A stretch of 64,000 bases of DNA from Rhizobium binae (GTDB lineage: Bacteria; Pseudomonadota; Alphaproteobacteria; Rhizobiales; Rhizobiaceae), in the NCBI RefSeq assembly GCF_017357225.1, contig NZ_CP071608.1, forward strand, positions 186,001 through 250,000, in the 5' to 3' direction. Positions 1 through 64,000 of the stretch are shown here, in pieces (position 1 is the stretch's first letter; the number at the start of each line of letters is the position of its first letter). Under the pieces are notes generated by a model that did no database searches, was not told where the DNA came from, and saw only the letters and a program-made list of their open reading frames with translations. The position numbers and the translations under genes were made by a program.

Positions 1-23
1 GCCGACAATTTACCGCACATCTC

Positions 24-1277
24 GTGCCAGATCTTCAAACCATTATCGAGGACCTAGTCGCACCTCGGTCCCCTGAGCTCTTGGGCTTCCAACAAGAGTT
101 GGAGATTTTGCCGATGAAGCTGTCAGACCTGACCACCTTTGAGGGAAAACGCGTCGTGCAGCTGACGCCCGTGCAGTATCAGGACATCGACATTGGCGAA
201 GATGAGCCCTATGCTTCGATTAACAACGGTCTCTGGCTGATAATGATCGATGACGACATGCCTGCAGCAGTCATGCTGTCGAAGTTCCTTACCCGGTATG
301 GTCCAAAGGTCCAGGTCGAAATTGCTCATCTGCCCAATGAGGTGGGTCATGCCTTCGCCAAGGGCTTTCTGCGCACAATCGAGGCGCACGGCAAGAGCTC
401 CCGATATTATCGCCACAAGGCCGTCTCTTTCGAGTCCACTGACTTCGAAGGCACGAATGAAACAATGAGGGTGCACAAGCTTCCTGCGGTAAGCCGGGAC
501 GACGTCGTGCTTTCAAAGGCGACTATGGCCCAGCTCGATACGCACATCTTCGATTTTGTTAAATACCGGGAGGAGCTGAAGCGCCTCGGCCAGTCAGGAC
601 AGAAAGGGATCTTGCTCCACGGAGAGCCTGGCACCGGCAAGACCCATGTCGTCCACTATATCGCTGCCAACCTGCCCGGGCACAGTGTAGTTCTGGTCAC
701 GGCTGAGCAGATGCTGGATATGGAGGAACACTTTGCGCTGGCTCGTGTCCTACAGCCATGCATCATGGTGTTTGAGGATGTGGATCTGGTTGCCCGTTCA
801 CGCGATGATATTTCGGGCCAAAAGGCAGAAACCCACCTGAACCGTCTGTTGAACGAGTTGGATGGTCTTGGCGAAGATTCCGACATCGTCATTCTCCTGA
901 CCTCGAATAGACCGAGATCGCTCGAGGAGGCACTCGCCACCCGATCGGGCCGTGTAGATGCGGCGATTGAGATTCCTCTCCCTGATGACGATTGCCGCCA
1001 GCGCCTGTTCAAGCAATACGGTCACGCGCTGAACTTCCAGGATGGAGCCTTGGCCGAAGCCGTCCTTCGTTCAAAGGGTGCCAGCGCCGCATATGTCAAG
1101 GAAATTGTGCGCCGTCTCGCCCAACGGAGCATTATGAGAGGTGTCGCCCCACTCGTCTCACGCGAGGATGTTGAGGTGGTCTTCGCCGACGCTGAAGCAG
1201 CAGCCAGCTCTCTCAAGAGGAATGAGAAAACGGAAAGAAAATACATCATCGATGAAGACGATTGCTGCGGCTGCTGA
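24..1277 (+). CDS. AAA+ ATPase (CDC48/FtsH-like single AAA domain)
   Basis: A protein of about 417 residues with one AAA+ module in its second half. Walker A GEPGTGKT lies near residue 200, a Walker B-like strand VFEDVDLV near 250, a sensor-1 strand LLTSNRP near 290, and an Arg-containing segment RSGRVDAAIEIP follows. This is the layout of substrate-remodelling AAA ATPases. The N-terminal 150 residues match no domain I know and may bind the substrate. The C-terminus is unusual: an acidic stretch followed by Cys-Cys-Gly-Cys. The listed start is a GTG; the frame stays open to base 3, so the true start may lie outside the window. The ATPase assignment is firm, the cellular role unknown. Its place beside fix/nif genes does not prove a symbiotic function. 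Confidence 0.8.
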   Translation: MPDLQTIIEDLVAPRSPELLGFQQELEILPMKLSDLTTFEGKRVVQLTPVQYQDIDIGEDEPYASINNGLWLIMIDDDMPAAVMLSKFLTRYGPKVQVEIAHLPNEVGHAFAKGFLRTIEAHGKSSRYYRHKAVSFESTDFEGTNETMRVHKLPAVSRDDVVLSKATMAQLDTHIFDFVKYREELKRLGQSGQKGILLHGEPGTGKTHVVHYIAANLPGHSVVLVTAEQMLDMEEHFALARVLQPCIMVFEDVDLVARSRDDISGQKAETHLNRLLNELDGLGEDSDIVILLTSNRPRSLEEALATRSGRVDAAIEIPLPDDDCRQRLFKQYGHALNFQDGALAEAVLRSKGASAAYVKEIVRRLAQRSIMRGVAPLVSREDVEVVFADAEAAASSLKRNEKTERKYIIDEDDCCGC

Positions 1278-1771
1278 CACTTGAACCAATCAAACAGAGG
1301 ATAGACGGCCGACCGGCGAATGACAGCGACGCCGGATAATCGCAAACAGCTGACGAAGCAATAGGGAAACTAAAGTTTAGAACCTCGCCCCAAGACATCG
1401 CCGGCGCAGCCCGCCGGAGGCTAAGTCCCCGGCACCTGACTTACAGGCGTCGCTTGCACAACCCCGCAGCGTCTAACACGGAGAAGCATAGTCGGTGTTC
1501 ATGACTAATGGGAACTCTTTAATGACCTCGATCTGCATCAAGGCTCGGCGTCTTCCTGTCACGACGGGAACATCGCCACCCTCCCAAACGAAGGACACTA
1601 TCGCAATGGCGGCCCGCACCCGCAGAAGCCATTTTAGACGAAGAGATCACAAGCGTGGGTCCAACAGACGGAACATGCGCCGCGTTTCGAAATCGAAGCA
1701 ACTCGGCCTGATACTTGACACGCTCAATCCTGGCCTACGAAGCTCCGGATAGCTACTGGTGGAGAATGAAA
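1278..1771. other. Intergenic region without a recognisable gene
   Basis: About 490 bases between the AAA ATPase and the redoxin remnant. Short open frames exist on both strands but none resembles a known family or has a convincing ribosome-binding site. It reads like decayed plasmid DNA. Confidence 0.5.
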
Positions 1772-2440
1772 ATGACTTCCAGTTTAAATAGCGGCTCTCC
1801 AGCCCCGTCGATCGAAGCGCTGGACTGGCTACGCGGCGATCGGCTTCCAAACTTCAAGCTCGGCAAGATATACATCCTCGACTTCTTGCGACGGGCTGCG
1901 GTTATTGCCGGCCATCGCTGACCTACCTGGCGCAGCTGCAGGAGGGATATCGCGACATGGGAGTTGAGGTTATCGCGGTCGCATCGCGTGAGTAAGCTGC
2001 AACGGCCGACGAGGCCAGAGCTGAGGTGGACGCCATCGATCACTCAGGCGAAATGAATGAGCATTGGATCGATGCCAGCTATCTTTCGGCGTTCCACAGG
2101 CGTTCGTTGTCGATCGCGACGGCAGCATCGCCTTTATCGGCATCTGGGTGCGATCGAGGACGTTTTGCCAAAAGTCATTGACGGCAGCTGGCGTGCCAGC
2201 GCGGAAGCAAAAAAATGCCGAAAAGGAGCGTATTGCTGCAGGCGAGACTTACGCAGCGGAGCTCGTTCCATGACGAACTCGGCGGCGACACAGATCAAGG
2301 GCTGGAATACGGCGCTTTCGGCCGTTGAGGAGGGCATCAACCTGAACCTGGACAACATCTCCTTGCGCCGTTGTCATTTCGGGACATTGATCGGAAGAAT
2401 GCGCTTCATGGAGGCGGGCGGGATAAAGTGGCGATCCTGC
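1772..2440 (+). pseudogene. Redoxin/TlpA-like thioredoxin-fold protein, degraded
   Basis: Translated fragments in different frames line up in the order of a TlpA/AhpC-type redoxin. First comes GSPAPSIEALDWLRG and LGKIYILDF (from 1772). Next, near 2090-2145, comes FGVPQAFVVDRDGSIAFIG, the typical cis-Pro and following strand. Then AIEDVLPKVIDGSW follows in another frame, and finally a possible helical tail with WNTALSAVEEGINL. At least two frameshifts and an internal stop break it, and the segment that should carry the catalytic CxxC after LDF is lost. I infer an inactivated periplasmic or cytosolic thiol redox protein. The 3' limit is approximate. Confidence 0.6.
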
Positions 2441-2743
2441 CCGGCAAGCGGCGCGGTCATCGGGGCAATGACAACAGGCGTATTGAGGCCGGTCCGGTCG
2501 TAATGGCGGCATGCATACTTGAGCCCCACATTCTGCAGGACCTTCGCCTCACATCAATATGGAGCTGCTCGGTGACGGCCTCACCCATGTGCGGGCCACC
2601 GCGCCGGAACTTTGTACCCGCGGTCCATCTCGGAGATCCTTATCATCTCCCGGCTCGTAGCGCAGCCATCATGACTTAACCGAGTTGACGCTAATGGGCC
2701 GCCCTCTCCATCGCGTGGTAATTGGGCGGATTGCGACACGACA

Positions 2744-2759
2744 TGTCGGCAACCCTACA
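2744..2759 (+). promoter_or_regulatory. NifA upstream activator sequence for fixABCX
   Basis: TGT-N10-ACA, the NifA-binding consensus, lies about 130 bp upstream of the fixA start and 64 bp upstream of a matching sigma-54 promoter. Spacing and partner element fit a NifA-dependent enhancer. Confidence 0.75.
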
Positions 2760-2822
2760 ACATCCTCCGCATAGCGACAACGAAACACGTGCAATCCCGA
2801 AGGGTTACCGCCGCAACCTGAT

Positions 2823-2838
2823 TGGCACGAGCAGTGCT
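2823..2838 (+). promoter_or_regulatory. Sigma-54 (-24/-12) promoter of fixABCX
   Basis: TGGCACGAGCAGTGCT carries the invariant GG and GC dinucleotides ten bases apart, as RpoN promoters need; the -12 half is slightly off consensus (GTGC for TTGC). It ends about 53 bases before the fixA ATG and lies downstream of the TGT-N10-ACA site. Confidence 0.75.
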
Positions 2839-2890
2839 CACAGAAAGCCGGGTCCCTAGAGCCCAAATTAGATTGGGAGCTTAAACGACT

Positions 2891-3742
2891 ATGCACATCG
2901 TGGTCTGTATCAAACAGGTTCCGGACTCTGCGCAGATACGCGTACACCCGGTGACAAATACGATCATGCGCCAAGGCGTACCGACCATCATTAACCCTTA
3001 CGACCTGTTTGCTCTCGAAGAGGCACTACAAGTTCGTAACCGCTATGGGGGCGAGGTGACTGTTCTCACGATGGGGCCGCCCATGGCTGAGCAAGCGCTA
3101 CGCAAAGCCCTCACCCACGGCGCAGATCGCGCAGTGCTTCTCACCGACCGCCACTTTGCTGGATCTGACACGCTGGCGACCTCGTATGCTCTTTCTCAAG
3201 CAGTAGCGAAGATTGGCGAGAGCTATGGGGCGCCAGATATCGTCTTTACCGGAAAGCAGACAATTGACGGCGACACGGCCCAGGTCGGGCCCGGAATTGC
3301 AAAGAGGCTGAACCTCCAGCAACTGACTTACGTAACGAAGATTGTCTCCATTGATCCCACTTCGCGCGAGCTCATGGTTGAACGACACGCGGAGAGCGGC
3401 ACGCAGATGCTGAAGAGCACGTTGCCGTGTCTCATCACCGTGCTGGAAGGTGTCAATGCAATCCGCCGGGGCTCTCTCGATGACGCCTTCCGTGCCGCGC
3501 GAAGCCCGGTTCTTAAATGGGGGGCCGCTGACGCCGGCATTGGGGAGTTGACCAAATGCGGCCTAAGGGGATCGCCGACGGTCGTGAAGCGAGTATTCGC
3601 TCCTGGTCCGCGCGCCGAAAAAGCTATGCAAATGGACATTAACGACAAAACGTTGGCCGAGGTCGCGGCGGACACGGTCGCTGCAATTTTTGCCCGCGAG
3701 CCTGTTTTGGAACGCAAGCTCACGTCCCATGGCAATCGGTGA
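2891..3742 (+). CDS. fixA: FixA, electron-transfer flavoprotein beta-type subunit
   Basis: A 283-residue ETF-beta family protein starting MHIVVCIKQVPDSAQI, the characteristic FixA N-terminus, with the ETF signature region FTGKQTIDGDTAQVGP near residue 120. In the FixABCX complex FixA and FixB form an electron-bifurcating flavoprotein that passes electrons through FixC and FixX toward ferredoxin or flavodoxin and nitrogenase in bacteroids. It is the first gene of the fixABCX operon, preceded by a NifA site and a sigma-54 promoter, so expression should be low-oxygen and NifA-dependent. fixB follows after 17 bases. Length and sequence look intact. Confidence 0.96.
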   Translation: MHIVVCIKQVPDSAQIRVHPVTNTIMRQGVPTIINPYDLFALEEALQVRNRYGGEVTVLTMGPPMAEQALRKALTHGADRAVLLTDRHFAGSDTLATSYALSQAVAKIGESYGAPDIVFTGKQTIDGDTAQVGPGIAKRLNLQQLTYVTKIVSIDPTSRELMVERHAESGTQMLKSTLPCLITVLEGVNAIRRGSLDDAFRAARSPVLKWGAADAGIGELTKCGLRGSPTVVKRVFAPGPRAEKAMQMDINDKTLAEVAADTVAAIFAREPVLERKLTSHGNR

Positions 3743-3759
3743 GCAGCGAGGAGTAGATT

Positions 3760-4896
3760 TTGGTCGCTAGAAAAAATGAAACGCCGGCAAACGCGGTCGG
3801 CCGCGCCAGCTCAGGGAAAAAGCTGCTTAAGTGTTTCGAAGATCACCGGCACGTCTGGGTCTTCATGGAACTTGAGCGCGGCAAGGTTCATCCCGTATCG
3901 ATTGAACTCCTCGGCGAAGGCCGCAGACTAGCCGATAAGCTGGGCGTCCAACTGGCCGGGGTAATCCTCGGTTCGTCTGAAGGCGTGGGGACCAAGCCGG
4001 CGATCGAAGAGGCCTTCGCTTACGGAGCTGATGTCGCCTATCTGGTAGAGTCGCCCCTCCTCGCAAACTATCGAAACGAGCCCTTCACCAAGGCTTTGAC
4101 GGATCTGGTCACTACTCACAAACCAGAAATTCTGCTTCTCGGCGCGACCACGCTCGGCCGCGACCTCGCCGGTGCTGTAGCAACGACCTTACAAACGGGG
4201 CTTACGGCTGATTGCACCGAGCTGGATGTTGATGGAGATGGTTCACTCGCAGCGACGCGGCCAACTTTCGGCGGGTCCTTGTTGTGCACGATCTACACGC
4301 TGAACAGCCGGCCACAAATGGCAACGGTGCGGTCCAGGGTCATGGCGACGCCGCAACGTGCGGATAAGCCAATTGGGCGCGTTATCCAGCACGAACTCAC
4401 AATGGTCGAGGAAGCGATCGTCACCAAAGTCCTCGCATTCCTCTGCAACGACGGTTCTGAGCAATCCAATCTGGCCAACTCCGACATCGTGGTTGGGGGC
4501 GGACTCGGCCTCGGCGCTGCGGGAAACCTGCAGCACTTGAGAAACCTTGCAACGACGATCGGCGGGGGAGTCGGGTGCTCGCGCCCACTGGTCCAAAAAG
4601 GCTGGATGCCTGCTGATCGACAAATTGGTCAGTCCGGCCATACCATTAGACCTAAGCTCTACATCGCGGCGGGAATATCTGGCGCGGTCCAGCATCGCGT
4701 TGGCGTCGAAGGAGCCGATCTGATTGTCGCTATCAACCTCGACCAGAAGGCTCCGATCTTTGACTTCGCCCACATCGGCGTTGTCGCTTGCGCGCTGGAG
4801 TTCTTGCCGGCGTTGACAGAAGCTTTCGCCAGGCGAATGCCACCGCACAACTCTATCAAGGGTATGGATCGAGGAAGGCTAGATGACCAAGAGTAA
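3760..4896 (+). CDS. fixB: FixB, electron-transfer flavoprotein alpha-type subunit
   Basis: 378 residues, ETF-alpha family. The N-terminal half has [17 protein letters not shown], typical of FixB; the C-terminal FAD-binding domain includes the ETF-alpha signature around residues 290-340 ([19 protein letters not shown], then [19 protein letters not shown]). The partner is FixA. The start is a TTG preceded by AGGAG at good spacing; no ATG near it fits better. The 3' end overlaps the fixC start by 14 bases, suggesting translational coupling. The N-terminal 25 residues are poorly conserved in the family, so the exact start is less certain than the identity. Confidence 0.95.
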
Positions 4897-6190
4897 GTTC
4901 GACGCGATCGTCATTGGTGCCGGTATGTCCGGCAACGCCGCAGCGTATTCGATGGCTCGTCGCGGTCTAAAAGTGCTGCAACTGGAGCGCGGAGAACATT
5001 CGGGCTCTAAGAATGTTCAGGGGGCTATATTATATGCGAACATGTTGGAGGCGATTATCCCAAACTTCCGAGATGACGCTCCCCTGGAACGGCATCTGGT
5101 CGAGCAACGATTCTGGCTAATGGATGACTCGTCGCACACGGGCGTGCACTATCGCTCTGATGACTTTAATGAACTGAAGCCAAACCGGTATACGATCATC
5201 CGTGCCCAGTTTGACAAATGGTTCTCATCCAAGGTGCGCGAGGCGGGCGGCACAGTCCTTTGTGAAACGACAGCGACGAAACTTGCTCGAGATCGGAGCG
5301 GTAGTGTAATAGGCGTTTACACGGACCGAGAGGGCGGTGTGATCCTCGCGGACGTAGTCGTCCTCGCTGAGGGCGTGAACGGACTGCTTGGAACACGAGC
5401 CGGCTTGCGCGATATGCCGAAGCCAGAAAATGTGGCACTCGCTGTCAAGGAAATGCATTTTATGCCGGAAGAGGTCATCGCAGAGCGCTTCGGCCTCACC
5501 GGTGGCGAAGGCTGTGTGATCGAAGCCGGCGGCACGATTTCACGCGGAATGGCCGGACTGGGCTTCCTTTATACCAACAAGGAGTCGATCTCTGTGGGGA
5601 TCGGCTGTCTCGTCTCCGGTTTAGCGGAAAGCATGGAAAATCCGTACCGCCTTCTTGACGCCTTCAAGCAACATCCATCCATCCGACCATTACTGGCGGG
5701 ATCCGAGATCAAAGAATACGCCGCACATCTTATCCCTGAGGGAGGCTTCAAGGCAATCCCACAGCTCTTTGGCAACGGGTGGGTCGTCGTGGGCGACGCG
5801 GCGCAATTAAACAATGCCGTGCATAGGGAGGGATCAAACCTTGCGATGACATCAGGCCTCATGGCGGGTGAAGCGATCTTCCAGATAAAGAGCCGCGGCG
5901 GTCTCATGACGAAGCACAATCTCTCTCTCTATAAGGGTATGCTGGATAAGTCGTTCGTCATGAAAGACTTGATGAAACACAAAGATCTTCCAAGCCTCCT
6001 CCACACCGACAGTCACAATTTTCTCATGACGTATCCAACGCTTATATCTCAGGCGGCGCAAAATTTTGTGCGCGTCGACGGTGCACCTAAAATCAACAGG
6101 GAGAAGGCCACAGCTGCCTCCTTTATCAACGCACGATCCCGTTGGGGGTTGATTAGCGACGCGGTCCGCTCCGCCGTATCTTGGCGTTAA
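4883..6190 (+). CDS. fixC: FixC, flavoprotein (ETF:quinone oxidoreductase-like)
   Basis: 435 residues. The N-terminal dinucleotide-binding fold carries [17 protein letters not shown], followed by a conserved FAD segment with [16 protein letters not shown] second FAD contact lies near residue 305 ([11 protein letters not shown]). FixC accepts electrons from the FixAB flavoprotein and, with the ferredoxin-like FixX, links it to the quinone pool or to low-potential acceptors for nitrogenase. It overlaps fixB and lies 12 bases before fixX, consistent with one transcript. The sequence looks full length. Confidence 0.96.
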
Positions 6191-6202
6191 AAGGAAAATT
6201 CG

Positions 6203-6499
6203 ATGAAGGCGACCACCATTGAGCGCATTGAGGATAAGCTGTACCAAAACCGATATCTCGTCGATACTGGACGCCCACACATTACGGTGCGGCCGCATCG
6301 GTCGCCAAGCCCAAGCCTGCTCGCCTTGACGCAAATCTGTCCGGCCAAATGCTACGAGGTGAACGATGTTGGTCAGGTGGCAATTGTTTCGGATGGCTGC
6401 TTGGAATGCGGCACATGCAGAGTGTTATGCGAAGCGAGTGGCGACATAAAGTGGAATTATCCCCGGGGCGGGTTCGGGGTCCTCTTCAAATTCGGATGA
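6203..6499 (+). CDS. fixX: FixX, ferredoxin-like protein
   Basis: 98 residues with the FixX-type iron-sulfur signature: CPAKCYEV near residue 48 and [11 protein letters not shown] near residue 72, followed by the conserved [10 protein letters not shown] end. It should carry a [4Fe-4S] cluster and act with FixC as the electron-transfer end of the FixABCX complex. It is the last gene of the fix operon; nifA begins about 195 bases downstream, so nifA may be partly read through from the fixA promoter. Confidence 0.95.
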
Positions 6500-6694
6500 A
6501 GAGTTCCTACCTCCGGCGGGATAGCAGCGATCGATGCAGCTGCATTAGCGGCGGCGATTAAATGTGCATCCACTCAAACTTTCGAAAGGCTAATTTTTAC
6601 GCCGTCGATAACACCTATCGTTAACTTAGGAATATGCGGCGACATATTTCGCGCACTAGGGTAAAAAGCAGTGCACCCTCCCCTGTTTGCAGGC

Positions 6695-8254
6695 ATGATT
6701 AAACCAGAGGCGCGGCTCCATATACTCTACGACATATCCAAAGAGCTTATCTCTTCTTTTCCTCTCGACAACGTGCTGAAGGCTGCCATGAACGCCCTCG
6801 TCGAGCATCTGCTATTGCGCGATGGCGGAATCGTGATTCACGGCTCCGGAGGAGAGCCCTGGATAAACGTACGGGCTCCCATTGGGCACGATGTTCGCTC
6901 ACGTTCTCTGACGCTTGAACAGGCGGACGCAATAAATCGTGTCATCGCTAGCGGTGAGAAGCACTTTGGGAAAAATTCTGCCGTTCTCCCCGTTAAAGTA
7001 AACCGGAAAGCAATTGGCGCATTGTGGATTGATTTCGCGCAGAAAAGCGGAGATCAGGACGAAACCCTTCTGGCAATGATTGCCGTCCTGATCGGCTTAA
7101 CCTGCCAGCGCTATCGCGAATCGTGCAGCGATGGCGGCTCAGTCGCCGAGGAACAACAAGCAGGACAGATTCCGAAAATCAAGCCGAAGCCTCAACCCAC
7201 CCACCTCGACAAAATCGACTGGATCGTTGGGGAGAGCCCCGCGCTCAAGAGGGTATTAGCTACCACCAAGATCGTGGCCGCGACGAACTCCGCGGTGCTC
7301 TTGAGAGGAGAGAGCGGCACTGGCAAGGAATGCTTTGCAAGAGCAATACACGCGTTGTCGATACGGAAAAGCAAGGCATTTATTAAGTTGAATTGCGCCG
7401 CGCTGTCGGAAACCGTTCTGGAATCCGAATTGTTTGGCCATGAGAAGGGCGCTTTCACTGGCGCTCTCCTTCAACGAGCTGGGCGTTTCGAACTGGCCAA
7501 TGGCGGAACGCTGTTGCTTGATGAAATTGGCGATGTATCCCCACAATTCCAGGCGAAGTTATTGCGCGTCTTGCAGGAAGGCGAATTCGAACGTCTCGGC
7601 GGAACGAAGACATTGAAAGTAGACGTTCGAGTTATCTGCGCCACCAACAAGGACCTTGAAGTGGCCGTCCTTCGAGGGGAGTTCAGAGCCGACCTCTATT
7701 ACCGGATCAATGTGGTGCCGATCATTTTGCCGCCACTTCGGCAGCGCGACGGTGACATTTCGCTTCTAGCGCAAGTGTTCCTCGAGCAATTCAACAAGGC
7801 AAATGATCGAAATTGCGACTTCGCCCCGTCGGCCATAGACATTTTGTCGAAATGCGCCTTCCCCGGCAATGTTCGCGAGCTGGACAACTGCGTTCAAAGG
7901 ACCGCCACTCTCGCCAGTTCAAATACCATCACTTCATCGGATTTTGCCTGTCAGCAAGACCAGTGTTCTTCGGCGCTCCTCTGGAAAGACGCCCGCGACG
8001 GCACTGGCAACGGCCCGGTGCATAGTCTCAACCCGCGAGATACAATGTTAGGCGGACTGGGGGCCAACGTAGGTACTCCCAGCGGTGCCGCAGCCACAAT
8101 CGAGGCAGCGGGTCTCACTGAGCGTGATCGGCTGATCAATGCAATGGTGAAGGCTGGCTGGGTACAGGCCAAAGCGGCTCGTATCCTGGGTAAGACGCCG
8201 CGGCAGGTCGGCTATGCGCTACGCCGGCATCGTATCGATGTGAAGAAAGAGTGA
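6695..8254 (+). CDS. nifA: NifA, sigma-54-dependent activator of nitrogen-fixation genes
   Basis: About 519 residues from the ATG at 6695 (MIKPEARLHILYDIS, the R. leguminosarum-type start); a GTG eight codons upstream is possible. Domains in order: GAF-like sensor (1-160), AAA+ sigma-54 activation domain with Walker A GESGTGKE, the sigma-54 contact loop GAFTGA and Walker B-type GGTLLLDEIGD, then a linker and a C-terminal helix-turn-helix (AKAARILGKTPRQVGYAL). Four cysteines spaced C-X11-C-X19-C-X4-C span the end of the AAA domain and the linker. This is the motif that makes rhizobial NifA directly oxygen-sensitive, so activity should be limited to microaerobic nodules. Targets visible here are the sites upstream of fixA and nifB. 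Confidence 0.97.
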   Translation: MIKPEARLHILYDISKELISSFPLDNVLKAAMNALVEHLLLRDGGIVIHGSGGEPWINVRAPIGHDVRSRSLTLEQADAINRVIASGEKHFGKNSAVLPVKVNRKAIGALWIDFAQKSGDQDETLLAMIAVLIGLTCQRYRESCSDGGSVAEEQQAGQIPKIKPKPQPTHLDKIDWIVGESPALKRVLATTKIVAATNSAVLLRGESGTGKECFARAIHALSIRKSKAFIKLNCAALSETVLESELFGHEKGAFTGALLQRAGRFELANGGTLLLDEIGDVSPQFQAKLLRVLQEGEFERLGGTKTLKVDVRVICATNKDLEVAVLRGEFRADLYYRINVVPIILPPLRQRDGDISLLAQVFLEQFNKANDRNCDFAPSAIDILSKCAFPGNVRELDNCVQRTATLASSNTITSSDFACQQDQCSSALLWKDARDGTGNGPVHSLNPRDTMLGGLGANVGTPSGAAATIEAAGLTERDRLINAMVKAGWVQAKAARILGKTPRQVGYALRRHRIDVKKE

Positions 8255-8306
8255 CGGCGATCGCCAAGAACTCCGTAAGCGTGGCCCAACGACTTCGGGC
8301 GCGATC

Positions 8307-8322
8307 TGTTTTCATTTCTACA
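8307..8322 (+). promoter_or_regulatory. NifA upstream activator sequence before nifB
   Basis: TGT-N10-ACA lies 123 bases upstream of the nifB start in the nifA-nifB gap. I did not find a convincing -24/-12 element downstream of it (a TTGC occurs near 8405 but the GG is not at the right distance), so the promoter itself is unresolved. Confidence 0.5.
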
Positions 8323-8447
8323 AGACATCTCCGGCAGCAAGCGGGGAAACGGGCGGTAAGGCGACATAACGCTGAAACAACAATGTCTCGTCGACCGGAA
8401 TCTTTTGCATTCGGAGATTTAACCTTCCTCAACAGTGGAACAGTGTG

Positions 8448-9935
8448 ATGTCGGAACCGGAAATAAAGGTCGGGATGACCAGCAGCGCCCCCTTCGACCG
8501 GGCGCCGATGGCGCCCGCTATGCGCGGCGGCCGCGCATCTTCGTCCTATGACCTTTCGGTGACGGATGACATAGATGCGCGGATCTGGGAGAGAATCAAA
8601 GATCATCCCTGCTTTTCAGAGCAAGCCCATCACTATTTTGCTCGCATGCATGTCGCGGTCGCACCTGCCTGCAACATCCAGTGCAATTACTGCAATCGCA
8701 AATATGACTGCACCAACGAAAGCCGTCCCGGGGTCGCATCAGTCAAGCTAACTCCCGACCAGGCACTACGCAAGGTGCTTGCCGTCGCCAGCAAAGTGCC
8801 GGAGCTTTCCGTAATCGGCATTGCCGGACCGGGCGACGCTTGTTACGACTGGAAGAAAACAGTAGCGACGTTTGAAGGCGTTGCCAGAGAAATACCTGAC
8901 ATCAAACTATGCATTTCTACCAATGGATTGGCGCTTCCGGACCATGTCGATGAGCTAGCTGACATGAACGTCGATCACGTGACGATCACCATCAACATGG
9001 TGGATCCGGAAGTCGGGGCGAAGATCTATCCATGGATACTTCACGGTCATCGTCGATACACCGGGATAGAAGGTGCCAGGATCCTTCACGAGCGCCAAAT
9101 GTTGGGTTTGGAAATGCTGACCGAACGCGGCATCCTCACCAAAATCAATTCGGTTATGATTCCAGGCGTCAATGACACGCACCTCGTGGAAGTTAACCGT
9201 TGGATCAGAGACCGCGGGGCATTCATGCACAATGTTGTGCCCCTGATTTCAAAGCCTTCGCATGGTACTTATTACGGTCTCACGGGTCAGCGTTGCCCCG
9301 AGCCATTCGAACTAATGGCACTTCAAGACTGTCTCGATGGTAACGTTAAGCTTATGCGCCACTGCCAACAGTGCCGGGCCGACGCCATTGGTTTGCTGGG
9401 CGGTGATCGCGAGCGAGAGTTTGCCCTCGACCAAATCTCCACCAAAGTTGATTACGATGCCAACATGCGCGAGGCATATCGGAAGCTGGTCGAGCATGAG
9501 CGAGAGGATCAATTTGCAGCAAAATTGGACGCGAACAAGGCAGTCGAGTCACTGGGTTCGTCGGGAACCCTTGCCGTTGCGGTGGCGACTAAAGGTGGCG
9601 GGCGGATCAACGAACATTTCGGTCAGGTAAGAGAACTCCAATTGTATGCCGTCTCTCGAAAAGGGATCAACTTGGTGGGACACCGTAAGGTTCTGCCATA
9701 TTGCTTGGGTGGCGTAGGCGAGGAGAGCGCTCTGGATCAAATCATCGTTGCACTCGACGGTATCGATATTCTGCTCTCTGCCAAAATTGGCGATGGACCA
9801 AAGAAGCGGTTGGCAAAAGCTGGCGTGCGAGCAGCGGACGCATTTGCCTATGCTTACATCGAGACTGCGATCGGCGCGCTGTACATCGCCGAGTTTGGCC
9901 GCAAGCCGTCGATGCCGACGGCGTTACCCCTCTGA
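8448..9935 (+). CDS. nifB: NifB, radical-SAM FeMo-cofactor synthase
   Basis: About 495 residues. The radical-SAM cluster motif CNIQCNYCNRKYDC is near residue 80, and the long NifB SAM domain runs to about 330. A C-terminal NifX/NafY-like dinitrogenase iron-molybdenum cofactor domain follows (TKGGGRINEHFGQVRELQLY near residue 380). NifB makes NifB-co, the Fe-S-C core of the nitrogenase cofactor, so it is essential for fixation. ATG codons at 8445 and 8448 are adjacent; either could start translation. fdxN follows after 19 bases. The gene looks intact. Confidence 0.96.
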   Translation: MSEPEIKVGMTSSAPFDRAPMAPAMRGGRASSSYDLSVTDDIDARIWERIKDHPCFSEQAHHYFARMHVAVAPACNIQCNYCNRKYDCTNESRPGVASVKLTPDQALRKVLAVASKVPELSVIGIAGPGDACYDWKKTVATFEGVAREIPDIKLCISTNGLALPDHVDELADMNVDHVTITINMVDPEVGAKIYPWILHGHRRYTGIEGARILHERQMLGLEMLTERGILTKINSVMIPGVNDTHLVEVNRWIRDRGAFMHNVVPLISKPSHGTYYGLTGQRCPEPFELMALQDCLDGNVKLMRHCQQCRADAIGLLGGDREREFALDQISTKVDYDANMREAYRKLVEHEREDQFAAKLDANKAVESLGSSGTLAVAVATKGGGRINEHFGQVRELQLYAVSRKGINLVGHRKVLPYCLGGVGEESALDQIIVALDGIDILLSAKIGDGPKKRLAKAGVRAADAFAYAYIETAIGALYIAEFGRKPSMPTALPL

Positions 9936-9954
9936 CTGACTCAGGAGTTGAAAC

Positions 9955-10149
9955 ATGGCTTATAAGATCATTGCATCCCAGTGCACCCAGTGCGGCTCTT
10001 GCGAATTTGCATGTCCCTCAGATGCGATCAGTTTCAAAGGTGAAGGATATGTTGTGGATTCAAAAAAATGTACCGAGTGCAAGGGTGAGTTTGACACGCA
10101 ACAATGCGCTTCGGTGTGTCCGATGCCAAAGACCTGCGTCCCTGCTTGA
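9955..10149 (+). CDS. fdxN: FdxN, 2[4Fe-4S] ferredoxin
   Basis: A 64-residue bacterial-type ferredoxin. The first cluster motif is [12 protein letters not shown] (residues 9-20). The second has the longer loop typical of nif-associated ferredoxins, [18 protein letters not shown], followed by a final CxP-rich tail. FdxN donates low-potential electrons in the nitrogenase pathway, and S. meliloti FdxN is needed for fixation. It is preceded by AGGAG and lies directly downstream of nifB, the usual order in rhizobia. Confidence 0.95.
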
Positions 10150-10367
10150 TCGCCACCGACTAAAGCGAGAAGAATGAGACAAGCGGGCGAACATGCGGTT
10201 AGAAAATTGCGTACCACCGGTATCACATCCAGTGAGCGGATTCCGCCCAAATCTGATGTAGAGCCATAACGGAGGTGTCGGCCTGGGGATATTTCCAACC
10301 AGAATAATGGGCTTTGATAAAGATCGGCTTTCGATCTCCAAAGCCGCAGTAGCGAGAAGGGACATGC

Positions 10368-10574
10368 ATGAGAGTGACAATCAGCAGAACTGACGTCGGC
10401 TTATCGGCCTATATTCACAAGAAAGACCTTGAGGAACCGATCATCTCGGTTGAGCACAAAAACCTATGGGGCGGCTTTATTCTGCTGAAAAATGGATGGC
10501 GGATTGCCCTTCCCGATCTATCGCAGAACAGGCGCCTGCCCGTTACTGTCGATGCCAGAAGGCTATCCAGTTAG
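10368..10574 (+). CDS. nifT: NifT/FixU family small protein
   Basis: 68 residues matching the NifT/FixU family over the whole length: MRVTISRTDVGLSAY, KKDLEEPI, LWGG, NGWRIALPDL, RLPVTVDARRLS. The family is a small conserved companion of nif genes with no established biochemical role. It follows fdxN by about 220 bases; nifZ, which often lies between nifB and nifT, is not seen in that gap. Confidence 0.9.
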   Translation: MRVTISRTDVGLSAYIHKKDLEEPIISVEHKNLWGGFILLKNGWRIALPDLSQNRRLPVTVDARRLSS

Positions 10575-10710
10575 AGTGCGCGCGCAGGTCAATAGACGAG
10601 CGTTGGTGCAAAGCTTAAGCAGTTCATACGCCCCAGGGCATCCATCCTTTGCCGATCCGTTGAAGACGACGATCGGCAAGAGGTCGCCCGTATATCAGGA
10701 GGAATCCGAC

Positions 10711-11760
10711 GTGACCCCACTCAACGAAACAACGCTTAAGGAGCTCGTGGACCGCATCTTTGGCGACCTTGGTGGTGCATTCAGCGTGCCGCTGGTGCAT
10801 ATCGGCGATGAGCTCGGCCTCTACAAGACGCTGAAGGCGATCGGTCCCGCGACGGTCGAGGAGGTTGCCGTGGCCGCGGGATGCGCGCCTCGCTATGTGC
10901 GCGAGTGGCTGGCAGCGCAGGCGGCTTCGGGCTATGTGCACTACGAGAATGGCCAGTTCTCGCTCACGCCGGAGCAGGCCTATGTGTTTGCTGAACCCGA
11001 TAGCCCGTTCAACCTGATTGGCGCGTTCGATACGGCTGCCGCGATGGTCGGAAATCAGGCGAAGGTGCAGTCTGCCTTCAAGACCGGGGAAGGCGTTGCC
11101 TGGGGCGATCAGGCTGGCTGCATGTTCTGCGCTGTCGCGCGGCTGTTCCGCCCTGGTTACGTCAATGCGCTGGTCCAGGAGTGGCTGCCGGCGCTCGATG
11201 GTGTGATCGCCAAGTTAAAATCGGGTGCAACGGTCGCCGACGTCGGATGCGGGCACGGGGTATCAACGGTGCTGATGGCTCAGGCGTTTCCCAACTCCCG
11301 GTTCACGGGTTACGACTTTCATTTGGGCTCGATCGCGGCATCGAAAGCGCACGCGGAAGCGCACGGTTTGGCGAACGTGCAGTTTGAGGTGGGCCGGGCG
11401 CAGGACTTCGACGGTAGCGACTTCGATCTGATCACCTGCTTCGACTGTCTGCACGACATGGGCGACCCGAACGCCGCGGCGTCTCATATCAGAAAAGCGC
11501 TGAAGGAAGGCGGCACCTGGATGGTCGTCGAACCAATGGCCAGAGACACGCTTGACGAGAATATAAACCCGGTCGGGCGGCTCTACTACTCCGCCTCGAC
11601 GATGATCTGCGTTCCCACCTCCCTGGCGCAGGAGACGGGATTAGCACTTGGCGCACAGGCGGGAGAGAAGCGATTGACGGAGGTGATCCTGTCAGGCGGG
11701 TTCACACATGTCAGACGAGCAGCCGAGACCCCGCTGAACATGGTTCTCGAGGCGACCTGA
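10711..11760 (+). CDS. Class I SAM-dependent methyltransferase with N-terminal winged helix
   Basis: 349 residues from a GTG preceded by AGGAGG. The N-terminal 85 residues form a winged-helix dimerisation-type region (LGLYKTLKAIGPATVEEVA, then APRYVREWLAAQAASGYV), as in small-molecule and O-methyltransferase-like enzymes. The SAM site follows: motif I VADVGCGHGVSTVLMA near residue 172, then an acidic strand (TGYDFH) and LITCFDCLHDMGDP. The substrate is unknown. It lies alone between nifT and the convergent nod operon. By eye it is more GC-rich than the nod genes around it, so separate acquisition is possible. No nod box or NifA site was seen before it. Confidence 0.82.
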   Translation: MTPLNETTLKELVDRIFGDLGGAFSVPLVHIGDELGLYKTLKAIGPATVEEVAVAAGCAPRYVREWLAAQAASGYVHYENGQFSLTPEQAYVFAEPDSPFNLIGAFDTAAAMVGNQAKVQSAFKTGEGVAWGDQAGCMFCAVARLFRPGYVNALVQEWLPALDGVIAKLKSGATVADVGCGHGVSTVLMAQAFPNSRFTGYDFHLGSIAASKAHAEAHGLANVQFEVGRAQDFDGSDFDLITCFDCLHDMGDPNAAASHIRKALKEGGTWMVVEPMARDTLDENINPVGRLYYSASTMICVPTSLAQETGLALGAQAGEKRLTEVILSGGFTHVRRAAETPLNMVLEAT

Positions 11761-12014
11761 TGATAAGGAGTGGCGCCAGCCAGATGGTCAGGCTCTCGGT
11801 GCAAACCTGACGTCGAAAAACGGCTACCACTTGAAATTGGACCCTTTTGCGCGCTTGAGGGCAGATCCGGTCGTCGCTCTCCAATTGCCTGCTGGACGAG
11901 CGAAAAAGCGGGCGAGTCCGCCTCATTGGCCGCACGCGCTTCCGGGGGGTGTTCCGGGGCAATCTTCACGCACAGCTTCCATTGGAGTTGCGATCTTTTA
12001 ACAGGAGCTTCCGT

Positions 12015-13118
12015 TTAAGCGACGGAAAGCCTTCTGGCGACTAGCAATGTGCGAAGTTTCATGGCCGGTTTTTCAATCAGCACCCATGATAGAGCGGCTA
12101 ATGCCACGGTTCCGACCGGCTCGACGATCCAGAGCCACCAATGGCCGACCCATCCGATGGCGATCAGCGTGTGCATGACGAGCATATGGTAGAGGTAAAT
12201 CCCGTAAGAGAGATCCTGCCCGCGCAACAGATTAGGGTGCGGAAATGAGTGCGCTGCCGACAGGACTAGACCGGCGAGAACAGCGATTCGGAACGCATCG
12301 ACAGGCGCCGCATTGTTGATCGAGACGAATGCAGCGGACGTTCCTGCTACCCACCACGTTATCGCGAGATGAGTTGCCAGCCACCACAAGAGCTTGCCTT
12401 CAAAGATCTTGCTGACGCGATGCCAGTAAAGCCGAGCAAGAACTCCCATCGAAAAAATCCAGAAAGTCGGGCCTGCTGTCACCGACAGGAACGGATCGTA
12501 CTTATCAGTTATGTTGAAGTGCTGCGCCATGACCCAAGACCCGAGGGCGGCGACGGCAACGATTAGCGCCCCTGCTCGTTTCCACCGCCGCCAAATTTGC
12601 AACAGCATTGGCAGAGTGAGGTAGAACGTCAGCTCCACCGTCAGCGTCCACAGCACCCCACTTGGGTCCGAGGCGCCATAAAAGCCGCTCATCGTGTAGG
12701 GCTCGTACGTGAAGTAGACCGCCCAGATGCGTGCAGCGGTCAGGATGTAGACCGTGAAGTAAGACAGATACTGCAAGATGCCTGTTACATTTAATCCCCC
12801 GGTCACCAGCAGGGCAAGTTCCATTACGGCGATGTTGACGAACAGTGCAGGAAAGATCCGGAGCGACCGCTTGACGAAAAAAGAGGCTGCAGACGATGAG
12901 CGGATGTATGAATCCGTTATTAGAAAGCCGCTGATTACAAAGAAGATCGCAACTCCCGGCGCCGAAAACAACAGATTGAAGACCGCTGTGCCGTTCAAAG
13001 AATCGCCCAGGTGAAGCCAATTCCACGCGTGGCTGAACATCACTTGGCAGGCGGCAAAGAGCCTTAACAGGTCAAAGTTGTTCCGGTGGCCGGATGAGTG
13101 TTCATTGAATGGTCCCAT
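12015..13118 (-). CDS. nodX: NodX-like acyltransferase family 3 O-acetyltransferase
   Basis: 367 residues, integral membrane acyltransferase-3 family. It begins with the family motif RNNFDLLRLFAACQVMFSHAW and has about ten hydrophobic segments up to residue 350. Rhizobial members are NodX, which O-acetylates the reducing-end GlcNAc of the Nod factor, and NolL, which acetylates the fucose. I favour NodX because the gene directly follows nodABCIJ on the same strand, as in R. leguminosarum bv. viciae strain TOM. The surrounding nodFE, nodL, nodMNT and nodO are also of viciae type, and no nodZ fucosyltransferase is present. It starts 173 bases after nodJ. The O-acetyltransferase class is firm; NodX versus NolL rests on context. 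Confidence 0.75.
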   Translation of the reverse strand: MGPFNEHSSGHRNNFDLLRLFAACQVMFSHAWNWLHLGDSLNGTAVFNLLFSAPGVAIFFVISGFLITDSYIRSSSAASFFVKRSLRIFPALFVNIAVMELALLVTGGLNVTGILQYLSYFTVYILTAARIWAVYFTYEPYTMSGFYGASDPSGVLWTLTVELTFYLTLPMLLQIWRRWKRAGALIVAVAALGSWVMAQHFNITDKYDPFLSVTAGPTFWIFSMGVLARLYWHRVSKIFEGKLLWWLATHLAITWWVAGTSAAFVSINNAAPVDAFRIAVLAGLVLSAAHSFPHPNLLRGQDLSYGIYLYHMLVMHTLIAIGWVGHWWLWIVEPVGTVALAALSWVLIEKPAMKLRTLLVARRLSVA

Positions 13119-13290
13119 GAATGTCCATTAGCGCCGGCAGATGCCGCGCAACCTTTTGGCGTTTTATTGAGAACAGAACTCGGTGTAGCGGTGGACGGCT
13201 TTGTTGTCTGCAGCTCTGCCGTCAGATCGGTTGTCCTCGTTGGGCAACAACATCAACGCTTACATGCTGATCCGGACGGTGGGGCATTAA

Positions 13291-14070
13291 TCACCGCATT
13301 AGTCGCCGCCGAAGCAATGTGGTCGACACGAGGAATGGTACGACTATGTAGATGCAGAGAACACCGATATGCAGGCAGACATTTGCGATTGGTTGGCCCA
13401 GCATTGTCGGGCGGATAAGATCTATCGAATGCGCCAAGGGCAAGAAGGCGGCCATCTGTTGGAATGTTACGGGCAATTGGTCTACGGGAAACACTGCGCC
13501 TGACAAAAACAACATCGGTGTGATGACGAGGGTTTGGTAAAATATGAAGTAATCGTAACTGGGCGCGAGGGCCGTAACGACCATTCCAAGGCTCGCAAAC
13601 GCTAAGCCAGTGAGGGCGATGACCGGAAGCGCATAGAGAAGACACAGCCAGTGGGTGTATCCCAGCGTGGCGGCGACGATACCAATACCGGTACCCGCCA
13701 GCGCCGCCTTAGTTGCTGCCCATGCCATTTCCCCAACGACGATATCCCCTAGCGTGAGCTGTGTGTATAACATTGCTTCCCAGGTGCGCTGGCCCTGCAT
13801 TCGGCCGAAGGCCGCATAGATAGTCTCGAAGGTTGCAGCAGTCATCGCGCTTGTCGCGATCATTCCAGCCGCCAAAAATGCAGTGTACGATACGCCGTCA
13901 ACGCGCCCTACCATCACTCCCAATCCAGCGCCGAGCCCGAATAGGTATATTATAGGATCGGCTAGATTTCCAAGAACGGATGCCAGCGCCGCTTTTTTCC
14001 AAGCCAGATAGTTTCTGCGCCAAACTGCGAGCCAGTTCAAACCGCCGGCGGGTAATGTTGCTACGCTCAT
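13291..14070 (-). CDS. nodJ: NodJ, ABC-2 type permease for Nod-factor export
   Basis: 259 residues with six hydrophobic segments and the ABC-2 permease pattern ([19 protein letters not shown] near 37, then [22 protein letters not shown]). It forms the inner-membrane export complex for lipochitooligosaccharides with NodI. It begins 3 bases after the nodI stop in the nodABCIJ operon. The length equals that of known NodJ proteins and no damage is visible. Confidence 0.95.
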
Positions 14071-14073
14071 CGT

Positions 14074-15108
14074 CTACTTCTCCATCTCGCGTCCGGTTAA
14101 CCGCAAGAAGACATCCTCTAGATTTGGTGGACGCTCCAGCAAGCGTAGGCCCGAATATCCACGCAGTTGCGCGCGCACCCGCTCCGGATCAGGCGTGTAG
14201 CAGAACAGAGTCTCTCCGCTGATTTCCACTCGCCTAGCATTTGGCCTGATCAAAAGACTAAGCTCCTGCGGATCGCCACCATAAATTTCGATCACGGGAC
14301 AGCCAATCTGCTCCTCGATCAGGGCATGCGGTCGGCCTTCGGCGATCTTTCGCCCAGCTTCAAGCACGCACAGCCGGTCGCACAAGCGCTCCGCCTCTTC
14401 CATGATATGGGTGGTCAGAAGAATTGTCTTGCCTCGTGCCAACAGCGATCGAAGTCGTTCCCAGATCAAGTGGCGCGCGTGTGGGTCGAGGCCAGTGGTC
14501 GGCTCGTCCAAAATGAGTAGCTGCGGGTCATTAATGAGCGCACGCGCCAAAGTGAGGCGCCGCTTCATTCCTCCAGATAGGTCTGCCACACGCGTATTCG
14601 TCTTGCTCTCAAGTCTCGCAAAATCAAGCAGAGACGGGATGACCGCTTCGATTTCTCGGGTGCTCATGCGGAAGTAGCGGCCGTATACTAAAAGGTTTTC
14701 GCGGACCGTGAATTCCAGGTCGAGATTATCGAACTGAGACACGATCCCGATTTTCGCTCGTGCCAAGCGAACCTGGCGCGGTTCCCGTGCTCCGAGTACA
14801 GTGATTGTGCCTGCACTTGGCGACGTCATCCCTAGGATCATACGGGTGATCGTACTTTTACCTGCGCCGTTCGGCCCTAAAAGACCAAAACATTCTCCGG
14901 CGGCGATAGTAAACGACAAGTCATTGACGACGACTTTACCACCATATGATTTCGAAACGCCGGCTAGGTCGATTGCGACTGGGGACAATGAGCCAGAAGG
15001 CGAATCCATTGCCTTAAATTTCGATTGGTGCTGCCGCTCCGATAGGATGAGATGATCCTGGTGCGGATCAGCGGTCGTCGTCGTCAAATTCGTTAATTGC
15101 CCGTTCAT
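14074..15108 (-). CDS. nodI: NodI, ABC transporter ATPase for Nod-factor export
   Basis: Walker [10 protein letters not shown], the ABC signature [15 protein letters not shown] and Walker [13 protein letters not shown] identify the ATPase partner of NodJ. Two starts are plausible. The ATG at 15108 gives 344 residues, lies 38 bases past the nodC stop and has GGGA just upstream. The ATG at 15009 ([10 protein letters not shown]) gives 311 residues, the length of R. leguminosarum NodI. The frame is open further back into nodC, but that part is unlikely to be translated as NodI. Function as part of the Nod-factor exporter is firm; only the start is open. Confidence 0.94.
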
Positions 15109-15145
15109 TTCTTGTCCCAGATTTTGAGCTGCAGTGACGTGTTCA

Positions 15146-16423
15146 TCACTCGCCACTATAGGCAATTTCAGATGTCGCCCGCCCTGGCATTTTGGTAGCG
15201 CCCTGCTGCCCAACAGTGGGCGCAATCGCGACTGATCCGCGCGACAGCCAGTCGCTATTGGATAGGGTACAAAGGGCATATGCCTTCAAGGGAATTAAGA
15301 GAAAGATGTTCACGAGCGTGTGGAGAGCAAAACCCAAAAACCTAAGTTCGCGGGCGCGATAGGCAGCCACGCTACAGCGTACAAGAGTCATGGATCCAAT
15401 GACCAGGATCGTCCACCAGGGCAGTGTGGCGGTCAGCGCAAACTGGCCAATTCCTGTCAATACCGACAGCGCAAGAAGTAGCAGGCCGACATTTTGCCCG
15501 ATTGCGTCCAGCGTGAGATACCGATCGAGACCAGGCAGTACAGGAAGCGCAAGCAAAGTATCCCGAAAGGTGCTGCGTGCCCACCGTAGTTGTTGGCGTA
15601 GATAAACACCCATCGTGTCTGGAACGACTGTCGCCGCGATGGCACTCGGAACATACTCAGTTCGAAAGCCTGCGCTCAGCATGAGAATCGTCAAATGGCG
15701 ATCTTCGCCGAAGTCACTCGGCTTGCCGCGATAAAGCTGCGTCTCGTACTGATCGAGCAGCGAAAGCATAGCAGACCGACGGTACATCGCACATGGGCCG
15801 CAGCAACACATAACTGCACCGAAGCGAGCTTGTGCCGCGCGCTCCTCGTTGCAGGCAAGCCAGTACTCCATGTCAATCAAGCGAGTTAGCCAGGTGTCCG
15901 CCTGGTTACTGGCTTTCATTTGGCCCATCGCCGCACCGACTGCTGGATCCCGCATTTTGTGGGCAAGCTTAGATACGACGTCGGGGGCGATCGTGGTGTC
16001 TGAGTCCACATTCAAAATGAGATCCCCAGAGGACTGGGTTATAGCGGCGATTTGCGCTTTGCGCTTTCCAACATTTTTAGGGAGAATTGTGAAGTTGAAT
16101 CTCTCATCGTCTGCATAGACAGCGCGCTGAGCCACAACCGCGTCGCGATTTTTGGAACCGTCGTCGACTACATAGATGCGCAATTTTCCGGCATAATCTT
16201 GCTCCGCAAGCGACGCGAGGCATTCCGAAAGAACGATTGGGTCCTCGTTGAAGCACGGCACGATGACATCAACGCTTGGCACGGGGTTGGTTTCAATGTC
16301 TTTCGCAGGTGTTGTTGAGATCGTTGTCCGCCTAGCATGAAAGACCTGCGCGCTCTTGTAAACGGTGGAGAGCATTGCATAAAGCGAGATGGCGGCGATG
16401 CTGGTTGTTGCGAGCAGGGTCAT
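15146..16423 (-). CDS. nodC: NodC, chitooligosaccharide synthase
   Basis: 425 residues, glycosyltransferase family 2. An N-terminal membrane segment is followed by the catalytic domain with [12 protein letters not shown], the DxD motif in [11 protein letters not shown], the catalytic GEDRHL and the processivity motif QQLRWARST. Several C-terminal transmembrane segments follow. NodC polymerises UDP-GlcNAc into the tetra- or pentamer backbone of the Nod factor at the inner membrane. It starts 22 bases after nodB. It looks intact and is the central enzyme of the nodABC operon. Confidence 0.97.
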
Positions 16424-16445
16424 GGTTTCTCGTTTGTCCAGTGTT

Positions 16446-17096
16446 TCAGGGAAGTGAACGAAACTCGAATCCGCGGCTATGCAGTGCCGGAATAATTCGA
16501 GAGAGTGCTATGAGCGTCTGGTCACGGAGTCCGGCAAGCGAGCATTGCTCAACCTCATCGGGAGGACACCCGTCGTGCAAAAGCACGATTGCCCCAGGCC
16601 GAGCAGCAGCAAGCACCTCGTCAACGATCACGTCGACGCCCGGGCAAGACCAGTCTCTAGGGTCGGCCGACCAGTGAACGGCTCCAAGTCCAGCCCTCAC
16701 CGATGCTGAAAGGACGTCTTCAGTCCAAACCCCGTAAGGCGCTCGTAAGTGCCGGACCAAGGCTTGGGGACAGGCCGAGACAATAGCTTGATGCGCCTCG
16801 TCTATTTCACGTTTGACATCCTTGGGATCGCAGGTGGCGAGGTCGGGGTGCGTCATGGTATGATTGGCGACATCATGACCTTCCGCCACAAGACGCCGAA
16901 TGAGGTCGGGGTGATCCTTCACGTATGAACCGATAGCAAAAAATGTCGCCGGGACACGGTGCTCAGCTAGAATATCAAGGATTTGCGGCGTGCAGTATGG
17001 ATTAGGACCATCATCGAACGTAAAATAAACGCAGCGATCTTCCTGGCCGCTTGTGTGATTGACCGGTACTTCGCTCATATAGGCAGGCCGCTTCAT
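16446..17096 (-). CDS. nodB: NodB, chitooligosaccharide deacetylase
   Basis: 216 residues, carbohydrate esterase family 4. It has the metal-binding/catalytic motif TFDDGPNPY near residue 27 and the zinc-binding HxxxH-type motif in [10 protein letters not shown] near residue 77. A further conserved APYGVW segment lies near 120. It removes the N-acetyl group from the non-reducing GlcNAc so that NodA can attach the fatty acid. Its start overlaps the nodA stop (ATGA), indicating coupled translation. Confidence 0.96.
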
Positions 17097-17683
17097 AGTT
17101 CCGACCCATTTCGTTCAATCAACGAGCCTGCGGGCCACTCCGTCATCGGACGGTCGACGGGAACTACCAATACGAGGACATCTTCAGTGCGCGTGGCTGG
17201 CAGGTCGGAATGCGCGTCTGGAAGCGTGGAGCGCACACGCAGCCCGGTCATCATATTGGCGGTACCATCTCGGCAGTATCTTTCCATGTGATTCCGCATG
17301 GCGTGGCGAACTGTTCCGAAAGCAAATGGAACGCTCAACTCGCGCAGAATCGGAAACATAGCGCGGACCGAGTGAGCGATGCCTAATCCTTCTAGATCCG
17401 GTCGCACTCCGTACAGGCCTAGCTCGGCCACAAGCAAATCAGTCGTACCGACTTTTATGAAGCGGCGTAACAAGCCCATGTGGCTAGCGACGCCGTGCGA
17501 GTCATATGCGATTGCGCGGCGTTCGGGCCTCGCACCACCCCAGCTTCGGCCAGTCTCGAACGGCTTGGCATTGAACGCTCCCGTCGGCCCATAGGTCTTG
17601 CAAAAAAAATCGGCGAGTTCCGCGTGGTCGGAAGCTTCCAGCTCATTTTCCCAGCAGATTTTCCATCGCACTTCAGAAGACAT
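17093..17683 (-). CDS. nodA: NodA, Nod-factor N-acyltransferase
   Basis: 196 residues from the ATG at 17683, giving the canonical NodA start [20 protein letters not shown]. An upstream in-frame ATG would add ten residues but is not conserved. Conserved NodA blocks include [30 protein letters not shown] and [14 protein letters not shown]. NodA transfers the acyl chain, here probably the NodFE-made unsaturated one carried by NodF, to the deacetylated end of the chitooligosaccharide. It is the first gene of nodABCIJX, about 200 bases from the nod box. Confidence 0.97.
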
Positions 17684-17878
17684 GCAAAAGCTCCAAGTTG
17701 TTTCTTCGCCCAACCACGATCAGAGCTGCGCGATATTGTTGCGCATACTTGTTGGATTGCCGGTTAGGCAATCGAGCGGTTAAGAGATGTAAGAGTCTCA
17801 AATCGGGCCCCTGCCCGGCGCTTCGTTTTTTAGTTCCTGGTCCTGATATTGATCAAGTTCCGGGTTTTCTATAAGTGA

Positions 17879-18874
<996 letters not shown>

Positions 18875-19181
18875 GCGGCACCGCCGGCTCATTTCACAGC
18901 CCCAGTAATTAGATCCATACGCATTGGCTGTGTTCCCAAAGGAGGCCTTACGTTACAGGCGGCCCCCGCCGCCTCAGCTCAGCTAGCAATCGAAGCTATT
19001 GCCGAGAGCGATCGTTTCTATCTGAGAAGGTGCGATTCGTAATGTCTGCGCGAAATTGAGCAACGCGCCGACCCGGGATAGTAGCCGAAGCTCTACTTTC
19101 GATCCCGCAACAAATCTTGTTCTTGAGGATTTGCAACGGCGCCGGTGCGAGAAGTTAGCCGCGGCAATATGTCGAGCCACA
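18875..19181. other. nodD-nodF intergenic leader
   Basis: About 300 bases between the nodD stop and the nodF nod box. Only an unsupported minus-strand frame that runs into the nod box is present. I see no gene here. Confidence 0.5.
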
Positions 19182-19228
19182 ATCCATAGTGTGGATGCTT
19201 TTGATCCACACAATCAATTTTACCAATG
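19182..19228 (+). promoter_or_regulatory. nod box for nodFE
   Basis: The sequence from ATCCATAGTGTGGATG through ACAATCAATTTTACCAAT is a near-consensus nod box on the plus strand. It ends about 175 bases before the nodF start, similar to the distance at nodA. Confidence 0.93.
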
Positions 19229-19404
19229 ATGCCATATGATCCATAGCAGGGCAACCGCGCGGTGACGTTCCGGTAAGTTTATCGGTTTCTGTCGTCGTTT
19301 CGCATAACGAGCCGGAACATCTTCCGATGTTATCAGCAATTAGATCGAGCCTTCTCGCAAGGCCGTCGGCTTGTCGAAATTAGGCATGATGGAAAGGAAT
19401 ACAA

Positions 19405-19683
19405 ATGGCTGATCAACTCACACTGGAAATTATCAGTGCGATCAATAAGCTCGTCAAAGCTGAAAACGGCGAGAGAACGACCGTAGCGCTCGGCGAAATA
19501 ACGACTGACACTGAGTTGACTTCGCTTGGCATCGATTCGCTGGGTTTGGCCGATGTCCTTTGGGATCTGGAGCAACTCTACGGCATTAAGATCGAGATGA
19601 ATACGGCCGATGCCTGGTCGAACCTCAACAATATCGGCGACGTGGTGGAAGCCGTCCGTGGCTTGCTCACCAAGGAGGTCTGA
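19405..19683 (+). CDS. nodF: NodF, specialised acyl carrier protein
   Basis: 92 residues of the acyl-carrier family; the phosphopantetheine attachment serine is in GIDSLGL near residue 45. The N-terminal [17 protein letters not shown] is typical of rhizobial NodF. With NodE it builds the polyunsaturated fatty acid specific to these Nod factors. It is preceded by a nod box, and its stop overlaps the nodE start region (TGAATG), indicating coupling. Confidence 0.96.
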
Positions 19684-20895
19684 ATGGACAGGCGCGTCGT
19701 TATCACCGGATTGGGCGGACTGTGCGGACTGGGCACCGATGCTTCCTCTATCTGGACGGAGATGCGCGAAGGCCGCTCCGCCATCGGCCCGATCTCAAAC
19801 TCAGAGATTCATGAGCTGAAGGGGATGATCGGGACCGAGATCAAGGTGCTGCCTCAACACGACATTGATCGCAAGCAGCTCATCTCCATGGACCGCTTCA
19901 GCCTGCTTGCCGTGCTTGCAGCTAAAGAAGCCATGCTACAGGCCGGCCTTTCGTGCGATGAAGGAATTGCCCACCGTTTCGGCGCGACAGTGGGCGTTGG
20001 CTTTGGCGGCTGGGACGCTACCGAGAAGGCCTACCGCACCCTCCTATTGGGCGGCGCGACCCGCACTGAGCTATTCACTGGGGTAAAGGCAATGCCTAGC
20101 GCGGCTGCCTGTCAGGTAAGCATGAACCTCGGGCTGCGGGGGCCAGTCTTCGGTGCCACCTCTGCCTGCGCCTCGGCCAACCATGCGATCGCTTCAGCGG
20201 TAGATCAGATCAAGCTCGGTAGGGCGGACGTTATGCTAGCTGGAGGAAGCGACGCGCCACTCGTGTGGATCGTGCTTAAGGCATGGGAAGCAATGCGCGT
20301 ACTCGCTCCAGATACTTGCCGGCCATTCTCGGGCGACAGGAAAGGACTAGTTTTGGGCGAAGGTGCGGGCATGGCCGTGCTGGAAAGCTATGAGCATGCC
20401 GCCGCCCGCGGTGCAACGATGCTTGCCGAGGTCGCCGGCATCGGCCTTTCCGCCGATGCCTACCACATAGCTGCACCAGCTGTGCATGGGCCGGAGGCGG
20501 CGATGCGCGCCTGCCTTGTTGATGCGGGTTTAAATGCCGAGGATGTAGACTACCTCAACGCCCATGGCACCGGCACCAAGGCCAACGATCAGATCGAAAC
20601 GACGGCGATTAAGCGCGTCTTTGGTGACCATGCTCGATCGATGTCCATCTCTTCCACCAAATCCACTCACGCGCACTGCCTCGGGGCAGCAAGTGCGCTC
20701 GAGATGATAGCCTGCGTGATGGCGATCCAAGAAGGTGTCGTGCCGCCCACGGCCAACTATCGCGAACCAGACCCCGATTGTGATCTGGACGTCACGCCAA
20801 ATGTGCCCCGGGAGCGCAGGGTGGGCGTGGCCATGAGCAACGCCTTCGCCATGGGCGGCATGAATGCTGTCCTTGCGTTCAAGCAGGTGCAATGA
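19684..20895 (+). CDS. nodE: NodE, beta-ketoacyl synthase for Nod-factor acyl chains
   Basis: 403 residues, KAS II-type condensing enzyme. The active-site Cys is in [10 protein letters not shown] near residue 160; the two catalytic His are in [11 protein letters not shown] (about 296) and [13 protein letters not shown] (about 330). NodE elongates NodF-bound chains to highly unsaturated fatty acids, and its variable central region is a known host-range determinant between viciae and trifolii. In R. leguminosarum nodL normally follows nodE directly; here the rhi block lies between them. Confidence 0.96.
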
Positions 20896-21204
20896 AGTGA
20901 AGATCGTCACGACTAACCCTTGTATGGCCAGCGGCACATGCTTGAAGCAGGCACCGCAATCCTGTCAAATAGTCTCGCTCTAATTCCTCGGATACTCTCG
21001 CATCTGAAATTTTCCTCCGCGCACACCATGCTACTCCGCCGTCTCGGGGCAAAGGCTGTGGGATGAGAGGGATGCAGCCCGTCGCCCGCTCTTTCCGGCA
21101 TCAGCGAGCACACACGTCTGACGAAGTGGGCTCGGCACCGCTGCTTGTTGGCATTGATGAACCTTCGGTGACTTTGCGGCCTTCGTGGTCATCGGAGAAA
21201 GCGA
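20896..21204. other. Intergenic region between nodE and the rhiR 3' end
   Basis: About 310 bases with no convincing open frame, RNA or terminator. It may hold the breakpoint of the rearrangement that put the rhi genes between nodE and nodL. Confidence 0.5.
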
Positions 21205-21428
21205 TCACCACGCTGATATCAATTCGAGCGCCGTGGCTTTGGCGACAGCTTCACTGGTCGTGGCGACGGTCAGCTTTCGGCGTGCCGACGCAAGATAGAG
21301 CTGCACAGCACTTACCGAAATGGACAAGCGGGCGCAGATCTGCTTTGCCATTAGGCCGCTGGCCGTCATATCGAGAGGTAATCCTCCCGGGCATTAAAGG
21401 GGTTCAAAAGTAGAATTTTCTCGGCAAG

Positions 21429-21710
21429 ATGCTCGAGGAGATTTTGATGAAGAAGAGCCGATTTAGCGAAGCCCAGATCATGTCGGTGTTACGCCAGGCG
21501 GAGGGTGGGATGCCTGTTCCTGACCTGTGCCGCGAACATGGCATCAGCACCGCGTCGTTTTACAAGTGGCGTGCGAAGTATGGCGGGATGGACGCCTCCA
21601 TGGTGAGCCAGATGAAGGCGCTGGAAGAAGAGAACCGCCGCCTGAAGCGGATGTATGCGGATTTGAGCATGCAAGCCGATCTGTTGAAGGAGGCTCTTGG
21701 AAAAAAATGA
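21429..21710 (+). CDS. IS3-family transposase OrfA (copy 1)
   Basis: 93 residues with an N-terminal helix-turn-helix ([19 protein letters not shown], then [20 protein letters not shown]) and a C-terminal leucine-zipper-like segment ([18 protein letters not shown]). It binds the element ends. It ends in a run of A residues overlapping the orfB start, the usual place for programmed frameshifting that makes OrfAB. A conceptual start a few codons downstream (MKKSR) is more likely than the first Met. Confidence 0.93.
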
Positions 21711-22534
21711 CGCGGCCATCTCAGCGCCGGGAGCTGGCCGAGAAAGCAGTGGCGAAACGCGGTGTGAGTATCGCGCTGGCGTGCCGGACGTTTGGCGTCA
21801 GCGAAACCTGTTACCGGTATAGCCCACAACGCAATGTCGACAACGAGCAGATTGCCGATCTGTTGCTTGGGCTTGTGAAGATAAAGAAGACGTGGGGTTT
21901 TGGCCTCTGCTTCCTGCACCTGCGCAATGTTCAGGGGTATCGCTGGAACCACAAGCGGGTCTACCGCATCTACCGGGAGCTTGAGCTGAATCTGCGGATC
22001 AAGCCTCGCCGGCGGCTGAAGCGCGAGAAGCCGGATGAATTGGCAGTTCCGGCTGCGCCGAATATGGTCTGGTCGATGGATTTCATGGCCGACCGTCTCG
22101 CAGACGGTCGCCAGTTCAGGCTTCTGAACGTGTTGGACGACTTCAACCGCGAGGGCTTGGGCATTGAAGTCGACTTCTCGCTACCCGCCGAAAGGGTCGT
22201 GCGCAGTCTCAACCAGATCATCGAATGGCGGGGCAAGCCGCTGGCGATCAGGGTTGATAACGGCCCGGAATACGTCAGCGGCACGCTCATGGAATGGGCT
22301 GAAACACGGGGAATTGCCCTGAATTACATTCAGCCAGGCAAACCGCAACAGAACGCCTATGTCGAGCGCTACAATCGAACCGTTCGGCATGAATGGCTTG
22401 ATCTGTATATTTTTGACAGCATAACGGAGGTGCAGGAGATCGCCACAGAGTGGCTTTGGACATATAACCATGAACGGCCCAACATGGGCATTGGCGGCGT
22501 CACACCCGCTCAGAAACTGAAAATGGCCGCGTAA
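21707..22534 (+). CDS. IS3-family transposase OrfB, DDE integrase (copy 1)
   Basis: 275 residues from the ATG at 21707; the frame is open further upstream because it overlaps orfA. The retroviral-type integrase core is visible: the first Asp in WSMDFMAD, the second in IRVDNGPEY and the Glu in [17 protein letters not shown]. It should form the active transposase as an OrfAB fusion by -1 frameshifting in the A-rich overlap. No internal damage is seen, so the element may still be active. Confidence 0.93.
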
Positions 22535-23292
22535 ATTCTACAGTCAAACCCCGTTAAAACGGGGAGGATTACCGAGACATTGCAGTTCGCGGCGCGACAA
22601 TTGCGGAAAATCCGCAGTTTTTCTCAGGCCCGACAGAACCATGGCCCTGTCGTGGAGATGGTGGGCGAGAAACTGGAGGTCGCGCATGCTGTCCATGCGG
22701 AACCGACGCCAGTAGGAGGCGGGCTGATTGGAGGTGATCGTAAACAGCGATCGCTCCCCGTGAGGCCCACGCACCGGCAGTGTCACGCCTTGCTGCCCGA
22801 TACCGAAGGCCATCGCCTCCTTAAAGAAGCCGTGAGCCCGCCCTGAATCCCATTTTGACGCGGACCATTCCACGGGCAGAAAGCCGCGCTGTCCGAGCCG
22901 CACGACGGGATCGATGCTGAAGTAATCCCGGGCAAGATATTGCTTCACCCACTCGGGCGGGTAGGTCAGCATCAGCAATGGATTGTTGGCCGCTGCGCCC
23001 GAGGAGCGGGTCACATGCAGAACCATGTGCGATATCGCATAGATGTGGCGGACTTCGTCCAGCGTCGTTTCCAGATCTTCCAACGTCGGCGATGCGGAGA
23101 TCCGGTCCAAACTGTAGAAAAAACGAGAACTGCTCAGCATGAGATGGACTCGCGGTTGTGTGTTTTCCTGACTGGGGTAATCGTAACATTTCGCGGTTAG
23201 CGAGAAAAGAGCATTTTATGGCAACCATGGCGCGATGTGAAGAACAGGTTAAGGAACTGACGACACTGTGGGCGGCGGGACGGCGACTGGCC

Positions 23293-23931
23293 TTACCGCA
23301 TGCCACCATCGACAAGGGCTCTGCCAGGACAGGAAGAGGTTTCATTGAGAAGTCGGGCTAGGTTGGTGCGAAGTGTCCGACAGTTATCTGCAGTCACGTC
23401 CCACAGGCCGACATACAGTTTGCCGATCTCGGGCAGTGATCGGGCAAGCGGCGTCGGCCTCCAGCCGAGCCTGCGATACACCCCGACCATCGCCCCATCA
23501 TAGACGCCGACGATGTTTTCGATACCGGCGCCGAGGGCAAGATCGCAAAGCCCTGAGAGCAGTTCGGTGGCGACTGCGCGCGATTGCGCGATGTGTCCGG
23601 CAGATGGGTGAACGCAAAAGCGAGTACATTCCCAGGTCGTCGGGCTGTCGACGTCGATAGGCTGATCGAAGAAATGCCGAAACTCGCTTTTGAGCATCGT
23701 AGCGCCAGTGGTCGGCAGCAGGCGTAGCGAACCTGTCAGTGTGCCCGAAGGTCGTTGAGTGACGAGATATACGGGATCTTCGACCTCATCATATCGGTCC
23801 CTCTCCCATTGATCCCGGACATCGACCTGCCATCCCAGCCGATCGCGAAAAACGACGGCGCGAGCCCGAAACATTGCATCGAATGCACGTCGATCGGTCT
23901 CGAGCATGTCTTTGGTGAATATCCGCAACAT
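23293..23931 (-). CDS. rhiI: RhiI-like acyl-homoserine-lactone synthase
   Basis: 212 residues from the ATG at 23931, preceded by AGGAGG. It is a LuxI-family enzyme: the conserved N-terminal RAVVFRDRLGW, the D-R pair in DRYDEVEDPVYLV, GSLRLLPTTG and WECTRFCVHP are all present. It makes an N-acyl-homoserine lactone from S-adenosylmethionine and acyl-ACP. It lies upstream of rhiR on the same strand and next to rhiABC, supporting RhiI. It appears intact although its receptor gene rhiR is broken. A longer start 22 codons upstream is possible but less well supported. Confidence 0.9.
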   Translation of the reverse strand: MLRIFTKDMLETDRRAFDAMFRARAVVFRDRLGWQVDVRDQWERDRYDEVEDPVYLVTQRPSGTLTGSLRLLPTTGATMLKSEFRHFFDQPIDVDSPTTWECTRFCVHPSAGHIAQSRAVATELLSGLCDLALGAGIENIVGVYDGAMVGVYRRLGWRPTPLARSLPEIGKLYVGLWDVTADNCRTLRTNLARLLNETSSCPGRALVDGGMR

Positions 23932-24109
23932 ATCCGTTCCTCCTGATCGTCGATGTTTCACAACAGGGGCCGACCTCGAGCAATCTGGATATTTCACCAG
24001 ATTGACCGGCGCTTCGACTTACCTTTCATTTTCACAGGCATTTCCGAAGCTTGATCGATCTCAAGCTCGCTGTGGCTGCCACTTCAACGCAACCAAGGAA
24101 GAATCGTTC

Positions 24110-24460
24110 GTGACCTACGATCCAGCCCGCGGCAAACGCATTCGAGAAGCGATATCTCGGGGCAAGTTCCGGAAAGTACACGCTCTTGCAGCCGAACTGA
24201 ATGTATCAGTCGCGGCCGTCTCGCGCTGGCAAAATGGCGGCCATACGTCCCTGGAAAGCGCCTGCGCTCTCGCGCGCCTGCTGGATGTTTCCCTCGATTG
24301 GCTGCTCTTGGGGCGAGGGACCATGGACGGGCATAGGAACAGCGCGATCTCCGCCACGGAATTGCTGTGGGTAATGGCGCTACGCGGCCGATCTGCGGCG
24401 GCTCAGTCCAATCTTATTGGGCTGCTCGAATCCATCCCTCCGGAACACGCCTTACGCTAA
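24110..24460 (+). CDS. Small XRE-type helix-turn-helix regulator
   Basis: 116 residues from a GTG at 24110; the frame is open further upstream (to 23906) but that part overlaps the rhiI leader and lacks domain features. The helix-turn-helix is in VHALAAELNVSVAAVSRWQNGGHTS, followed by SLESACALARLLDVSLDWLLLG, as in Cro/CI-type repressors. It is divergent from rhiI and upstream of rhiA, so it may regulate the rhi genes. I know of no characterised counterpart at this position. Confidence 0.75.
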   Translation: MTYDPARGKRIREAISRGKFRKVHALAAELNVSVAAVSRWQNGGHTSLESACALARLLDVSLDWLLLGRGTMDGHRNSAISATELLWVMALRGRSAAAQSNLIGLLESIPPEHALR

Positions 24461-24639
24461 GCACAATTCTGAACGGTTTTTTAACTTGCTCTCAACAGCT
24501 TTAGGTTGCTTAAATGAGCAGCATCAACGATCTTTCTAATTAGGGTTTCATTGACGGGACCGGCAGGAAGGCTAGCCCACCCTGCCCTCGCCGACGCGAA
24601 GACCCTTGTTTTCACAATCAACGCAGAAGGGTTGCCGAC

Positions 24640-25311
24640 ATGTCAACAATGTTGACCATCAACGTGAAAAACTACGAATCCCAGACGCAAAACTTCTACT
24701 TCTTCCAGCAACCGGCAATTTATACCGGCGGCGGGCAAGTCTATTCGAACAGCCTTTTCTCGCAATCGCTCGGCAACTACGACAACACCGGCGCGATCCT
24801 GACCTTCCAGGTCAACCTGCAATACTATGCCGGCATCCAGCAGGCAAATACACCGCCGCAAATTGGCGCATCATCTGGCTACTCGTCAGCCAGCCGCGCC
24901 ATTGATCTTGCTCCGAGTTCGGGTGGCAGCGGTAAACCGAACGACTGGACGACTGCAACGGTCAATCCGCTCGGACTATCCTCGCCAATCTACGGGGAAG
25001 GTGTACAGCCTGGCGCATTCCGCATCACCACGCCGGTTTTCAACTCGCCGCCCTACTTCAATGTCGGCTCAGCGGTTGCCGTCAATGGCGGCATCGTGCT
25101 CTCCAACTTCGTGCAGGCAAACCCGGCCAGCAATACCGATTGCCAGCCGATCCTGAAATATTATGTCCAGACCGGCGCCTACACGCCAGGTGTTGTGATG
25201 AACTTCACGCAGTCGAGCGTGAACGCGGCGCTTTCCGACTTCACCGGCGGCTATTCCGTCTGCAACGTCAGCCTGAAATCTGACGGCACCTGGACGACGC
25301 AGCTCCAGTAA
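24640..25311 (+). CDS. rhiA: RhiA, rhizosphere-expressed protein
   Basis: 223 residues resembling RhiA, the abundant rhizosphere-induced protein of R. leguminosarum. It has no signal peptide and is rich in Asn, Gln, Thr and aromatic residues (NFYFFQQPAIYTGG, then PILKYYVQTGAYTPGVVMNF and SVCNVSLKSDGTW). The biochemical role is unknown; the rhi genes affect nodulation in some backgrounds and are controlled by RhiR. It is the first gene of rhiABC and paralogous to the next gene. A 13-bp perfect stem-loop follows it. Confidence 0.85.
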   Translation: MSTMLTINVKNYESQTQNFYFFQQPAIYTGGGQVYSNSLFSQSLGNYDNTGAILTFQVNLQYYAGIQQANTPPQIGASSGYSSASRAIDLAPSSGGSGKPNDWTTATVNPLGLSSPIYGEGVQPGAFRITTPVFNSPPYFNVGSAVAVNGGIVLSNFVQANPASNTDCQPILKYYVQTGAYTPGVVMNFTQSSVNAALSDFTGGYSVCNVSLKSDGTWTTQLQ

Positions 25312-25323
25312 ACCTTGGCAGCC

Positions 25324-25358
25324 ATGCAGGTGAAGAACCGTCCCCTCTTCACCTGCAT
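25324..25358 (+). terminator. Stem-loop between rhiA and rhiB
   Basis: A perfect 13-bp inverted repeat (ATGCAGGTGAAGA / TCTTCACCTGCAT) with a 9-base loop, 12 bases after the rhiA stop. No T-run follows, so it is more likely an mRNA-stabilising or partial attenuation element than a full terminator. Confidence 0.65.
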
Positions 25359-25432
25359 GCGCACCATCCGCGCGTTGCCGCCGCCCGCCGGGCGACGGAC
25401 AGGCTTGATCTCAGAGGGGATTGTCACGCGCC

Positions 25433-26152
25433 ATGACCAGTTCGTCCTACCAGATCATCGTTCGGAACTTCTCGCAGACGACGCAATATTTCTATGTTTT
25501 CCAGAAGCAGGCGGCATTTCCGTTGCTGCCGAGCCATGGTCCCATCCTCAGCGGCAGTCTCGGCTGCCAAAGCATCGGCAATTACGCAAGTTCGGGAGCG
25601 CAGATCAATTTCGGTTTGGACAGTCAGGTCTATGCAGGTGCCCTCAGCACCAAGCAGACCGCGTCGCCCTCGCAGCTTATCGCGCTTCTCTCGCTCAATG
25701 CCGCCACGCTATCCGTGGTCGGCAGCAGCTCGGCGTTCCGACCGGTTACGCTCACCACGGTCGACGGTTCGCCGGACAATTGCACGACCTTGACGCTCGA
25801 TCCGCTTGGACTTTCCGCGCCAGCCAATCAAGCCGGAGTTGCGATCGGAGGGTTTGGCATAAACGTGCCTTGCTACACGCCGTTGCCGCGTCCCGAACTC
25901 TATTGTGGCGTCGTTGCACTGAACGACAATCAAGCGATCATACTCTCGAGCTTCGTCGCTCCTGTCCCCAACGCCGTCATGAACTGCATACCTAAGCAAA
26001 TCTTTTTCGTGAAGATGGGCTACCAGCCGGTCGGAAGCACCGTGACTTATGACGAGAGCAACTCGGCATGCTGCGATTTCACGACCGGTTACGCGACCTA
26101 CACCGTGACTTACAAAGCCGACGGAACCTTTTCGGCGACAGGAGGACCATAG
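25433..26152 (+). CDS. rhiB: RhiB, paralogue of RhiA
   Basis: 239 residues from the ATG at 25433; a TTG four codons earlier is possible. It shares with RhiA the pattern YQIIVRNFSQTTQYFYVFQKQ at the start, LDPLGLSAP in the middle and FFVKMGYQPVGSTVTYDESNS with TYTVTYKADGTF at the end, so the two arose by duplication. It has more cysteines than RhiA. Function is unknown. It is the second gene of the RhiR-controlled rhiABC operon. Confidence 0.8.
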   Translation: MTSSSYQIIVRNFSQTTQYFYVFQKQAAFPLLPSHGPILSGSLGCQSIGNYASSGAQINFGLDSQVYAGALSTKQTASPSQLIALLSLNAATLSVVGSSSAFRPVTLTTVDGSPDNCTTLTLDPLGLSAPANQAGVAIGGFGINVPCYTPLPRPELYCGVVALNDNQAIILSSFVAPVPNAVMNCIPKQIFFVKMGYQPVGSTVTYDESNSACCDFTTGYATYTVTYKADGTFSATGGP

Positions 26153-26218
26153 ACCCAAAGATCCGGATCATCACTGACGCTTGAACAAGCCAACCCTTGA
26201 AACGAAAGGAATATAGCA

Positions 26219-26623
26219 ATGTTACGTATCACGTCGAAATTCGCTGGCCAAACAGCGCGTCGCAATAGAATTGCTGCCGGGCTTGCCATTTCCATCGTCT
26301 CTATCCTCGCAACAGCGCTGCCTGCCGCCGCACAACTCGTTTTTTCGTCCGATTGCCGGAACTACCAGCCCATTGCGGTCGCACCGCCGAACGACGCGAT
26401 CCTCTTCACCAAGCAGCCGGTGCCCCATCCGAACGGAACGGCCTCCGTCTTTGCGATCGTCGGAGCCGACACCTTTGTCATACCGGGTGGGGCCAACTCC
26501 TGCATCGTCGCCGCTCCCCCCGCCGATGACAATTACTGCTTCATTGCCCGCGACGACAACACGATCGATGGCGTCGGTTTTGCTGCCATTCGAAATCCGG
26601 GGGGCCTGACCGCCTGCCAGTAA
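26219..26623 (+). CDS. rhiC: RhiC, small periplasmic protein
   Basis: 134 residues with a clear signal peptide (AGLAISIVSILATALPAAAQ, cleavage near residue 39) and four cysteines in the mature part, suggesting disulfide bonds in the periplasm. Position downstream of rhiA and rhiB and the export signal match RhiC. No enzymatic motif is visible. It is probably co-transcribed with rhiAB. Confidence 0.8.
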   Translation: MLRITSKFAGQTARRNRIAAGLAISIVSILATALPAAAQLVFSSDCRNYQPIAVAPPNDAILFTKQPVPHPNGTASVFAIVGADTFVIPGGANSCIVAAPPADDNYCFIARDDNTIDGVGFAAIRNPGGLTACQ

Positions 26624-27298
26624 GGGGTGAATTTTCCACATCCAACAGTTCTCGTCCGATCTTGCGCGAAGGTGAGGCGGAAAGTGGAATATCCGCCTTC
26701 GCCCGCTGTCGCGCGCTTATCACCCTGGCGACCCAATTCTGCACGCTAAGAAGCAATCGGTGGGTGAAAGAAACTATAGATGAGCAGTTCATAGGCACTG
26801 GCCAGCGTGCGGTAATTTTTCAGGTTCCGAGGATTCTATTGACGGCGGCTGCGATAGCGGCCTCCGTCGGTGAACCACCCTTCGTCATGCCGCGCCCCGC
26901 CAAAACGCTGACGATTTGCATTCCCGCCGGCATCGAGCAAGGCGGACGGGCCATAGAGCTGGGATAAAATAAACCCTTCGGGAAGCTGGGCAGTGATTTG
27001 AGTAAAAGTCCTAATGAAGGTCTCTTAGTCAGCCCTGGTCTGCCTATGCGCTTGCCGCTGTGTTCGGAATCTGCCAAGCTAAATAGACACATCTTATTGT
27101 GCCCTCCCCAGCCGGTGAATGCGAAGGTCGCTCCCGGTCTGCCTATCTGCAGGATTTGCCGCGCTTGAGCAGATGACTTTCGAACCAGCCGCGAAAAGGC
27201 GAAAGATTGCTGTTAACTCCTCTGTGCGCTCTGCCGGCAACCAGGTGAATTTGAGCGCAATGACCGACCACTCCTCGAACAAGATCTGAGAAGAGACG
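26624..27298. other. rhiC-nodL intergenic region
   Basis: About 675 bases with no supported gene. A 38-codon frame (27173-27289) ends 10 bases before nodL, but nothing shows it is translated. No nod box was found before nodL. Confidence 0.5.
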
Positions 27299-27871
27299 AT
27301 GACACGCAGCCAAAAAGAAAAGATGCTCGCAGGCGAGATGTATAACGCAGCGGATCCTGAGATCCAAGCCGAGCTGCTCCTCACCGGGGCTTGGCTGAAA
27401 CGGTACAATGACACGCTGGGCGACCCCGCCGAGCGGTGGCATGCGCTTCTGTCGGAACGATTGGGAACGGTGGGGCTTGGAGCGGCTATTCGCCCTCCGT
27501 TTCACTGCGACTACGGGTTCAACATTCGGATCGGAGCTTGGGTTTACATCAATTTCAACTGCGTCATTCTTGACGTGGCAACGGTGACTATCGGTGACGG
27601 AACCGCAATCGGGCCTGCTGTGCAGATTTATACCGCGGACCATCCACATGATCCCGAGCAGCGCCAGGCCGGACTGCAGTTGGGACGACCTGTCAGCATC
27701 GGCAGAAACGCCTGGATTGGCGGTGGAGCGATCATTCTCCCGGGCGTGACGATCGGCGATCACGCTGTCATTGGCGCTGGTAGCGTGGTCACGCGAGATG
27801 TCCCTGCAGGATGCACGGCCATGGGAAATCCTGCTCGGGTCAGAGTCGGTGGACGCCTGCCGCCATCATAA
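27299..27871 (+). CDS. nodL: NodL, Nod-factor O-acetyltransferase
   Basis: 190 residues, left-handed beta-helix (hexapeptide repeat) acetyltransferase of the LacA/Maa type. The N-terminal maltose-acetyltransferase domain is MLAGEMYNAADPEIQAELL. The catalytic region has YTADHPHDP with the active-site His, and repeats follow (NAWIGGGAIILPGVTIGDHAVIGAGSVV). NodL adds the O-6 acetyl group to the non-reducing glucosamine of the Nod factor. In R. leguminosarum it is normally the third gene of nodFEL. Here it stands alone, 6.4 kb from nodE, with no visible nod box of its own, so its expression is uncertain. Confidence 0.95.
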   Translation: MTRSQKEKMLAGEMYNAADPEIQAELLLTGAWLKRYNDTLGDPAERWHALLSERLGTVGLGAAIRPPFHCDYGFNIRIGAWVYINFNCVILDVATVTIGDGTAIGPAVQIYTADHPHDPEQRQAGLQLGRPVSIGRNAWIGGGAIILPGVTIGDHAVIGAGSVVTRDVPAGCTAMGNPARVRVGGRLPPS

Positions 27872-28580
27872 AAGTAGGCGTCGGGCGAAAATCTGGTGGT
27901 AAGAGGTAGTCTCGTTGCTTGTGCGAACGAAGATTTTGGGTCGCCATGGCCCGTGCGACCATCGGCACTCTGACGCAGTTCTCTTTGCAAATGCGGTCGG
28001 GCAGTCGTGCTATGTGATTACTGATCGCGTTTGATACGACCGGCTGCACATCGCACCGAACCGCCGGGTTCCAGCGTCAGGATCCGGCTGTCCTGTCGAA
28101 AACTCGAGGCACCATCTACTGCCGACACACGCGGCCATGTGACCTTTTCCTGGGAGACCGCCCGAAGATAGCCTTCGTTCGTCCCATGCCAAAGCCTCCT
28201 TCCCATCGGTGCCCGAAACCAACCTGTAGAATCTAGATCGACTGGTGTTTTCAAGGAGATGCTGGTTCTCTTCCGATTTATGAGGTACGAACGGCCGCGT
28301 GCAAAGAGGTCAATTGCGTTTCGGGCTCAACCCGCAGATACAGACCGCTTCACCTGCGGAAGCACGAATTGCTTTTGCAGTCCGTGCGCTCGATGAATGA
28401 CAATTGCTCGTTTCGAATAGACATCCGCTGGCGTTATGTCGCCGGCAAGTACCAATCGCTGTTGCCAGGAACATCTTCAGAGGTAGGCGCCCAACACCCG
28501 GGCGTAGCTTATCAGTCGACACTGTGGAGAAGGCATCATTGGCTGCGTACAGCGTCAATCGATCCTACTGAGTGCGCCGC
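27872..28580. other. nodL-nodM intergenic region
   Basis: About 700 bases before the nodM nod box. Two overlapping minus-strand frames at 28010-28254 are open but match no family I recognise. I see no reliable gene. Confidence 0.5.
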
Positions 28581-28627
28581 ATTCATATTGTGGATGATAG
28601 CTATCGCAACAATCAATTTTACTAATC
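28581..28627 (+). promoter_or_regulatory. nod box for nodMNT
   Basis: The sequence from ATTCATATTGTGGATGATAG through CAACAATCAATTTTACTAATC matches the nod box with few changes, about 95 bases before the nodM start. Confidence 0.9.
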
Positions 28628-28722
28628 TGTTTAGATTTATTAGCACGCGCTGGAGGACACGCGCCGAGCGGCGTCCGCCTTCCTGACTACCGGTCGGGGG
28701 CTCTTGGACACGGGTGACGAGC

Positions 28723-30549
28723 ATGTGTGGGATTGTTGGCATAGTGGGACATAAGCCCGTGTCGGAGCGGCTGGTAGCAGCCTTGGAGCGGCTGGAATAC
28801 CGCGGATATGATTCATCAGGCATTGCTACGATATTCGAGGGAGAATTGCGCCGACGCCGCGCAAAAGGCAAGCTCGGGAACCTTAAAACGAGATTGAAAA
28901 AAGAACCCCTGAGCGGCACTGTTGGCATCGCCCACACACGATGGGCGACCCATGGCGCACCGACAGAATGCAATGCACACCCGCACTTTGCCGATGGCGT
29001 AGCCGTTGTTCATAACGGCATCATTGAAAATTTCTCCGAGCTAAAGGACGGATTGGCGAAGGTAGGGGCCAAGTTCCAGACCGACACGGACACCGAGGTG
29101 ATTGCGCATCTCCTGACAAAGTTCCGTCGGGATGGCATGGGATGTCTCGAGGCAATGCAAGCCATGCTGAAGTGCGTCAAGGGCGCCTTCGCGCTTGCCA
29201 TTCTGTTTGAGGAGGATCCCGCAAGCATTATGGTGGCGCGCAATGGGCCACCATTAGTGATAGGCCATGGCGACGGTGAGATGTTTCTAGGCTCCGACGC
29301 GATCGCTCTTGCTCCGTTCACCAATGACATCACTTATCTGCAAGATGGCGACTGGGCTGTTATAGGCAAAGCGAGTGTCCAAGTTTTCGATATCGAAGGC
29401 AAAGTCGTTACGCGGCCGCGGCACAGATCGGTTGCTACCGCCGACCTGGTCTGCAAGGGCAATCACCGGCACTTTATGGAGAAGGAAATCTACGAGCAAT
29501 CCGAGGTCATCGCCGGTGCTCTTGGGCACTACATCAATGTCAACGATAGTCATGTCACAGTCACTTCAACCGACATCGATTTCGCCAGAGTTGAGAGCCT
29601 CGCGATCTCCGCCTGCGGCACGGCATATCTTGCCGGACTGATTGGCAAATATTGGTTCGAGCGCTACGCACGGTTAATGGTGGAAATTGATGTCGCCTCT
29701 GAATTCCGTTACCGCGAAATCCCGTTGTCGCCGCGATCGGCAGCGCTCTTCATCTCTCAATCTGGTGAGACGGCTGACACGCTTGCATCGCTGCGTTATT
29801 GCAAAGCACAAGGTCTGAGAATTGGTGCTGTCGTCAATACCCCAGAATCAACAATTGCCCGCGAGGCAGATGCCATCTTTCCGATCCTCGCCGGGCCAGA
29901 GATCGGCGTTGCTTCTACCAAGGCATTCACATGCCAGCTTGCTGTTCTCGCTGCGCTAGCCATCGGCGCGGGCAAGGCGCGGGGCGCAATCACGGACGAC
30001 GAGGAACAAGTGCTCGTCCAAAGTTTGGCGACGTTGCCGGGCGTTATGCGACAGGTGCTGAACGACATCAAGCCGAAGATCGAGCTCTTGTCACGGGAAT
30101 TGTCGAATTACCGCGACGTGCTCTATCTCGGTCGCGGCACGAGTTTCCCATTGGCTATGGAAGGTGCGCTGAAGCTCAAGGAGGTCTCCTATATCCATGC
30201 AGAAGGTTATGCAGCAGGAGAATTAAAACACGGTCCGATCGCACTGATCGATGAAAATATGCCAGTCATCGTTATCGCGCCACATGACCGATTCTTCGAT
30301 AAGACTGTCTCCAACATGCAGGAAGTGGCCGCCCGCGGCGGCCGCATCATTCTGATCACCGACGAAACGGGAGCTTCGATGTCAAAGCTTCCCACCATGC
30401 ACACTATCGTATTACCCGATGTTGAGGAGATTATCGCGCCGATGATCTTTTCTCTGCCGCTGCAGCTTCTTGCGTATCATACGGCGGTCGTTATGGGGGC
30501 AGATGTGGACCAGCCGCGGAATCTCGCTAAATCAGTCACAGTCGAATGA
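28723..30549 (+). CDS. nodM: NodM, glucosamine-6-phosphate synthase
   Basis: 608 residues from the ATG at 28723, giving MCGIVGIVG with Cys2 as the N-terminal nucleophile of the glutaminase domain; an ATG three codons upstream would hide that Cys and is rejected. The glutaminase domain has HTRWATHG and NAHPH. Two SIS sugar-isomerase domains follow (SACGTAYLAG, SQSGETADTLASLR, STKAFTCQL, GRGTSFPLAMEGALKLKE). It is the GlmS family, here a nod-box-driven extra copy that supplies glucosamine for Nod factors. It is followed by nodN and nodT. Confidence 0.96.
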   Translation: MCGIVGIVGHKPVSERLVAALERLEYRGYDSSGIATIFEGELRRRRAKGKLGNLKTRLKKEPLSGTVGIAHTRWATHGAPTECNAHPHFADGVAVVHNGIIENFSELKDGLAKVGAKFQTDTDTEVIAHLLTKFRRDGMGCLEAMQAMLKCVKGAFALAILFEEDPASIMVARNGPPLVIGHGDGEMFLGSDAIALAPFTNDITYLQDGDWAVIGKASVQVFDIEGKVVTRPRHRSVATADLVCKGNHRHFMEKEIYEQSEVIAGALGHYINVNDSHVTVTSTDIDFARVESLAISACGTAYLAGLIGKYWFERYARLMVEIDVASEFRYREIPLSPRSAALFISQSGETADTLASLRYCKAQGLRIGAVVNTPESTIAREADAIFPILAGPEIGVASTKAFTCQLAVLAALAIGAGKARGAITDDEEQVLVQSLATLPGVMRQVLNDIKPKIELLSRELSNYRDVLYLGRGTSFPLAMEGALKLKEVSYIHAEGYAAGELKHGPIALIDENMPVIVIAPHDRFFDKTVSNMQEVAARGGRIILITDETGASMSKLPTMHTIVLPDVEEIIAPMIFSLPLQLLAYHTAVVMGADVDQPRNLAKSVTVE

Positions 30550-30626
30550 TTGTAACGATTGGCTAGATCGCAACTCGCCTCCGGCAAAATCCACGACTAG
30601 ATCAGACATCAAATAAGTGAGGTTGT

Positions 30627-31112
30627 ATGCACGAACTTTCGCTCGCCGACGTGCCGTCGCGAATTGGCCAGGAGCTCGGCAAATCCGAATGGATCACCGT
30701 TGATCAAACTACAATCGATCTCTTTGCCGACGCGACACGCGATCATCAATTCATCCACGTGCACCCGGAACGCGCGGCAGTCGAAAGCCCGTTTGGTGGC
30801 ACTATCGCTCATGGCTTCTTGACACTCTCGCTTCTGTCGGCGATGAACTTTAGCGGCATGCCAAGGATCCGTGAGCAGACCATGGGTCTTAACTACGGCT
30901 TAGACCGGGTACGTTTCATGTCACCGGTTAAGACCGGCAGCCGTGTGCGCGGTCGCTTCGTTCTCTCTGAATGTCAATTTCGCGGCGCAAGCATGCTGGT
31001 GACCACTTACGAGGTGACGGTCGAGATCGAGAACGAGAACCGACCGGCACTCACTGCTAATTGGATCACTATCATTCAGTTTGATCCGAACGACAGGCCT
31101 AAAGGGATTTGA
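30627..31112 (+). CDS. nodN: NodN, MaoC-like hydratase
   Basis: 161 residues of the hot-dog-fold MaoC-like dehydratase family. The hydratase motif is visible: FADATRDHQFIHVHPERA with the catalytic Asp/His and FGGTIAHGFLTLSLLS. NodN is a conserved member of the nodMNT operon, needed for full Nod-factor activity; its exact substrate is not established, though an enoyl-thioester is likely from the fold. It lies 77 bases after nodM. Confidence 0.93.
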   Translation: MHELSLADVPSRIGQELGKSEWITVDQTTIDLFADATRDHQFIHVHPERAAVESPFGGTIAHGFLTLSLLSAMNFSGMPRIREQTMGLNYGLDRVRFMSPVKTGSRVRGRFVLSECQFRGASMLVTTYEVTVEIENENRPALTANWITIIQFDPNDRPKGI

Positions 31113-31279
31113 CGCCAGCTCGCGCCAGCGGGTGTCGACTTGTTGTTTTGGCTGCACGGGATTTTGTAGTGTCACGCCGGAATTCTCGATCTGCTGCGTC
31201 GGTAATTGCGCGCTGGCATCATCCTTCGGGCAGGAGAAACGGGTTTGACTTGAATTTCGCTGGAATAGAGGCTGATTGA

Positions 31280-32416
31280 TTGCATTCGTTCCGTCTGGCC
31301 GCTGCGGTGTTGCCGCTACTTTTGTCATCTTGCATGCTCGGGCCCGACCATGCACCGCCGGAAACGCCTTTACCGGAGAAGTTTTCCGAGGGTGCAAAAC
31401 AGAGCGCCGGCGATGTTGCGGTGTCGGCGTGGTGGGATTCGTTTTCAGATCGTACGCTCGACCAGTACGTTGCCTCCGGCCTGGATGAGAACCTCAGTGT
31501 TCAGCAGGCGCTCGAAAAGATTAATGCCGCCGCCGCGGACGTCACCATCGCTGGCGCCGGGGGCCTTCCCAAGGCATCACACACGACAAGCGGCGAGATC
31601 GGCAAAGGGGGAGATGTCACGAGCACACAGAATGTCTCCAGCGTGCAACTACTGAATTTTCGCGTGTCGGCGCATCACATTGCGGCCCTCCTCGCTTTGC
31701 CGTCGGAAACAGTGATCAAGCAACTGCAGAAAAGTGAAGGGCAGCCGGTCTATCGCGGAAAGATCAATGCCGGCATTCCCGCCGATCTTATTTGCAATCG
31801 ATTCGATATTCGCCAGGCTGAACGGGATCTAGCCGCCGCGACTGCACAGATCGGCGTGACGGAAGCACAGCTTTACCCCGCGATAACGCTCTCCGGCTCG
31901 ATCACCCCTTCCTATATCAAGCAGCGCGGCCGTCACGGGGGTATCTTGAAATGGTCCTTCGGGCCGAGCCTTGACCTCCCAATTCTGGACGGCGGCCGTT
32001 TGCAGGCAAACGTGGAGACTTCTAAATCCGACGCCGCAGCAGCCTACATAAGCTGGAAATTAACCGTCCTGACAGCTGTGCAGGAAGTCGAGGACGCTTT
32101 GACAGCCGTCCGACGCGACGTTCACACAGAGAACTCACGTCGCAGGCAAGTAGAAACGATCGAAGAAGCACTGAAGCTTTCGATGGCCTCGTACACGGAT
32201 GGCGCCTCTTCTCTCCTCGATGTTCTCGAAGCGCAAAGGCAGATGTCCAGCGCTCAGGCGAGCCTCGCTGCGGCGATCCAACAACTGGCCAAGGATCACG
32301 TGCGGTTGAATGTAGCAATCCGCGGTGGTTTTGCGGCTCCCAAAGTCGCGTCACCCAGGGAGGCCTCGACGGTTGCAGCCGCAAATGCAAACATCCAATC
32401 CGCACATTCGCAATAG
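31280..32416 (+). pseudogene. nodT: nodT, outer-membrane efflux lipoprotein with an internal in-frame deletion
   Basis: 378 residues; NodT of the TolC/OMF family is about 480. The N-terminus has a lipoprotein signal (VLPLLLSSC, TTG start) and the conserved PLPEKFSEG and WWDSFSDRTLDQYV. From about residue 125 the text jumps to LNFRVSAHHIAALLALP, which in the family comes about 100 residues later; the rest (ERDLAAATAQIGVTEAQLYPAITLSGS, and the helical coiled-coil end SMASYTDGASSLLDVLEAQRQM) is normal. The missing part holds the first OMF repeat's helices and beta strands, so a working outer-membrane channel is unlikely. The frame is kept, so a shortened protein may be made. It is the last gene of nodMNT. 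Confidence 0.85.
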
Positions 32417-32620
32417 CCGAGCGCTGGATGCCGGATGGTTTAACCTGATCACGTCATTAGCGCGCCAGCGCCTGAGTTGTATTGGCGCCGGCCGGGAGTC
32501 GACCAATCGCGGCACATGCCCTTCACCACCTCCCGCTTACGAGCAGGGCTTAGAGCTAATGGGATGGTCCGTCCTGTCTCCCGAGAGCATAACGGAGGTG
32601 GGCAAAGGAGGGCTGAAATT

Positions 32621-32990
32621 ATGGATCGCAACCAACTGCGCCAATGCGCCGTCTTCGGCATCGATATCGGAAAGAACCTCTTCCACGTGGTCGGCCTGGA
32701 TAGTTCCGGCGCGAGACGCTACTGCAGTTCTTCGAACGAGCGAACAGAACGCTTGTCGGAATGGAATCCCGTCCGGGTTCCCAATGGCTTGCGCCAAGTT
32801 GCAGACGATGGGGCATTCCGTCCGCATCATCCCGGCGCAGTGAAGTCTATGTAAAATCGAACAAGAATGACATCATCGATGCTGCGGCGATCGCAGAAGC
32901 TGCAAGACGACCGACGATGCGCTTCGTTGGCATTAAGCAAGCCGATCAGGTCGATCTTCAGATGTTGCATTGGGTGCGTATTCCGATGAA
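32621..32990 (+). pseudogene. IS110-family transposase remnant
   Basis: The first frame encodes MDRNQLRQCAVFGIDIGKNLFHVVGLDSSG, the DEDD-type N-terminus of IS110 transposases. After frameshifts near 32720-32830 it resumes as YVKSNKNDIIDAAAIAEAARR and MRFVGIKQADQVDLQMLHWVR. It then stops short of the catalytic C-terminal domain. It is a 5' remnant only and inactive. Confidence 0.85.
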
Positions 32991-33101
32991 ACCGGCCACC
33001 GATTCCGATTTGAAGCCGGCCATTTTTCGGGCTGATCCTGGGTCTGTTTGAACCGCACCGGGTTTGCCGGAGGCTCCAACTTCTGAGAAAGTGGAGCCGA
33101 T

Positions 33102-33428
33102 ATGAGCAAGACAACAAACAAATTTTCACCTGAAGTCCGCGCCCGAGCAGTACGGATGGTTTTGGATCACCAAGGCGAATATTCCTCGCGATGGGCAGCG
33201 GTTTCCTCGATTGCCGCCAAGATCGGCTGCACCGCGCAGACGCTCAATGAATGGGTGAAGAAGGCGGAAGTGGACGATGGTTCCCGGCCCGGGCTCCCAA
33301 GCGACGTCGCCGAGAAGATGAAGGCTCTGGAGCGGGAGAACCGCGAGCTTCGGCAGGCCAATGAGATACTGCGCAAAGCGTCCGCTTATTTCGCGATGGC
33401 GGAGCTCGACCGCCCATTGAAGCGATGA
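33102..33428 (+). CDS. IS3-family transposase OrfA
   Basis: 108 residues: helix-turn-helix ([39 protein letters not shown]) and a leucine-zipper tail ([25 protein letters not shown]). It ends overlapping the orfB start (ATGA), where -1 frameshifting normally produces the OrfAB transposase. Confidence 0.92.
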
Positions 33429-34330
33429 TCTCCTTCATCGACGAACACCGCTCGGTATTCGGGGTCGAGCCGATCTGCAGACTGCTGCCGATTGCCCTAT
33501 CAACCTACTACGAGAACGTTGCCAAACGTGAGGACGTGGACCGCCTGTCGGTCCGCGCCCGCAGCGACATCGCCTGGAAGATCGAGATACGCCGTGTCTT
33601 CGAGGCGAACTTCCGCGTCTATGGCGTGCGCAAGGTCTGGCGGCAATTGAAGCGGGAGGGCTTCGATATAGCCCGCTGCACCGTTGCTCGGCTTATGAGG
33701 TCGATGGGCCTTCGGGGCATCATCCGCGGCAAGCCGGTCAAGACGACGGTCTCCGACAAGACGGCTCCGAGCCCGCTCGACCGGGTGAACCGCCAGTTCA
33801 AGGCTCCCGCGCCGAACAGGCTGTGGGTTTCGGATTTCACCTATGTCGCCACCTGGCAAGGCTTCGTCTACGTGGCCTTCGTCATCGACGCCTTCGCCCG
33901 CCGCATCGTCGGCTGGCGGGTGAGTCGGACGGCGCATGCCGGGTTCGTCCTCGATGCCCTGGAGCAGGCGCTCCATGAGCGGCGTCCCGTTCATGGCGAC
34001 GGCCTGATCCACCACTCGGACAGAGGCGTTCAATACGTGTCGATCAAGTATTCCGAGCGGCTGGCCGAAGCGGGCATCGAACCGTCCGTCGGAAGTGTCG
34101 GTGACTCTTACGACAATGCACTCGCCGAAACGATCAACGGTCTCTACAAGGCCGAGGTCATTCATCGGCGAGGACCGTGGCGCAACTTCGAAGCGGTTGA
34201 ATTCGCCACCCTCGAATGGGTCGATTGGTTCAACCATCGACGGCTTCTGGAGCCCATCGGCAACATCCCGCCAGCCGAAGCCGAGGAGCAGTACTACGCC
34301 ATGCTGGACGAACCAGCCATGGCTGCATAA
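33425..34330 (+). CDS. IS3-family transposase OrfB, DDE integrase
   Basis: 301 residues. It has an HTH_21-type region ([31 protein letters not shown]). The integrase core follows, with Asp in [15 protein letters not shown], Asp in HHSDRGVQY and Glu in [18 protein letters not shown]. The frame is intact and the element has both ends, so it may be mobile. Confidence 0.92.
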
Positions 34331-34399
34331 CTTAAACCAAACGGCCTCCGGCAAACCCGGTGCGGTTCAGTTTGATGTTTGGATCGGGTTTTGTGTCAG

Positions 34400-35197
34400 G
34401 TCAAGCTTTGCTGTGTTTCAAGCGCCATCGGTGAACGCTGTTTGCGCATACTTTCGCCAATGATATCGATGCCTCGGCGTTGTGAACGAGGCGATCCAGT
34501 ATCGCATCGGCGGCGTTGGGTTTGAAATAATTTCCCACCAGCGATCCAGGGGCACCTGGCTTGTGACGATCGTCGAGCGACGCTCGTAGCGGTCTTCGAT
34601 GATCTCGAGAAGATCGCGGCGCTGATCATCGCTGAGTTTTTCCGGTCCCCAGTCATCGAGGATCAGCAGGTCGGTCTTGGCGATAGATTTGGGGATTCTG
34701 CCGTATCGCCCGTCACCCCTTGCAAGCGCGAGCGTGGCGAACAGCCGGGGAACGCGGTGGTATGCAACGGAGAAATCCTCGCGGCATGCTTTGACCGATG
34801 GATGCGCCCCAGCGCCCAAAGCGATCTGGTATCCACTCAGCGTATCGCCGGTGGGAACTGGGCATGTGATCTGGGTCGGTTCCATGACGACAGCCGCCAT
34901 AGCGGCGCTGATGGACGGCGATGCGCTTGCCGCGGTAAAAGATCTCGATGGTGCGCGCCGTTGCTCTAAGATCGACCTGCTGGCGAATGAGGGCATGGGG
35001 GACGGAATAAAAGAAGCTTTTGAACTCGACGTGATAATCGGTCGAGACACGGACCAGACGCCATTCGGCGAATTCGTAGTTTCACCCGGGAGGCTAGCGA
35101 GCGCAGCACGTTCGACACGTTCAAATACTTGCCGCCGGGTAACACCCAATCGACGCATGAGGTGATCGTTGATGCGATCAAGTGCCAATAGCGGCAT
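34400..35197 (-). pseudogene. IS21-family istA/istB remnant
   Basis: On the minus strand the upstream part resembles the 3' end of an IstA transposase (LDRINDHLMRRLGVTRRQVFERVERAALASLPGE, then a second frame with STDYHVEFKSFFYSVPHALIRQQVDL). The downstream part resembles the IstB ATPase helper (YHRVPRLFATLALARGDGRYG, LLILDDWGPEKLSDDQRRDLLEIIEDRYERRSTIVTSQVP). The IstB N-terminus with its Walker A is deleted, fusing the two pieces, and a frameshift breaks the end. Inactive. Confidence 0.8.
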
Positions 35198-35413
35198 TAG
35201 CCTCAGCCAGCGAGAAGAAAGTCAGCTTGCGCAACCGCCCCAGGATGCAGGTGGCGCATGGCGGCGTCGTCATCGGCGACGAGAACTTGTTTCAATGGCG
35301 TACCTTTACTGGTGCAGTCGATCAATAAATCACGTCGTTTCTATTTTCAGTTCCCTGCGCCACGTTGGGAAAGAGAGGCGCCCCAAGGGTGGAACGCTCC
35401 TCGGATCTTCGAA

Positions 35414-36268
35414 TTAAATGAAGCCGAAATTTTCCGCCGTAAGCGAGGTAAGATCCGACATGTCGTGCAGATTGTCGACATGAGCGAAGGCATGCGCGTG
35501 GTTCGCAGAATCGACATAGGCTAGTGTCGCACCGTGAGTTTTGCCATCTTGACCGAGAGTTTTTTCGTCATGGTAGACAATGATGTCACCGGGGACTTCG
35601 TCGTGAATAGCGGTCGCGGCGGCAGAGCCAGACGTGAACCCTCGATCCGTGATTACCACGACGTGCTGACCGTGCGCTTTCGCGGCCTCGCCATTGTAGA
35701 AAGTGTCCACAAATTCGCCTGGGAAACCCTTCGAGTGGTTGATGAAATTTGCGCCAAACAGATCCCCTTTGCCGAAGTCACCGGCGTCCATGACAAAACG
35801 GTCTTGCTTCGGGTCGAAATCCGTCACAGTCGTATACCAGTGCGTTGTTCCAACCATAGGATCGTGGAACCGAAACACGAAGGCGTCGCCGTCTTCGCCG
35901 CCAGTCAGAACATCTGCGCCGTCGCCGGCCACCAGGGTATCCCTTCCCTTACCGGCGTCGAGCCTGTCGTCGCTCTCGCCGCTATGTGGTATTACGCGGC
36001 GCACTTCGAAGGGGTTGAAGGCTTTGAATGAGCCGTCACTATACAGGAGGTCGTCACCATCACCAGCATGGATTGTGTCTGAGCCATCCCCCGCATAGAC
36101 AATGTCATGGCCGTCACCGGCAAAGATCACGTCGTGGCCGGCTTGAGCCCAAACCCAATCATCGCCGCCGCCGGCTTTGATCCAGTCATTGAGCTCGCGT
36201 GCATAGATTGTGTCGTTGTCATCGGATCCGTTAATAAAGGGGCTGTTATCAGTGCCTTTGATCATCAT
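35414..36268 (-). CDS. nodO: NodO, secreted RTX calcium-binding nodulation protein
   Basis: 284 residues, the length of R. leguminosarum bv. viciae NodO. The N-terminal half has glycine/aspartate-rich RTX nonapeptide repeats (GGGDDWVWAQAGHDVIFAGDG, then GDGSDTIHAGDGDDLLYSD and GKGRDTLVAGDGADVLTGGEDGD), which bind calcium. The C-terminal part carries the uncleaved type I secretion signal ending in DLTSLTAENFGFI. NodO forms cation-selective pores in plant membranes and can compensate for weaker Nod factors. It has no N-terminal signal peptide, as expected for type I export; the PrsDE exporter is not in the window. A degenerate nod box lies upstream. Confidence 0.95.
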   Translation of the reverse strand: MMIKGTDNSPFINGSDDNDTIYARELNDWIKAGGGDDWVWAQAGHDVIFAGDGHDIVYAGDGSDTIHAGDGDDLLYSDGSFKAFNPFEVRRVIPHSGESDDRLDAGKGRDTLVAGDGADVLTGGEDGDAFVFRFHDPMVGTTHWYTTVTDFDPKQDRFVMDAGDFGKGDLFGANFINHSKGFPGEFVDTFYNGEAAKAHGQHVVVITDRGFTSGSAAATAIHDEVPGDIIVYHDEKTLGQDGKTHGATLAYVDSANHAHAFAHVDNLHDMSDLTSLTAENFGFI

Positions 36269-36328
36269 CTCAAATACTCCTTATGAGGCAACGGGTGCCG
36301 CCTGTGCCCCTTATCTTTTCCAAGAGCG

Positions 36329-36375
36329 AATTAGTGAAATCCATTGTTTTGATATGACCTATTTGAATGACGGAT
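36329..36375 (-). promoter_or_regulatory. Degenerate nod box for nodO
   Basis: Read on the plus strand, ATTAGTGAAATCCATTG then TTTTGAT aligns without gaps to the nodA nod box (ATTGGTAAAATTGATTG, TTTGGAT), and the far end ends in GGAT as well. It is about 60 bases upstream of nodO. The match is clearly weaker than at the other three nod boxes. Confidence 0.72.
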
Positions 36376-36554
36376 GCGAAAATGTTTATCTCGGCCGCAC
36401 GGCACGCCCTTCGTAGTTGGCCGGCAGATATGAAAACGACTGGGGGCTATGACGATCGGCGGCCGTTGACGAAGGCCACAACTTCTTCCCTCGTATACGC
36501 TGGAGACAAATCTGCAGAGCACCTGATCTCAGGGTGCTTTGCAGATCGAAAACC

Positions 36555-37802
36555 TCAGCTCCAGGCGTGGAGCGGTGGCTTCTCGCCGTTCAGGAAATAC
36601 TTACCCAAAATGGCATACTTCCAGCGGACGGGGTCGTGCAGAGTATGGGTGCGGGCGTTGCGCCAGTGGCGATCAAGCCCGTGCTCTGCAAGGGTCGAGC
36701 GCGTTCCTGCCAGTTCGAACAACTTGTTGGCGGCCGCGATCGCGATCTCAGTGGAGAGGATCTTGGCTTCGGCGGTAACGATCTGGGCTTCCGCAACGGT
36801 TCCCGCGTTCGGGTCGAGGATCGCTCGGTCAATGGCATAACCTGCCTTTTCAAGCAGCGCCTGCGCCGCATGAAGCCTTAGCGTCAAGTCCCCGATCGCC
36901 TGGATTGTGTACGGATCGTCCCAAGCGTTGTCGACGCCGGAATCCACCCAGGCGCGGCTCTTGGTGCGCACAAAACTGACGGTCTCGTCAATCGCGGCCT
37001 GCGCGATGCCGGTATCGACAGCCACTTGGATAATCTGGAAGATCGCTCCGTCCGCAGTCGGCACTTCATACCCTTTGTAGCCAGGCACGAGATGCGTCTT
37101 CGACACTTTGACGTTGTTAAGCAGTACCGTGCCCGACAGCGTGGTACGCTGGCCAAAGGAGGACCAGTCGTCGATGACAGTCAGACCCGGGGCACCGCGC
37201 TCGGCAATTGCGTACCAGGCCCTGCCCTCGTCATCCAGTGCCACGATTGGCACCAGATGCGCGAGCAGCGCTCCTGACGAGTAGAATTTCTGGCCGTTGA
37301 CCACGACATGATCTCCGGCATCAACGAATTTTGTTTCGAAGTCGACCGCACGCTTGGATCCAAATTCGGAGAAGGCATTGCCGAAGCGCGTTCCTTTCAA
37401 CACTTCCGCGAAGAGCAGCTTCTGTTGGTCTTCGTCTGACACCGTGCGGATGGCGGCGACCACACCCAGGTGGTTTTGCGCGATTTGTCCGATGGATGAA
37501 TCGGCCGCCGAGATGATCTCGATGACCTTCGCAAGCGTCGCATAAGAGACCTCGGGACCGCCGAAGGCCTTCGGCACGTTGATAGACCAAAGCCCGCTTT
37601 GCGAAAACGCGTCCAGTTCCTTGACCGGCCAGATGCGGTCGCGATCGCGTGCTGCCGATCCCTTGACGAACTCTGCCGCGAGTGCCTTGGCGATGGCAAT
37701 CGCTTCGGCGTCAGTCTTGATAATGTGGGCGGGCTGCGACGGGCGTGGAACAGGTGGCACGGCCTTTGCGGCATTTTCGGTATTTATGGTAGGATGGGTC
37801 AC
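36555..37802 (-). CDS. SfnB-like acyl-CoA-dehydrogenase-fold flavin monooxygenase
   Basis: 415 residues from a GTG preceded by AGGAG. The acyl-CoA dehydrogenase fold is seen throughout: an N-terminal helical domain (AFSQSGLWSINVPKAFGG), the beta domain (NAFSEFGSKRAVDFET, VVNGQKFYSSGALLAHLVPIVA) and the C-terminal helices (ELAGTRSTLAEHGLDRHWRNARTHTLHDPVRWK). The last motif is typical of SfnB/DszC-type flavin monooxygenases in sulfur metabolism rather than fatty-acid dehydrogenases. It is last in the operon with sfnG and msuE. I infer a role in releasing sulfur from an organosulfur compound; the substrate is open. Confidence 0.82.
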   Translation of the reverse strand: MTHPTINTENAAKAVPPVPRPSQPAHIIKTDAEAIAIAKALAAEFVKGSAARDRDRIWPVKELDAFSQSGLWSINVPKAFGGPEVSYATLAKVIEIISAADSSIGQIAQNHLGVVAAIRTVSDEDQQKLLFAEVLKGTRFGNAFSEFGSKRAVDFETKFVDAGDHVVVNGQKFYSSGALLAHLVPIVALDDEGRAWYAIAERGAPGLTVIDDWSSFGQRTTLSGTVLLNNVKVSKTHLVPGYKGYEVPTADGAIFQIIQVAVDTGIAQAAIDETVSFVRTKSRAWVDSGVDNAWDDPYTIQAIGDLTLRLHAAQALLEKAGYAIDRAILDPNAGTVAEAQIVTAEAKILSTEIAIAAANKLFELAGTRSTLAEHGLDRHWRNARTHTLHDPVRWKYAILGKYFLNGEKPPLHAWS

Positions 37803-37825
37803 GGTGTTTCTCCTCTTGGATCGTG

Positions 37826-38608
37826 TTAGCCGACAACGGCGGGGATGGAGGGAGCCACGGCTCTCTGGCCGAGGTAGAAAGACTTGATGTCGTCGCGCCC
37901 GCGCAGATCCTGTGCGTCACCGGTCAGCACCGTGGCGCCGTTTTCGAGAATGATGGCGCGATCCGCATATTTCAGAGCGACGGCGGAATTCTGCTCCGCC
38001 ACAAGGATAGAAAGACCTTCTTCGCGATTGAGGTGGCGGAGCTTCCGGAAAATGTCCTGGACGATGAGCGGCGCCAGTCCCATGGATGGTTCGTCGAGAA
38101 CCAGGAGGCGCGGCCGCGACATGAGCGCCCGGCCGATCGCCGTCATCTGCTGCTCGCCACCCGAGGTCAGGCCGGAAAGTGCACGACGCTTTTCCTTCAA
38201 CCTGGGGAAATGCGCGTAGATCTTCTCGATATCCTCGGCGATCTCAGCGCGCGTGCCGCTGCGGCCAAGCCCGCCGGAGACGAGGTTTTCCTCGACCGTC
38301 AGGCTGCGGAAGCAATGGCGGCCCTCAAGCACCTGCACGAGACCGGCACGCACCAGTGCAGCAGGGCTTGTGCGCAGGACATCGAGCCCGTCGAAGCGGA
38401 TGCTGCCGGAAACGACTTGCCCACGTTCGGCTGGAAGCAGATTGGACAACGCCTTGAGCGTCGTCGTCTTTCCCGCGCCGTTGGCGCCAAGGAGCGCCAG
38501 AATTTCACCACGCGCCAGATGGAAACCGACGCCGTCGAGTGCGGTGATGGCGTGATTGTACGTTGCCTTCAGATCATCGACCGCAAGCAGAGTGGTTTCC
38601 AGAGCCAT
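37826..38608 (-). CDS. LivF-type ABC transporter ATPase
   Basis: 260 residues: Walker A GANGAGKT, signature LTSGGEQQMTAIGRAL and Walker B LLVLDEPSMGLAP. It belongs to the LivF half of branched-chain-amino-acid-type (HAAT) importers and should pair with the LivG-like ATPase upstream. It lies 120 bases after the substrate-binding-protein gene, separated by a strong stem-loop, and 23 bases before the SfnB-like gene. Confidence 0.9.
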   Translation of the reverse strand: MALETTLLAVDDLKATYNHAITALDGVGFHLARGEILALLGANGAGKTTTLKALSNLLPAERGQVVSGSIRFDGLDVLRTSPAALVRAGLVQVLEGRHCFRSLTVEENLVSGGLGRSGTRAEIAEDIEKIYAHFPRLKEKRRALSGLTSGGEQQMTAIGRALMSRPRLLVLDEPSMGLAPLIVQDIFRKLRHLNREEGLSILVAEQNSAVALKYADRAIILENGATVLTGDAQDLRGRDDIKSFYLGQRAVAPSIPAVVG

Positions 38609-38688
38609 GACAGTGTCCTCTTGCCTTGAAAGGCGAGATTGAGAGAAGGCGAGAGGTTGGAGAGAGAGGCACCACCCTCGCGCCAGCT

Positions 38689-38724
38689 CTTCATGCCGCG
38701 CCTGTTGTCAGGCGCGGCATGAAG
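38689..38724 (-). terminator. Perfect 16-bp stem-loop between the binding-protein gene and livF-like gene
   Basis: CTTCATGCCGCGCCTG, a 4-base loop TTGT, then the exact complement. It begins 4 bases after the binding-protein stop on the minus strand. No T-run follows, so I expect mRNA 3'-end protection or partial termination that raises binding-protein output over downstream genes. Confidence 0.8.
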
Positions 38725-38727
38725 GGA

Positions 38728-40062
38728 TTAGTTGGTCGCCGTTTCGGCGTCTGCCGCGGTACGAAGCTTGATGCCCTTCTCGGTCGCGTAGGCTTCCGAG
38801 GACTTCTCGATGATCGGCCGCAACAGTGCCCAGTCCGGTGCAATCCAGTCAGAGACAACGTTCCACTTCTTCCCGTCCCACTGTTGGAAAGTCACGTAGC
38901 CGTTGCCCTCATGATTATCCCAGGTAACGTTGATCGAGTGGAACAGGCTCTTGGCGCCGAGCGCCTCGACACGCGCCGGGTTGAGTTGTAGGTGTTCAAA
39001 ACCCCAGCGGACCTCGTCGCCCGTGAGCGTCCGCTTGCCGAACTTCTCCTGCGCGATACGGATTGCCTCGACATTGAGGATGCCGTTGACGATACCGAGG
39101 TTATGATAAACTGACCCGATACGCTTCTTGTCTTCGAGGTTGCCCTTGCCGGAGTCGTAGAGCGTTTTGACGATCTCCTGAACGACCGGGTATTTTGTGC
39201 CAGATGCCTGCGTAGTGATCGCCGTATAGCCCTTGGCGGCATCACCAGCGGGGATGACGTCTTCTTCTGAATTGGACCAGACGTTTCCGATAATATGATC
39301 TGCCGGGAAGCCAACCTTGGCTGCGGTTTTCAGCGCGACCGGGTTCATCACGCCCCAACCGCGTAGGACGACGAAGTCTGGCTTGGCGCGGCGGATCGTG
39401 AGCCATTGCGACTGCTGTTCGTTGCCAGGATGCGGCACCTCGATCTGCTGAAGTTCGAAACCATATTTTTGCGCCAGCAGTTCGTAAATCGGGATCGTTT
39501 CCTTGCCATAGGGCGAGCCGTGATAGAGAACGACGATCTTCTTTCCCTTGAGATTTTCGATACCGCCTTCCTTGCCGGCGATGTAGTTCACGATGCCTGA
39601 GGTCTCACTGTATGGATTGAGCAGCAGCGGGAAAACATAAGGGAAAACGCGGCCATCGGTCGAATCCGTGCGGCCATGATTGATAGTAATCAACGGCACC
39701 TTATCGGCGGTGATGCGATCGATCATCGCATAGGCAATGCCGACGGAAAGCGGGTTCCAGGCGGCGACGTTCGGGTTGGACTTCAGGCGCTCGTAGGCTT
39801 CGACGCCACGCTCGACCTCGTACTGCGTTTCAGCTTCCGACCATGTCAGCTTGACGCCACCCACGCCGCCGTCGCGCGTGTTGATCAGGTTCAGATAATC
39901 GATGAAACCACCGAAGAAGCCGGTGCCGCCGGCAGCATAGGGGCCGACGCGATAGCTCTGGAGCGGGAAATATTGTTCGTCCGCATGGGCCATCGGCAGG
40001 GCCACCGTGAAGGCGAGGCCGGCGGCAAGAGCCGCAATCTTGAATTTGGCAAGGATCGTCAT
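38728..40062 (-). CDS. LivK-like periplasmic substrate-binding protein of ABC importer
   Basis: 444 residues from the ATG at 40062, which gives a clean signal peptide (FKIAALAAGLAFTVALPMAHADEQ, cleavage near 28). The frame is open 55 codons further upstream, but that part is not signal-like. It has the two-lobed Peripla_BP_6 fold (QSYRVGPYAAGGTGFFGGFIDYLN; KGKKIVVLYHGSPYGKETIPIYELLAQKYGFE). It is the substrate-binding subunit of the LIV-type importer encoded around it. Since the operon also carries sfnG, msuE and an SfnB-like gene, the ligand is more likely an organosulfur or sulfonate-type compound than an amino acid; this is inference. Confidence 0.85.
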   Translation of the reverse strand: MTILAKFKIAALAAGLAFTVALPMAHADEQYFPLQSYRVGPYAAGGTGFFGGFIDYLNLINTRDGGVGGVKLTWSEAETQYEVERGVEAYERLKSNPNVAAWNPLSVGIAYAMIDRITADKVPLITINHGRTDSTDGRVFPYVFPLLLNPYSETSGIVNYIAGKEGGIENLKGKKIVVLYHGSPYGKETIPIYELLAQKYGFELQQIEVPHPGNEQQSQWLTIRRAKPDFVVLRGWGVMNPVALKTAAKVGFPADHIIGNVWSNSEEDVIPAGDAAKGYTAITTQASGTKYPVVQEIVKTLYDSGKGNLEDKKRIGSVYHNLGIVNGILNVEAIRIAQEKFGKRTLTGDEVRWGFEHLQLNPARVEALGAKSLFHSINVTWDNHEGNGYVTFQQWDGKKWNVVSDWIAPDWALLRPIIEKSSEAYATEKGIKLRTAADAETATN

Positions 40063-40162
40063 TTTTGGACATACTCCGGGTATCGACCGGGGCAAGGCGC
40101 CGGTCCGGGTTGATCTGATAAGGGCTGGTGGCATTTCGAGAGCCTTGATAGCTCCGTTTCGA

Positions 40163-41203
40163 TCAGGACTGCACGATGGCGGCACGGATTCGTTTTCGGA
40201 CCCGATCCCAAAGGGCGACAAGCCCATCCGGTTCGAGGACCAGAAAGAGGATGATGAGCGCGCCGAGCACGATGCGCTGACTCATATCCAACACGCCTGA
40301 ATTGAAGATATTTCCGAGCAGGAAGGAGCCAAGCCGGGACAGGACCAGGGGAAACACAACGATCAGCGCCGCTCCGAAAAAAGCACCGCGGATCGATGCA
40401 AGCCCCCCGATGATGACGATGAACAGGACCTGGAACGACCGGTCAAGATTGAAACCGGCGGGCTCGACCGTGCGCAAATAGGCGAACGCCCACAGGACTC
40501 CGGCGATGCCGATGATGAAGGAGGAGATTGCGAAGGCCAAAAGCTTGGTTTTCAGCACCGGCACGCCTATGATCCGCGCCGCTGTCTCGTTGTCGCGCAC
40601 GGCAATGAAATTGCGGCCGGTCTGCGAATTCACCAACCGATGGGCCAGCAAAGTGAGAACGGCGACCACCGTCAGCGCGAAATAGTATCGTCCGACGGGC
40701 CCATCGAAAACAAGACCGAAAGCCGAAAGCTGAGGCGCATCGATAACGCCGGATGCGGACTCATTCGAAAACCAGCTAAATTTGGTCAGTGCCCACTGCA
40801 CGAAAAACTGCGCTGCAAGCGTCGATACCGCGAGGTAAAAGCCCTTGAGGCGCAGGCTGGGAACGCCGAACACCAAGCCGACGCCGGCCGCAGCGAAACC
40901 AGCAAGTACCATACTGACGATCAAAGGCAGACCGTCGACGCGAAGATTGAAATTGAACGCCGCGAACGCGCCGACAGCCATGAAGGCAGCACTCCCCAAC
41001 GACACCTGCCCGGCATAGCCCGTCAGGATATTGAGCCCCAAGCCGGCGAGGCTGAGGGCCATGAACGGCAGCAGGATAGCCTCGAACAGGTAGTCTGACC
41101 CGAGAAGCGGCACAATGACATAGGCAATGGCAAGCCAAGCCAACGGCGTCGCCCAGCGGGCGGGGAACCGGTAGGCCGGCAGATCGCAAGTGATCGTGGA
41201 CAT
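40163..41203 (-). CDS. LivM-type ABC transporter permease
   Basis: 346 residues with about ten hydrophobic segments and the LivM pattern (LNILTGYAGQVSLGSAAFMAVGAFAA near 60, FGVPSLRLKGFYLAVSTLAAQFF near 115, and the coupling segment NSQTGRNFIAVRDNETAARIIGVPV near 200). It forms the membrane channel with the LivH-like permease. It starts 3 bases after the livH-like stop. Confidence 0.92.
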   Translation of the reverse strand: MSTITCDLPAYRFPARWATPLAWLAIAYVIVPLLGSDYLFEAILLPFMALSLAGLGLNILTGYAGQVSLGSAAFMAVGAFAAFNFNLRVDGLPLIVSMVLAGFAAAGVGLVFGVPSLRLKGFYLAVSTLAAQFFVQWALTKFSWFSNESASGVIDAPQLSAFGLVFDGPVGRYYFALTVVAVLTLLAHRLVNSQTGRNFIAVRDNETAARIIGVPVLKTKLLAFAISSFIIGIAGVLWAFAYLRTVEPAGFNLDRSFQVLFIVIIGGLASIRGAFFGAALIVVFPLVLSRLGSFLLGNIFNSGVLDMSQRIVLGALIILFLVLEPDGLVALWDRVRKRIRAAIVQS

Positions 41204-41206
41204 CGG

Positions 41207-42103
41207 TCAGACCCTTTCCAAGAGCTTCTGGCCGAACAGGCCGGAAGGGCGAACGAGGAGGAAGGCGAGCGCGATCACATAGGCAAACCAACCCTCAATG
41301 CCGCCGCCGAAATATCCGCCGATATAGACCTCAGCCAGCTTCTCGGACGCGCCGATCAGCAACCCGCCGAGGATCGCGCCGAGGATCGAGTCGAACCCAC
41401 CGAGGACGAGAACCGGCAAGGCCTTCAGGACAATCAGCGACAGTGAGAATTGCACCCCGACGCGGGCTCCCCACAAAAGACCGGCGACCAGCGCCACCAG
41501 ACCTGCGGTGGCCCAGACCGTCGCCCAGATCCAAGGCAGTCTCAACCCGACGGCGAGCGCCGCGAACTGATCGTCGGCCACGGCGCGAAAACCGAGCCCG
41601 ATGCGGGTGTAACGGAAGAAGACAGAGAGCAGCAGCACCATGGAGGCGGCAACGACGGCTGCGAAGATGTCGAATTGACTGATGTAGACACCACCGACAT
41701 CGAACGGCACATCCTCGATACCGAGATCAAGGCCGTGCACCTGCGTGCCCCAGATCAGTTGGGCAGCGCCCTCGACAATATAGGAGAGGCCGAGCGTCGC
41801 CATGAAGAGCGTGATCGGCGGTTTGTTGGTCAGCGGCCTCAACACGGTACGCTCGACAGCTATCCCGATAACGACCATGATCGCGAAGGTGATCGCGAAT
41901 GCGAGCGGGAAGGAAATGCCGCGTTCCGTCAGGCTGACGAAGGTCAGCGCCGCGAACAGGAGCATCGCCCCTTGCGCAAAATTGAGGACGCCGGATGTCT
42001 TATAGATCAGGACGAAACCGATCGCGACCAGCGAATACATGACGCCGGACAAAAGGCCGCCGACGAGAATCTCCATGAAGAACAGCCAGTCGAAGTCAGC
42101 CAT
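41207..42103 (-). CDS. LivH-type ABC transporter permease
   Basis: 298 residues, the LivH half of a HAAT-family permease pair: LLSGVMYSLVAIGFVLIYKTSGVLNFAQGAM at the start and FRYTRIGLGFRAVADDQFAALAVGL in the cytoplasmic coupling loop near 170. Its start overlaps the upstream ATPase stop by one base, so translation is probably coupled. Confidence 0.92.
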   Translation of the reverse strand: MADFDWLFFMEILVGGLLSGVMYSLVAIGFVLIYKTSGVLNFAQGAMLLFAALTFVSLTERGISFPLAFAITFAIMVVIGIAVERTVLRPLTNKPPITLFMATLGLSYIVEGAAQLIWGTQVHGLDLGIEDVPFDVGGVYISQFDIFAAVVAASMVLLLSVFFRYTRIGLGFRAVADDQFAALAVGLRLPWIWATVWATAGLVALVAGLLWGARVGVQFSLSLIVLKALPVLVLGGFDSILGAILGGLLIGASEKLAEVYIGGYFGGGIEGWFAYVIALAFLLVRPSGLFGQKLLERV

Positions 42104-43017
42104 CAGATGCCCGCCCCCTCTTCATTTTCGGGAGCGACACCGAGATAGGCATCAATCACGCGCTGGTCGCGCTGGATTTCGTTGGGTGTTCCATCGGCGA
42201 TCTTGCGGCCGTAGTCGAGCACGACAACGCGGTCGGACAACCCCATGACAACGCCGATATCGTGCTCGATCAGCACGACGGTGGTACCGAACCTGTCACG
42301 TGCGGCGCGCACGAAATCGGCCATCTCGTTCTTTTCCGTCGCCGTCATTCCGGCCATCGGCTCATCGAGCAGCAGGATGTCGGGCTCGGCCACCAGAGCG
42401 CGCGCCAATTCCACCCGTTTTTGCAGACCATAAGGCAGTGTACCGACCAGACGATCGCCAATATGCGAAAGGTGGAGGAACTCGAGCACCTCGAAAGCCC
42501 GACTGCGGGCATCCCTCTGTTCCGTGCGGGCTCGACCGAGGCCGACGATCTGTTCGACGAAGCTAGACCGCGTCTTTTGCGCTCGTCCAACCACGACATT
42601 GTCGAGAACGCTCAAACCCTTGAACAATGCCAGGTTTTGGAACGTGCGAGCAATGCCGAGACGGGCAAGTTTCTGCGTCGGGACCTGGGCATGGCGGCGC
42701 CCGGAGAGCCACACAAAACCGCGATCGGGTCGGTATACGCCGCTGATCACATTGATGATCGAGCTCTTGCCAGCACCGTTGGGCCCTATAACGGCGAGGA
42801 TTTCGCCACGCCAAACGGACAGATCGATATCCTTCAGGGCGACGACGCCACCGAAGGATAGATCGATGCGGGCCAGCTCCAGAATGATGCCGTCCGTTGC
42901 GCCGGCTTCAATGGGCGACGCCCAGGCCGCGCCTGTTCCTCTGTCCAAGCCGGCCAAGTGCTCCTGAACGTCCGGCGGAAACGGCGCCGCTCCCAAGCCT
43001 CCGAAGGCAAATGTCAT
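42103..43017 (-). CDS. LivG-type ABC transporter ATPase
   Basis: 304 residues from the ATG at 43017, with AGGGG upstream; a start 26 codons earlier is possible. Walker [10 protein letters not shown], a signature variant LPYGLQKRVELARAL and Walker B LLLDEPMAGMT identify the LivG-type ATPase, with the typical C-terminal extension (DGTPNEIQRDQRVIDAYLG). An N-terminal 40-residue extension before the ATPase domain is longer than in most LivG proteins. It is the first transporter gene after sfnG. Confidence 0.9.
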   Translation of the reverse strand: MTFAFGGLGAAPFPPDVQEHLAGLDRGTGAAWASPIEAGATDGIILELARIDLSFGGVVALKDIDLSVWRGEILAVIGPNGAGKSSIINVISGVYRPDRGFVWLSGRRHAQVPTQKLARLGIARTFQNLALFKGLSVLDNVVVGRAQKTRSSFVEQIVGLGRARTEQRDARSRAFEVLEFLHLSHIGDRLVGTLPYGLQKRVELARALVAEPDILLLDEPMAGMTATEKNEMADFVRAARDRFGTTVVLIEHDIGVVMGLSDRVVVLDYGRKIADGTPNEIQRDQRVIDAYLGVAPENEEGAGI

Positions 43018-43122
43018 AGTGTGCACGCCCCTGCTTTCGACGGCGCGCCACGAGCCCACGAGTTCATAGGCGCACGCTATCCCACCACGAACCACCGGGT
43101 TCTTGGCCTGTCATCGTTGATG

Positions 43123-43145
43123 CGGCCGGCTTTGCGGGCCGGCCG
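43123..43145 (-). terminator. Stem-loop between sfnG and livG-like gene
   Basis: An 8-bp GC-only inverted repeat (CGGCCGGC / GCCGGCCG) with a 7-base loop, 15 bases after the sfnG stop. There is no T-run; it could tune downstream expression. Confidence 0.5.
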
Positions 43146-43159
43146 ACAACGTGTTGCGA

Positions 43160-44263
43160 TTACTCGGCGGCGACGGCCGTCGCCGTTTCGGCTTCTTCCA
43201 ACTCGCGGATCAACGGGATGACGTGCTTGCCGAAATACTCGACCTCTTCCTGGAAATGCAGGAAACCGAGAAGGATGAGGTCCGCGCCGGCGCGCTTCAG
43301 GTCGATGACCCGCTCGGCGACCTGGCGTGGTGTCCCTATCAGGTTGGAGCGGAAGCCGTCGTTGTACTGGATCAGGTCCTCGAAAGAGGATTTCGCCCAG
43401 TTGCCCTCGCCTTCAGGTGATGATTTCCCGGCGTTCTTGACTTCGTGCCCGAAGGCATTGACCGCCTCTGGATTGGCCTTCTCAATAATCTCGGCGAGCA
43501 CGGCCCTTGCCTCTACCTCGGTCTCGCGGACGATGGCGAAAGCGTTGACACCAACGAGGACGGAATGACCGTTAGCCTTCGCCTTGCCCTGGATGTCAGC
43601 CACCTGCTTGCCGATTTCCTCCGGCGTGTTGCCATTGGTGAAGTACCAGTCGGAAACACGCGATGCCATGTCGCGTGCAGCGCGAGAGGAGCCGCCCTGG
43701 AAGATTTCCGGCTGTGGATCGATCGGCTTGGGCTTAAGCGAATAATTGTTGAAGCGATAGAAATCGCCGTGGAACGTGAAATTGTCTTCGGTCCAAATAC
43801 CGCGCAGTGCGCGGATGAATTCCTCCGAGCGGCGGTAGCGCTCGTCATGGTCAAGCCAGTGCTCGCCAATTGCGTGGAACTCGCCTCGGAACCAGCCACT
43901 GACGATATTGACGGCGACACGACCATTGGTGAGGTGATTGATGGTGGCGATCTGCTTGGCCGCCAGTGTAGGATTCCATGGTCCCGGCAGAATGGCGGCA
44001 ATCACCTTCAGCGTTGTCGTCGATTCCAGCAGCGCATGGCTAAAGGAGACGGATTCATGCTGGAATTCGGCGCCATAACCGGCGGTGAAACGAATTTGGC
44101 TCAGCGCATAATCGAAGCCACTAGCCTCGGCGATCTGCGCCAGCTTTCTGTTATATTCGATCGTCCAGCTCGTCCGCTGCTCAATATTGGAAATGACGAG
44201 GCCACCCGAAACATTGGGAACCCAGTAGGCGAATTTGACCGGCTCTCTGCTGGCATAGGACAT
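43160..44263 (-). CDS. sfnG: SfnG-like FMNH2-dependent dimethylsulfone monooxygenase
   Basis: 367 residues from the ATG at 44263, preceded by GGGAGAG. It is a luciferase-like TIM barrel. Family-specific blocks of SfnG are visible: FAYWVPNVSGGLVISNIEQRTSW at the start, SQIRFTAGYGAEFQHES, LPGPWNPTLAAKQIATI, NHLTNGRVAVNIVSGWF and EIFQGGSSRAARDMASRVSDWYFTNG. In pseudomonads SfnG oxidises dimethylsulfone to methanesulfinate using reduced FMN. The adjacent FMN reductase supplies that cofactor. It is the second gene of the operon. The close relative SsuD (alkanesulfonate) is the main alternative. Confidence 0.85.
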   Translation of the reverse strand: MSYASREPVKFAYWVPNVSGGLVISNIEQRTSWTIEYNRKLAQIAEASGFDYALSQIRFTAGYGAEFQHESVSFSHALLESTTTLKVIAAILPGPWNPTLAAKQIATINHLTNGRVAVNIVSGWFRGEFHAIGEHWLDHDERYRRSEEFIRALRGIWTEDNFTFHGDFYRFNNYSLKPKPIDPQPEIFQGGSSRAARDMASRVSDWYFTNGNTPEEIGKQVADIQGKAKANGHSVLVGVNAFAIVRETEVEARAVLAEIIEKANPEAVNAFGHEVKNAGKSSPEGEGNWAKSSFEDLIQYNDGFRSNLIGTPRQVAERVIDLKRAGADLILLGFLHFQEEVEYFGKHVIPLIRELEEAETATAVAAE

Positions 44264-44285
44264 GATACTCTCCCTCTTGAAATGG

Positions 44286-44873
44286 CTAGGCTGACGCGGA
44301 GGCGAGCGCCGGGCGGTTTGCATGAGCGCGCGCGGCAGCGGTGTGATCAGAGAGCGGCAGCACCTGAGCGAGTTCTGAAACGGCGCGCTCGATACGCTCT
44401 TGAACCACAGGACTGGCGATCTCATAATCCGTGAAATCGGTTTCGGTAGCGTAGATCGACGTCGGCAGTGTCAGGGCGTTGAAGAAGCCGAATAGCGGGC
44501 GCAACTGATGTTCGGTCATCAAACCGTGCAGCGGTGTGCCACCTGTGGCAGCCAGAATGACCCGCTTTCCGGTCAGTGCGCGGTAGTCAACAAGGTCGAA
44601 GAGATGCTTGAGAGCGCCGGTATACGATGCCCGGTAGACCGGCGACCCGACAACAAGGACATCAGCCGCCTCGACGGCGTCGATAATCGCCCGCCCCTCG
44701 GCATCCAACTGGTCCGATCGAAGCGCCTTGAAGAGAATGGGGGCAGCGTCAACCAGTTCTATGGTTTGCCCATCGAGACCCAGCTTCGATGTGGCTGCCG
44801 ACACAAGTGCTTCCACAAGGGAGGCAGTTCGCGATGGTCGTTTTACATTTCCCGCAAGACCCAGAATTTTCAT
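44286..44873 (-). CDS. msuE: MsuE/SsuE-like NAD(P)H-dependent FMN reductase
   Basis: 195 residues, flavodoxin-like NAD(P)H:FMN reductase. LGLAGNVKRPSRTASLVEAL opens the fold, GSPVYRASYTGALKHLFDL is the FMN-binding loop near residue 76, and ILAATGGTPLHGLM is near 107. It would produce FMNH2 for the SfnG-like monooxygenase encoded 22 bases downstream. It is the first gene of the eight-gene operon. The symbol is chosen by similarity to MsuE; SsuE is equally close functionally. Confidence 0.85.
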   Translation of the reverse strand: MKILGLAGNVKRPSRTASLVEALVSAATSKLGLDGQTIELVDAAPILFKALRSDQLDAEGRAIIDAVEAADVLVVGSPVYRASYTGALKHLFDLVDYRALTGKRVILAATGGTPLHGLMTEHQLRPLFGFFNALTLPTSIYATETDFTDYEIASPVVQERIERAVSELAQVLPLSDHTAAARAHANRPALASASA

Positions 44874-44896
44874 GTCGGCGACATCCTTTTGCGACG

Positions 44897-44919
44897 TAGT
44901 CTATATATTTAATGGACTA
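44897..44919 (-). promoter_or_regulatory. Inverted repeat in the msuE promoter region
   Basis: TAGTC-N13-GACTA lies 24-46 bases upstream of the msuE start within an AT-rich stretch (ATATATTTAAT). Position and symmetry suggest an operator for the organosulfur operon. The regulator is not encoded next to it. Confidence 0.4.
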
Positions 44920-45238
44920 ATGATAACGACACGATGCCAATATTTCTCCCTGTTGTAGATTGCCATCCTGAAATCGCGCCCAATGGGCGAAATAAAAACT
45001 TCAGCTTGGCGTTCTATGTGGCGCAGCAAACTGCACGCCACGGCGAGAGCGAACAACTCTCTATGGCCAAATGGGTTGCGCTGGTGCTGAAGCGAAATGG
45101 AGCTCGCGCAACGATCGGGAAGCATATTTTCGTCTCGCCATGGAGGGAAGAATGCGAAATTTGCAAAGGTCCGACCTGCTACAGCAGTTACTTAGCGACC
45201 AGCCACGGTGTCTAAACTAAAGAGGAGCCCGTTCGATC
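44920..45238. other. Intergenic region upstream of msuE
   Basis: About 320 bases. A plus-strand frame of 93 codons (44934-45215) starts inside the likely msuE promoter and ends in a Cys-containing segment (ECEICKGPTC); it matches no family I know and has no clear ribosome site. I do not call it a gene. Confidence 0.4.
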
Positions 45239-45538
45239 GTGCTCGAAACACTATCGATTCATAGCGCGAATCAAATTGACCGCATAAGCGGAACTCAAGC
45301 AGCAAACAAGCAGGGCACCATGACATCTTACCTCACAAGGCAGAAGCATGCTAAGGAAAGACTAGGCGCAGCGCTTCAAAAAATGAATGACGCCATCCGC
45401 GACGTACACAAATCCGGCATTGATGTCGATATCAGTACCCTCACGATACACACGCCGCGTGGCCCGATGGTTCAAGTCGACCTTAAGACGTTCCGCGCAT
45501 ATGACGCGCCCCCAGTGTTGCGATTGGTGGAAGAATAA
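45239..45538 (+). CDS. Small hypothetical protein
   Basis: 99 residues from a GTG with AGAGGAG 12-18 bases upstream; an internal ATG at 45320 would give 72. The central part is predicted helical and charged (RQKHAKERLGAALQKMNDAIRDVHKSG), followed by a beta-rich end (ISTLTIHTPRGPMVQVDLKTFRAY). There are no membrane segments or known motifs. It stands alone between the msuE promoter and a 1-kb empty stretch. It is probably a real gene because of length, start site and composition, with unknown function. Confidence 0.5.
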   Translation: MLETLSIHSANQIDRISGTQAANKQGTMTSYLTRQKHAKERLGAALQKMNDAIRDVHKSGIDVDISTLTIHTPRGPMVQVDLKTFRAYDAPPVLRLVEE

Positions 45539-46544
45539 ATGCGGTTAGATTCGCTCATCGATCACCGTGCCACGATGATCGCGTGCCTGGGTTTCCACCA
45601 ATCGCAGTCGGCAAGCTGTCTCTACAGCAAGGGTGCGACGAATGACTTCAGGCGCTAGCCTTCGCGCCAGCCAATTAGGCGGAAGCGTCCAGCTCGGCTA
45701 AGTCTGAAGCCTGGATGGCCCTATAAGCTGTAGGAGCTTGAAGGGCTTCCCATTAAGCGCCTCCTGTACTCGGTGAGCTGCTGCAGGCATCCTCCTTAAG
45801 GCCGCTGTGTAGCGACTTCAGTGCGACGCATGTCTCAAATCTTGTCTAAAACTCCTAGGGCGGCCGCGGTCCTTCGTATCCTTGACGAGTCAAAATCCGA
45901 GCTCTTCTCAAGAGTTGTCAAGTCAGACCATCGCTCGTCCAGCGAAAGCTAGTCGGATCTACCGCAAGGGGAGCCAGGATGTCATCGTTTCCGACCTTCC
46001 GAGAACGCTTTCTCTGCCGGCCGAATATAATGGTGGTCCGAGTAAACTGACTTCGGCGTAACCGGTGTTCGTCCCACGCGTTATCCTGTCAGCAATCTGG
46101 TGTTCGACTTTCAATACAAGAGCGAAGGAAGTGTCTCCGTCGAGACTGAGATTCTTCCAATAAATTCAACTCATTGGCGATCAGCCCGGTGGTGACGAAA
46201 TACTCAATCCGACCAACATGTCGGGGTTGTCAGATAGAAGGGGAACTTTTCGTGCTGCTTGAGGGAGTCATAGCCGTACATTACCACTTCGAGGTTTGGC
46301 CATCGCCAACGGGAGATTGTCAGCTCGAACATTTGCGGACTCAAGCAAATCTTGAACTCTCTTGCGTAATACGATATCGTACCGAGTTGTGTACTCGCCC
46401 AACAAAGTATAAATGTAAGCCATGGCGATTGGCTAAATATATCAGAAAATATATTATTGTTAAATATTGATCTATGGCGGAGTGCCGTCTAGACGTGCTC
46501 AACACGCGGCATGGGACTACCCCGGTCAGCGACGGGAGGCTTAG
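45539..46544. other. One-kilobase stretch without a supported gene
   Basis: Frames on both strands are short and interrupted. Around 46045-46190 a plus-strand frame (DFGVTGVRPTRYPVSNLVFDF) has a coding-like look but no start, suggesting a decayed gene. The last 100 bases are AT-rich and contain the TATATCA-type motif listed separately. Confidence 0.5.
46433..46460. promoter_or_regulatory. AT-rich motif shared with the degT/ROK promoter region
   Basis: GGCTAAATATATCAGAAAATATATTA resembles AGCTAAATTACAGTATATCACAAAGTATATTA at 54926-54957. Both lie upstream of a DegT-type gene or remnant. It may be the binding site of a common regulator, such as the GntR or ROK protein encoded nearby. Confidence 0.35.
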
Positions 46545-47222
46545 ATGAACCGACGTGACAAAATGCATCCAAACGAACCCAGGTGTGATAGCCCGGAAAT
46601 GGGGCTCGTCTTGCTCGATGGCGAACGCGTGCTTGCTCAACGGCGTGGTATACGCTGGCAGCCGGCCGCACGGAACGAGCATCTGGATGCGCTTCGCGAA
46701 GTCGCAGATAGCGGAAGATATTATCGGGTTAACCGTCCTGTAGTGACCGGCATGGAGCTGAGCCTTGAAATATTGTCGACATTGCAACAACCACCTGCCG
46801 AACACGAGGCAAGCATAGGCCTGGACCTAACCAAAGCACATCTCGCCACCAAACACGAACCGGAACAAATGCATCAGATCACATGGTCTCTTTCAAAATC
46901 TGAACGTGTCTTTGATTGCGCTGGAGGCGATTCTGACAACGGCGAAGCCATCGCTACTGATGGACAAGTCGAGGCTCTCGCGAACCGCGTCTACATCAAA
47001 TCCGCCGAAGCCTATAATCAGCTGATTGATAGGAGTAACCGATCACGTCCACCGAAGAGCTATCATGCACATGTTGATTTTGAAAACTGTCAGTACATTG
47101 ATGGCACTTCCAGGCCTTGGAGACCCGGTTCGCTTAAAGGCGGCCGCTTGCGCGTAATACGACGGGCGTTAGACATTGGACCAGCGCGCCATCCCGACGC
47201 AGCCTTGTGCCTATGGCATTGA
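46545..47222 (+). pseudogene. Remnant of a DegT/DnrJ-type aminotransferase (5' end) with unrelated tail
   Basis: The open frame is 225 codons. Residues 20-75 (LVLLDGERVLAQRRG, WQPAARNEHLDALREV, SGRYYRVNRPVV) align to the start of the intact DegT-type protein at 53562-54860 (LAVFGGKPVVPQGR, WPAAENKHLHALQGV, GGRYHRVNHPIV). After that the similarity ends and no PLP site is present. The rest is not recognised. I read it as a truncated paralogue fused by decay to other sequence, probably not functional. Confidence 0.55.
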
Positions 47223-47425
47223 ACTTAGCGGCAGAATGCGATAGCTGCCAATTACGGCCGCGGCTATAATACAGGTGGTTGATCCCGAATCTGGTTCGGG
47301 CGTGAAACGCGGCGCAAGTATTGGAAGGGTCGACTAATTCGACCTTCAATTCCAAGCGACCGTCCGGTCTCAAAGTAAAGCTCCTGTAGGGTCCTTGAAG
47401 GATATCGACAGAGGAAAACTATCAA

Positions 47426-48139
47426 ATGCGGTGTTGCAAGAACGCGCCCCAAGGTCGTGGGGGTGGCTCGAATTTTTCTACTGAACCAGAACCTGCAAAG
47501 GCCGATATTGCCTACGATGCTATTCGAAGAATTCTCCACAGTAACGGTCGTGTGCCGGAGCAACATCTCAGGGAACAGGATCTAGCGTCTAAGCTCGATC
47601 TTGGTCGAACACCAGTTCGCGAAGCGCTTCAGCGGCTCGCAGCTGAAGGGAAGATTCAATACATCCCTCAAAGAGGCTTTTTCACCAGGCCGATGTCGGA
47701 AAGAGCTCTGTTAGATGTTTATGTTGTCGGACGTGAAACCCTGATCTCGGCATTGAATCGAATGCGGCCGCAGGTCCCAGAGAGCTGGACCGTGGCGGAT
47801 AAATTGTCCTCTGACGAACTTGCCTTAAGGGCAGAAGCGATATTCACTAAAATCGCGCAAGAAGCATCGAATTGCGAGGCTTGCAAAATCGTCCACCGGT
47901 TCTGTTTTTGCACTCACCCTTTACGAATGGAACTAACTGCGTCGGAACTTCGGCCCGCGTTTGTTGAAAGCCTCGAGAAGCTAATTGACGCAATGTCTGA
48001 ACTAGGCACGGCAACGACCCTGGTGGAGTCCGCGTTGATGAACCACCTTGATCTAGAACAGGGTGCCGTCTCAAGGATTGTACAAGAGGTGAACGAACGT
48101 GGATTAACAGGTTTTCCGGGGCCTGCGAAAAGTTTTTGA
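47426..48139 (+). CDS. GntR-family transcriptional regulator (FadR-like subfamily)
   Basis: 237 residues. The winged helix-turn-helix occupies about residues 25-95: KADIAYDAIRRILHSNGRVPEQHLREQDLASKLDLGRTPVREAL, then RLAAEGKIQYIPQRGFFTRPMS. The C-terminal part is helical like FCD ligand-binding domains but its metal-binding His residues are not obvious. FCD-type GntR proteins usually respond to small acids or sugars. It follows a DegT remnant, so its original target may be lost; the AT-rich motif near 46440 is a candidate site. Confidence 0.8.
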   Translation: MRCCKNAPQGRGGGSNFSTEPEPAKADIAYDAIRRILHSNGRVPEQHLREQDLASKLDLGRTPVREALQRLAAEGKIQYIPQRGFFTRPMSERALLDVYVVGRETLISALNRMRPQVPESWTVADKLSSDELALRAEAIFTKIAQEASNCEACKIVHRFCFCTHPLRMELTASELRPAFVESLEKLIDAMSELGTATTLVESALMNHLDLEQGAVSRIVQEVNERGLTGFPGPAKSF

Positions 48140-48272
48140 CATTTCAAACTGTCATCTCGACGAATGATCCTGGTCAACGAGCCTGAAGAATTTTGTCGAG
48201 TGCCGCGCATATCTGCGGCTGCTGCGGGCAATCCAAGAGCCGACGTCGGCATCACCTACCAGCATTTTAATT

Positions 48273-49109
48273 ATGTTGCCAAATCAAAGAGGCTGCCGCC
48301 ATCCCTTCAGCATCCCAGAATACAGCGCTGCAGAGCGAAAGGTGCTTGTGTCCTATCGGGCAACGCCCTCCGTAGGTTTCCATTTGCTGCGGCTTGGCCA
48401 GGCTAGCTATGTTGATCGAGCGACGTTTTCAGCCGAAGTCTCAAAAGACATTGTGCCAAAGATCATAACAGCCAACGGGATCGACGCTGCGACCTTGAGG
48501 ACAGAGGTTACGCCGGGCGGGTATCTCCTCAAAACAAATGCATCGCTTCAGACCGAGGGTGATCTCGATGACGCCGTGACGGATAGGCTTGCCGGCCCGC
48601 TAGGCTACGTCTTGCGCCAATATCGCGTTCTTACCTCTCGCCTCGACGACACGACAGGTAAGACAGGCCTTGTAATCGTGCGGTTTGCGCAGGGCAGCCT
48701 TAGCGCCACCGTGGCGCAGAGATTCTTCGAAGCAGCGGACGCAACGAAAAATGGCTTGGGCGGCGGATATAGCGTAGTCGGTGACGAGCAGATCTTCCTC
48801 AATGCGACGAATTCCGAAGGAAAACCTTATAGCGGACTCGATGACGCAAGCTTCCTAGACGGATTGAGGCGCGCAGCCGTATCGTTTGGCAGCCCTAAAC
48901 CAAGGGTTTCTCCCCTCGGCAATGCGACCGCGCGCTTTATTGGGAATGATTGGCAGAGGTCAACAAGAGGCGAGGGCTATCAAAACCTTGCTCGGTGGAT
49001 CGGACGGCGAGTTAGTGAGAAAGCTCGAAAGCTCGACGAGATCAGCAGCTGTTATGCATTCCTCCTCGCGAAGACAGCCGACAGCAAGGGCTGGGCCAGA
49101 GATGAATAA
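48273..49109 (+). CDS. Hypothetical protein
   Basis: 278 residues with no motif I recognise, no signal peptide and no membrane segment. It has a mixed alpha/beta look (GLVIVRFAQGSLSATVAQRFFEAAD; GGGYSVVGDEQIFLNAT) and a basic C-terminal helix (WIGRRVSEKARKLDEISS). The length of the frame and its composition favour a real gene. The N-terminal 20 residues are doubtful and a later start is possible. Its stop overlaps the start of a 52-codon frame. Confidence 0.5.
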   Translation: MLPNQRGCRHPFSIPEYSAAERKVLVSYRATPSVGFHLLRLGQASYVDRATFSAEVSKDIVPKIITANGIDAATLRTEVTPGGYLLKTNASLQTEGDLDDAVTDRLAGPLGYVLRQYRVLTSRLDDTTGKTGLVIVRFAQGSLSATVAQRFFEAADATKNGLGGGYSVVGDEQIFLNATNSEGKPYSGLDDASFLDGLRRAAVSFGSPKPRVSPLGNATARFIGNDWQRSTRGEGYQNLARWIGRRVSEKARKLDEISSCYAFLLAKTADSKGWARDE

Positions 49110-49260
49110 GGGCCGGACGAGGACCTACGCTCAAGTCGCTGAGCAAACTCAAAAGGCTTTCACGAAACCGGCCTCGCTGGCGATACGATTTGAGGATCCC
49201 ACGCCGGCCACCTGGGGCCGCGCCGGAGAAAATCTCACTGCTGCAATGCTCAGAAATTGA
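49102..49260 (+). CDS. Possible small protein coupled to the upstream hypothetical gene
   Basis: 52 residues from an ATG that overlaps the stop of the preceding gene (ATGAATAA), an arrangement typical of translational coupling. The product is basic at the start and has no known motif. The same frame is open upstream, so it could also be the shifted C-terminus of the preceding gene. Confidence 0.3.
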   Translation: MNKGRTRTYAQVAEQTQKAFTKPASLAIRFEDPTPATWGRAGENLTAAMLRN

Positions 49261-49445
49261 GACGGCTTAATCCTGCTATAGTTCTAGAATATCTTAACGC
49301 GGCGATTTCCACGCTTGAGTGGTCACCATCTTTGCCCAATCTTGTCAGACATTCGGTTCACAAGCGACCGGGATTGCGGCATCGCGGTAGCTGAAACTGA
49401 TGCCGTCTGATCGCGTTGGAACAAATCAGAGTCGTCCAACATTCG

Positions 49446-50528
49446 TTATTCAAAGCGTTCAATATTAGTGCGGATCGCATCACCAGCCACCGATTTTACA
49501 TTCGACGGAGGATTGCCAGGACGAGCCGTGCCGCAGGGAGTCCTTATCTCGCCGGAAAGGTACTGGCCGCTGTTGCAGGGCAGCATGTTGACGTCGAGAA
49601 AGTCGCTCCTCTTCAGGGAGTTCTGATACGCTACGACTTCTTTCATCGACAAGGGGTTCGCGAAGATCGTCACTCCCTCAAACCCCGGTAACGCCTCAAT
49701 TGGCTCAATCATGGGCGATGTCTGACCGGGCACTGCTGCAGCGCCAATAACCCATGGGCCAACCGATCCGAAAATGACGGATTTCGGACGATCGGTTGGC
49801 GTGCCAGAGCTGAAAGGAGAATGCGGGAACCCACTGTCGAGCACTGCCTCATCCCACTGGTAAGCTGTAAACGCTAGAAAATATGTGTATGGCGCAAAAC
49901 GGTCCATGCGAACTTTGCCGTCTGGAGTAAAGGTATAGTAAATCCACTCAGTGCCGGAGAATGCCCCTGTTGGCCCCACGACGTTCATGTCCCAGGGCTT
50001 CTGCCACCATGCAGTAGACGCCATGTCGCTTTGAAGCAGGCTTTTCGCGAATGACCACTTCTGACCATTCGGATTGGGTGCAGCTCCCAATGCGAATGAT
50101 AGGTAAGCATCGTTTGAATTAGAACTTAGAAGCGATAAGGCGCTGCCGCCATTAGGAACAGTATTTTCACGGGTTTTTTCGACCAAAAGGACAGTGAACC
50201 CCGTGTCTGGTCTGATCGACGCGCTTTGACTAGTCTCGATTGACGTGCGCGGTGGAAGGTTGAAGGAAGTCTTGTTGGTATAGAAGTCAAATGCCTGCCT
50301 CGTATCTTCGGGCACCGGATAATCCGCTTCTGCCGCCGAGTCGTGTATGTACAGCTTTGGAAATTCCCCGAAAATGGGCACTACCTTCGGTGTGAGCGTC
50401 TGAGATACTTTCTCCGACGCGCTTCTAAGGCAACTGGCTTCATTGGTACATGATGCTCCTTGCCCTTCTCCAGCGACAAGACAGCCCAGCGCGGAAGACA
50501 ATAGGAAGATTTTTATTCCATTATTCAT
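49446..50528 (-). CDS. Exported protein of unknown function
   Basis: 360 residues from the ATG at 50528, which gives a signal peptide (MNNGIKIFLLSSALGCLVAG, cleavage near 26). The mature part begins with a small Cys-rich segment (GASCTNEASCLRS) and has many Trp, Tyr and Ser residues (TAWWQKPWDMNVVGPTGAF, WIYYTFTPDGKVRMDRFAPYTYF), like a secreted beta-rich protein. I know no homologue. It starts 35 bases after a glycerophosphodiesterase-like gene on the same strand, so the two are likely co-expressed and co-exported. Confidence 0.7.
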   Translation of the reverse strand: MNNGIKIFLLSSALGCLVAGEGQGASCTNEASCLRSASEKVSQTLTPKVVPIFGEFPKLYIHDSAAEADYPVPEDTRQAFDFYTNKTSFNLPPRTSIETSQSASIRPDTGFTVLLVEKTRENTVPNGGSALSLLSSNSNDAYLSFALGAAPNPNGQKWSFAKSLLQSDMASTAWWQKPWDMNVVGPTGAFSGTEWIYYTFTPDGKVRMDRFAPYTYFLAFTAYQWDEAVLDSGFPHSPFSSGTPTDRPKSVIFGSVGPWVIGAAAVPGQTSPMIEPIEALPGFEGVTIFANPLSMKEVVAYQNSLKRSDFLDVNMLPCNSGQYLSGEIRTPCGTARPGNPPSNVKSVAGDAIRTNIERFE

Positions 50529-50563
50529 CAAAACATTCCCTTTTTGAAAGCGGAGGTCTTGCT

Positions 50564-51772
50564 CTAGCGAGTGAGTTCGGAGGTGTTGCGGCGCCGTATC
50601 TGGCGCAGCATATCGCCGACTACGTCGGGCCAATCAGTGGTGATAAGATTGGTACGATTGACGAGCGCCATCTCAGGATCTCCTCGGTAATCTGGTACGA
50701 TCCCTCGCTGAGCGGTCGATTTCGGATCCGTGTTGTGCTCGAAGCAGCATTTTCCGGCGCTGTTTGCGACGCCCTCTGGAAAGTAGTTACTTTCATGATA
50801 GGTGGCGAAGCCCTGCTGCTGGTCGATATAGTCGAAATATGCCTGCAGACCGTCACCTTTATAGAATTGGTTCATTTCAAACTGAATGGAGAACGGCACC
50901 ACATTCCATTGATCGTAGATTGGATCCTCGTGGGGATCATAGCTGGAATCCTTCACATTCTCGTCATCCGGGTTTTCGACGACAATTAGCCCGCCAATGA
51001 GGTTGGGGTCGTAGGTTGTCCGATTTAGAATCGTGCCGACATCCGCCGCATCCTTTGCTTTGAGCTTGAATACAACGGCTTTGCTGAGTTTCGCATTTCC
51101 CTTGCTCGCGAGAATGTCAAGGCAGCGTTGCATGAGCTCGATGGGATCAGTAGGGTCCTGATCATCGACTGCCGCCTTGATATCGACGATCATCACGTAC
51201 CCATGACCATCATCGGAAACATATTCGGCGAGTAGATCGAGCGCGGCGGAGAATGTTAGGAACTTCGCCTTTCGCCCTTGTGAATCCGTAAAAACGCGGC
51301 CATGTCGGTCCCGTAGATCGGCCTGTCGTAGCTGCGACAAGTTCTGATTATATAATAGGCCGCTTCCAGTTGATTCGCGCTCAATCCTGTAGTCATGAGA
51401 TAGAACGACTTCTTTGTCTGCGGTGAAGCGGGCATCGACCTCCACGCTCTCAATCTGCGAATTCCAGGCGTCTTGCAAGGCATAGGCTGAATTCTCAGGA
51501 TAGATCTCCCAGGATCCGCGGTGCGCAGATAGCAGGACCAAGTCGTCATCGGGTTTCGGCAGCTTGAACATGTTTCTTGTAATCGCACTTACAAGATATG
51601 GTGAAGGCTTTACCGGAAGTAGCGCCTCTGCTGCGGCGTAGGATGGAATACCGAAAGCAAGAAGAGAAGTTAAAGTGAGCGATGCACGCAGATCACGTCG
51701 GCCGCCGAGGTAACCGAGACGCGAGGAGCAAAAATTCACAAGCACTGATGCCACATTGTTGCTGGTGTCCAT
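50564..51772 (-). CDS. Exported glycerophosphodiester phosphodiesterase-like enzyme
   Basis: 402 residues from the ATG at 51772; the N-terminal 48 residues contain a hydrophobic export segment (SLTLTSLLAFGIPSYAAAEA). The GDPD TIM-barrel motifs are visible: HRGSWEIYPENSAYALQDA near residue 76, VEVDARFTADKEVVLSHD with the metal-binding E-x-D and catalytic His near 105, and VMIVDIKA near 180. GDPD enzymes release glycerol-3-phosphate from lipid headgroups, but secreted relatives include sphingomyelinase-D-type and other phosphodiesterases. The substrate here is unknown. No membrane anchor is seen at the C-terminus. Confidence 0.8.
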   Translation of the reverse strand: MDTSNNVASVLVNFCSSRLGYLGGRRDLRASLTLTSLLAFGIPSYAAAEALLPVKPSPYLVSAITRNMFKLPKPDDDLVLLSAHRGSWEIYPENSAYALQDAWNSQIESVEVDARFTADKEVVLSHDYRIERESTGSGLLYNQNLSQLRQADLRDRHGRVFTDSQGRKAKFLTFSAALDLLAEYVSDDGHGYVMIVDIKAAVDDQDPTDPIELMQRCLDILASKGNAKLSKAVVFKLKAKDAADVGTILNRTTYDPNLIGGLIVVENPDDENVKDSSYDPHEDPIYDQWNVVPFSIQFEMNQFYKGDGLQAYFDYIDQQQGFATYHESNYFPEGVANSAGKCCFEHNTDPKSTAQRGIVPDYRGDPEMALVNRTNLITTDWPDVVGDMLRQIRRRNTSELTR

Positions 51773-52106
51773 GGAGATTCGGAACCTTTCGATGAGAATT
51801 TCGGGTAGCTCGCTACTTTGTACGGCTTGTTCGTGCGGCCTTTGCAACAGCCCATCACAGCAGTGGCTAAGGCTTGGGAGAGCGAAATCCTGGGGGGTGC
51901 CCGTAGTGCGAGGAAGTTTTTAGCCGGCCCACTATCGCTGCGATGTGCCGGCAATAACACGCTCTTCAACATCAAGATGATCCATAAATCAGCTTCCACC
52001 CAAGGCGCTGCGTTGCCACGTCGCGACGTCGCGTGCTCAAGCGTTGAGAGAGTTGTCATGAAAGCAGCTTGGAGCTCCGGCGCAATTATTTCGTCCTAGC
52101 GTAGCC

Positions 52107-52604
52107 TCAGTTGAGAGGAAGCAGGGCTTTCTTCATTAACGCCGCTTCGCCATACGATGTTTGGACGTGATCAATTGCCCGCCAGCCGCTCTTCTCGTAA
52201 AGAAGTTGCGCGTCCTCTGTTGTCAGATAAAGACTCTTGCAACCGAGGCACGATGCTTCGTGCTCGAGCCGCTCGATCAACAACCTGGCTATTCCTTTTT
52301 TGCGGTGAAATGGATGGACAAAAAGCGACTTAAGCCAAGGGGATAGATGAGATTTTCCATCGAAATCACGATCAGCCAACGTGACCATTCCTACTGGCAA
52401 CGCGTTTTCGATGGCGACTAGTGTTAGCGGCATCGAGCTTTTTGTTGCCGCTTCAAACTCGCCTCGCGTTTGTTCGTACGAGCCATTTGATTGACAACCC
52501 CATTGTCCGAAAGACCAACTTGCGCAAATGGAAATGAAATTCGGAAATCTTTCTAGGTACTCGATCGTTACCGGAGTTCCAGCTACCATTGCTTTCTCGG
52601 TCAT
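52107..52604 (-). CDS. GNAT-family N-acetyltransferase
   Basis: 165 residues from the ATG at 52604. The GNAT core is clear: a beta strand with LVAIENALPVGMVTLADRD, SLFVHPFHRKKGIARLLIERLEHEA (acetyl-CoA-binding motif A, R-x-x-G-I-A) and SLYLTTEDAQLLYEKSGWR at the end. The substrate cannot be told from sequence. It lies about 120 bases downstream of the HAD gene on the same strand and could be part of the same cluster. Confidence 0.85.
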   Translation of the reverse strand: MTEKAMVAGTPVTIEYLERFPNFISICASWSFGQWGCQSNGSYEQTRGEFEAATKSSMPLTLVAIENALPVGMVTLADRDFDGKSHLSPWLKSLFVHPFHRKKGIARLLIERLEHEASCLGCKSLYLTTEDAQLLYEKSGWRAIDHVQTSYGEAALMKKALLPLN

Positions 52605-52755
52605 AGTGTCTCCATTTTTTGGCGGGCCGAGCAATCGCGTGACGATCGGTCAACTTGAGGTGAAGCCCGTGCACTAGTGAGCTATCGGACCTCACGATAT
52701 ATCCTGCACGGTGACGCCGCGATTCAAGACGGGTCGCCAGCACGCAACAGCGTGA

Positions 52756-53427
52756 TCACAAACCTGCTAAGATTTGTGGCAACGCGGTCATGCGGCTAAA
52801 CAGCTTAGTGGCACCTGCTTCCATCAGTTTGTCTCCGTGCCCAGGAAGGCAATGCGAAGCACCTACGAAGCCAATCACCATCATCCCGGCTGCCACCGCC
52901 GCCTGAGTGCCAGCAACGCTGTCTTCAATAACGAGACAACTGCTAGCCGGTGTGTTCATATGATCTGCTGCAAACAGAAACAGATCCGGCGCAGGCTTAC
53001 CACTCGCAACCTGCGAAGCGCTGAAGACATGGGGCCAAAAGTAATCATGTAGGTCCGTGACTTTAAGCGCCAAGGAAAGCTTTGCAGCATCGCTGTTCGA
53101 CGCCACGCACTTCTTTAAATTAATGGTCTCCAAGGTTTGCCGAACGCCGCTGATTGCATGCAGATCGCGAGGATATCGTTTTGCAACTTCGGCCATCACA
53201 CATTCATGATGATCCTCCGGTAGGCGTAAGTCGCCCTCGGATTCTATGACTGAATAACTTTGCTGGTCAGTCATCCCTATGAAGCGATCGTTATACTCTT
53301 CAGCCGATATGATGTAGCCGAATTTCGCCAAAGCTTCGATGTGCACCGCAGTTGCAATAAGCTCACTATCGACGAGAACCCCATCGCAGTCGAAGATCAG
53401 TAGTTCCGGACGTTTTGAAAAAGACAT
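52756..53427 (-). CDS. HAD-superfamily phosphatase (beta-phosphoglucomutase-like)
   Basis: 223 residues, HAD subfamily IA with a helical cap. Motif I is FDCDGVLVDSE (nucleophile Asp and acid/base Asp), motif II lies around CVASNSDAAK, motif III is the Lys in ASGKPAPDLF, and motif IV is VIEDSVAG. It should remove phosphate from, or isomerise, a small sugar phosphate. It is encoded 134 bases downstream of the DegT-type aminotransferase. That pairing is seen in amino-sugar and aminocyclitol pathways, where the phosphatase acts on the aminated sugar phosphate. Confidence 0.85.
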   Translation of the reverse strand: MSFSKRPELLIFDCDGVLVDSELIATAVHIEALAKFGYIISAEEYNDRFIGMTDQQSYSVIESEGDLRLPEDHHECVMAEVAKRYPRDLHAISGVRQTLETINLKKCVASNSDAAKLSLALKVTDLHDYFWPHVFSASQVASGKPAPDLFLFAADHMNTPASSCLVIEDSVAGTQAAVAAGMMVIGFVGASHCLPGHGDKLMEAGATKLFSRMTALPQILAGL

Positions 53428-53561
53428 AAGCAGTCCTCATTATAGAATGACTCTGAGGTTTGTCCCAGTTCCAGCTTTCAATCTTCCAGGCATTGAGCAG
53501 GGTAGGATTGTATCCGATCGGATGTTGACCATTGCGGCACTGGGAAATTGATGCGTCGTGC

Positions 53562-54848
53562 TCAGCCGGAAATTGCTTCTGCCGCGATCTTCGGACCTTG
53601 CTTATGAAGAGCATTCCAAACCTTGTGAAACGCCTCTGCATAAAGCTCCATCAATTCGCCATTGTTGGGTGGCGCAATCTCCGAGACGTAAAACATCGTA
53701 TCCAACAGTTTCACTGTGTTCGGGAAATCGGCGGCCTTCCAGTTGTCGCAAATGTCTGGAAGATATTCGAATACGGGCTTCGTGAGCCAAACACAGATAG
53801 GCACGCCTTCGGCCTGCAGAGACCTGACCACGAAATCCCTTGCAGCCGGGCCGGGTGCGAAGCCAAGCGCCTCAGGTTCGATCCGGAGGGGAAAGTTGAG
53901 CATCGAATGGTCGCAGTCGGATGGGTTGAAGAGAGGAGATATGCCCACAAGTTCGCCGATCATCTCCCATAAAAGCTTGCAATTGTCTCTTCGGATTTGC
54001 AGTTGCGTATCCATCTCTGTTACCCGCAGCTTCGCTATAGATGACGAGAATACGTTCGGCCTGTAGTTGTACCCTTGGGAATAGGGCGAGAATATTCGCG
54101 CTCCACTTCGAGACGAGCTGGACAGCGATACGCGATCAACATGTGCAATCAAGTTGGCGTCTTCCGTAATGACAAATCCCAGTTCGCCGGCCCCAAGGTG
54201 CTTGGCGCCGTTTCCGGATAGAGCGAGCGCGTCTGCATCAAGATGCGCACCGCCGACGATTGCTTTCGCGGCGCCGATTGATTGGCAGATGTCGTCGATC
54301 ACAGCAATGCCCTGAGCTCGCGCTGCAGACCTCGCGTCGGGGACGAGAACATTGTTTCCGAAAAGGTGAGTGACTAAAACTGCAGCTACATTAGGGTTGA
54401 ACTTTTCAGCGGCCGCGCGCTGATCAATCCCGGCCAAGTTCATGTCGACATCAACGAAGACGGGTTCGAGACCGCTGATTTTGATTGGTCCTACCGCTCC
54501 TGGCCAATTCAGTGCCGCGGTAACGACTTGCTCGCCTCGCTCTTTGACGTAGTCGAGCTCGATGTGAATGGCCGCCGTTCCGCTGCCGACAGCGCGCACT
54601 TGCCACTTCCCAGTCCAGCTTGCAAGATCTTGTTCCAAATCGCTCACGATTGGGTGGTTAACGCGGTGATACCTTCCACCATCCACAACACCTTGGAGTG
54701 CATGCAAGTGCTTATTCTCCGCGGCGGGCCAAGGTGTAACACGTCCCTGGGGGACCACAGGCTTCCCACCGAAAACGGCGAGCTTCTCGCCTGAGAAAGC
54801 ACCAGTTGTGTTGCGAGTTATGAGCCGTAGTGCACCGAATCCGTTCAT
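53562..54848 (-). CDS. DegT/DnrJ/EryC1/StrS-family PLP aminotransferase
   Basis: About 428 residues; the ATG at 54848 (MNGFGALRL) or one four codons earlier starts it. Fold type I features: SGTAAIHIELDYV (PLP phosphate contact near 94), VDVDMNLAGID, VIDDICQSIGA (Asp that binds the pyridine ring) and SGNGAKHLGAGELG with the PLP lysine near 218. The leading LAVFGGKPV..W is the pattern of the AHBA-synthase / scyllo-inosose-aminotransferase branch. It would aminate a keto-sugar or keto-cyclitol. HAD and GNAT genes follow on the same strand, and a ROK regulator is divergent. Confidence 0.85.
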   Translation of the reverse strand: MNGFGALRLITRNTTGAFSGEKLAVFGGKPVVPQGRVTPWPAAENKHLHALQGVVDGGRYHRVNHPIVSDLEQDLASWTGKWQVRAVGSGTAAIHIELDYVKERGEQVVTAALNWPGAVGPIKISGLEPVFVDVDMNLAGIDQRAAAEKFNPNVAAVLVTHLFGNNVLVPDARSAARAQGIAVIDDICQSIGAAKAIVGGAHLDADALALSGNGAKHLGAGELGFVITEDANLIAHVDRVSLSSSSRSGARIFSPYSQGYNYRPNVFSSSIAKLRVTEMDTQLQIRRDNCKLLWEMIGELVGISPLFNPSDCDHSMLNFPLRIEPEALGFAPGPAARDFVVRSLQAEGVPICVWLTKPVFEYLPDICDNWKAADFPNTVKLLDTMFYVSEIAPPNNGELMELYAEAFHKVWNALHKQGPKIAAEAISG

Positions 54849-54925
54849 CACGTTCTCCAATCATGCTCACTAGAATGCTGATCAGCCCACACAAACGCTA
54901 GCACTGCTTTCCCACGTTTGGTAGC

Positions 54926-54957
54926 TAAATTACAGTATATCACAAAGTATATTATAA
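54926..54957. promoter_or_regulatory. AT-rich candidate operator between degT-type gene and ROK regulator
   Basis: AGCTAAATTACAGTATATC continuing into ACAAAGTATATTATA, with imperfect dyad symmetry (TATATCA / ..TATATTATA). It lies about 80 bases upstream of the DegT-type gene in the divergent promoter region. A similar motif is upstream of the DegT remnant at 46433. Confidence 0.4.
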
Positions 54958-55302
54958 AGTAGAATTAGGAGCAGGCGGGCACAATAATTATGTTACTGAA
55001 TATTTGTTGTATATTGGCGGACGGGCGCCTAAGGCGTCACTTTGGTCAGCTTCTGTGCGGAGCACGTTGGAAATTTCAATAGTTTTTTAACGGCTGGCCG
55101 GACAACTGAGATCACTGAATGAAGCTGGGGACGGGAACCGGCCAAAGTTTCCCGTAACGCCCGGTGCCGATTGAAGAAGCGTTGGACCAACAGCACATTG
55201 CCACCCCAGCTCATAATCCGAGCCCCACCGAATGGCGAAAGGTCGCCCTCCGCTAGTACTGGCCGTTGGTGGCAATGGAATTCGGCAACAGGATTGGATG
55301 CT

Positions 55303-56577
55303 ATGGAATCCTTGATAAGAAGACACGAAGCTCATCGACTGGGAGAACGCGAGGGCAGTCCTGACGATCACCATATTGATGAGAGCACTAAGGGTATTGT
55401 ACTGGCTCAAAGATTGATTCCAACGGGAACCTTGGGCGCCGCGAATCGGGGCCGATTGTTGCAAGCCTTGTACGACATAGGGCCATCTAGCAGAGCGGAT
55501 CTCGCCCGCCTTACCGGTGTGACTCGAGGAACTATCGGAGGGATTGTGCAGCCCCTGATCGATCAGGGTGTTCTTGCGGAAGGAGAAGTGATACCTCCGA
55601 ACGAAACAGGGGGCAAGCCAGCTACCAAGTTATGGTTTTCCAAGGATGCAAGACCTATGTGCGCGGTGCTCCTGCTGCACGACCGCGTGAGTGCGTGTTT
55701 GGTCTCTTTGGAGGGCGAGGTCTATGCTCAACACGCCGCCGATTTTCCGAAGAACCTAACACACCCCTCCGACGCCTCACGTATTATATGCACCTGTGTC
55801 GAAGAAACTATCGCATCTGGCAAGCCGATCTTAGGGATAGGTGTAGCAGTGGCTGGAACGATCAATACGGAGACGGGCACAATTGTGACCGTCAGTCTCG
55901 GGCCATTCCTGGACGGCTTACCCCTCGAAGCCGAGTTGCACAAAAGATTTGGAGTTACCGTGTGTGTCGATCAGGATACCAGAGCTTTGCTGGTTGGAGA
56001 CCGATGGTTTGGGCAAGGCCGCGGTCGGAGAAACTTCGCCTCGGTCCATATCGGCGAGACTTTGGGTGGGGCGCTTTACCTTGATGGGCATCTCTATCGG
56101 GGATCCGCAGGTGCAGGCGGTGAAATCGGTCATACGACCGTAGACATCAAAGGTCGGTTATGCCAGTGCGGCCGACGCGGATGCTGGGAAACAATCGCCA
56201 GCTCGAAGTGGTTAGCAGACGAGGCCAAGGTCAGGCGGCTGCCACAACCTCACTCATTGGATGTGAGCCGATTATTGACTCTGGCCAACGACAATGTCCC
56301 AGGCGCAAGAGAATTACTTCGCGACTACGCGTTCAATATCTCGGTCGGTCTGGCGAACCTCCAGCAGTTCATGGCGCCCAATTTCATCATTATTCACGGC
56401 GACATCGTACGAGGGGGAAACCCGATGCTTCATTTAATCCAGGAAAGCTTTCGGGAATTGGTATTCCATCGCCCGGGTGATGAAATTGCCCTTGCTTTCG
56501 GAGACAGCGAATGCCTGGCGGCTTTACGCGGTGCCGCCAGTCTTCTTCTTTCTGACTTGCTGAATTTCGTCATCTAA
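55303..56577 (+). CDS. ROK-family transcriptional regulator (NagC/XylR type)
   Basis: 424 residues from the ATG at 55303; the frame is open 44 codons upstream without a good start. The N-terminal winged helix (ANRGRLLQALYDIGPSSRADLARLTGVTRGTIGGIVQPL) binds DNA. The ROK sugar-binding domain follows with IGVAVAGTINTETG, HIGETLGGALYLDGHLYRGSAGAGGEIGH and the zinc-binding CQCGRRGCWE. ROK repressors respond to sugars or sugar phosphates. It is divergent from the DegT/HAD/GNAT genes and a few kilobases from a carbohydrate ABC operon, so it may control either. Confidence 0.87.
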   Translation: MESLIRRHEAHRLGEREGSPDDHHIDESTKGIVLAQRLIPTGTLGAANRGRLLQALYDIGPSSRADLARLTGVTRGTIGGIVQPLIDQGVLAEGEVIPPNETGGKPATKLWFSKDARPMCAVLLLHDRVSACLVSLEGEVYAQHAADFPKNLTHPSDASRIICTCVEETIASGKPILGIGVAVAGTINTETGTIVTVSLGPFLDGLPLEAELHKRFGVTVCVDQDTRALLVGDRWFGQGRGRRNFASVHIGETLGGALYLDGHLYRGSAGAGGEIGHTTVDIKGRLCQCGRRGCWETIASSKWLADEAKVRRLPQPHSLDVSRLLTLANDNVPGARELLRDYAFNISVGLANLQQFMAPNFIIIHGDIVRGGNPMLHLIQESFRELVFHRPGDEIALAFGDSECLAALRGAASLLLSDLLNFVI

Positions 56578-57379
56578 TGACATCCGCTACAGATCCTCGG
56601 GAAGCTTCTTAAGTGGCGGCAAAATGGACTCCATTTGAAGCAATCTGGGAACGACCTGAGGCGGTCCGCGGTCATTGCCGGGATCTATCTGCAACTCGAC
56701 GGTCACTCACTGTGCCGAGTGCGTTCGCGACCTCTTCAAGCATCCGGCTTGCTGGCGAAGACATTGACGCTGTCTCCGGGTTGGTTTGACTGGTCTGCCT
56801 CTCAGAGAGAGCATTCTCAATTTGAAACTCCGCTACAATCCCGCGCAACTGTTTTGCCTCGATGGCAAGTGCCGTACTTGCAGCCGTGGATTCCTCGGCC
56901 ATGGCTGCATTTTGCTGCGTAACCTGATCCATTTGATTGACTGTCCGGTTGACCTCAAAAAGGGTTGCGGACTGTTCGTTGGAAGCGGCGGTGACGGCAT
57001 CAAGCTGAGTGTTGATCAGGACTATCTGTTGAATGATAATCTTGAGTGCATCGCCGGTGTCTCGGACCAGCTTGACGCCACTGCTGACCTCATCAACCGA
57101 ATTGAGGATAAGATTCTTGATTTCTTTTGCTGCGTGCGCGGAGCGTTGAGCAAGCTCCCGCACCTCCTGGGCAACCACCGCGAAACCTTTTCCTGCCTCG
57201 CCGGATCGTGCCGCCTCGACGCCTGCGTTGAGCGCCAGAAGATTGGTCTGAAACGCGATTTCGTCGATGACCCCCACAATACTGGAGATCTGCGAGGATG
57301 ACTGTTCGATGCGTTGCATTGCTGCCACAGCGCTTGAGACGGTAATCCTCCCCGTTTTAACGGGGTTTGACTGTAGAAT

Positions 57380-58207
57380 TTACGCGGCCATTTTCAGTTT
57401 CTGAGCGGGTGTGACGCCGCCAATGCCCATGTTGGGCCGTTCATGGTTATATGTCCAAAGCCACTCTGTGGCGATCTCCTGCACCTCCGTTATGCTGTCA
57501 AAAATATACAGATCAAGCCATTCATGCCGAACGGTTCGATTGTAGCGCTCGACATAGGCGTTCTGTTGCGGTTTGCCTGGCTGAATGTAATTCAGGGCAA
57601 TTCCCCGTGTTTCAGCCCATTCCATGAGCGTGCCGCTGACGTATTCCGGGCCGTTATCAACCCTGATCGCCAGCGGCTTGCCCCGCCATTCGATGATCTG
57701 GTTGAGACTGCGCACGACCCTTTCGGCGGGTAGCGAGAAGTCGACTTCAATGCCCAAGCCCTCGCGGTTGAAGTCGTCCAACACGTTCAGAAGCCTGAAC
57801 TGGCGACCGTCTGCGAGACGGTCGGCCATGAAATCCATCGACCAGACCATATTCGGCGCAGCCGGAACTGCCAATTCATCCGGCTTCTCGCGCTTCAGCC
57901 GCCGGCGAGGCTTGATCCGCAGATTCAGCTCAAGCTCCCGGTAGATGCGGTAGACCCGCTTGTGGTTCCAGCGATACCCCTGAACATTGCGCAGGTGCAG
58001 GAAGCAGAGGCCAAAACCCCACGTCTTCTTTATCTTCACAAGCCCAAGCAACAGATCGGCAATCTGCTCGTTGTCGACATTGCGTTGTGGGCTATACCGG
58101 TAACAGGTTTCGCTGACGCCAAACGTCCGGCACGCCAGCGCGATACTCACACCGCGTTTCGCCACTGCTTTCTCGGCCAGCTCCCGGCGCTGAGATGGCC
58201 GCGTCAT
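57380..58207 (-). CDS. IS3-family transposase OrfB, DDE integrase (copy 2)
   Basis: 275 residues from the ATG at 58207, identical in translation to the copy in rhiR, with the same D-D-E core ([24 protein letters not shown]). The frame is open upstream through overlap with orfA. No damage seen. Confidence 0.93.
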
Positions 58208-58485
58208 TTTTTTCCAAGAGCCTCCTTCAACAGATCGGCTTGCATGCTCAAATCCGCATACATCCGCTTCAGGCGGCGGTTCTCTTCTTCCAGCGCCTTC
58301 ATCTGGCTCACCATGGAGGCGTCCATCCCGCCATACTTCGCACGCCACTTGTAAAACGACGCGGTGCTGATGCCATGTTCGCGGCACAGGTCAGGAACAG
58401 GCATCCCACCCTCCGCCTGGCGTAACACCGACATGATCTGGGCTTCGCTAAATCGGCTCTTCTTCATCAAAATCTCCTCGAGCAT
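58204..58485 (-). CDS. IS3-family transposase OrfA (copy 2)
   Basis: 93 residues identical to OrfA of copy 1: helix-turn-helix followed by a leucine-zipper tail, ending in the A-rich overlap with orfB where frameshifting makes the OrfAB transposase. Confidence 0.93.
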
Positions 58486-59980
58486 CTTGCCGAGAAAATT
58501 CTACTTTTGAACCCCTTTAATGCCCGGGAGGATTACCAGACCACTTCGCCGGAGTGGCGCGCCGACTTGTTTGCCTCGATCGCAACATGTCGCGCCTCCG
58601 CTGTGCGCTTTGAGGAACTGGCGACGTTCTGGGCAATCTGATCCAAAGCGGCGGCGGTTTGCTCCAGTGAAGCAGCCTGATGCTCTGTGCGGCGTGACAG
58701 GTCCTGCGCGCTCAAACTGATTTCCTGCGCCCCGCCATCGATCGATTCAGTTGCGTACGACACAGCTCTCAAGCTCTCAGCGAGTTGGGCAACGGCAGCA
58801 TTAAAATTCGCCCGTAACGGTTCGAAGTCGTCGGCGAATTTGTCGTCGAGGCTGAACAGGAGGTTCCCATCGGCGAGATGCCTTAGGCCTTCTGCAAGCC
58901 CGGAAGTTGCCTCCGCCATATCCTGCGCTCGCCGATGCTCGGTCTCGGCGAGACGCGCACGTTCAATCTCATTTGCTTCACGGCTTGTCTCTGCATCCTT
59001 TTCGAAATCGCGCGCCCGTAACTCGTTGTCCTTGAATATCTGTACTGCCCGGGCCATCGATCCGATCTCGTCGCGGCGAATCGTTCCCTTAACAGTCGAA
59101 ATGAGATCGCCGTCGGCTATGACCTCCATTGTCGTAACCATCTGCTTGATCGGTTTGACCAACCAGGAGCGAATTGCGAGAAAGCCGAAGCACGAGACAG
59201 CGAAGAGTGCCACAATAGCTGTTCCCAAACTCAGCACGGACGTGTCACGGACAACGCTTGAAACGTCACCACGCTTTTGCTCTGCGTCCGAAGCGAGTTT
59301 TTCCGTGACGGATGTGAATCTCGGTGAGACAGCAGCAAAGGCGGGTTGGCAAAGAGTGAGATAGAGTTGCTGCACCATGGCAAGCTCGGCTTCACTAGTT
59401 GCGCCGCGACCAACTGCGATGGCTGCACCACACGTATCGGTCAGGACGGAGAATCCATCCGCCTTCAACTTCGGCAGTTCGCTCTGCCCAGGAACTGCAG
59501 CGATCGCCAGATCCATGAACCTGACGAAGTTTTCTCGTGCGTCATTCAAGCCAGCTTCAGCGCGCGCCCTCGCCTCTTTCGACCGTGTCATCACCATGTC
59601 GCTGATGCTGGCACGCGCTGTTTCCAGACTTCGGTTCGACTGGGTCAAGCGTAGTGCTGCAGATGCATCTCTATCGAGAAGCTCCTGATATCTGTCGTTA
59701 ACCTTCAGCATTTGCCGGTTCTGATAGAACGTCAGACCGAGTGCCAGGATGCCGAAGACAGCCACGATGATAAAGAACTTACCGACAATGGAAACGTTTT
59801 TCACAGGCCACTCCTCTAAGATCACTTACGGCAGATGGATGTTCAGATTCTGATGGTTTGATGTCTCGGGTTTTAAAAAAATGGCTGCCGCCGACCTCCT
59901 AATCGACGACAGCCAAGTTGCCTGGGAGGGCAGGAGAAAAGAGTTGAAACCCCAGATGGCGATAGTAAGTGCACTTTCTG

Positions 59981-61147
59981 TCAGTCGCGGATCGCAGTCC
60001 CGGTTACTGGATCGAACCAGTGCAATTTCTCCAGGTCGACAGTCAATGGCAGCACCTGATTGGGTCGAGGCGTCAGCGCCGGTGGTATACGCGCCACGAG
60101 CCGGTTCTTACCCTTATTGAGAAAGTCTTCGGTATCTTCAGCATCGTTGATATTGACCGACGGTGACGCGATGTCGAAGAACACGAAGGTGTCGGCTCCA
60201 AGCGCTTCGGCAACCGGGATCTGCTCGTTGAACAACGCCTCGGCCTCGGGACAAACCTTAAACATCTCTGGGCGAATTCCAACAATGACTTGTCGCCCGG
60301 CGAAGGCCGACAGTGCCCCCTGGGCTGGGACCGAGAAGGATATTTTCGTTCCAGTTACCGCAGCTTTTAGCGACCCGCCTTCCGCCGTCAGCTCGACCCG
60401 AACAAAATTCATGGCGGGCGAACCGATGAACCCCGCGACGAACAGATTGGACGGCTTGTCGTAAAGCATCTGCGGCGTATCGATCTGCTGAAGATTACTC
60501 TCCTGTCCATTAAACACCGGCTTCAGCACAGCCACACGATCGCCCATGGTCATAGCCTCGACCTGATCGTGGGTCACATAAAGGGTTGTGACGCCGAGCC
60601 GCTGATTAAGGAGCTTCAGCTCGCCGCGCATCTGCACGCGGAGTTTTGCATCCAGGTTGGAAAGAGGCTCATCCATCAGGAACGCCATGGGATGGCGAAC
60701 GATCGCCCGGCCCATCGCCACGCGTTGGCGCTGACCGCCGGACAATGCCCCGGGCTTGCGCTCTAAATAACGGGTAAGATCAAGCATTTCCGCTGCGTCG
60801 CGAACCAGCTTGTCGATCTTGTCCTTGGGCATTTTTCGCTGCTGCAGACCGAAGGCCATGTTGTCGTAAACGGTCATATGGGGGTAAAGCGCGTAGTTCT
60901 GAAAAACCATCGCAATATCCCGGTCCTGGGGTTCTGTCTCCGTCACGTCAGCGTCATCCATGAGCAGCCGGCCGCTGTTGAGCGCTTCAAGACCCGCTGC
61001 CATCCGCAATAGTGTCGACTTGCCACAACCCGACGGGCCGACCAACACGACGAATTCTCCGTCCGCGACCGAAAAACTTACATTCGCAACGGCAACGGTC
61101 CCGTCCGGAAAGGTCTTGCCGATCCCGTCGAAGGTCATGGACGCCAT
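59981..61147 (-). CDS. UgpC/MsmK-type carbohydrate ABC transporter ATPase
   Basis: 388 residues from the ATG at 61147 (MASMTFDGIGKTFPDG); a start six codons upstream is possible. Walker A GPSGCGKST, Q-loop VFQNYALYPHM, signature LSGGQRQRVAMGRAIV, Walker B FLMDEPLSNLDAKL and the C-terminal TOBE/OB domain are all present, the CUT1 carbohydrate-importer type. It is the last gene of an operon with two permeases and a Gfo/Idh/MocA dehydrogenase. Confidence 0.93.
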   Translation of the reverse strand: MASMTFDGIGKTFPDGTVAVANVSFSVADGEFVVLVGPSGCGKSTLLRMAAGLEALNSGRLLMDDADVTETEPQDRDIAMVFQNYALYPHMTVYDNMAFGLQQRKMPKDKIDKLVRDAAEMLDLTRYLERKPGALSGGQRQRVAMGRAIVRHPMAFLMDEPLSNLDAKLRVQMRGELKLLNQRLGVTTLYVTHDQVEAMTMGDRVAVLKPVFNGQESNLQQIDTPQMLYDKPSNLFVAGFIGSPAMNFVRVELTAEGGSLKAAVTGTKISFSVPAQGALSAFAGRQVIVGIRPEMFKVCPEAEALFNEQIPVAEALGADTFVFFDIASPSVNINDAEDTEDFLNKGKNRLVARIPPALTPRPNQVLPLTVDLEKLHWFDPVTGTAIRD

Positions 61148-61226
61148 TTTTATGTACTCCCGCATTTTTCAAGCGAGGCAAGCCGCACCGTTTGTGCGGA
61201 CATGCCCCTCGCCTTTGGTTCCGGCT

Positions 61227-62252
61227 TTAGCCGATGTTCACAGCCTTGCCGGTCGCGACGGATTCCTCGATCGCCGCCAGGATCTTTGTGTTTGCCAGAC
61301 CGTCCTGCGCATCTGCCAGCAGCGGAGCGTCTCGCACAACGCTATCGACAAAGCGGGCAATGGATTCCAAGACAAAACCGCCGATCCGTGTCGCGCCGGT
61401 TGGTGTTATGCCGATGTAGTCATTGTATTTCAGTCCGCCGTCGACGATCTTGCGCAGGCCGCCATTATGGGTGGGGTCCGCCTGGACCTGGCCCTTTTCA
61501 CCAACGAACTCGATCTTGAAATCAACAAGCGAAGGATTGTCACGCGACAGGATCCAGCTGTTCTCCATGGTCACGACCGTGCCCTTGGAAAATTCAAGCA
61601 CCGACACATGGAAGTCTTTCGTATCCACGCCGGCGGCAAATAGGGTACCCGAGCGGGCAACCGAATAAACACGCACGACTTCGTCTGCGAGAATGAAACG
61701 TAGGACATCGACGAGGTGGCTGCCCAGGAACCAGAGTGCCGAAGACTTTGCAGCCCAGCTCAGCATTTCGAGCGGAACGAATGTCGTATTCGAAAGACGC
61801 GCGGTCCCGTGTTTGGCCAAGCCAATCTGACCATTTTGGATCATGTCACGAACCTGGGCGAGGATCGGATTCACACGGTTGTGGAAATCAATCATCAGCT
61901 TGCCCTTGGACTTAGCGGCAGCCGCAGCGATTTCCTCGGCTTCACGCACCGTCGTCGCAAGCGGCTTTTCGCTCAACACGTGTTTATCGGCTTTCAGAGC
62001 CGCTAGAATGATCGGCGTGTGGGTAAAGTCAGGCGTTGCGACCGAGATGGCGTCGATCTGATCGCTTGAGATCAGCTTCTGGTAGTCGGTGAAGGCCTGC
62101 ATTGCGCTGTAGCTTTCCTTCATCTTCAGCGCCCGGCCCTCATCAAGATCGCAGACGCCGACCAGATCGGTCTCCGGCAAGACATTAAAGGTATGGGCAT
62201 GATTGCCGCCCCAGAGACCGGCGCCGATGACGCCAATTCGCAGTCTATTCAT
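61227..62252 (-). CDS. Gfo/Idh/MocA-family sugar or cyclitol dehydrogenase
   Basis: 341 residues. The N-terminal Rossmann fold has GVIGAGLWGGNHAHTF, and the conserved catalytic-domain entry SEKPLATT lies near residue 95. The C-terminal alpha/beta domain follows (MIDFHNRVNPILAQVRDMI near 120, DVLRFILADEV near 190). Members oxidise inositols, sugars or amino-sugars with NAD(P); MocA of rhizopine catabolism and inositol dehydrogenases belong here. Placement inside a CUT1 ABC operon means it probably acts on the imported substrate. Confidence 0.88.
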   Translation of the reverse strand: MNRLRIGVIGAGLWGGNHAHTFNVLPETDLVGVCDLDEGRALKMKESYSAMQAFTDYQKLISSDQIDAISVATPDFTHTPIILAALKADKHVLSEKPLATTVREAEEIAAAAAKSKGKLMIDFHNRVNPILAQVRDMIQNGQIGLAKHGTARLSNTTFVPLEMLSWAAKSSALWFLGSHLVDVLRFILADEVVRVYSVARSGTLFAAGVDTKDFHVSVLEFSKGTVVTMENSWILSRDNPSLVDFKIEFVGEKGQVQADPTHNGGLRKIVDGGLKYNDYIGITPTGATRIGGFVLESIARFVDSVVRDAPLLADAQDGLANTKILAAIEESVATGKAVNIG

Positions 62253-62279
62253 TTCATTACTCCATTCATAAAGGAAAGC

Positions 62280-63113
62280 TCAGCCCTTCACCGAACCAAA
62301 GGTGAGGCCTCGTACGACGTATCGATCGAAAACAAGGAAGATGATCATCGGAGGTATCATCGCGAGCACTGCGGCGGCGGCGATGTAGTTCCAGGTCACT
62401 CCGCTCGTTGCGAAATACCCAAGTGTTCCGATCGGAAGGGTGGCGGTCGAGCGTGAGCTCAGCACCAGCGGAAAAGCGGCGTTGTTCCACGCGAACACGA
62501 AGGCGAACATCGAGGTAACAATGATCCCAGGACGAACGATCGGTAGCGTGATCCGCAACATGATCGTGTACCAACGGGCGCCGTCGACCCGGGCAGCTTC
62601 CTCCAGTTCCACTGGCACCTCATCGATAAAGCTCTTCATCAACCAGACGGAAAACGGGATCGTCAGCGTCTGTAGGACCAGGATCATCGAAAAGTAGGAA
62701 CCCTGGAGGCCAATGCGCGTGATGAGGATGAAATATGGGATCAGAAACGCGACCGGCGGGGCCATCAACAGCCCGAGATACCACAACATGATGTTCTTCT
62801 TGCCGCGGAGCTTGAAACGGGACAACGCGTAGGCTGCGGGAACCGAAAAAGGCAGATTGAGTAGCACAGCACCGATCGCGACGATGAGGCTGTTGAACAG
62901 TTGCGGTGCGTTGGTGCCGGGATCGACGAGGATGTGCCGGAATGCGTCGAGATTGGGCTCGAAGGTAAGTTGTGGCGGCATGGTGAATGCCGTCTCGGCC
63001 GGGCGGATCGCAAGGGCGATGAACCAAAGGATCGGACCGACGAAGATTGCCAGGAAGAGGAGGCCGGCGGCGTAGGTGAGTGCCGTGTTGAAGCTTGTGT
63101 GGCGGCGGGACAT
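62280..63113 (-). CDS. CUT1 carbohydrate ABC transporter permease (MalG type)
   Basis: 277 residues from the ATG at 63113, which has GAGGAG upstream and starts one base after the preceding permease stop; a start 15 codons earlier would overlap that gene. Six membrane segments and the EAA loop EEAARVDGARWYTIMLRITLPIVRPG near residue 170 identify the MalG-type half of the channel. Confidence 0.92.
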   Translation of the reverse strand: MSRRHTSFNTALTYAAGLLFLAIFVGPILWFIALAIRPAETAFTMPPQLTFEPNLDAFRHILVDPGTNAPQLFNSLIVAIGAVLLNLPFSVPAAYALSRFKLRGKKNIMLWYLGLLMAPPVAFLIPYFILITRIGLQGSYFSMILVLQTLTIPFSVWLMKSFIDEVPVELEEAARVDGARWYTIMLRITLPIVRPGIIVTSMFAFVFAWNNAAFPLVLSSRSTATLPIGTLGYFATSGVTWNYIAAAAVLAMIPPMIIFLVFDRYVVRGLTFGSVKG

Positions 63114-63114
63114 T

Positions 63115-64000
63115 TTACCACTCCTCGTTTCGGAACGCGAAGAAGACATAGAGGGCAACGATGACGTTGACGATCAGGACCGTGATCCAGGTCATGGCGC
63201 TGACGAGACCAATGTTGAAGTTCACGAGACCCTGTTCGTAGAGGGAGTAACCAAGGGTACGCGTGGAAGTCCCCGGTCCGCCGCGGGTGAGCACAAGCAA
63301 GGTGTCGAAGGTGTTGAATATCTGCATGAAGCGCAGCATGACGATGATGATCGCAGTGCGCTTGATCAGCGGCAGCTTGATCCGCATCAGGATCGTCCAC
63401 GCAGATGCCCTATCCAGTCGCGCGGCCTCTAAAATCTCATCGGGAACGGCCAAAAGGCTCGCATAGAGGACGATTGCGAAGAACGGTGTCCATTGCCAGA
63501 TGTCGACGAAGAGGATGGCGGCAAGCGCTGTCGATGGCGAGCCGAGAATGCCTTCCGCGGGAACGGGGAGCCAGAGCGACTGCAACACCCAGCTTAACAG
63601 TCCGCCACCGGGATCGTAGAGGTAGCGGAACAAAAATCCGACGACGATCGGCGCGATCGTTGTGGGCAGGATCAACAAGGCGCGCACGATGTTCATGCCG
63701 GGCAACGCCTTGAGCAGGATGAGCGCGATCGCCAGGCCGAATATGAACTCAAGCGCCGTGCCAAGGATAGACAGGATCAGAGTATTGGTAAGCGCGGCGC
63801 GAAAGTCGAATGCATTGAGGGCCTGCACATAATTTTCGAAGCCAACGAACTGGAGCGGCTCCGGGCCGATTTGCAGATTCCAGAAGTAGAAGCTCGATCT
63901 GAGCGCAAACAGCAAGGGGTAGGCGATCAGCGCGAGCAGCATCACGACCGAAGGCGCGATCAACAAGTAAGGCAGGTTTCGTCGGATAAAGCTCTTCCGG
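63115..64000 (-). CDS. CUT1 carbohydrate ABC transporter permease (MalF type), 5' end outside window
   Basis: The frame is open to the window edge; residues before LLIAPSVVMLLALIAYPLLF read RKSFIRRNLPY, so the true start lies beyond base 64000. Six membrane segments and the EAA-type loop EILEAARLDRASAWTILMRIKLPLIKR are present. It pairs with the MalG-type permease. The substrate-binding-protein gene that should complete this transporter is expected just outside the window. Confidence 0.92.
   Translation of the reverse strand, partial: RKSFIRRNLPYLLIAPSVVMLLALIAYPLLFALRSSFYFWNLQIGPEPLQFVGFENYVQALNAFDFRAALTNTLILSILGTALEFIFGLAIALILLKALPGMNIVRALLILPTTIAPIVVGFLFRYLYDPGGGLLSWVLQSLWLPVPAEGILGSPSTALAAILFVDIWQWTPFFAIVLYASLLAVPDEILEAARLDRASAWTILMRIKLPLIKRTAIIIVMLRFMQIFNTFDTLLVLTRGGPGTSTRTLGYSLYEQGLVNFNIGLVSAMTWITVLIVNVIVALYVFFAFRNEEW

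Follow-up and report, generated by a model that had tools for sequence, protein, structure and literature searches.

The closest described relatives of the locus analysed here are RaiI/RaiR of Rhizobium etli CIAT 652 (CP001077) and related raiIR loci, which share with it 87-89% protein identity, the raiI-raiR gene order and an XRE-type neighbor. CIAT 652 also has the same 24-bp dyad upstream of raiI, with one mismatch. Its raiIR genes lie beside dadR/dadX (context given in PMC13133039), whereas those described here lie between nodE and nodL. Unlike CIAT 652, the present strain has three extra genes (A, B and C) and two plasmid copies of the locus, one of them cut by an insertion sequence (IS). 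The order nodFE-raiR-raiI-XRE-A-B-C-nodL is shared with plasmid p4 of Rhizobium sp. NLR16a and plasmid p3 of R. bangladeshense PLR8-1a, but raiR there is without the IS. A 2014 paper (PMC4149787) states that the genes under raiIR control were still unidentified.

A LuxR-type receptor without its DNA-binding domain is known from the octopine-type Ti plasmids of A. tumefaciens. This protein, TrlR, shares 88% identity with TraR and has no DNA-binding domain, and the dimers it forms are inactive (PMC3907764, PMC11655674, PMC7856919). As in the RaiR fragment described below, the AHL domain is kept, the DNA-binding domain is absent and a close full-length partner is present in the cell. However, TrlR is opine-inducible and its antiactivator activity has been shown, whereas the RaiR fragment is due to an IS and its antiactivator role is putative. 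Heterodimers of related LuxR-type proteins from two plasmids are discussed for one Agrobacterium (PMC7856919). Natural loss of a plasmid LuxR-type receptor is likewise described for rhizobial traR, through a frameshift in UPM791 and an IS upstream of traR in CIAT899 (PMC5852556); the present case differs in both receptor and lesion. According to PMC13133039, transposase genes are found close to many quorum-sensing loci of rhizobia, and the degraded systems it describes comprise luxI and luxR pseudogenes, short LuxI proteins, and loci missing luxI or luxR; an IS-cut raiR was not found in its main-text parts on degraded systems. Nor did a limited literature search on raiR or luxR homologues with insertion sequences find a report of an IS in raiR.

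The window, i.e., the whole 64,000-nucleotide stretch that was analysed, is part of the symbiosis plasmid C5 of Rhizobium binae. Its rai block (window 20896-27298) is located between nodE and nodL. These two genes are adjacent in strain 3841, and the rai block also separates them in NLR16a p4 and PLR8-1a p3. The receptor and synthase genes and the regulator next to them are as follows (window coordinates).

22574..23140, minus strand: raiR 5' piece, codons 1-189, encoding the autoinducer-binding domain and the first HTH residues (Autoind_bind 21-165; amino-acid identity 98.9% to NLR16a, 87% to CIAT 652 RaiR)
22544..23140, minus strand: truncated RaiR open reading frame, 198 aa, consisting of 189 native and 9 junction/IS residues (open frame, AF2 model)
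21205..21376, minus strand: raiR 3' piece, an open frame from the remaining HTH to the natural stop codon, one GAGA copy included (sequence comparison)
23293..23931, minus strand: raiI, AHL synthase, 212 aa, intact (open frame, domain, homology)
24110..24460, plus strand: XRE-type regulator, 116 aa, divergent from raiI (87.6% to the CIAT 652 gene beside raiI)

The first-pass annotation had named the receptor and synthase genes rhiR and rhiI. By orthology to annotated proteins they are instead raiR and raiI: the 189-residue receptor piece matches CIAT 652 RaiR at 87% and the raiI product matches CIAT 652 RaiI at 88% (87-89% over the compared length), versus 23-27% identity to the strain 3841 proteins. 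RaiR of the intact second copy, on plasmid C7, is 23% identical to RhiR of R. johnstonii 3841 and RaiI is 26-27% identical to RhiI, and the truncated C5 RaiR gave no match to 3841 RhiR at E 0.01. A profile search of the genome showed five Autoind_synth synthases and eleven Autoind_bind receptors, the latter number including both raiR and one remnant. Since the best identities across those loci are only 24-26% to 3841 RhiI and 22-30% to 3841 RhiR, no RhiI/RhiR orthologue was found at the loci of all five synthase and eleven receptor matches. Judging by where they lie, the remaining three synthases are putatively traI (C5, C6) and cinI (C1). C5:77033-77227 holds what remains of a further autoinducer-binding protein gene, with a TGA in frame.

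The minus-strand LuxR-type gene in 21205-23140 is cut after codon 189, within the HTH domain, by an insertion sequence of the IS3 family.

21377..22573, plus strand: IS3-family insertion sequence, 1197 bp (domains, full-length matches, ends)
21429..21710, plus strand: IS orfA, 93 aa, HTH_Tnp_1 (ORF and domain)
21527..22534, plus strand: IS orfB open frame, 335 aa, rve integrase core (ORF and domain)
21373..21376: target-site duplication copy 1, GAGA (the empty site has a single GAGA)
22574..22577: target-site duplication copy 2, GAGA (the empty site has a single GAGA)

The element ends in 12-bp perfect repeats, GGTAATCCTCCC, and its ends read GGTAATCCTCCC...GGGAGGATTACC. These limits agree with full-length matches (1-1197) in several other replicons. 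Both transposase ORFs are open, and the two-ORF transposase (HTH_Tnp_1 in orfA, rve in orfB), the terminal inverted repeats and the short target-site duplication are features of the IS3 family, as is the annotation "IS3 family transposase" carried by its relatives. With its 4-bp duplication the element may be a member of the IS407 subgroup. The empty site with one GAGA is present in NLR16a p4, the nearest plasmid found. In the intact C7 twin the autoinducer-binding domain spans residues 23-165 and the HTH (GerE) residues 180-234, so that about 10 HTH residues are left in the C5 fragment. The two raiR pieces, examined separately, have neither a stop nor a frameshift, and they differ from NLR16a at 3 of 567 and 2 of 172 bases.

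So far the insertion is known from this genome alone, and it is recent. Two more copies of the IS in the genome are 100% identical and both are on C5, one at window 57340-58537 with the target-site duplication GTCT and the other at C5:135799-136999, where a matching duplication is absent; diverged copies (87% and 78%) are on C6 and C7. The raiR-IS junction was found in none of 72,556 plasmid records (no record covers 80% of the 80-base junction query and nine match it on one side; the search possibly omits records closely resembling the own genome). Among 148 genomes of the genus it was found in one, the window's own, with up to three mismatches allowed. Recency is supported by the identical copies, the intact duplication, the five nucleotide differences from NLR16a and the junction that occurs in the own genome only. 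The first-pass annotation had described a LuxR-type gene cut in its DNA-binding domain by a 1197-bp IS3 element with a GAGA duplication, recently and with no other defect, next to an intact AHL synthase gene. The ends, the duplication, the empty site, the unimpaired pieces and the synthase frame, open over 212 residues, all bear this out.

Two observations concern the other identical copies. The copy at 57340-58537 separates a HAMP part (58533-59825, minus strand) from an MCP signalling part (56672-57328, minus strand), which look like one split chemotaxis receptor gene. The copy at C5:135799-136999 is about 1.3 kb upstream of nifH, amid other transposase gene fragments whose types were assigned by eye.

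An intact 244-aa raiR is present on C7 (C7:89072-89806) of this genome (8 contigs, 7.06 Mb), accompanied by raiI, XRE and A-C. The C7 plasmid is collinear with much of window 2809-31128. The C7 RaiR is ~95% identical to C5 RaiR; the raiR pieces differ at 27 of 567 and 7 of 172 nucleotides, with nine amino-acid changes across the shared 189 residues. nodA occurs twice in the genome, on C5 and on C7. repC is also found on both and the two are 53% identical, so C5 and C7 are predicted to be without obvious incompatibility. C7 carries nodABCDEFIJLMN, nifA, nifB, fixC and fixX, its nifH is reduced to codons 1-31, and nifDKEN were absent from the 80 kb examined (C7:50001-130000) of its 231 kb. In the whole genome a single nifH passes the cut-off, and it lies on C5. 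nodA is present in 65 of the 148 genus genomes, 31 of which are assembled in at most 10 contigs (row count); among those 31, full-length nodA on two different contigs was found in the own genome only. A limited search of partly available literature on two symbiotic plasmids in Rhizobium found nothing on co-resident nod plasmids. A strain with two nod plasmids and a full nifH on C5 alone is a useful case for symbiosis-plasmid co-residence.

The best explanation, with a rough probability of 0.75, is that the IS has created a recent null in C5 raiR which is tolerated via redundancy, the C7 RaiR keeping Rai autoinduction at both raiI genes. The IS cuts off the DNA-binding half of C5 RaiR, and with that half removed C5 raiR would be unable to activate. 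The C7 RaiR, ~95% identical, would be expected to bind the same kind of AHL and to act on the presumed box before each raiI, on C5 and on C7. Because the C7 receptor is near-identical and the presumed box precedes both raiI, Rai autoinduction would go on through it, and the redundancy of two co-resident nod plasmids would make the break in C5 raiR tolerable. Ligand preference could differ between the C5 and C7 receptors, given the nine amino-acid changes in 189 residues. The insertion, the identity of the genes, the intact twin and the shared dyad are shown by the sequences, whereas we infer the box assignment, the cross-complementation of C5 by C7 and the tolerance of the break. The system is corrected from Rhi to Rai, and the expected phenotype is a strain that probably still responds.

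The sequence upstream of raiI is conserved around CAAYCTGGTGAAATATCCAGATTG and contains the presumed box.

23981..24004 (C5:209981): presumed RaiR box, dyad CAATCTGG-N8-CCAGATTG, 49 bp before the raiI start (conservation, position)

The perfect 24-bp dyad occurs in the 7.06 Mb genome only at C5:209981 and C7:88202, each before a raiI. With 0-2 mismatches it is present in 27 of 27 raiI upstream regions, taken from 22 of 23 surveyed loci (L035-L057, without L056, which has no raiI) and from C5, C7, NLR16a, PLR8-1a p3 and CIAT 652. Its distance to raiI is mostly 48-51 bp; in L048 and L057, with the raiI start taken from tblastn, it is 98 and 157 bp. Scans over the full length of 22 loci found it once in each. 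This conserved dyad agrees with the criterion given for RaiR/RaiI in the relevant part of PMC5977203. It is presumed, from conservation and position, to be the RaiR box, and we infer that its evident target would be raiI itself on both plasmids. Such a candidate box, perfect only before raiI, is useful because the raiIR-regulated genes were stated as unidentified in PMC4149787. An exact copy of the PraR motif TTGCAA (described in the same source) was not seen by eye in the 152-bp raiI-raiR spacer.

A wider RaiR regulon defined by the dyad was considered and nothing convincing emerged: no one-mismatch site was among the matches listed for the genome, and the seven sites with two mismatches are all inside open stretches of at least 377 codons. 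Five of the three-mismatch sites were inspected. With up to three mismatches there are 51 matches per strand, with many sites counted on both strands, versus 12 and 19 for the reversed control, an excess which leaves room for weaker real sites. In the window alone there are four matches versus 1.14 expected; 7 of 100 shuffles gave at least as many. No perfect 6-bp-arm dyad was found ahead of gene A on C5; this search is a weak one, as the one-mismatch boxes of CIAT 652, L037 and L042 escaped it as well.

The alternative that survives best, tentative and on balance unlikely, is that the truncated C5 RaiR is made and active. It would then be a TrlR-like antiactivator that forms DNA-nonbinding dimers with C7 RaiR and damps or delays Rai signalling. 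The sequence features of a TrlR-type protein are present: a kept AHL domain, a lost DNA-binding domain and a close full-length partner in the genome. The fragment ORF retains codons 1-189 and the upstream spacer with few differences from NLR16a. The counterparts of the AHL-pocket residues, W64, Y68, D77, P78, W92 and G118, are invariant in 35 aligned sequences, the six being those named for CerN (in the part of PMC11655674 concerned) as mapped by alignment and by eye. The AF2 model of the 198-aa fragment has a mean pLDDT of 85.7, with block means of at least 80 across most of residues 1-169 and of 71 for block 91-100. Its best matches are ligand-binding domains of LasR (TMt 0.88); it also matches TraR and QscR. 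Precedents are TrlR (PMC3907764, PMC11655674, PMC7856919) and CerN (PMC11655674). However, expression of TrlR is inducible in its own right and CerN is established as a gene; the present case is a single recent insertion that shows no sign of selection, and residues 191-198 of the model are of low confidence (pLDDT below 50). Among 52 database relatives just two have no HTH domain in the Pfam column, one a 200-aa protein from a 5.4-kb contig, the other an R. lentis fragment of 115 aa. The stronger form, an IS-made dominant-negative in which the C5 fragment would bind the AHL common to both receptors and poison C7 RaiR, with the nod plasmids disturbing each other's density sensing, is doubtful. 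If true, the fragment would be a TrlR analogue caught at birth. The strain is a natural one in which a single deletion would separate null from dominant-negative.

It is improbable that rai/nod blocks from two strains were mixed in one assembly, in which case the C5 strain would truly be without RaiR. The nearest plasmid records are NLR16a p4 for C5 (99.2% over 89% of an 11.7-kb query) and R. bangladeshense PLR8-1a p3 for C7 (98.5% over 8 kb), plasmids of two different lentil strains, which speaks for such mixing. But the contigs belong to one 8-contig assembly, with completeness given as 100 and contamination as 1.42, and the repC genes of C5 and C7 are just 53% identical. The reading of the first-pass annotation, that AHL is made and the response absent, takes its appeal from a broken raiR beside an open raiI on C5, but it is very improbable and as stated not supported, because C7 carries raiI and an intact, ~95% identical RaiR, the presumed box precedes both raiI, and the genome has 11 Autoind_bind matches (both raiR and one remnant included).

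The state of raiR was also surveyed in relatives. raiR-like copies of at least 86% identity number 39 in 35 of the 148 genomes (hand count), with two copies each in the own genome (G000), G006, G107 and G008. All except two begin at residue 1 and extend to residue 229 or beyond (37 of 39), the exceptions being the C5 copy (1-189) and that of G052 (87-244). raiR is open over 240-244 codons in 21 of 23 loci checked (L035-L057), and L053 has an altered C-terminus (230 aa). In L056 (R. lentis SEMIA 4036) raiR is frameshifted and 5'-truncated and raiI was not found in the 16.7-kb locus, an independent case of rai decay. Widespread decay of raiR from internal stops was considered and rejected; the "stop" is where 241-aa proteins end naturally, three residues short of the 244-aa end.

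The genes beyond the XRE-type regulator had been called rhiA, rhiB and rhiC by their order.

24640..25311, plus strand: protein A, 223 aa, the former "rhiA" (no Pfam match)
25421..26152, plus strand: protein B, 243 aa, a paralogue of A, the former "rhiB" (no Pfam match)
26219..26623, plus strand: protein C, 134 aa, the former "rhiC" (no Pfam match)

By blastp, and for A and B also by hhalign, the three are no orthologues of RhiA/B/C. None matches these proteins in blastp at E 0.01, and at E 10 there are short pieces only, the best being 22 residues between B and RhiA (E 0.059). An hhalign comparison of A/B with RhiA gave a probability of 7% and E 0.0053 (single comparison), at best a remote hint that A and B might be related to RhiA by fold. 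Proteins A and B are paralogous to each other (34%, E 4e-31). Protein A differs from its R. beringeri TP24 homologue by 50 nucleotides and no amino acid, and is more constrained than its paralogue and neighbor B (91.6% at the amino-acid level). Compared with 3841 NodT, nodT further along the window (31280-32416) is shorter by ~104 codons in frame, corresponding to residues 125-228.
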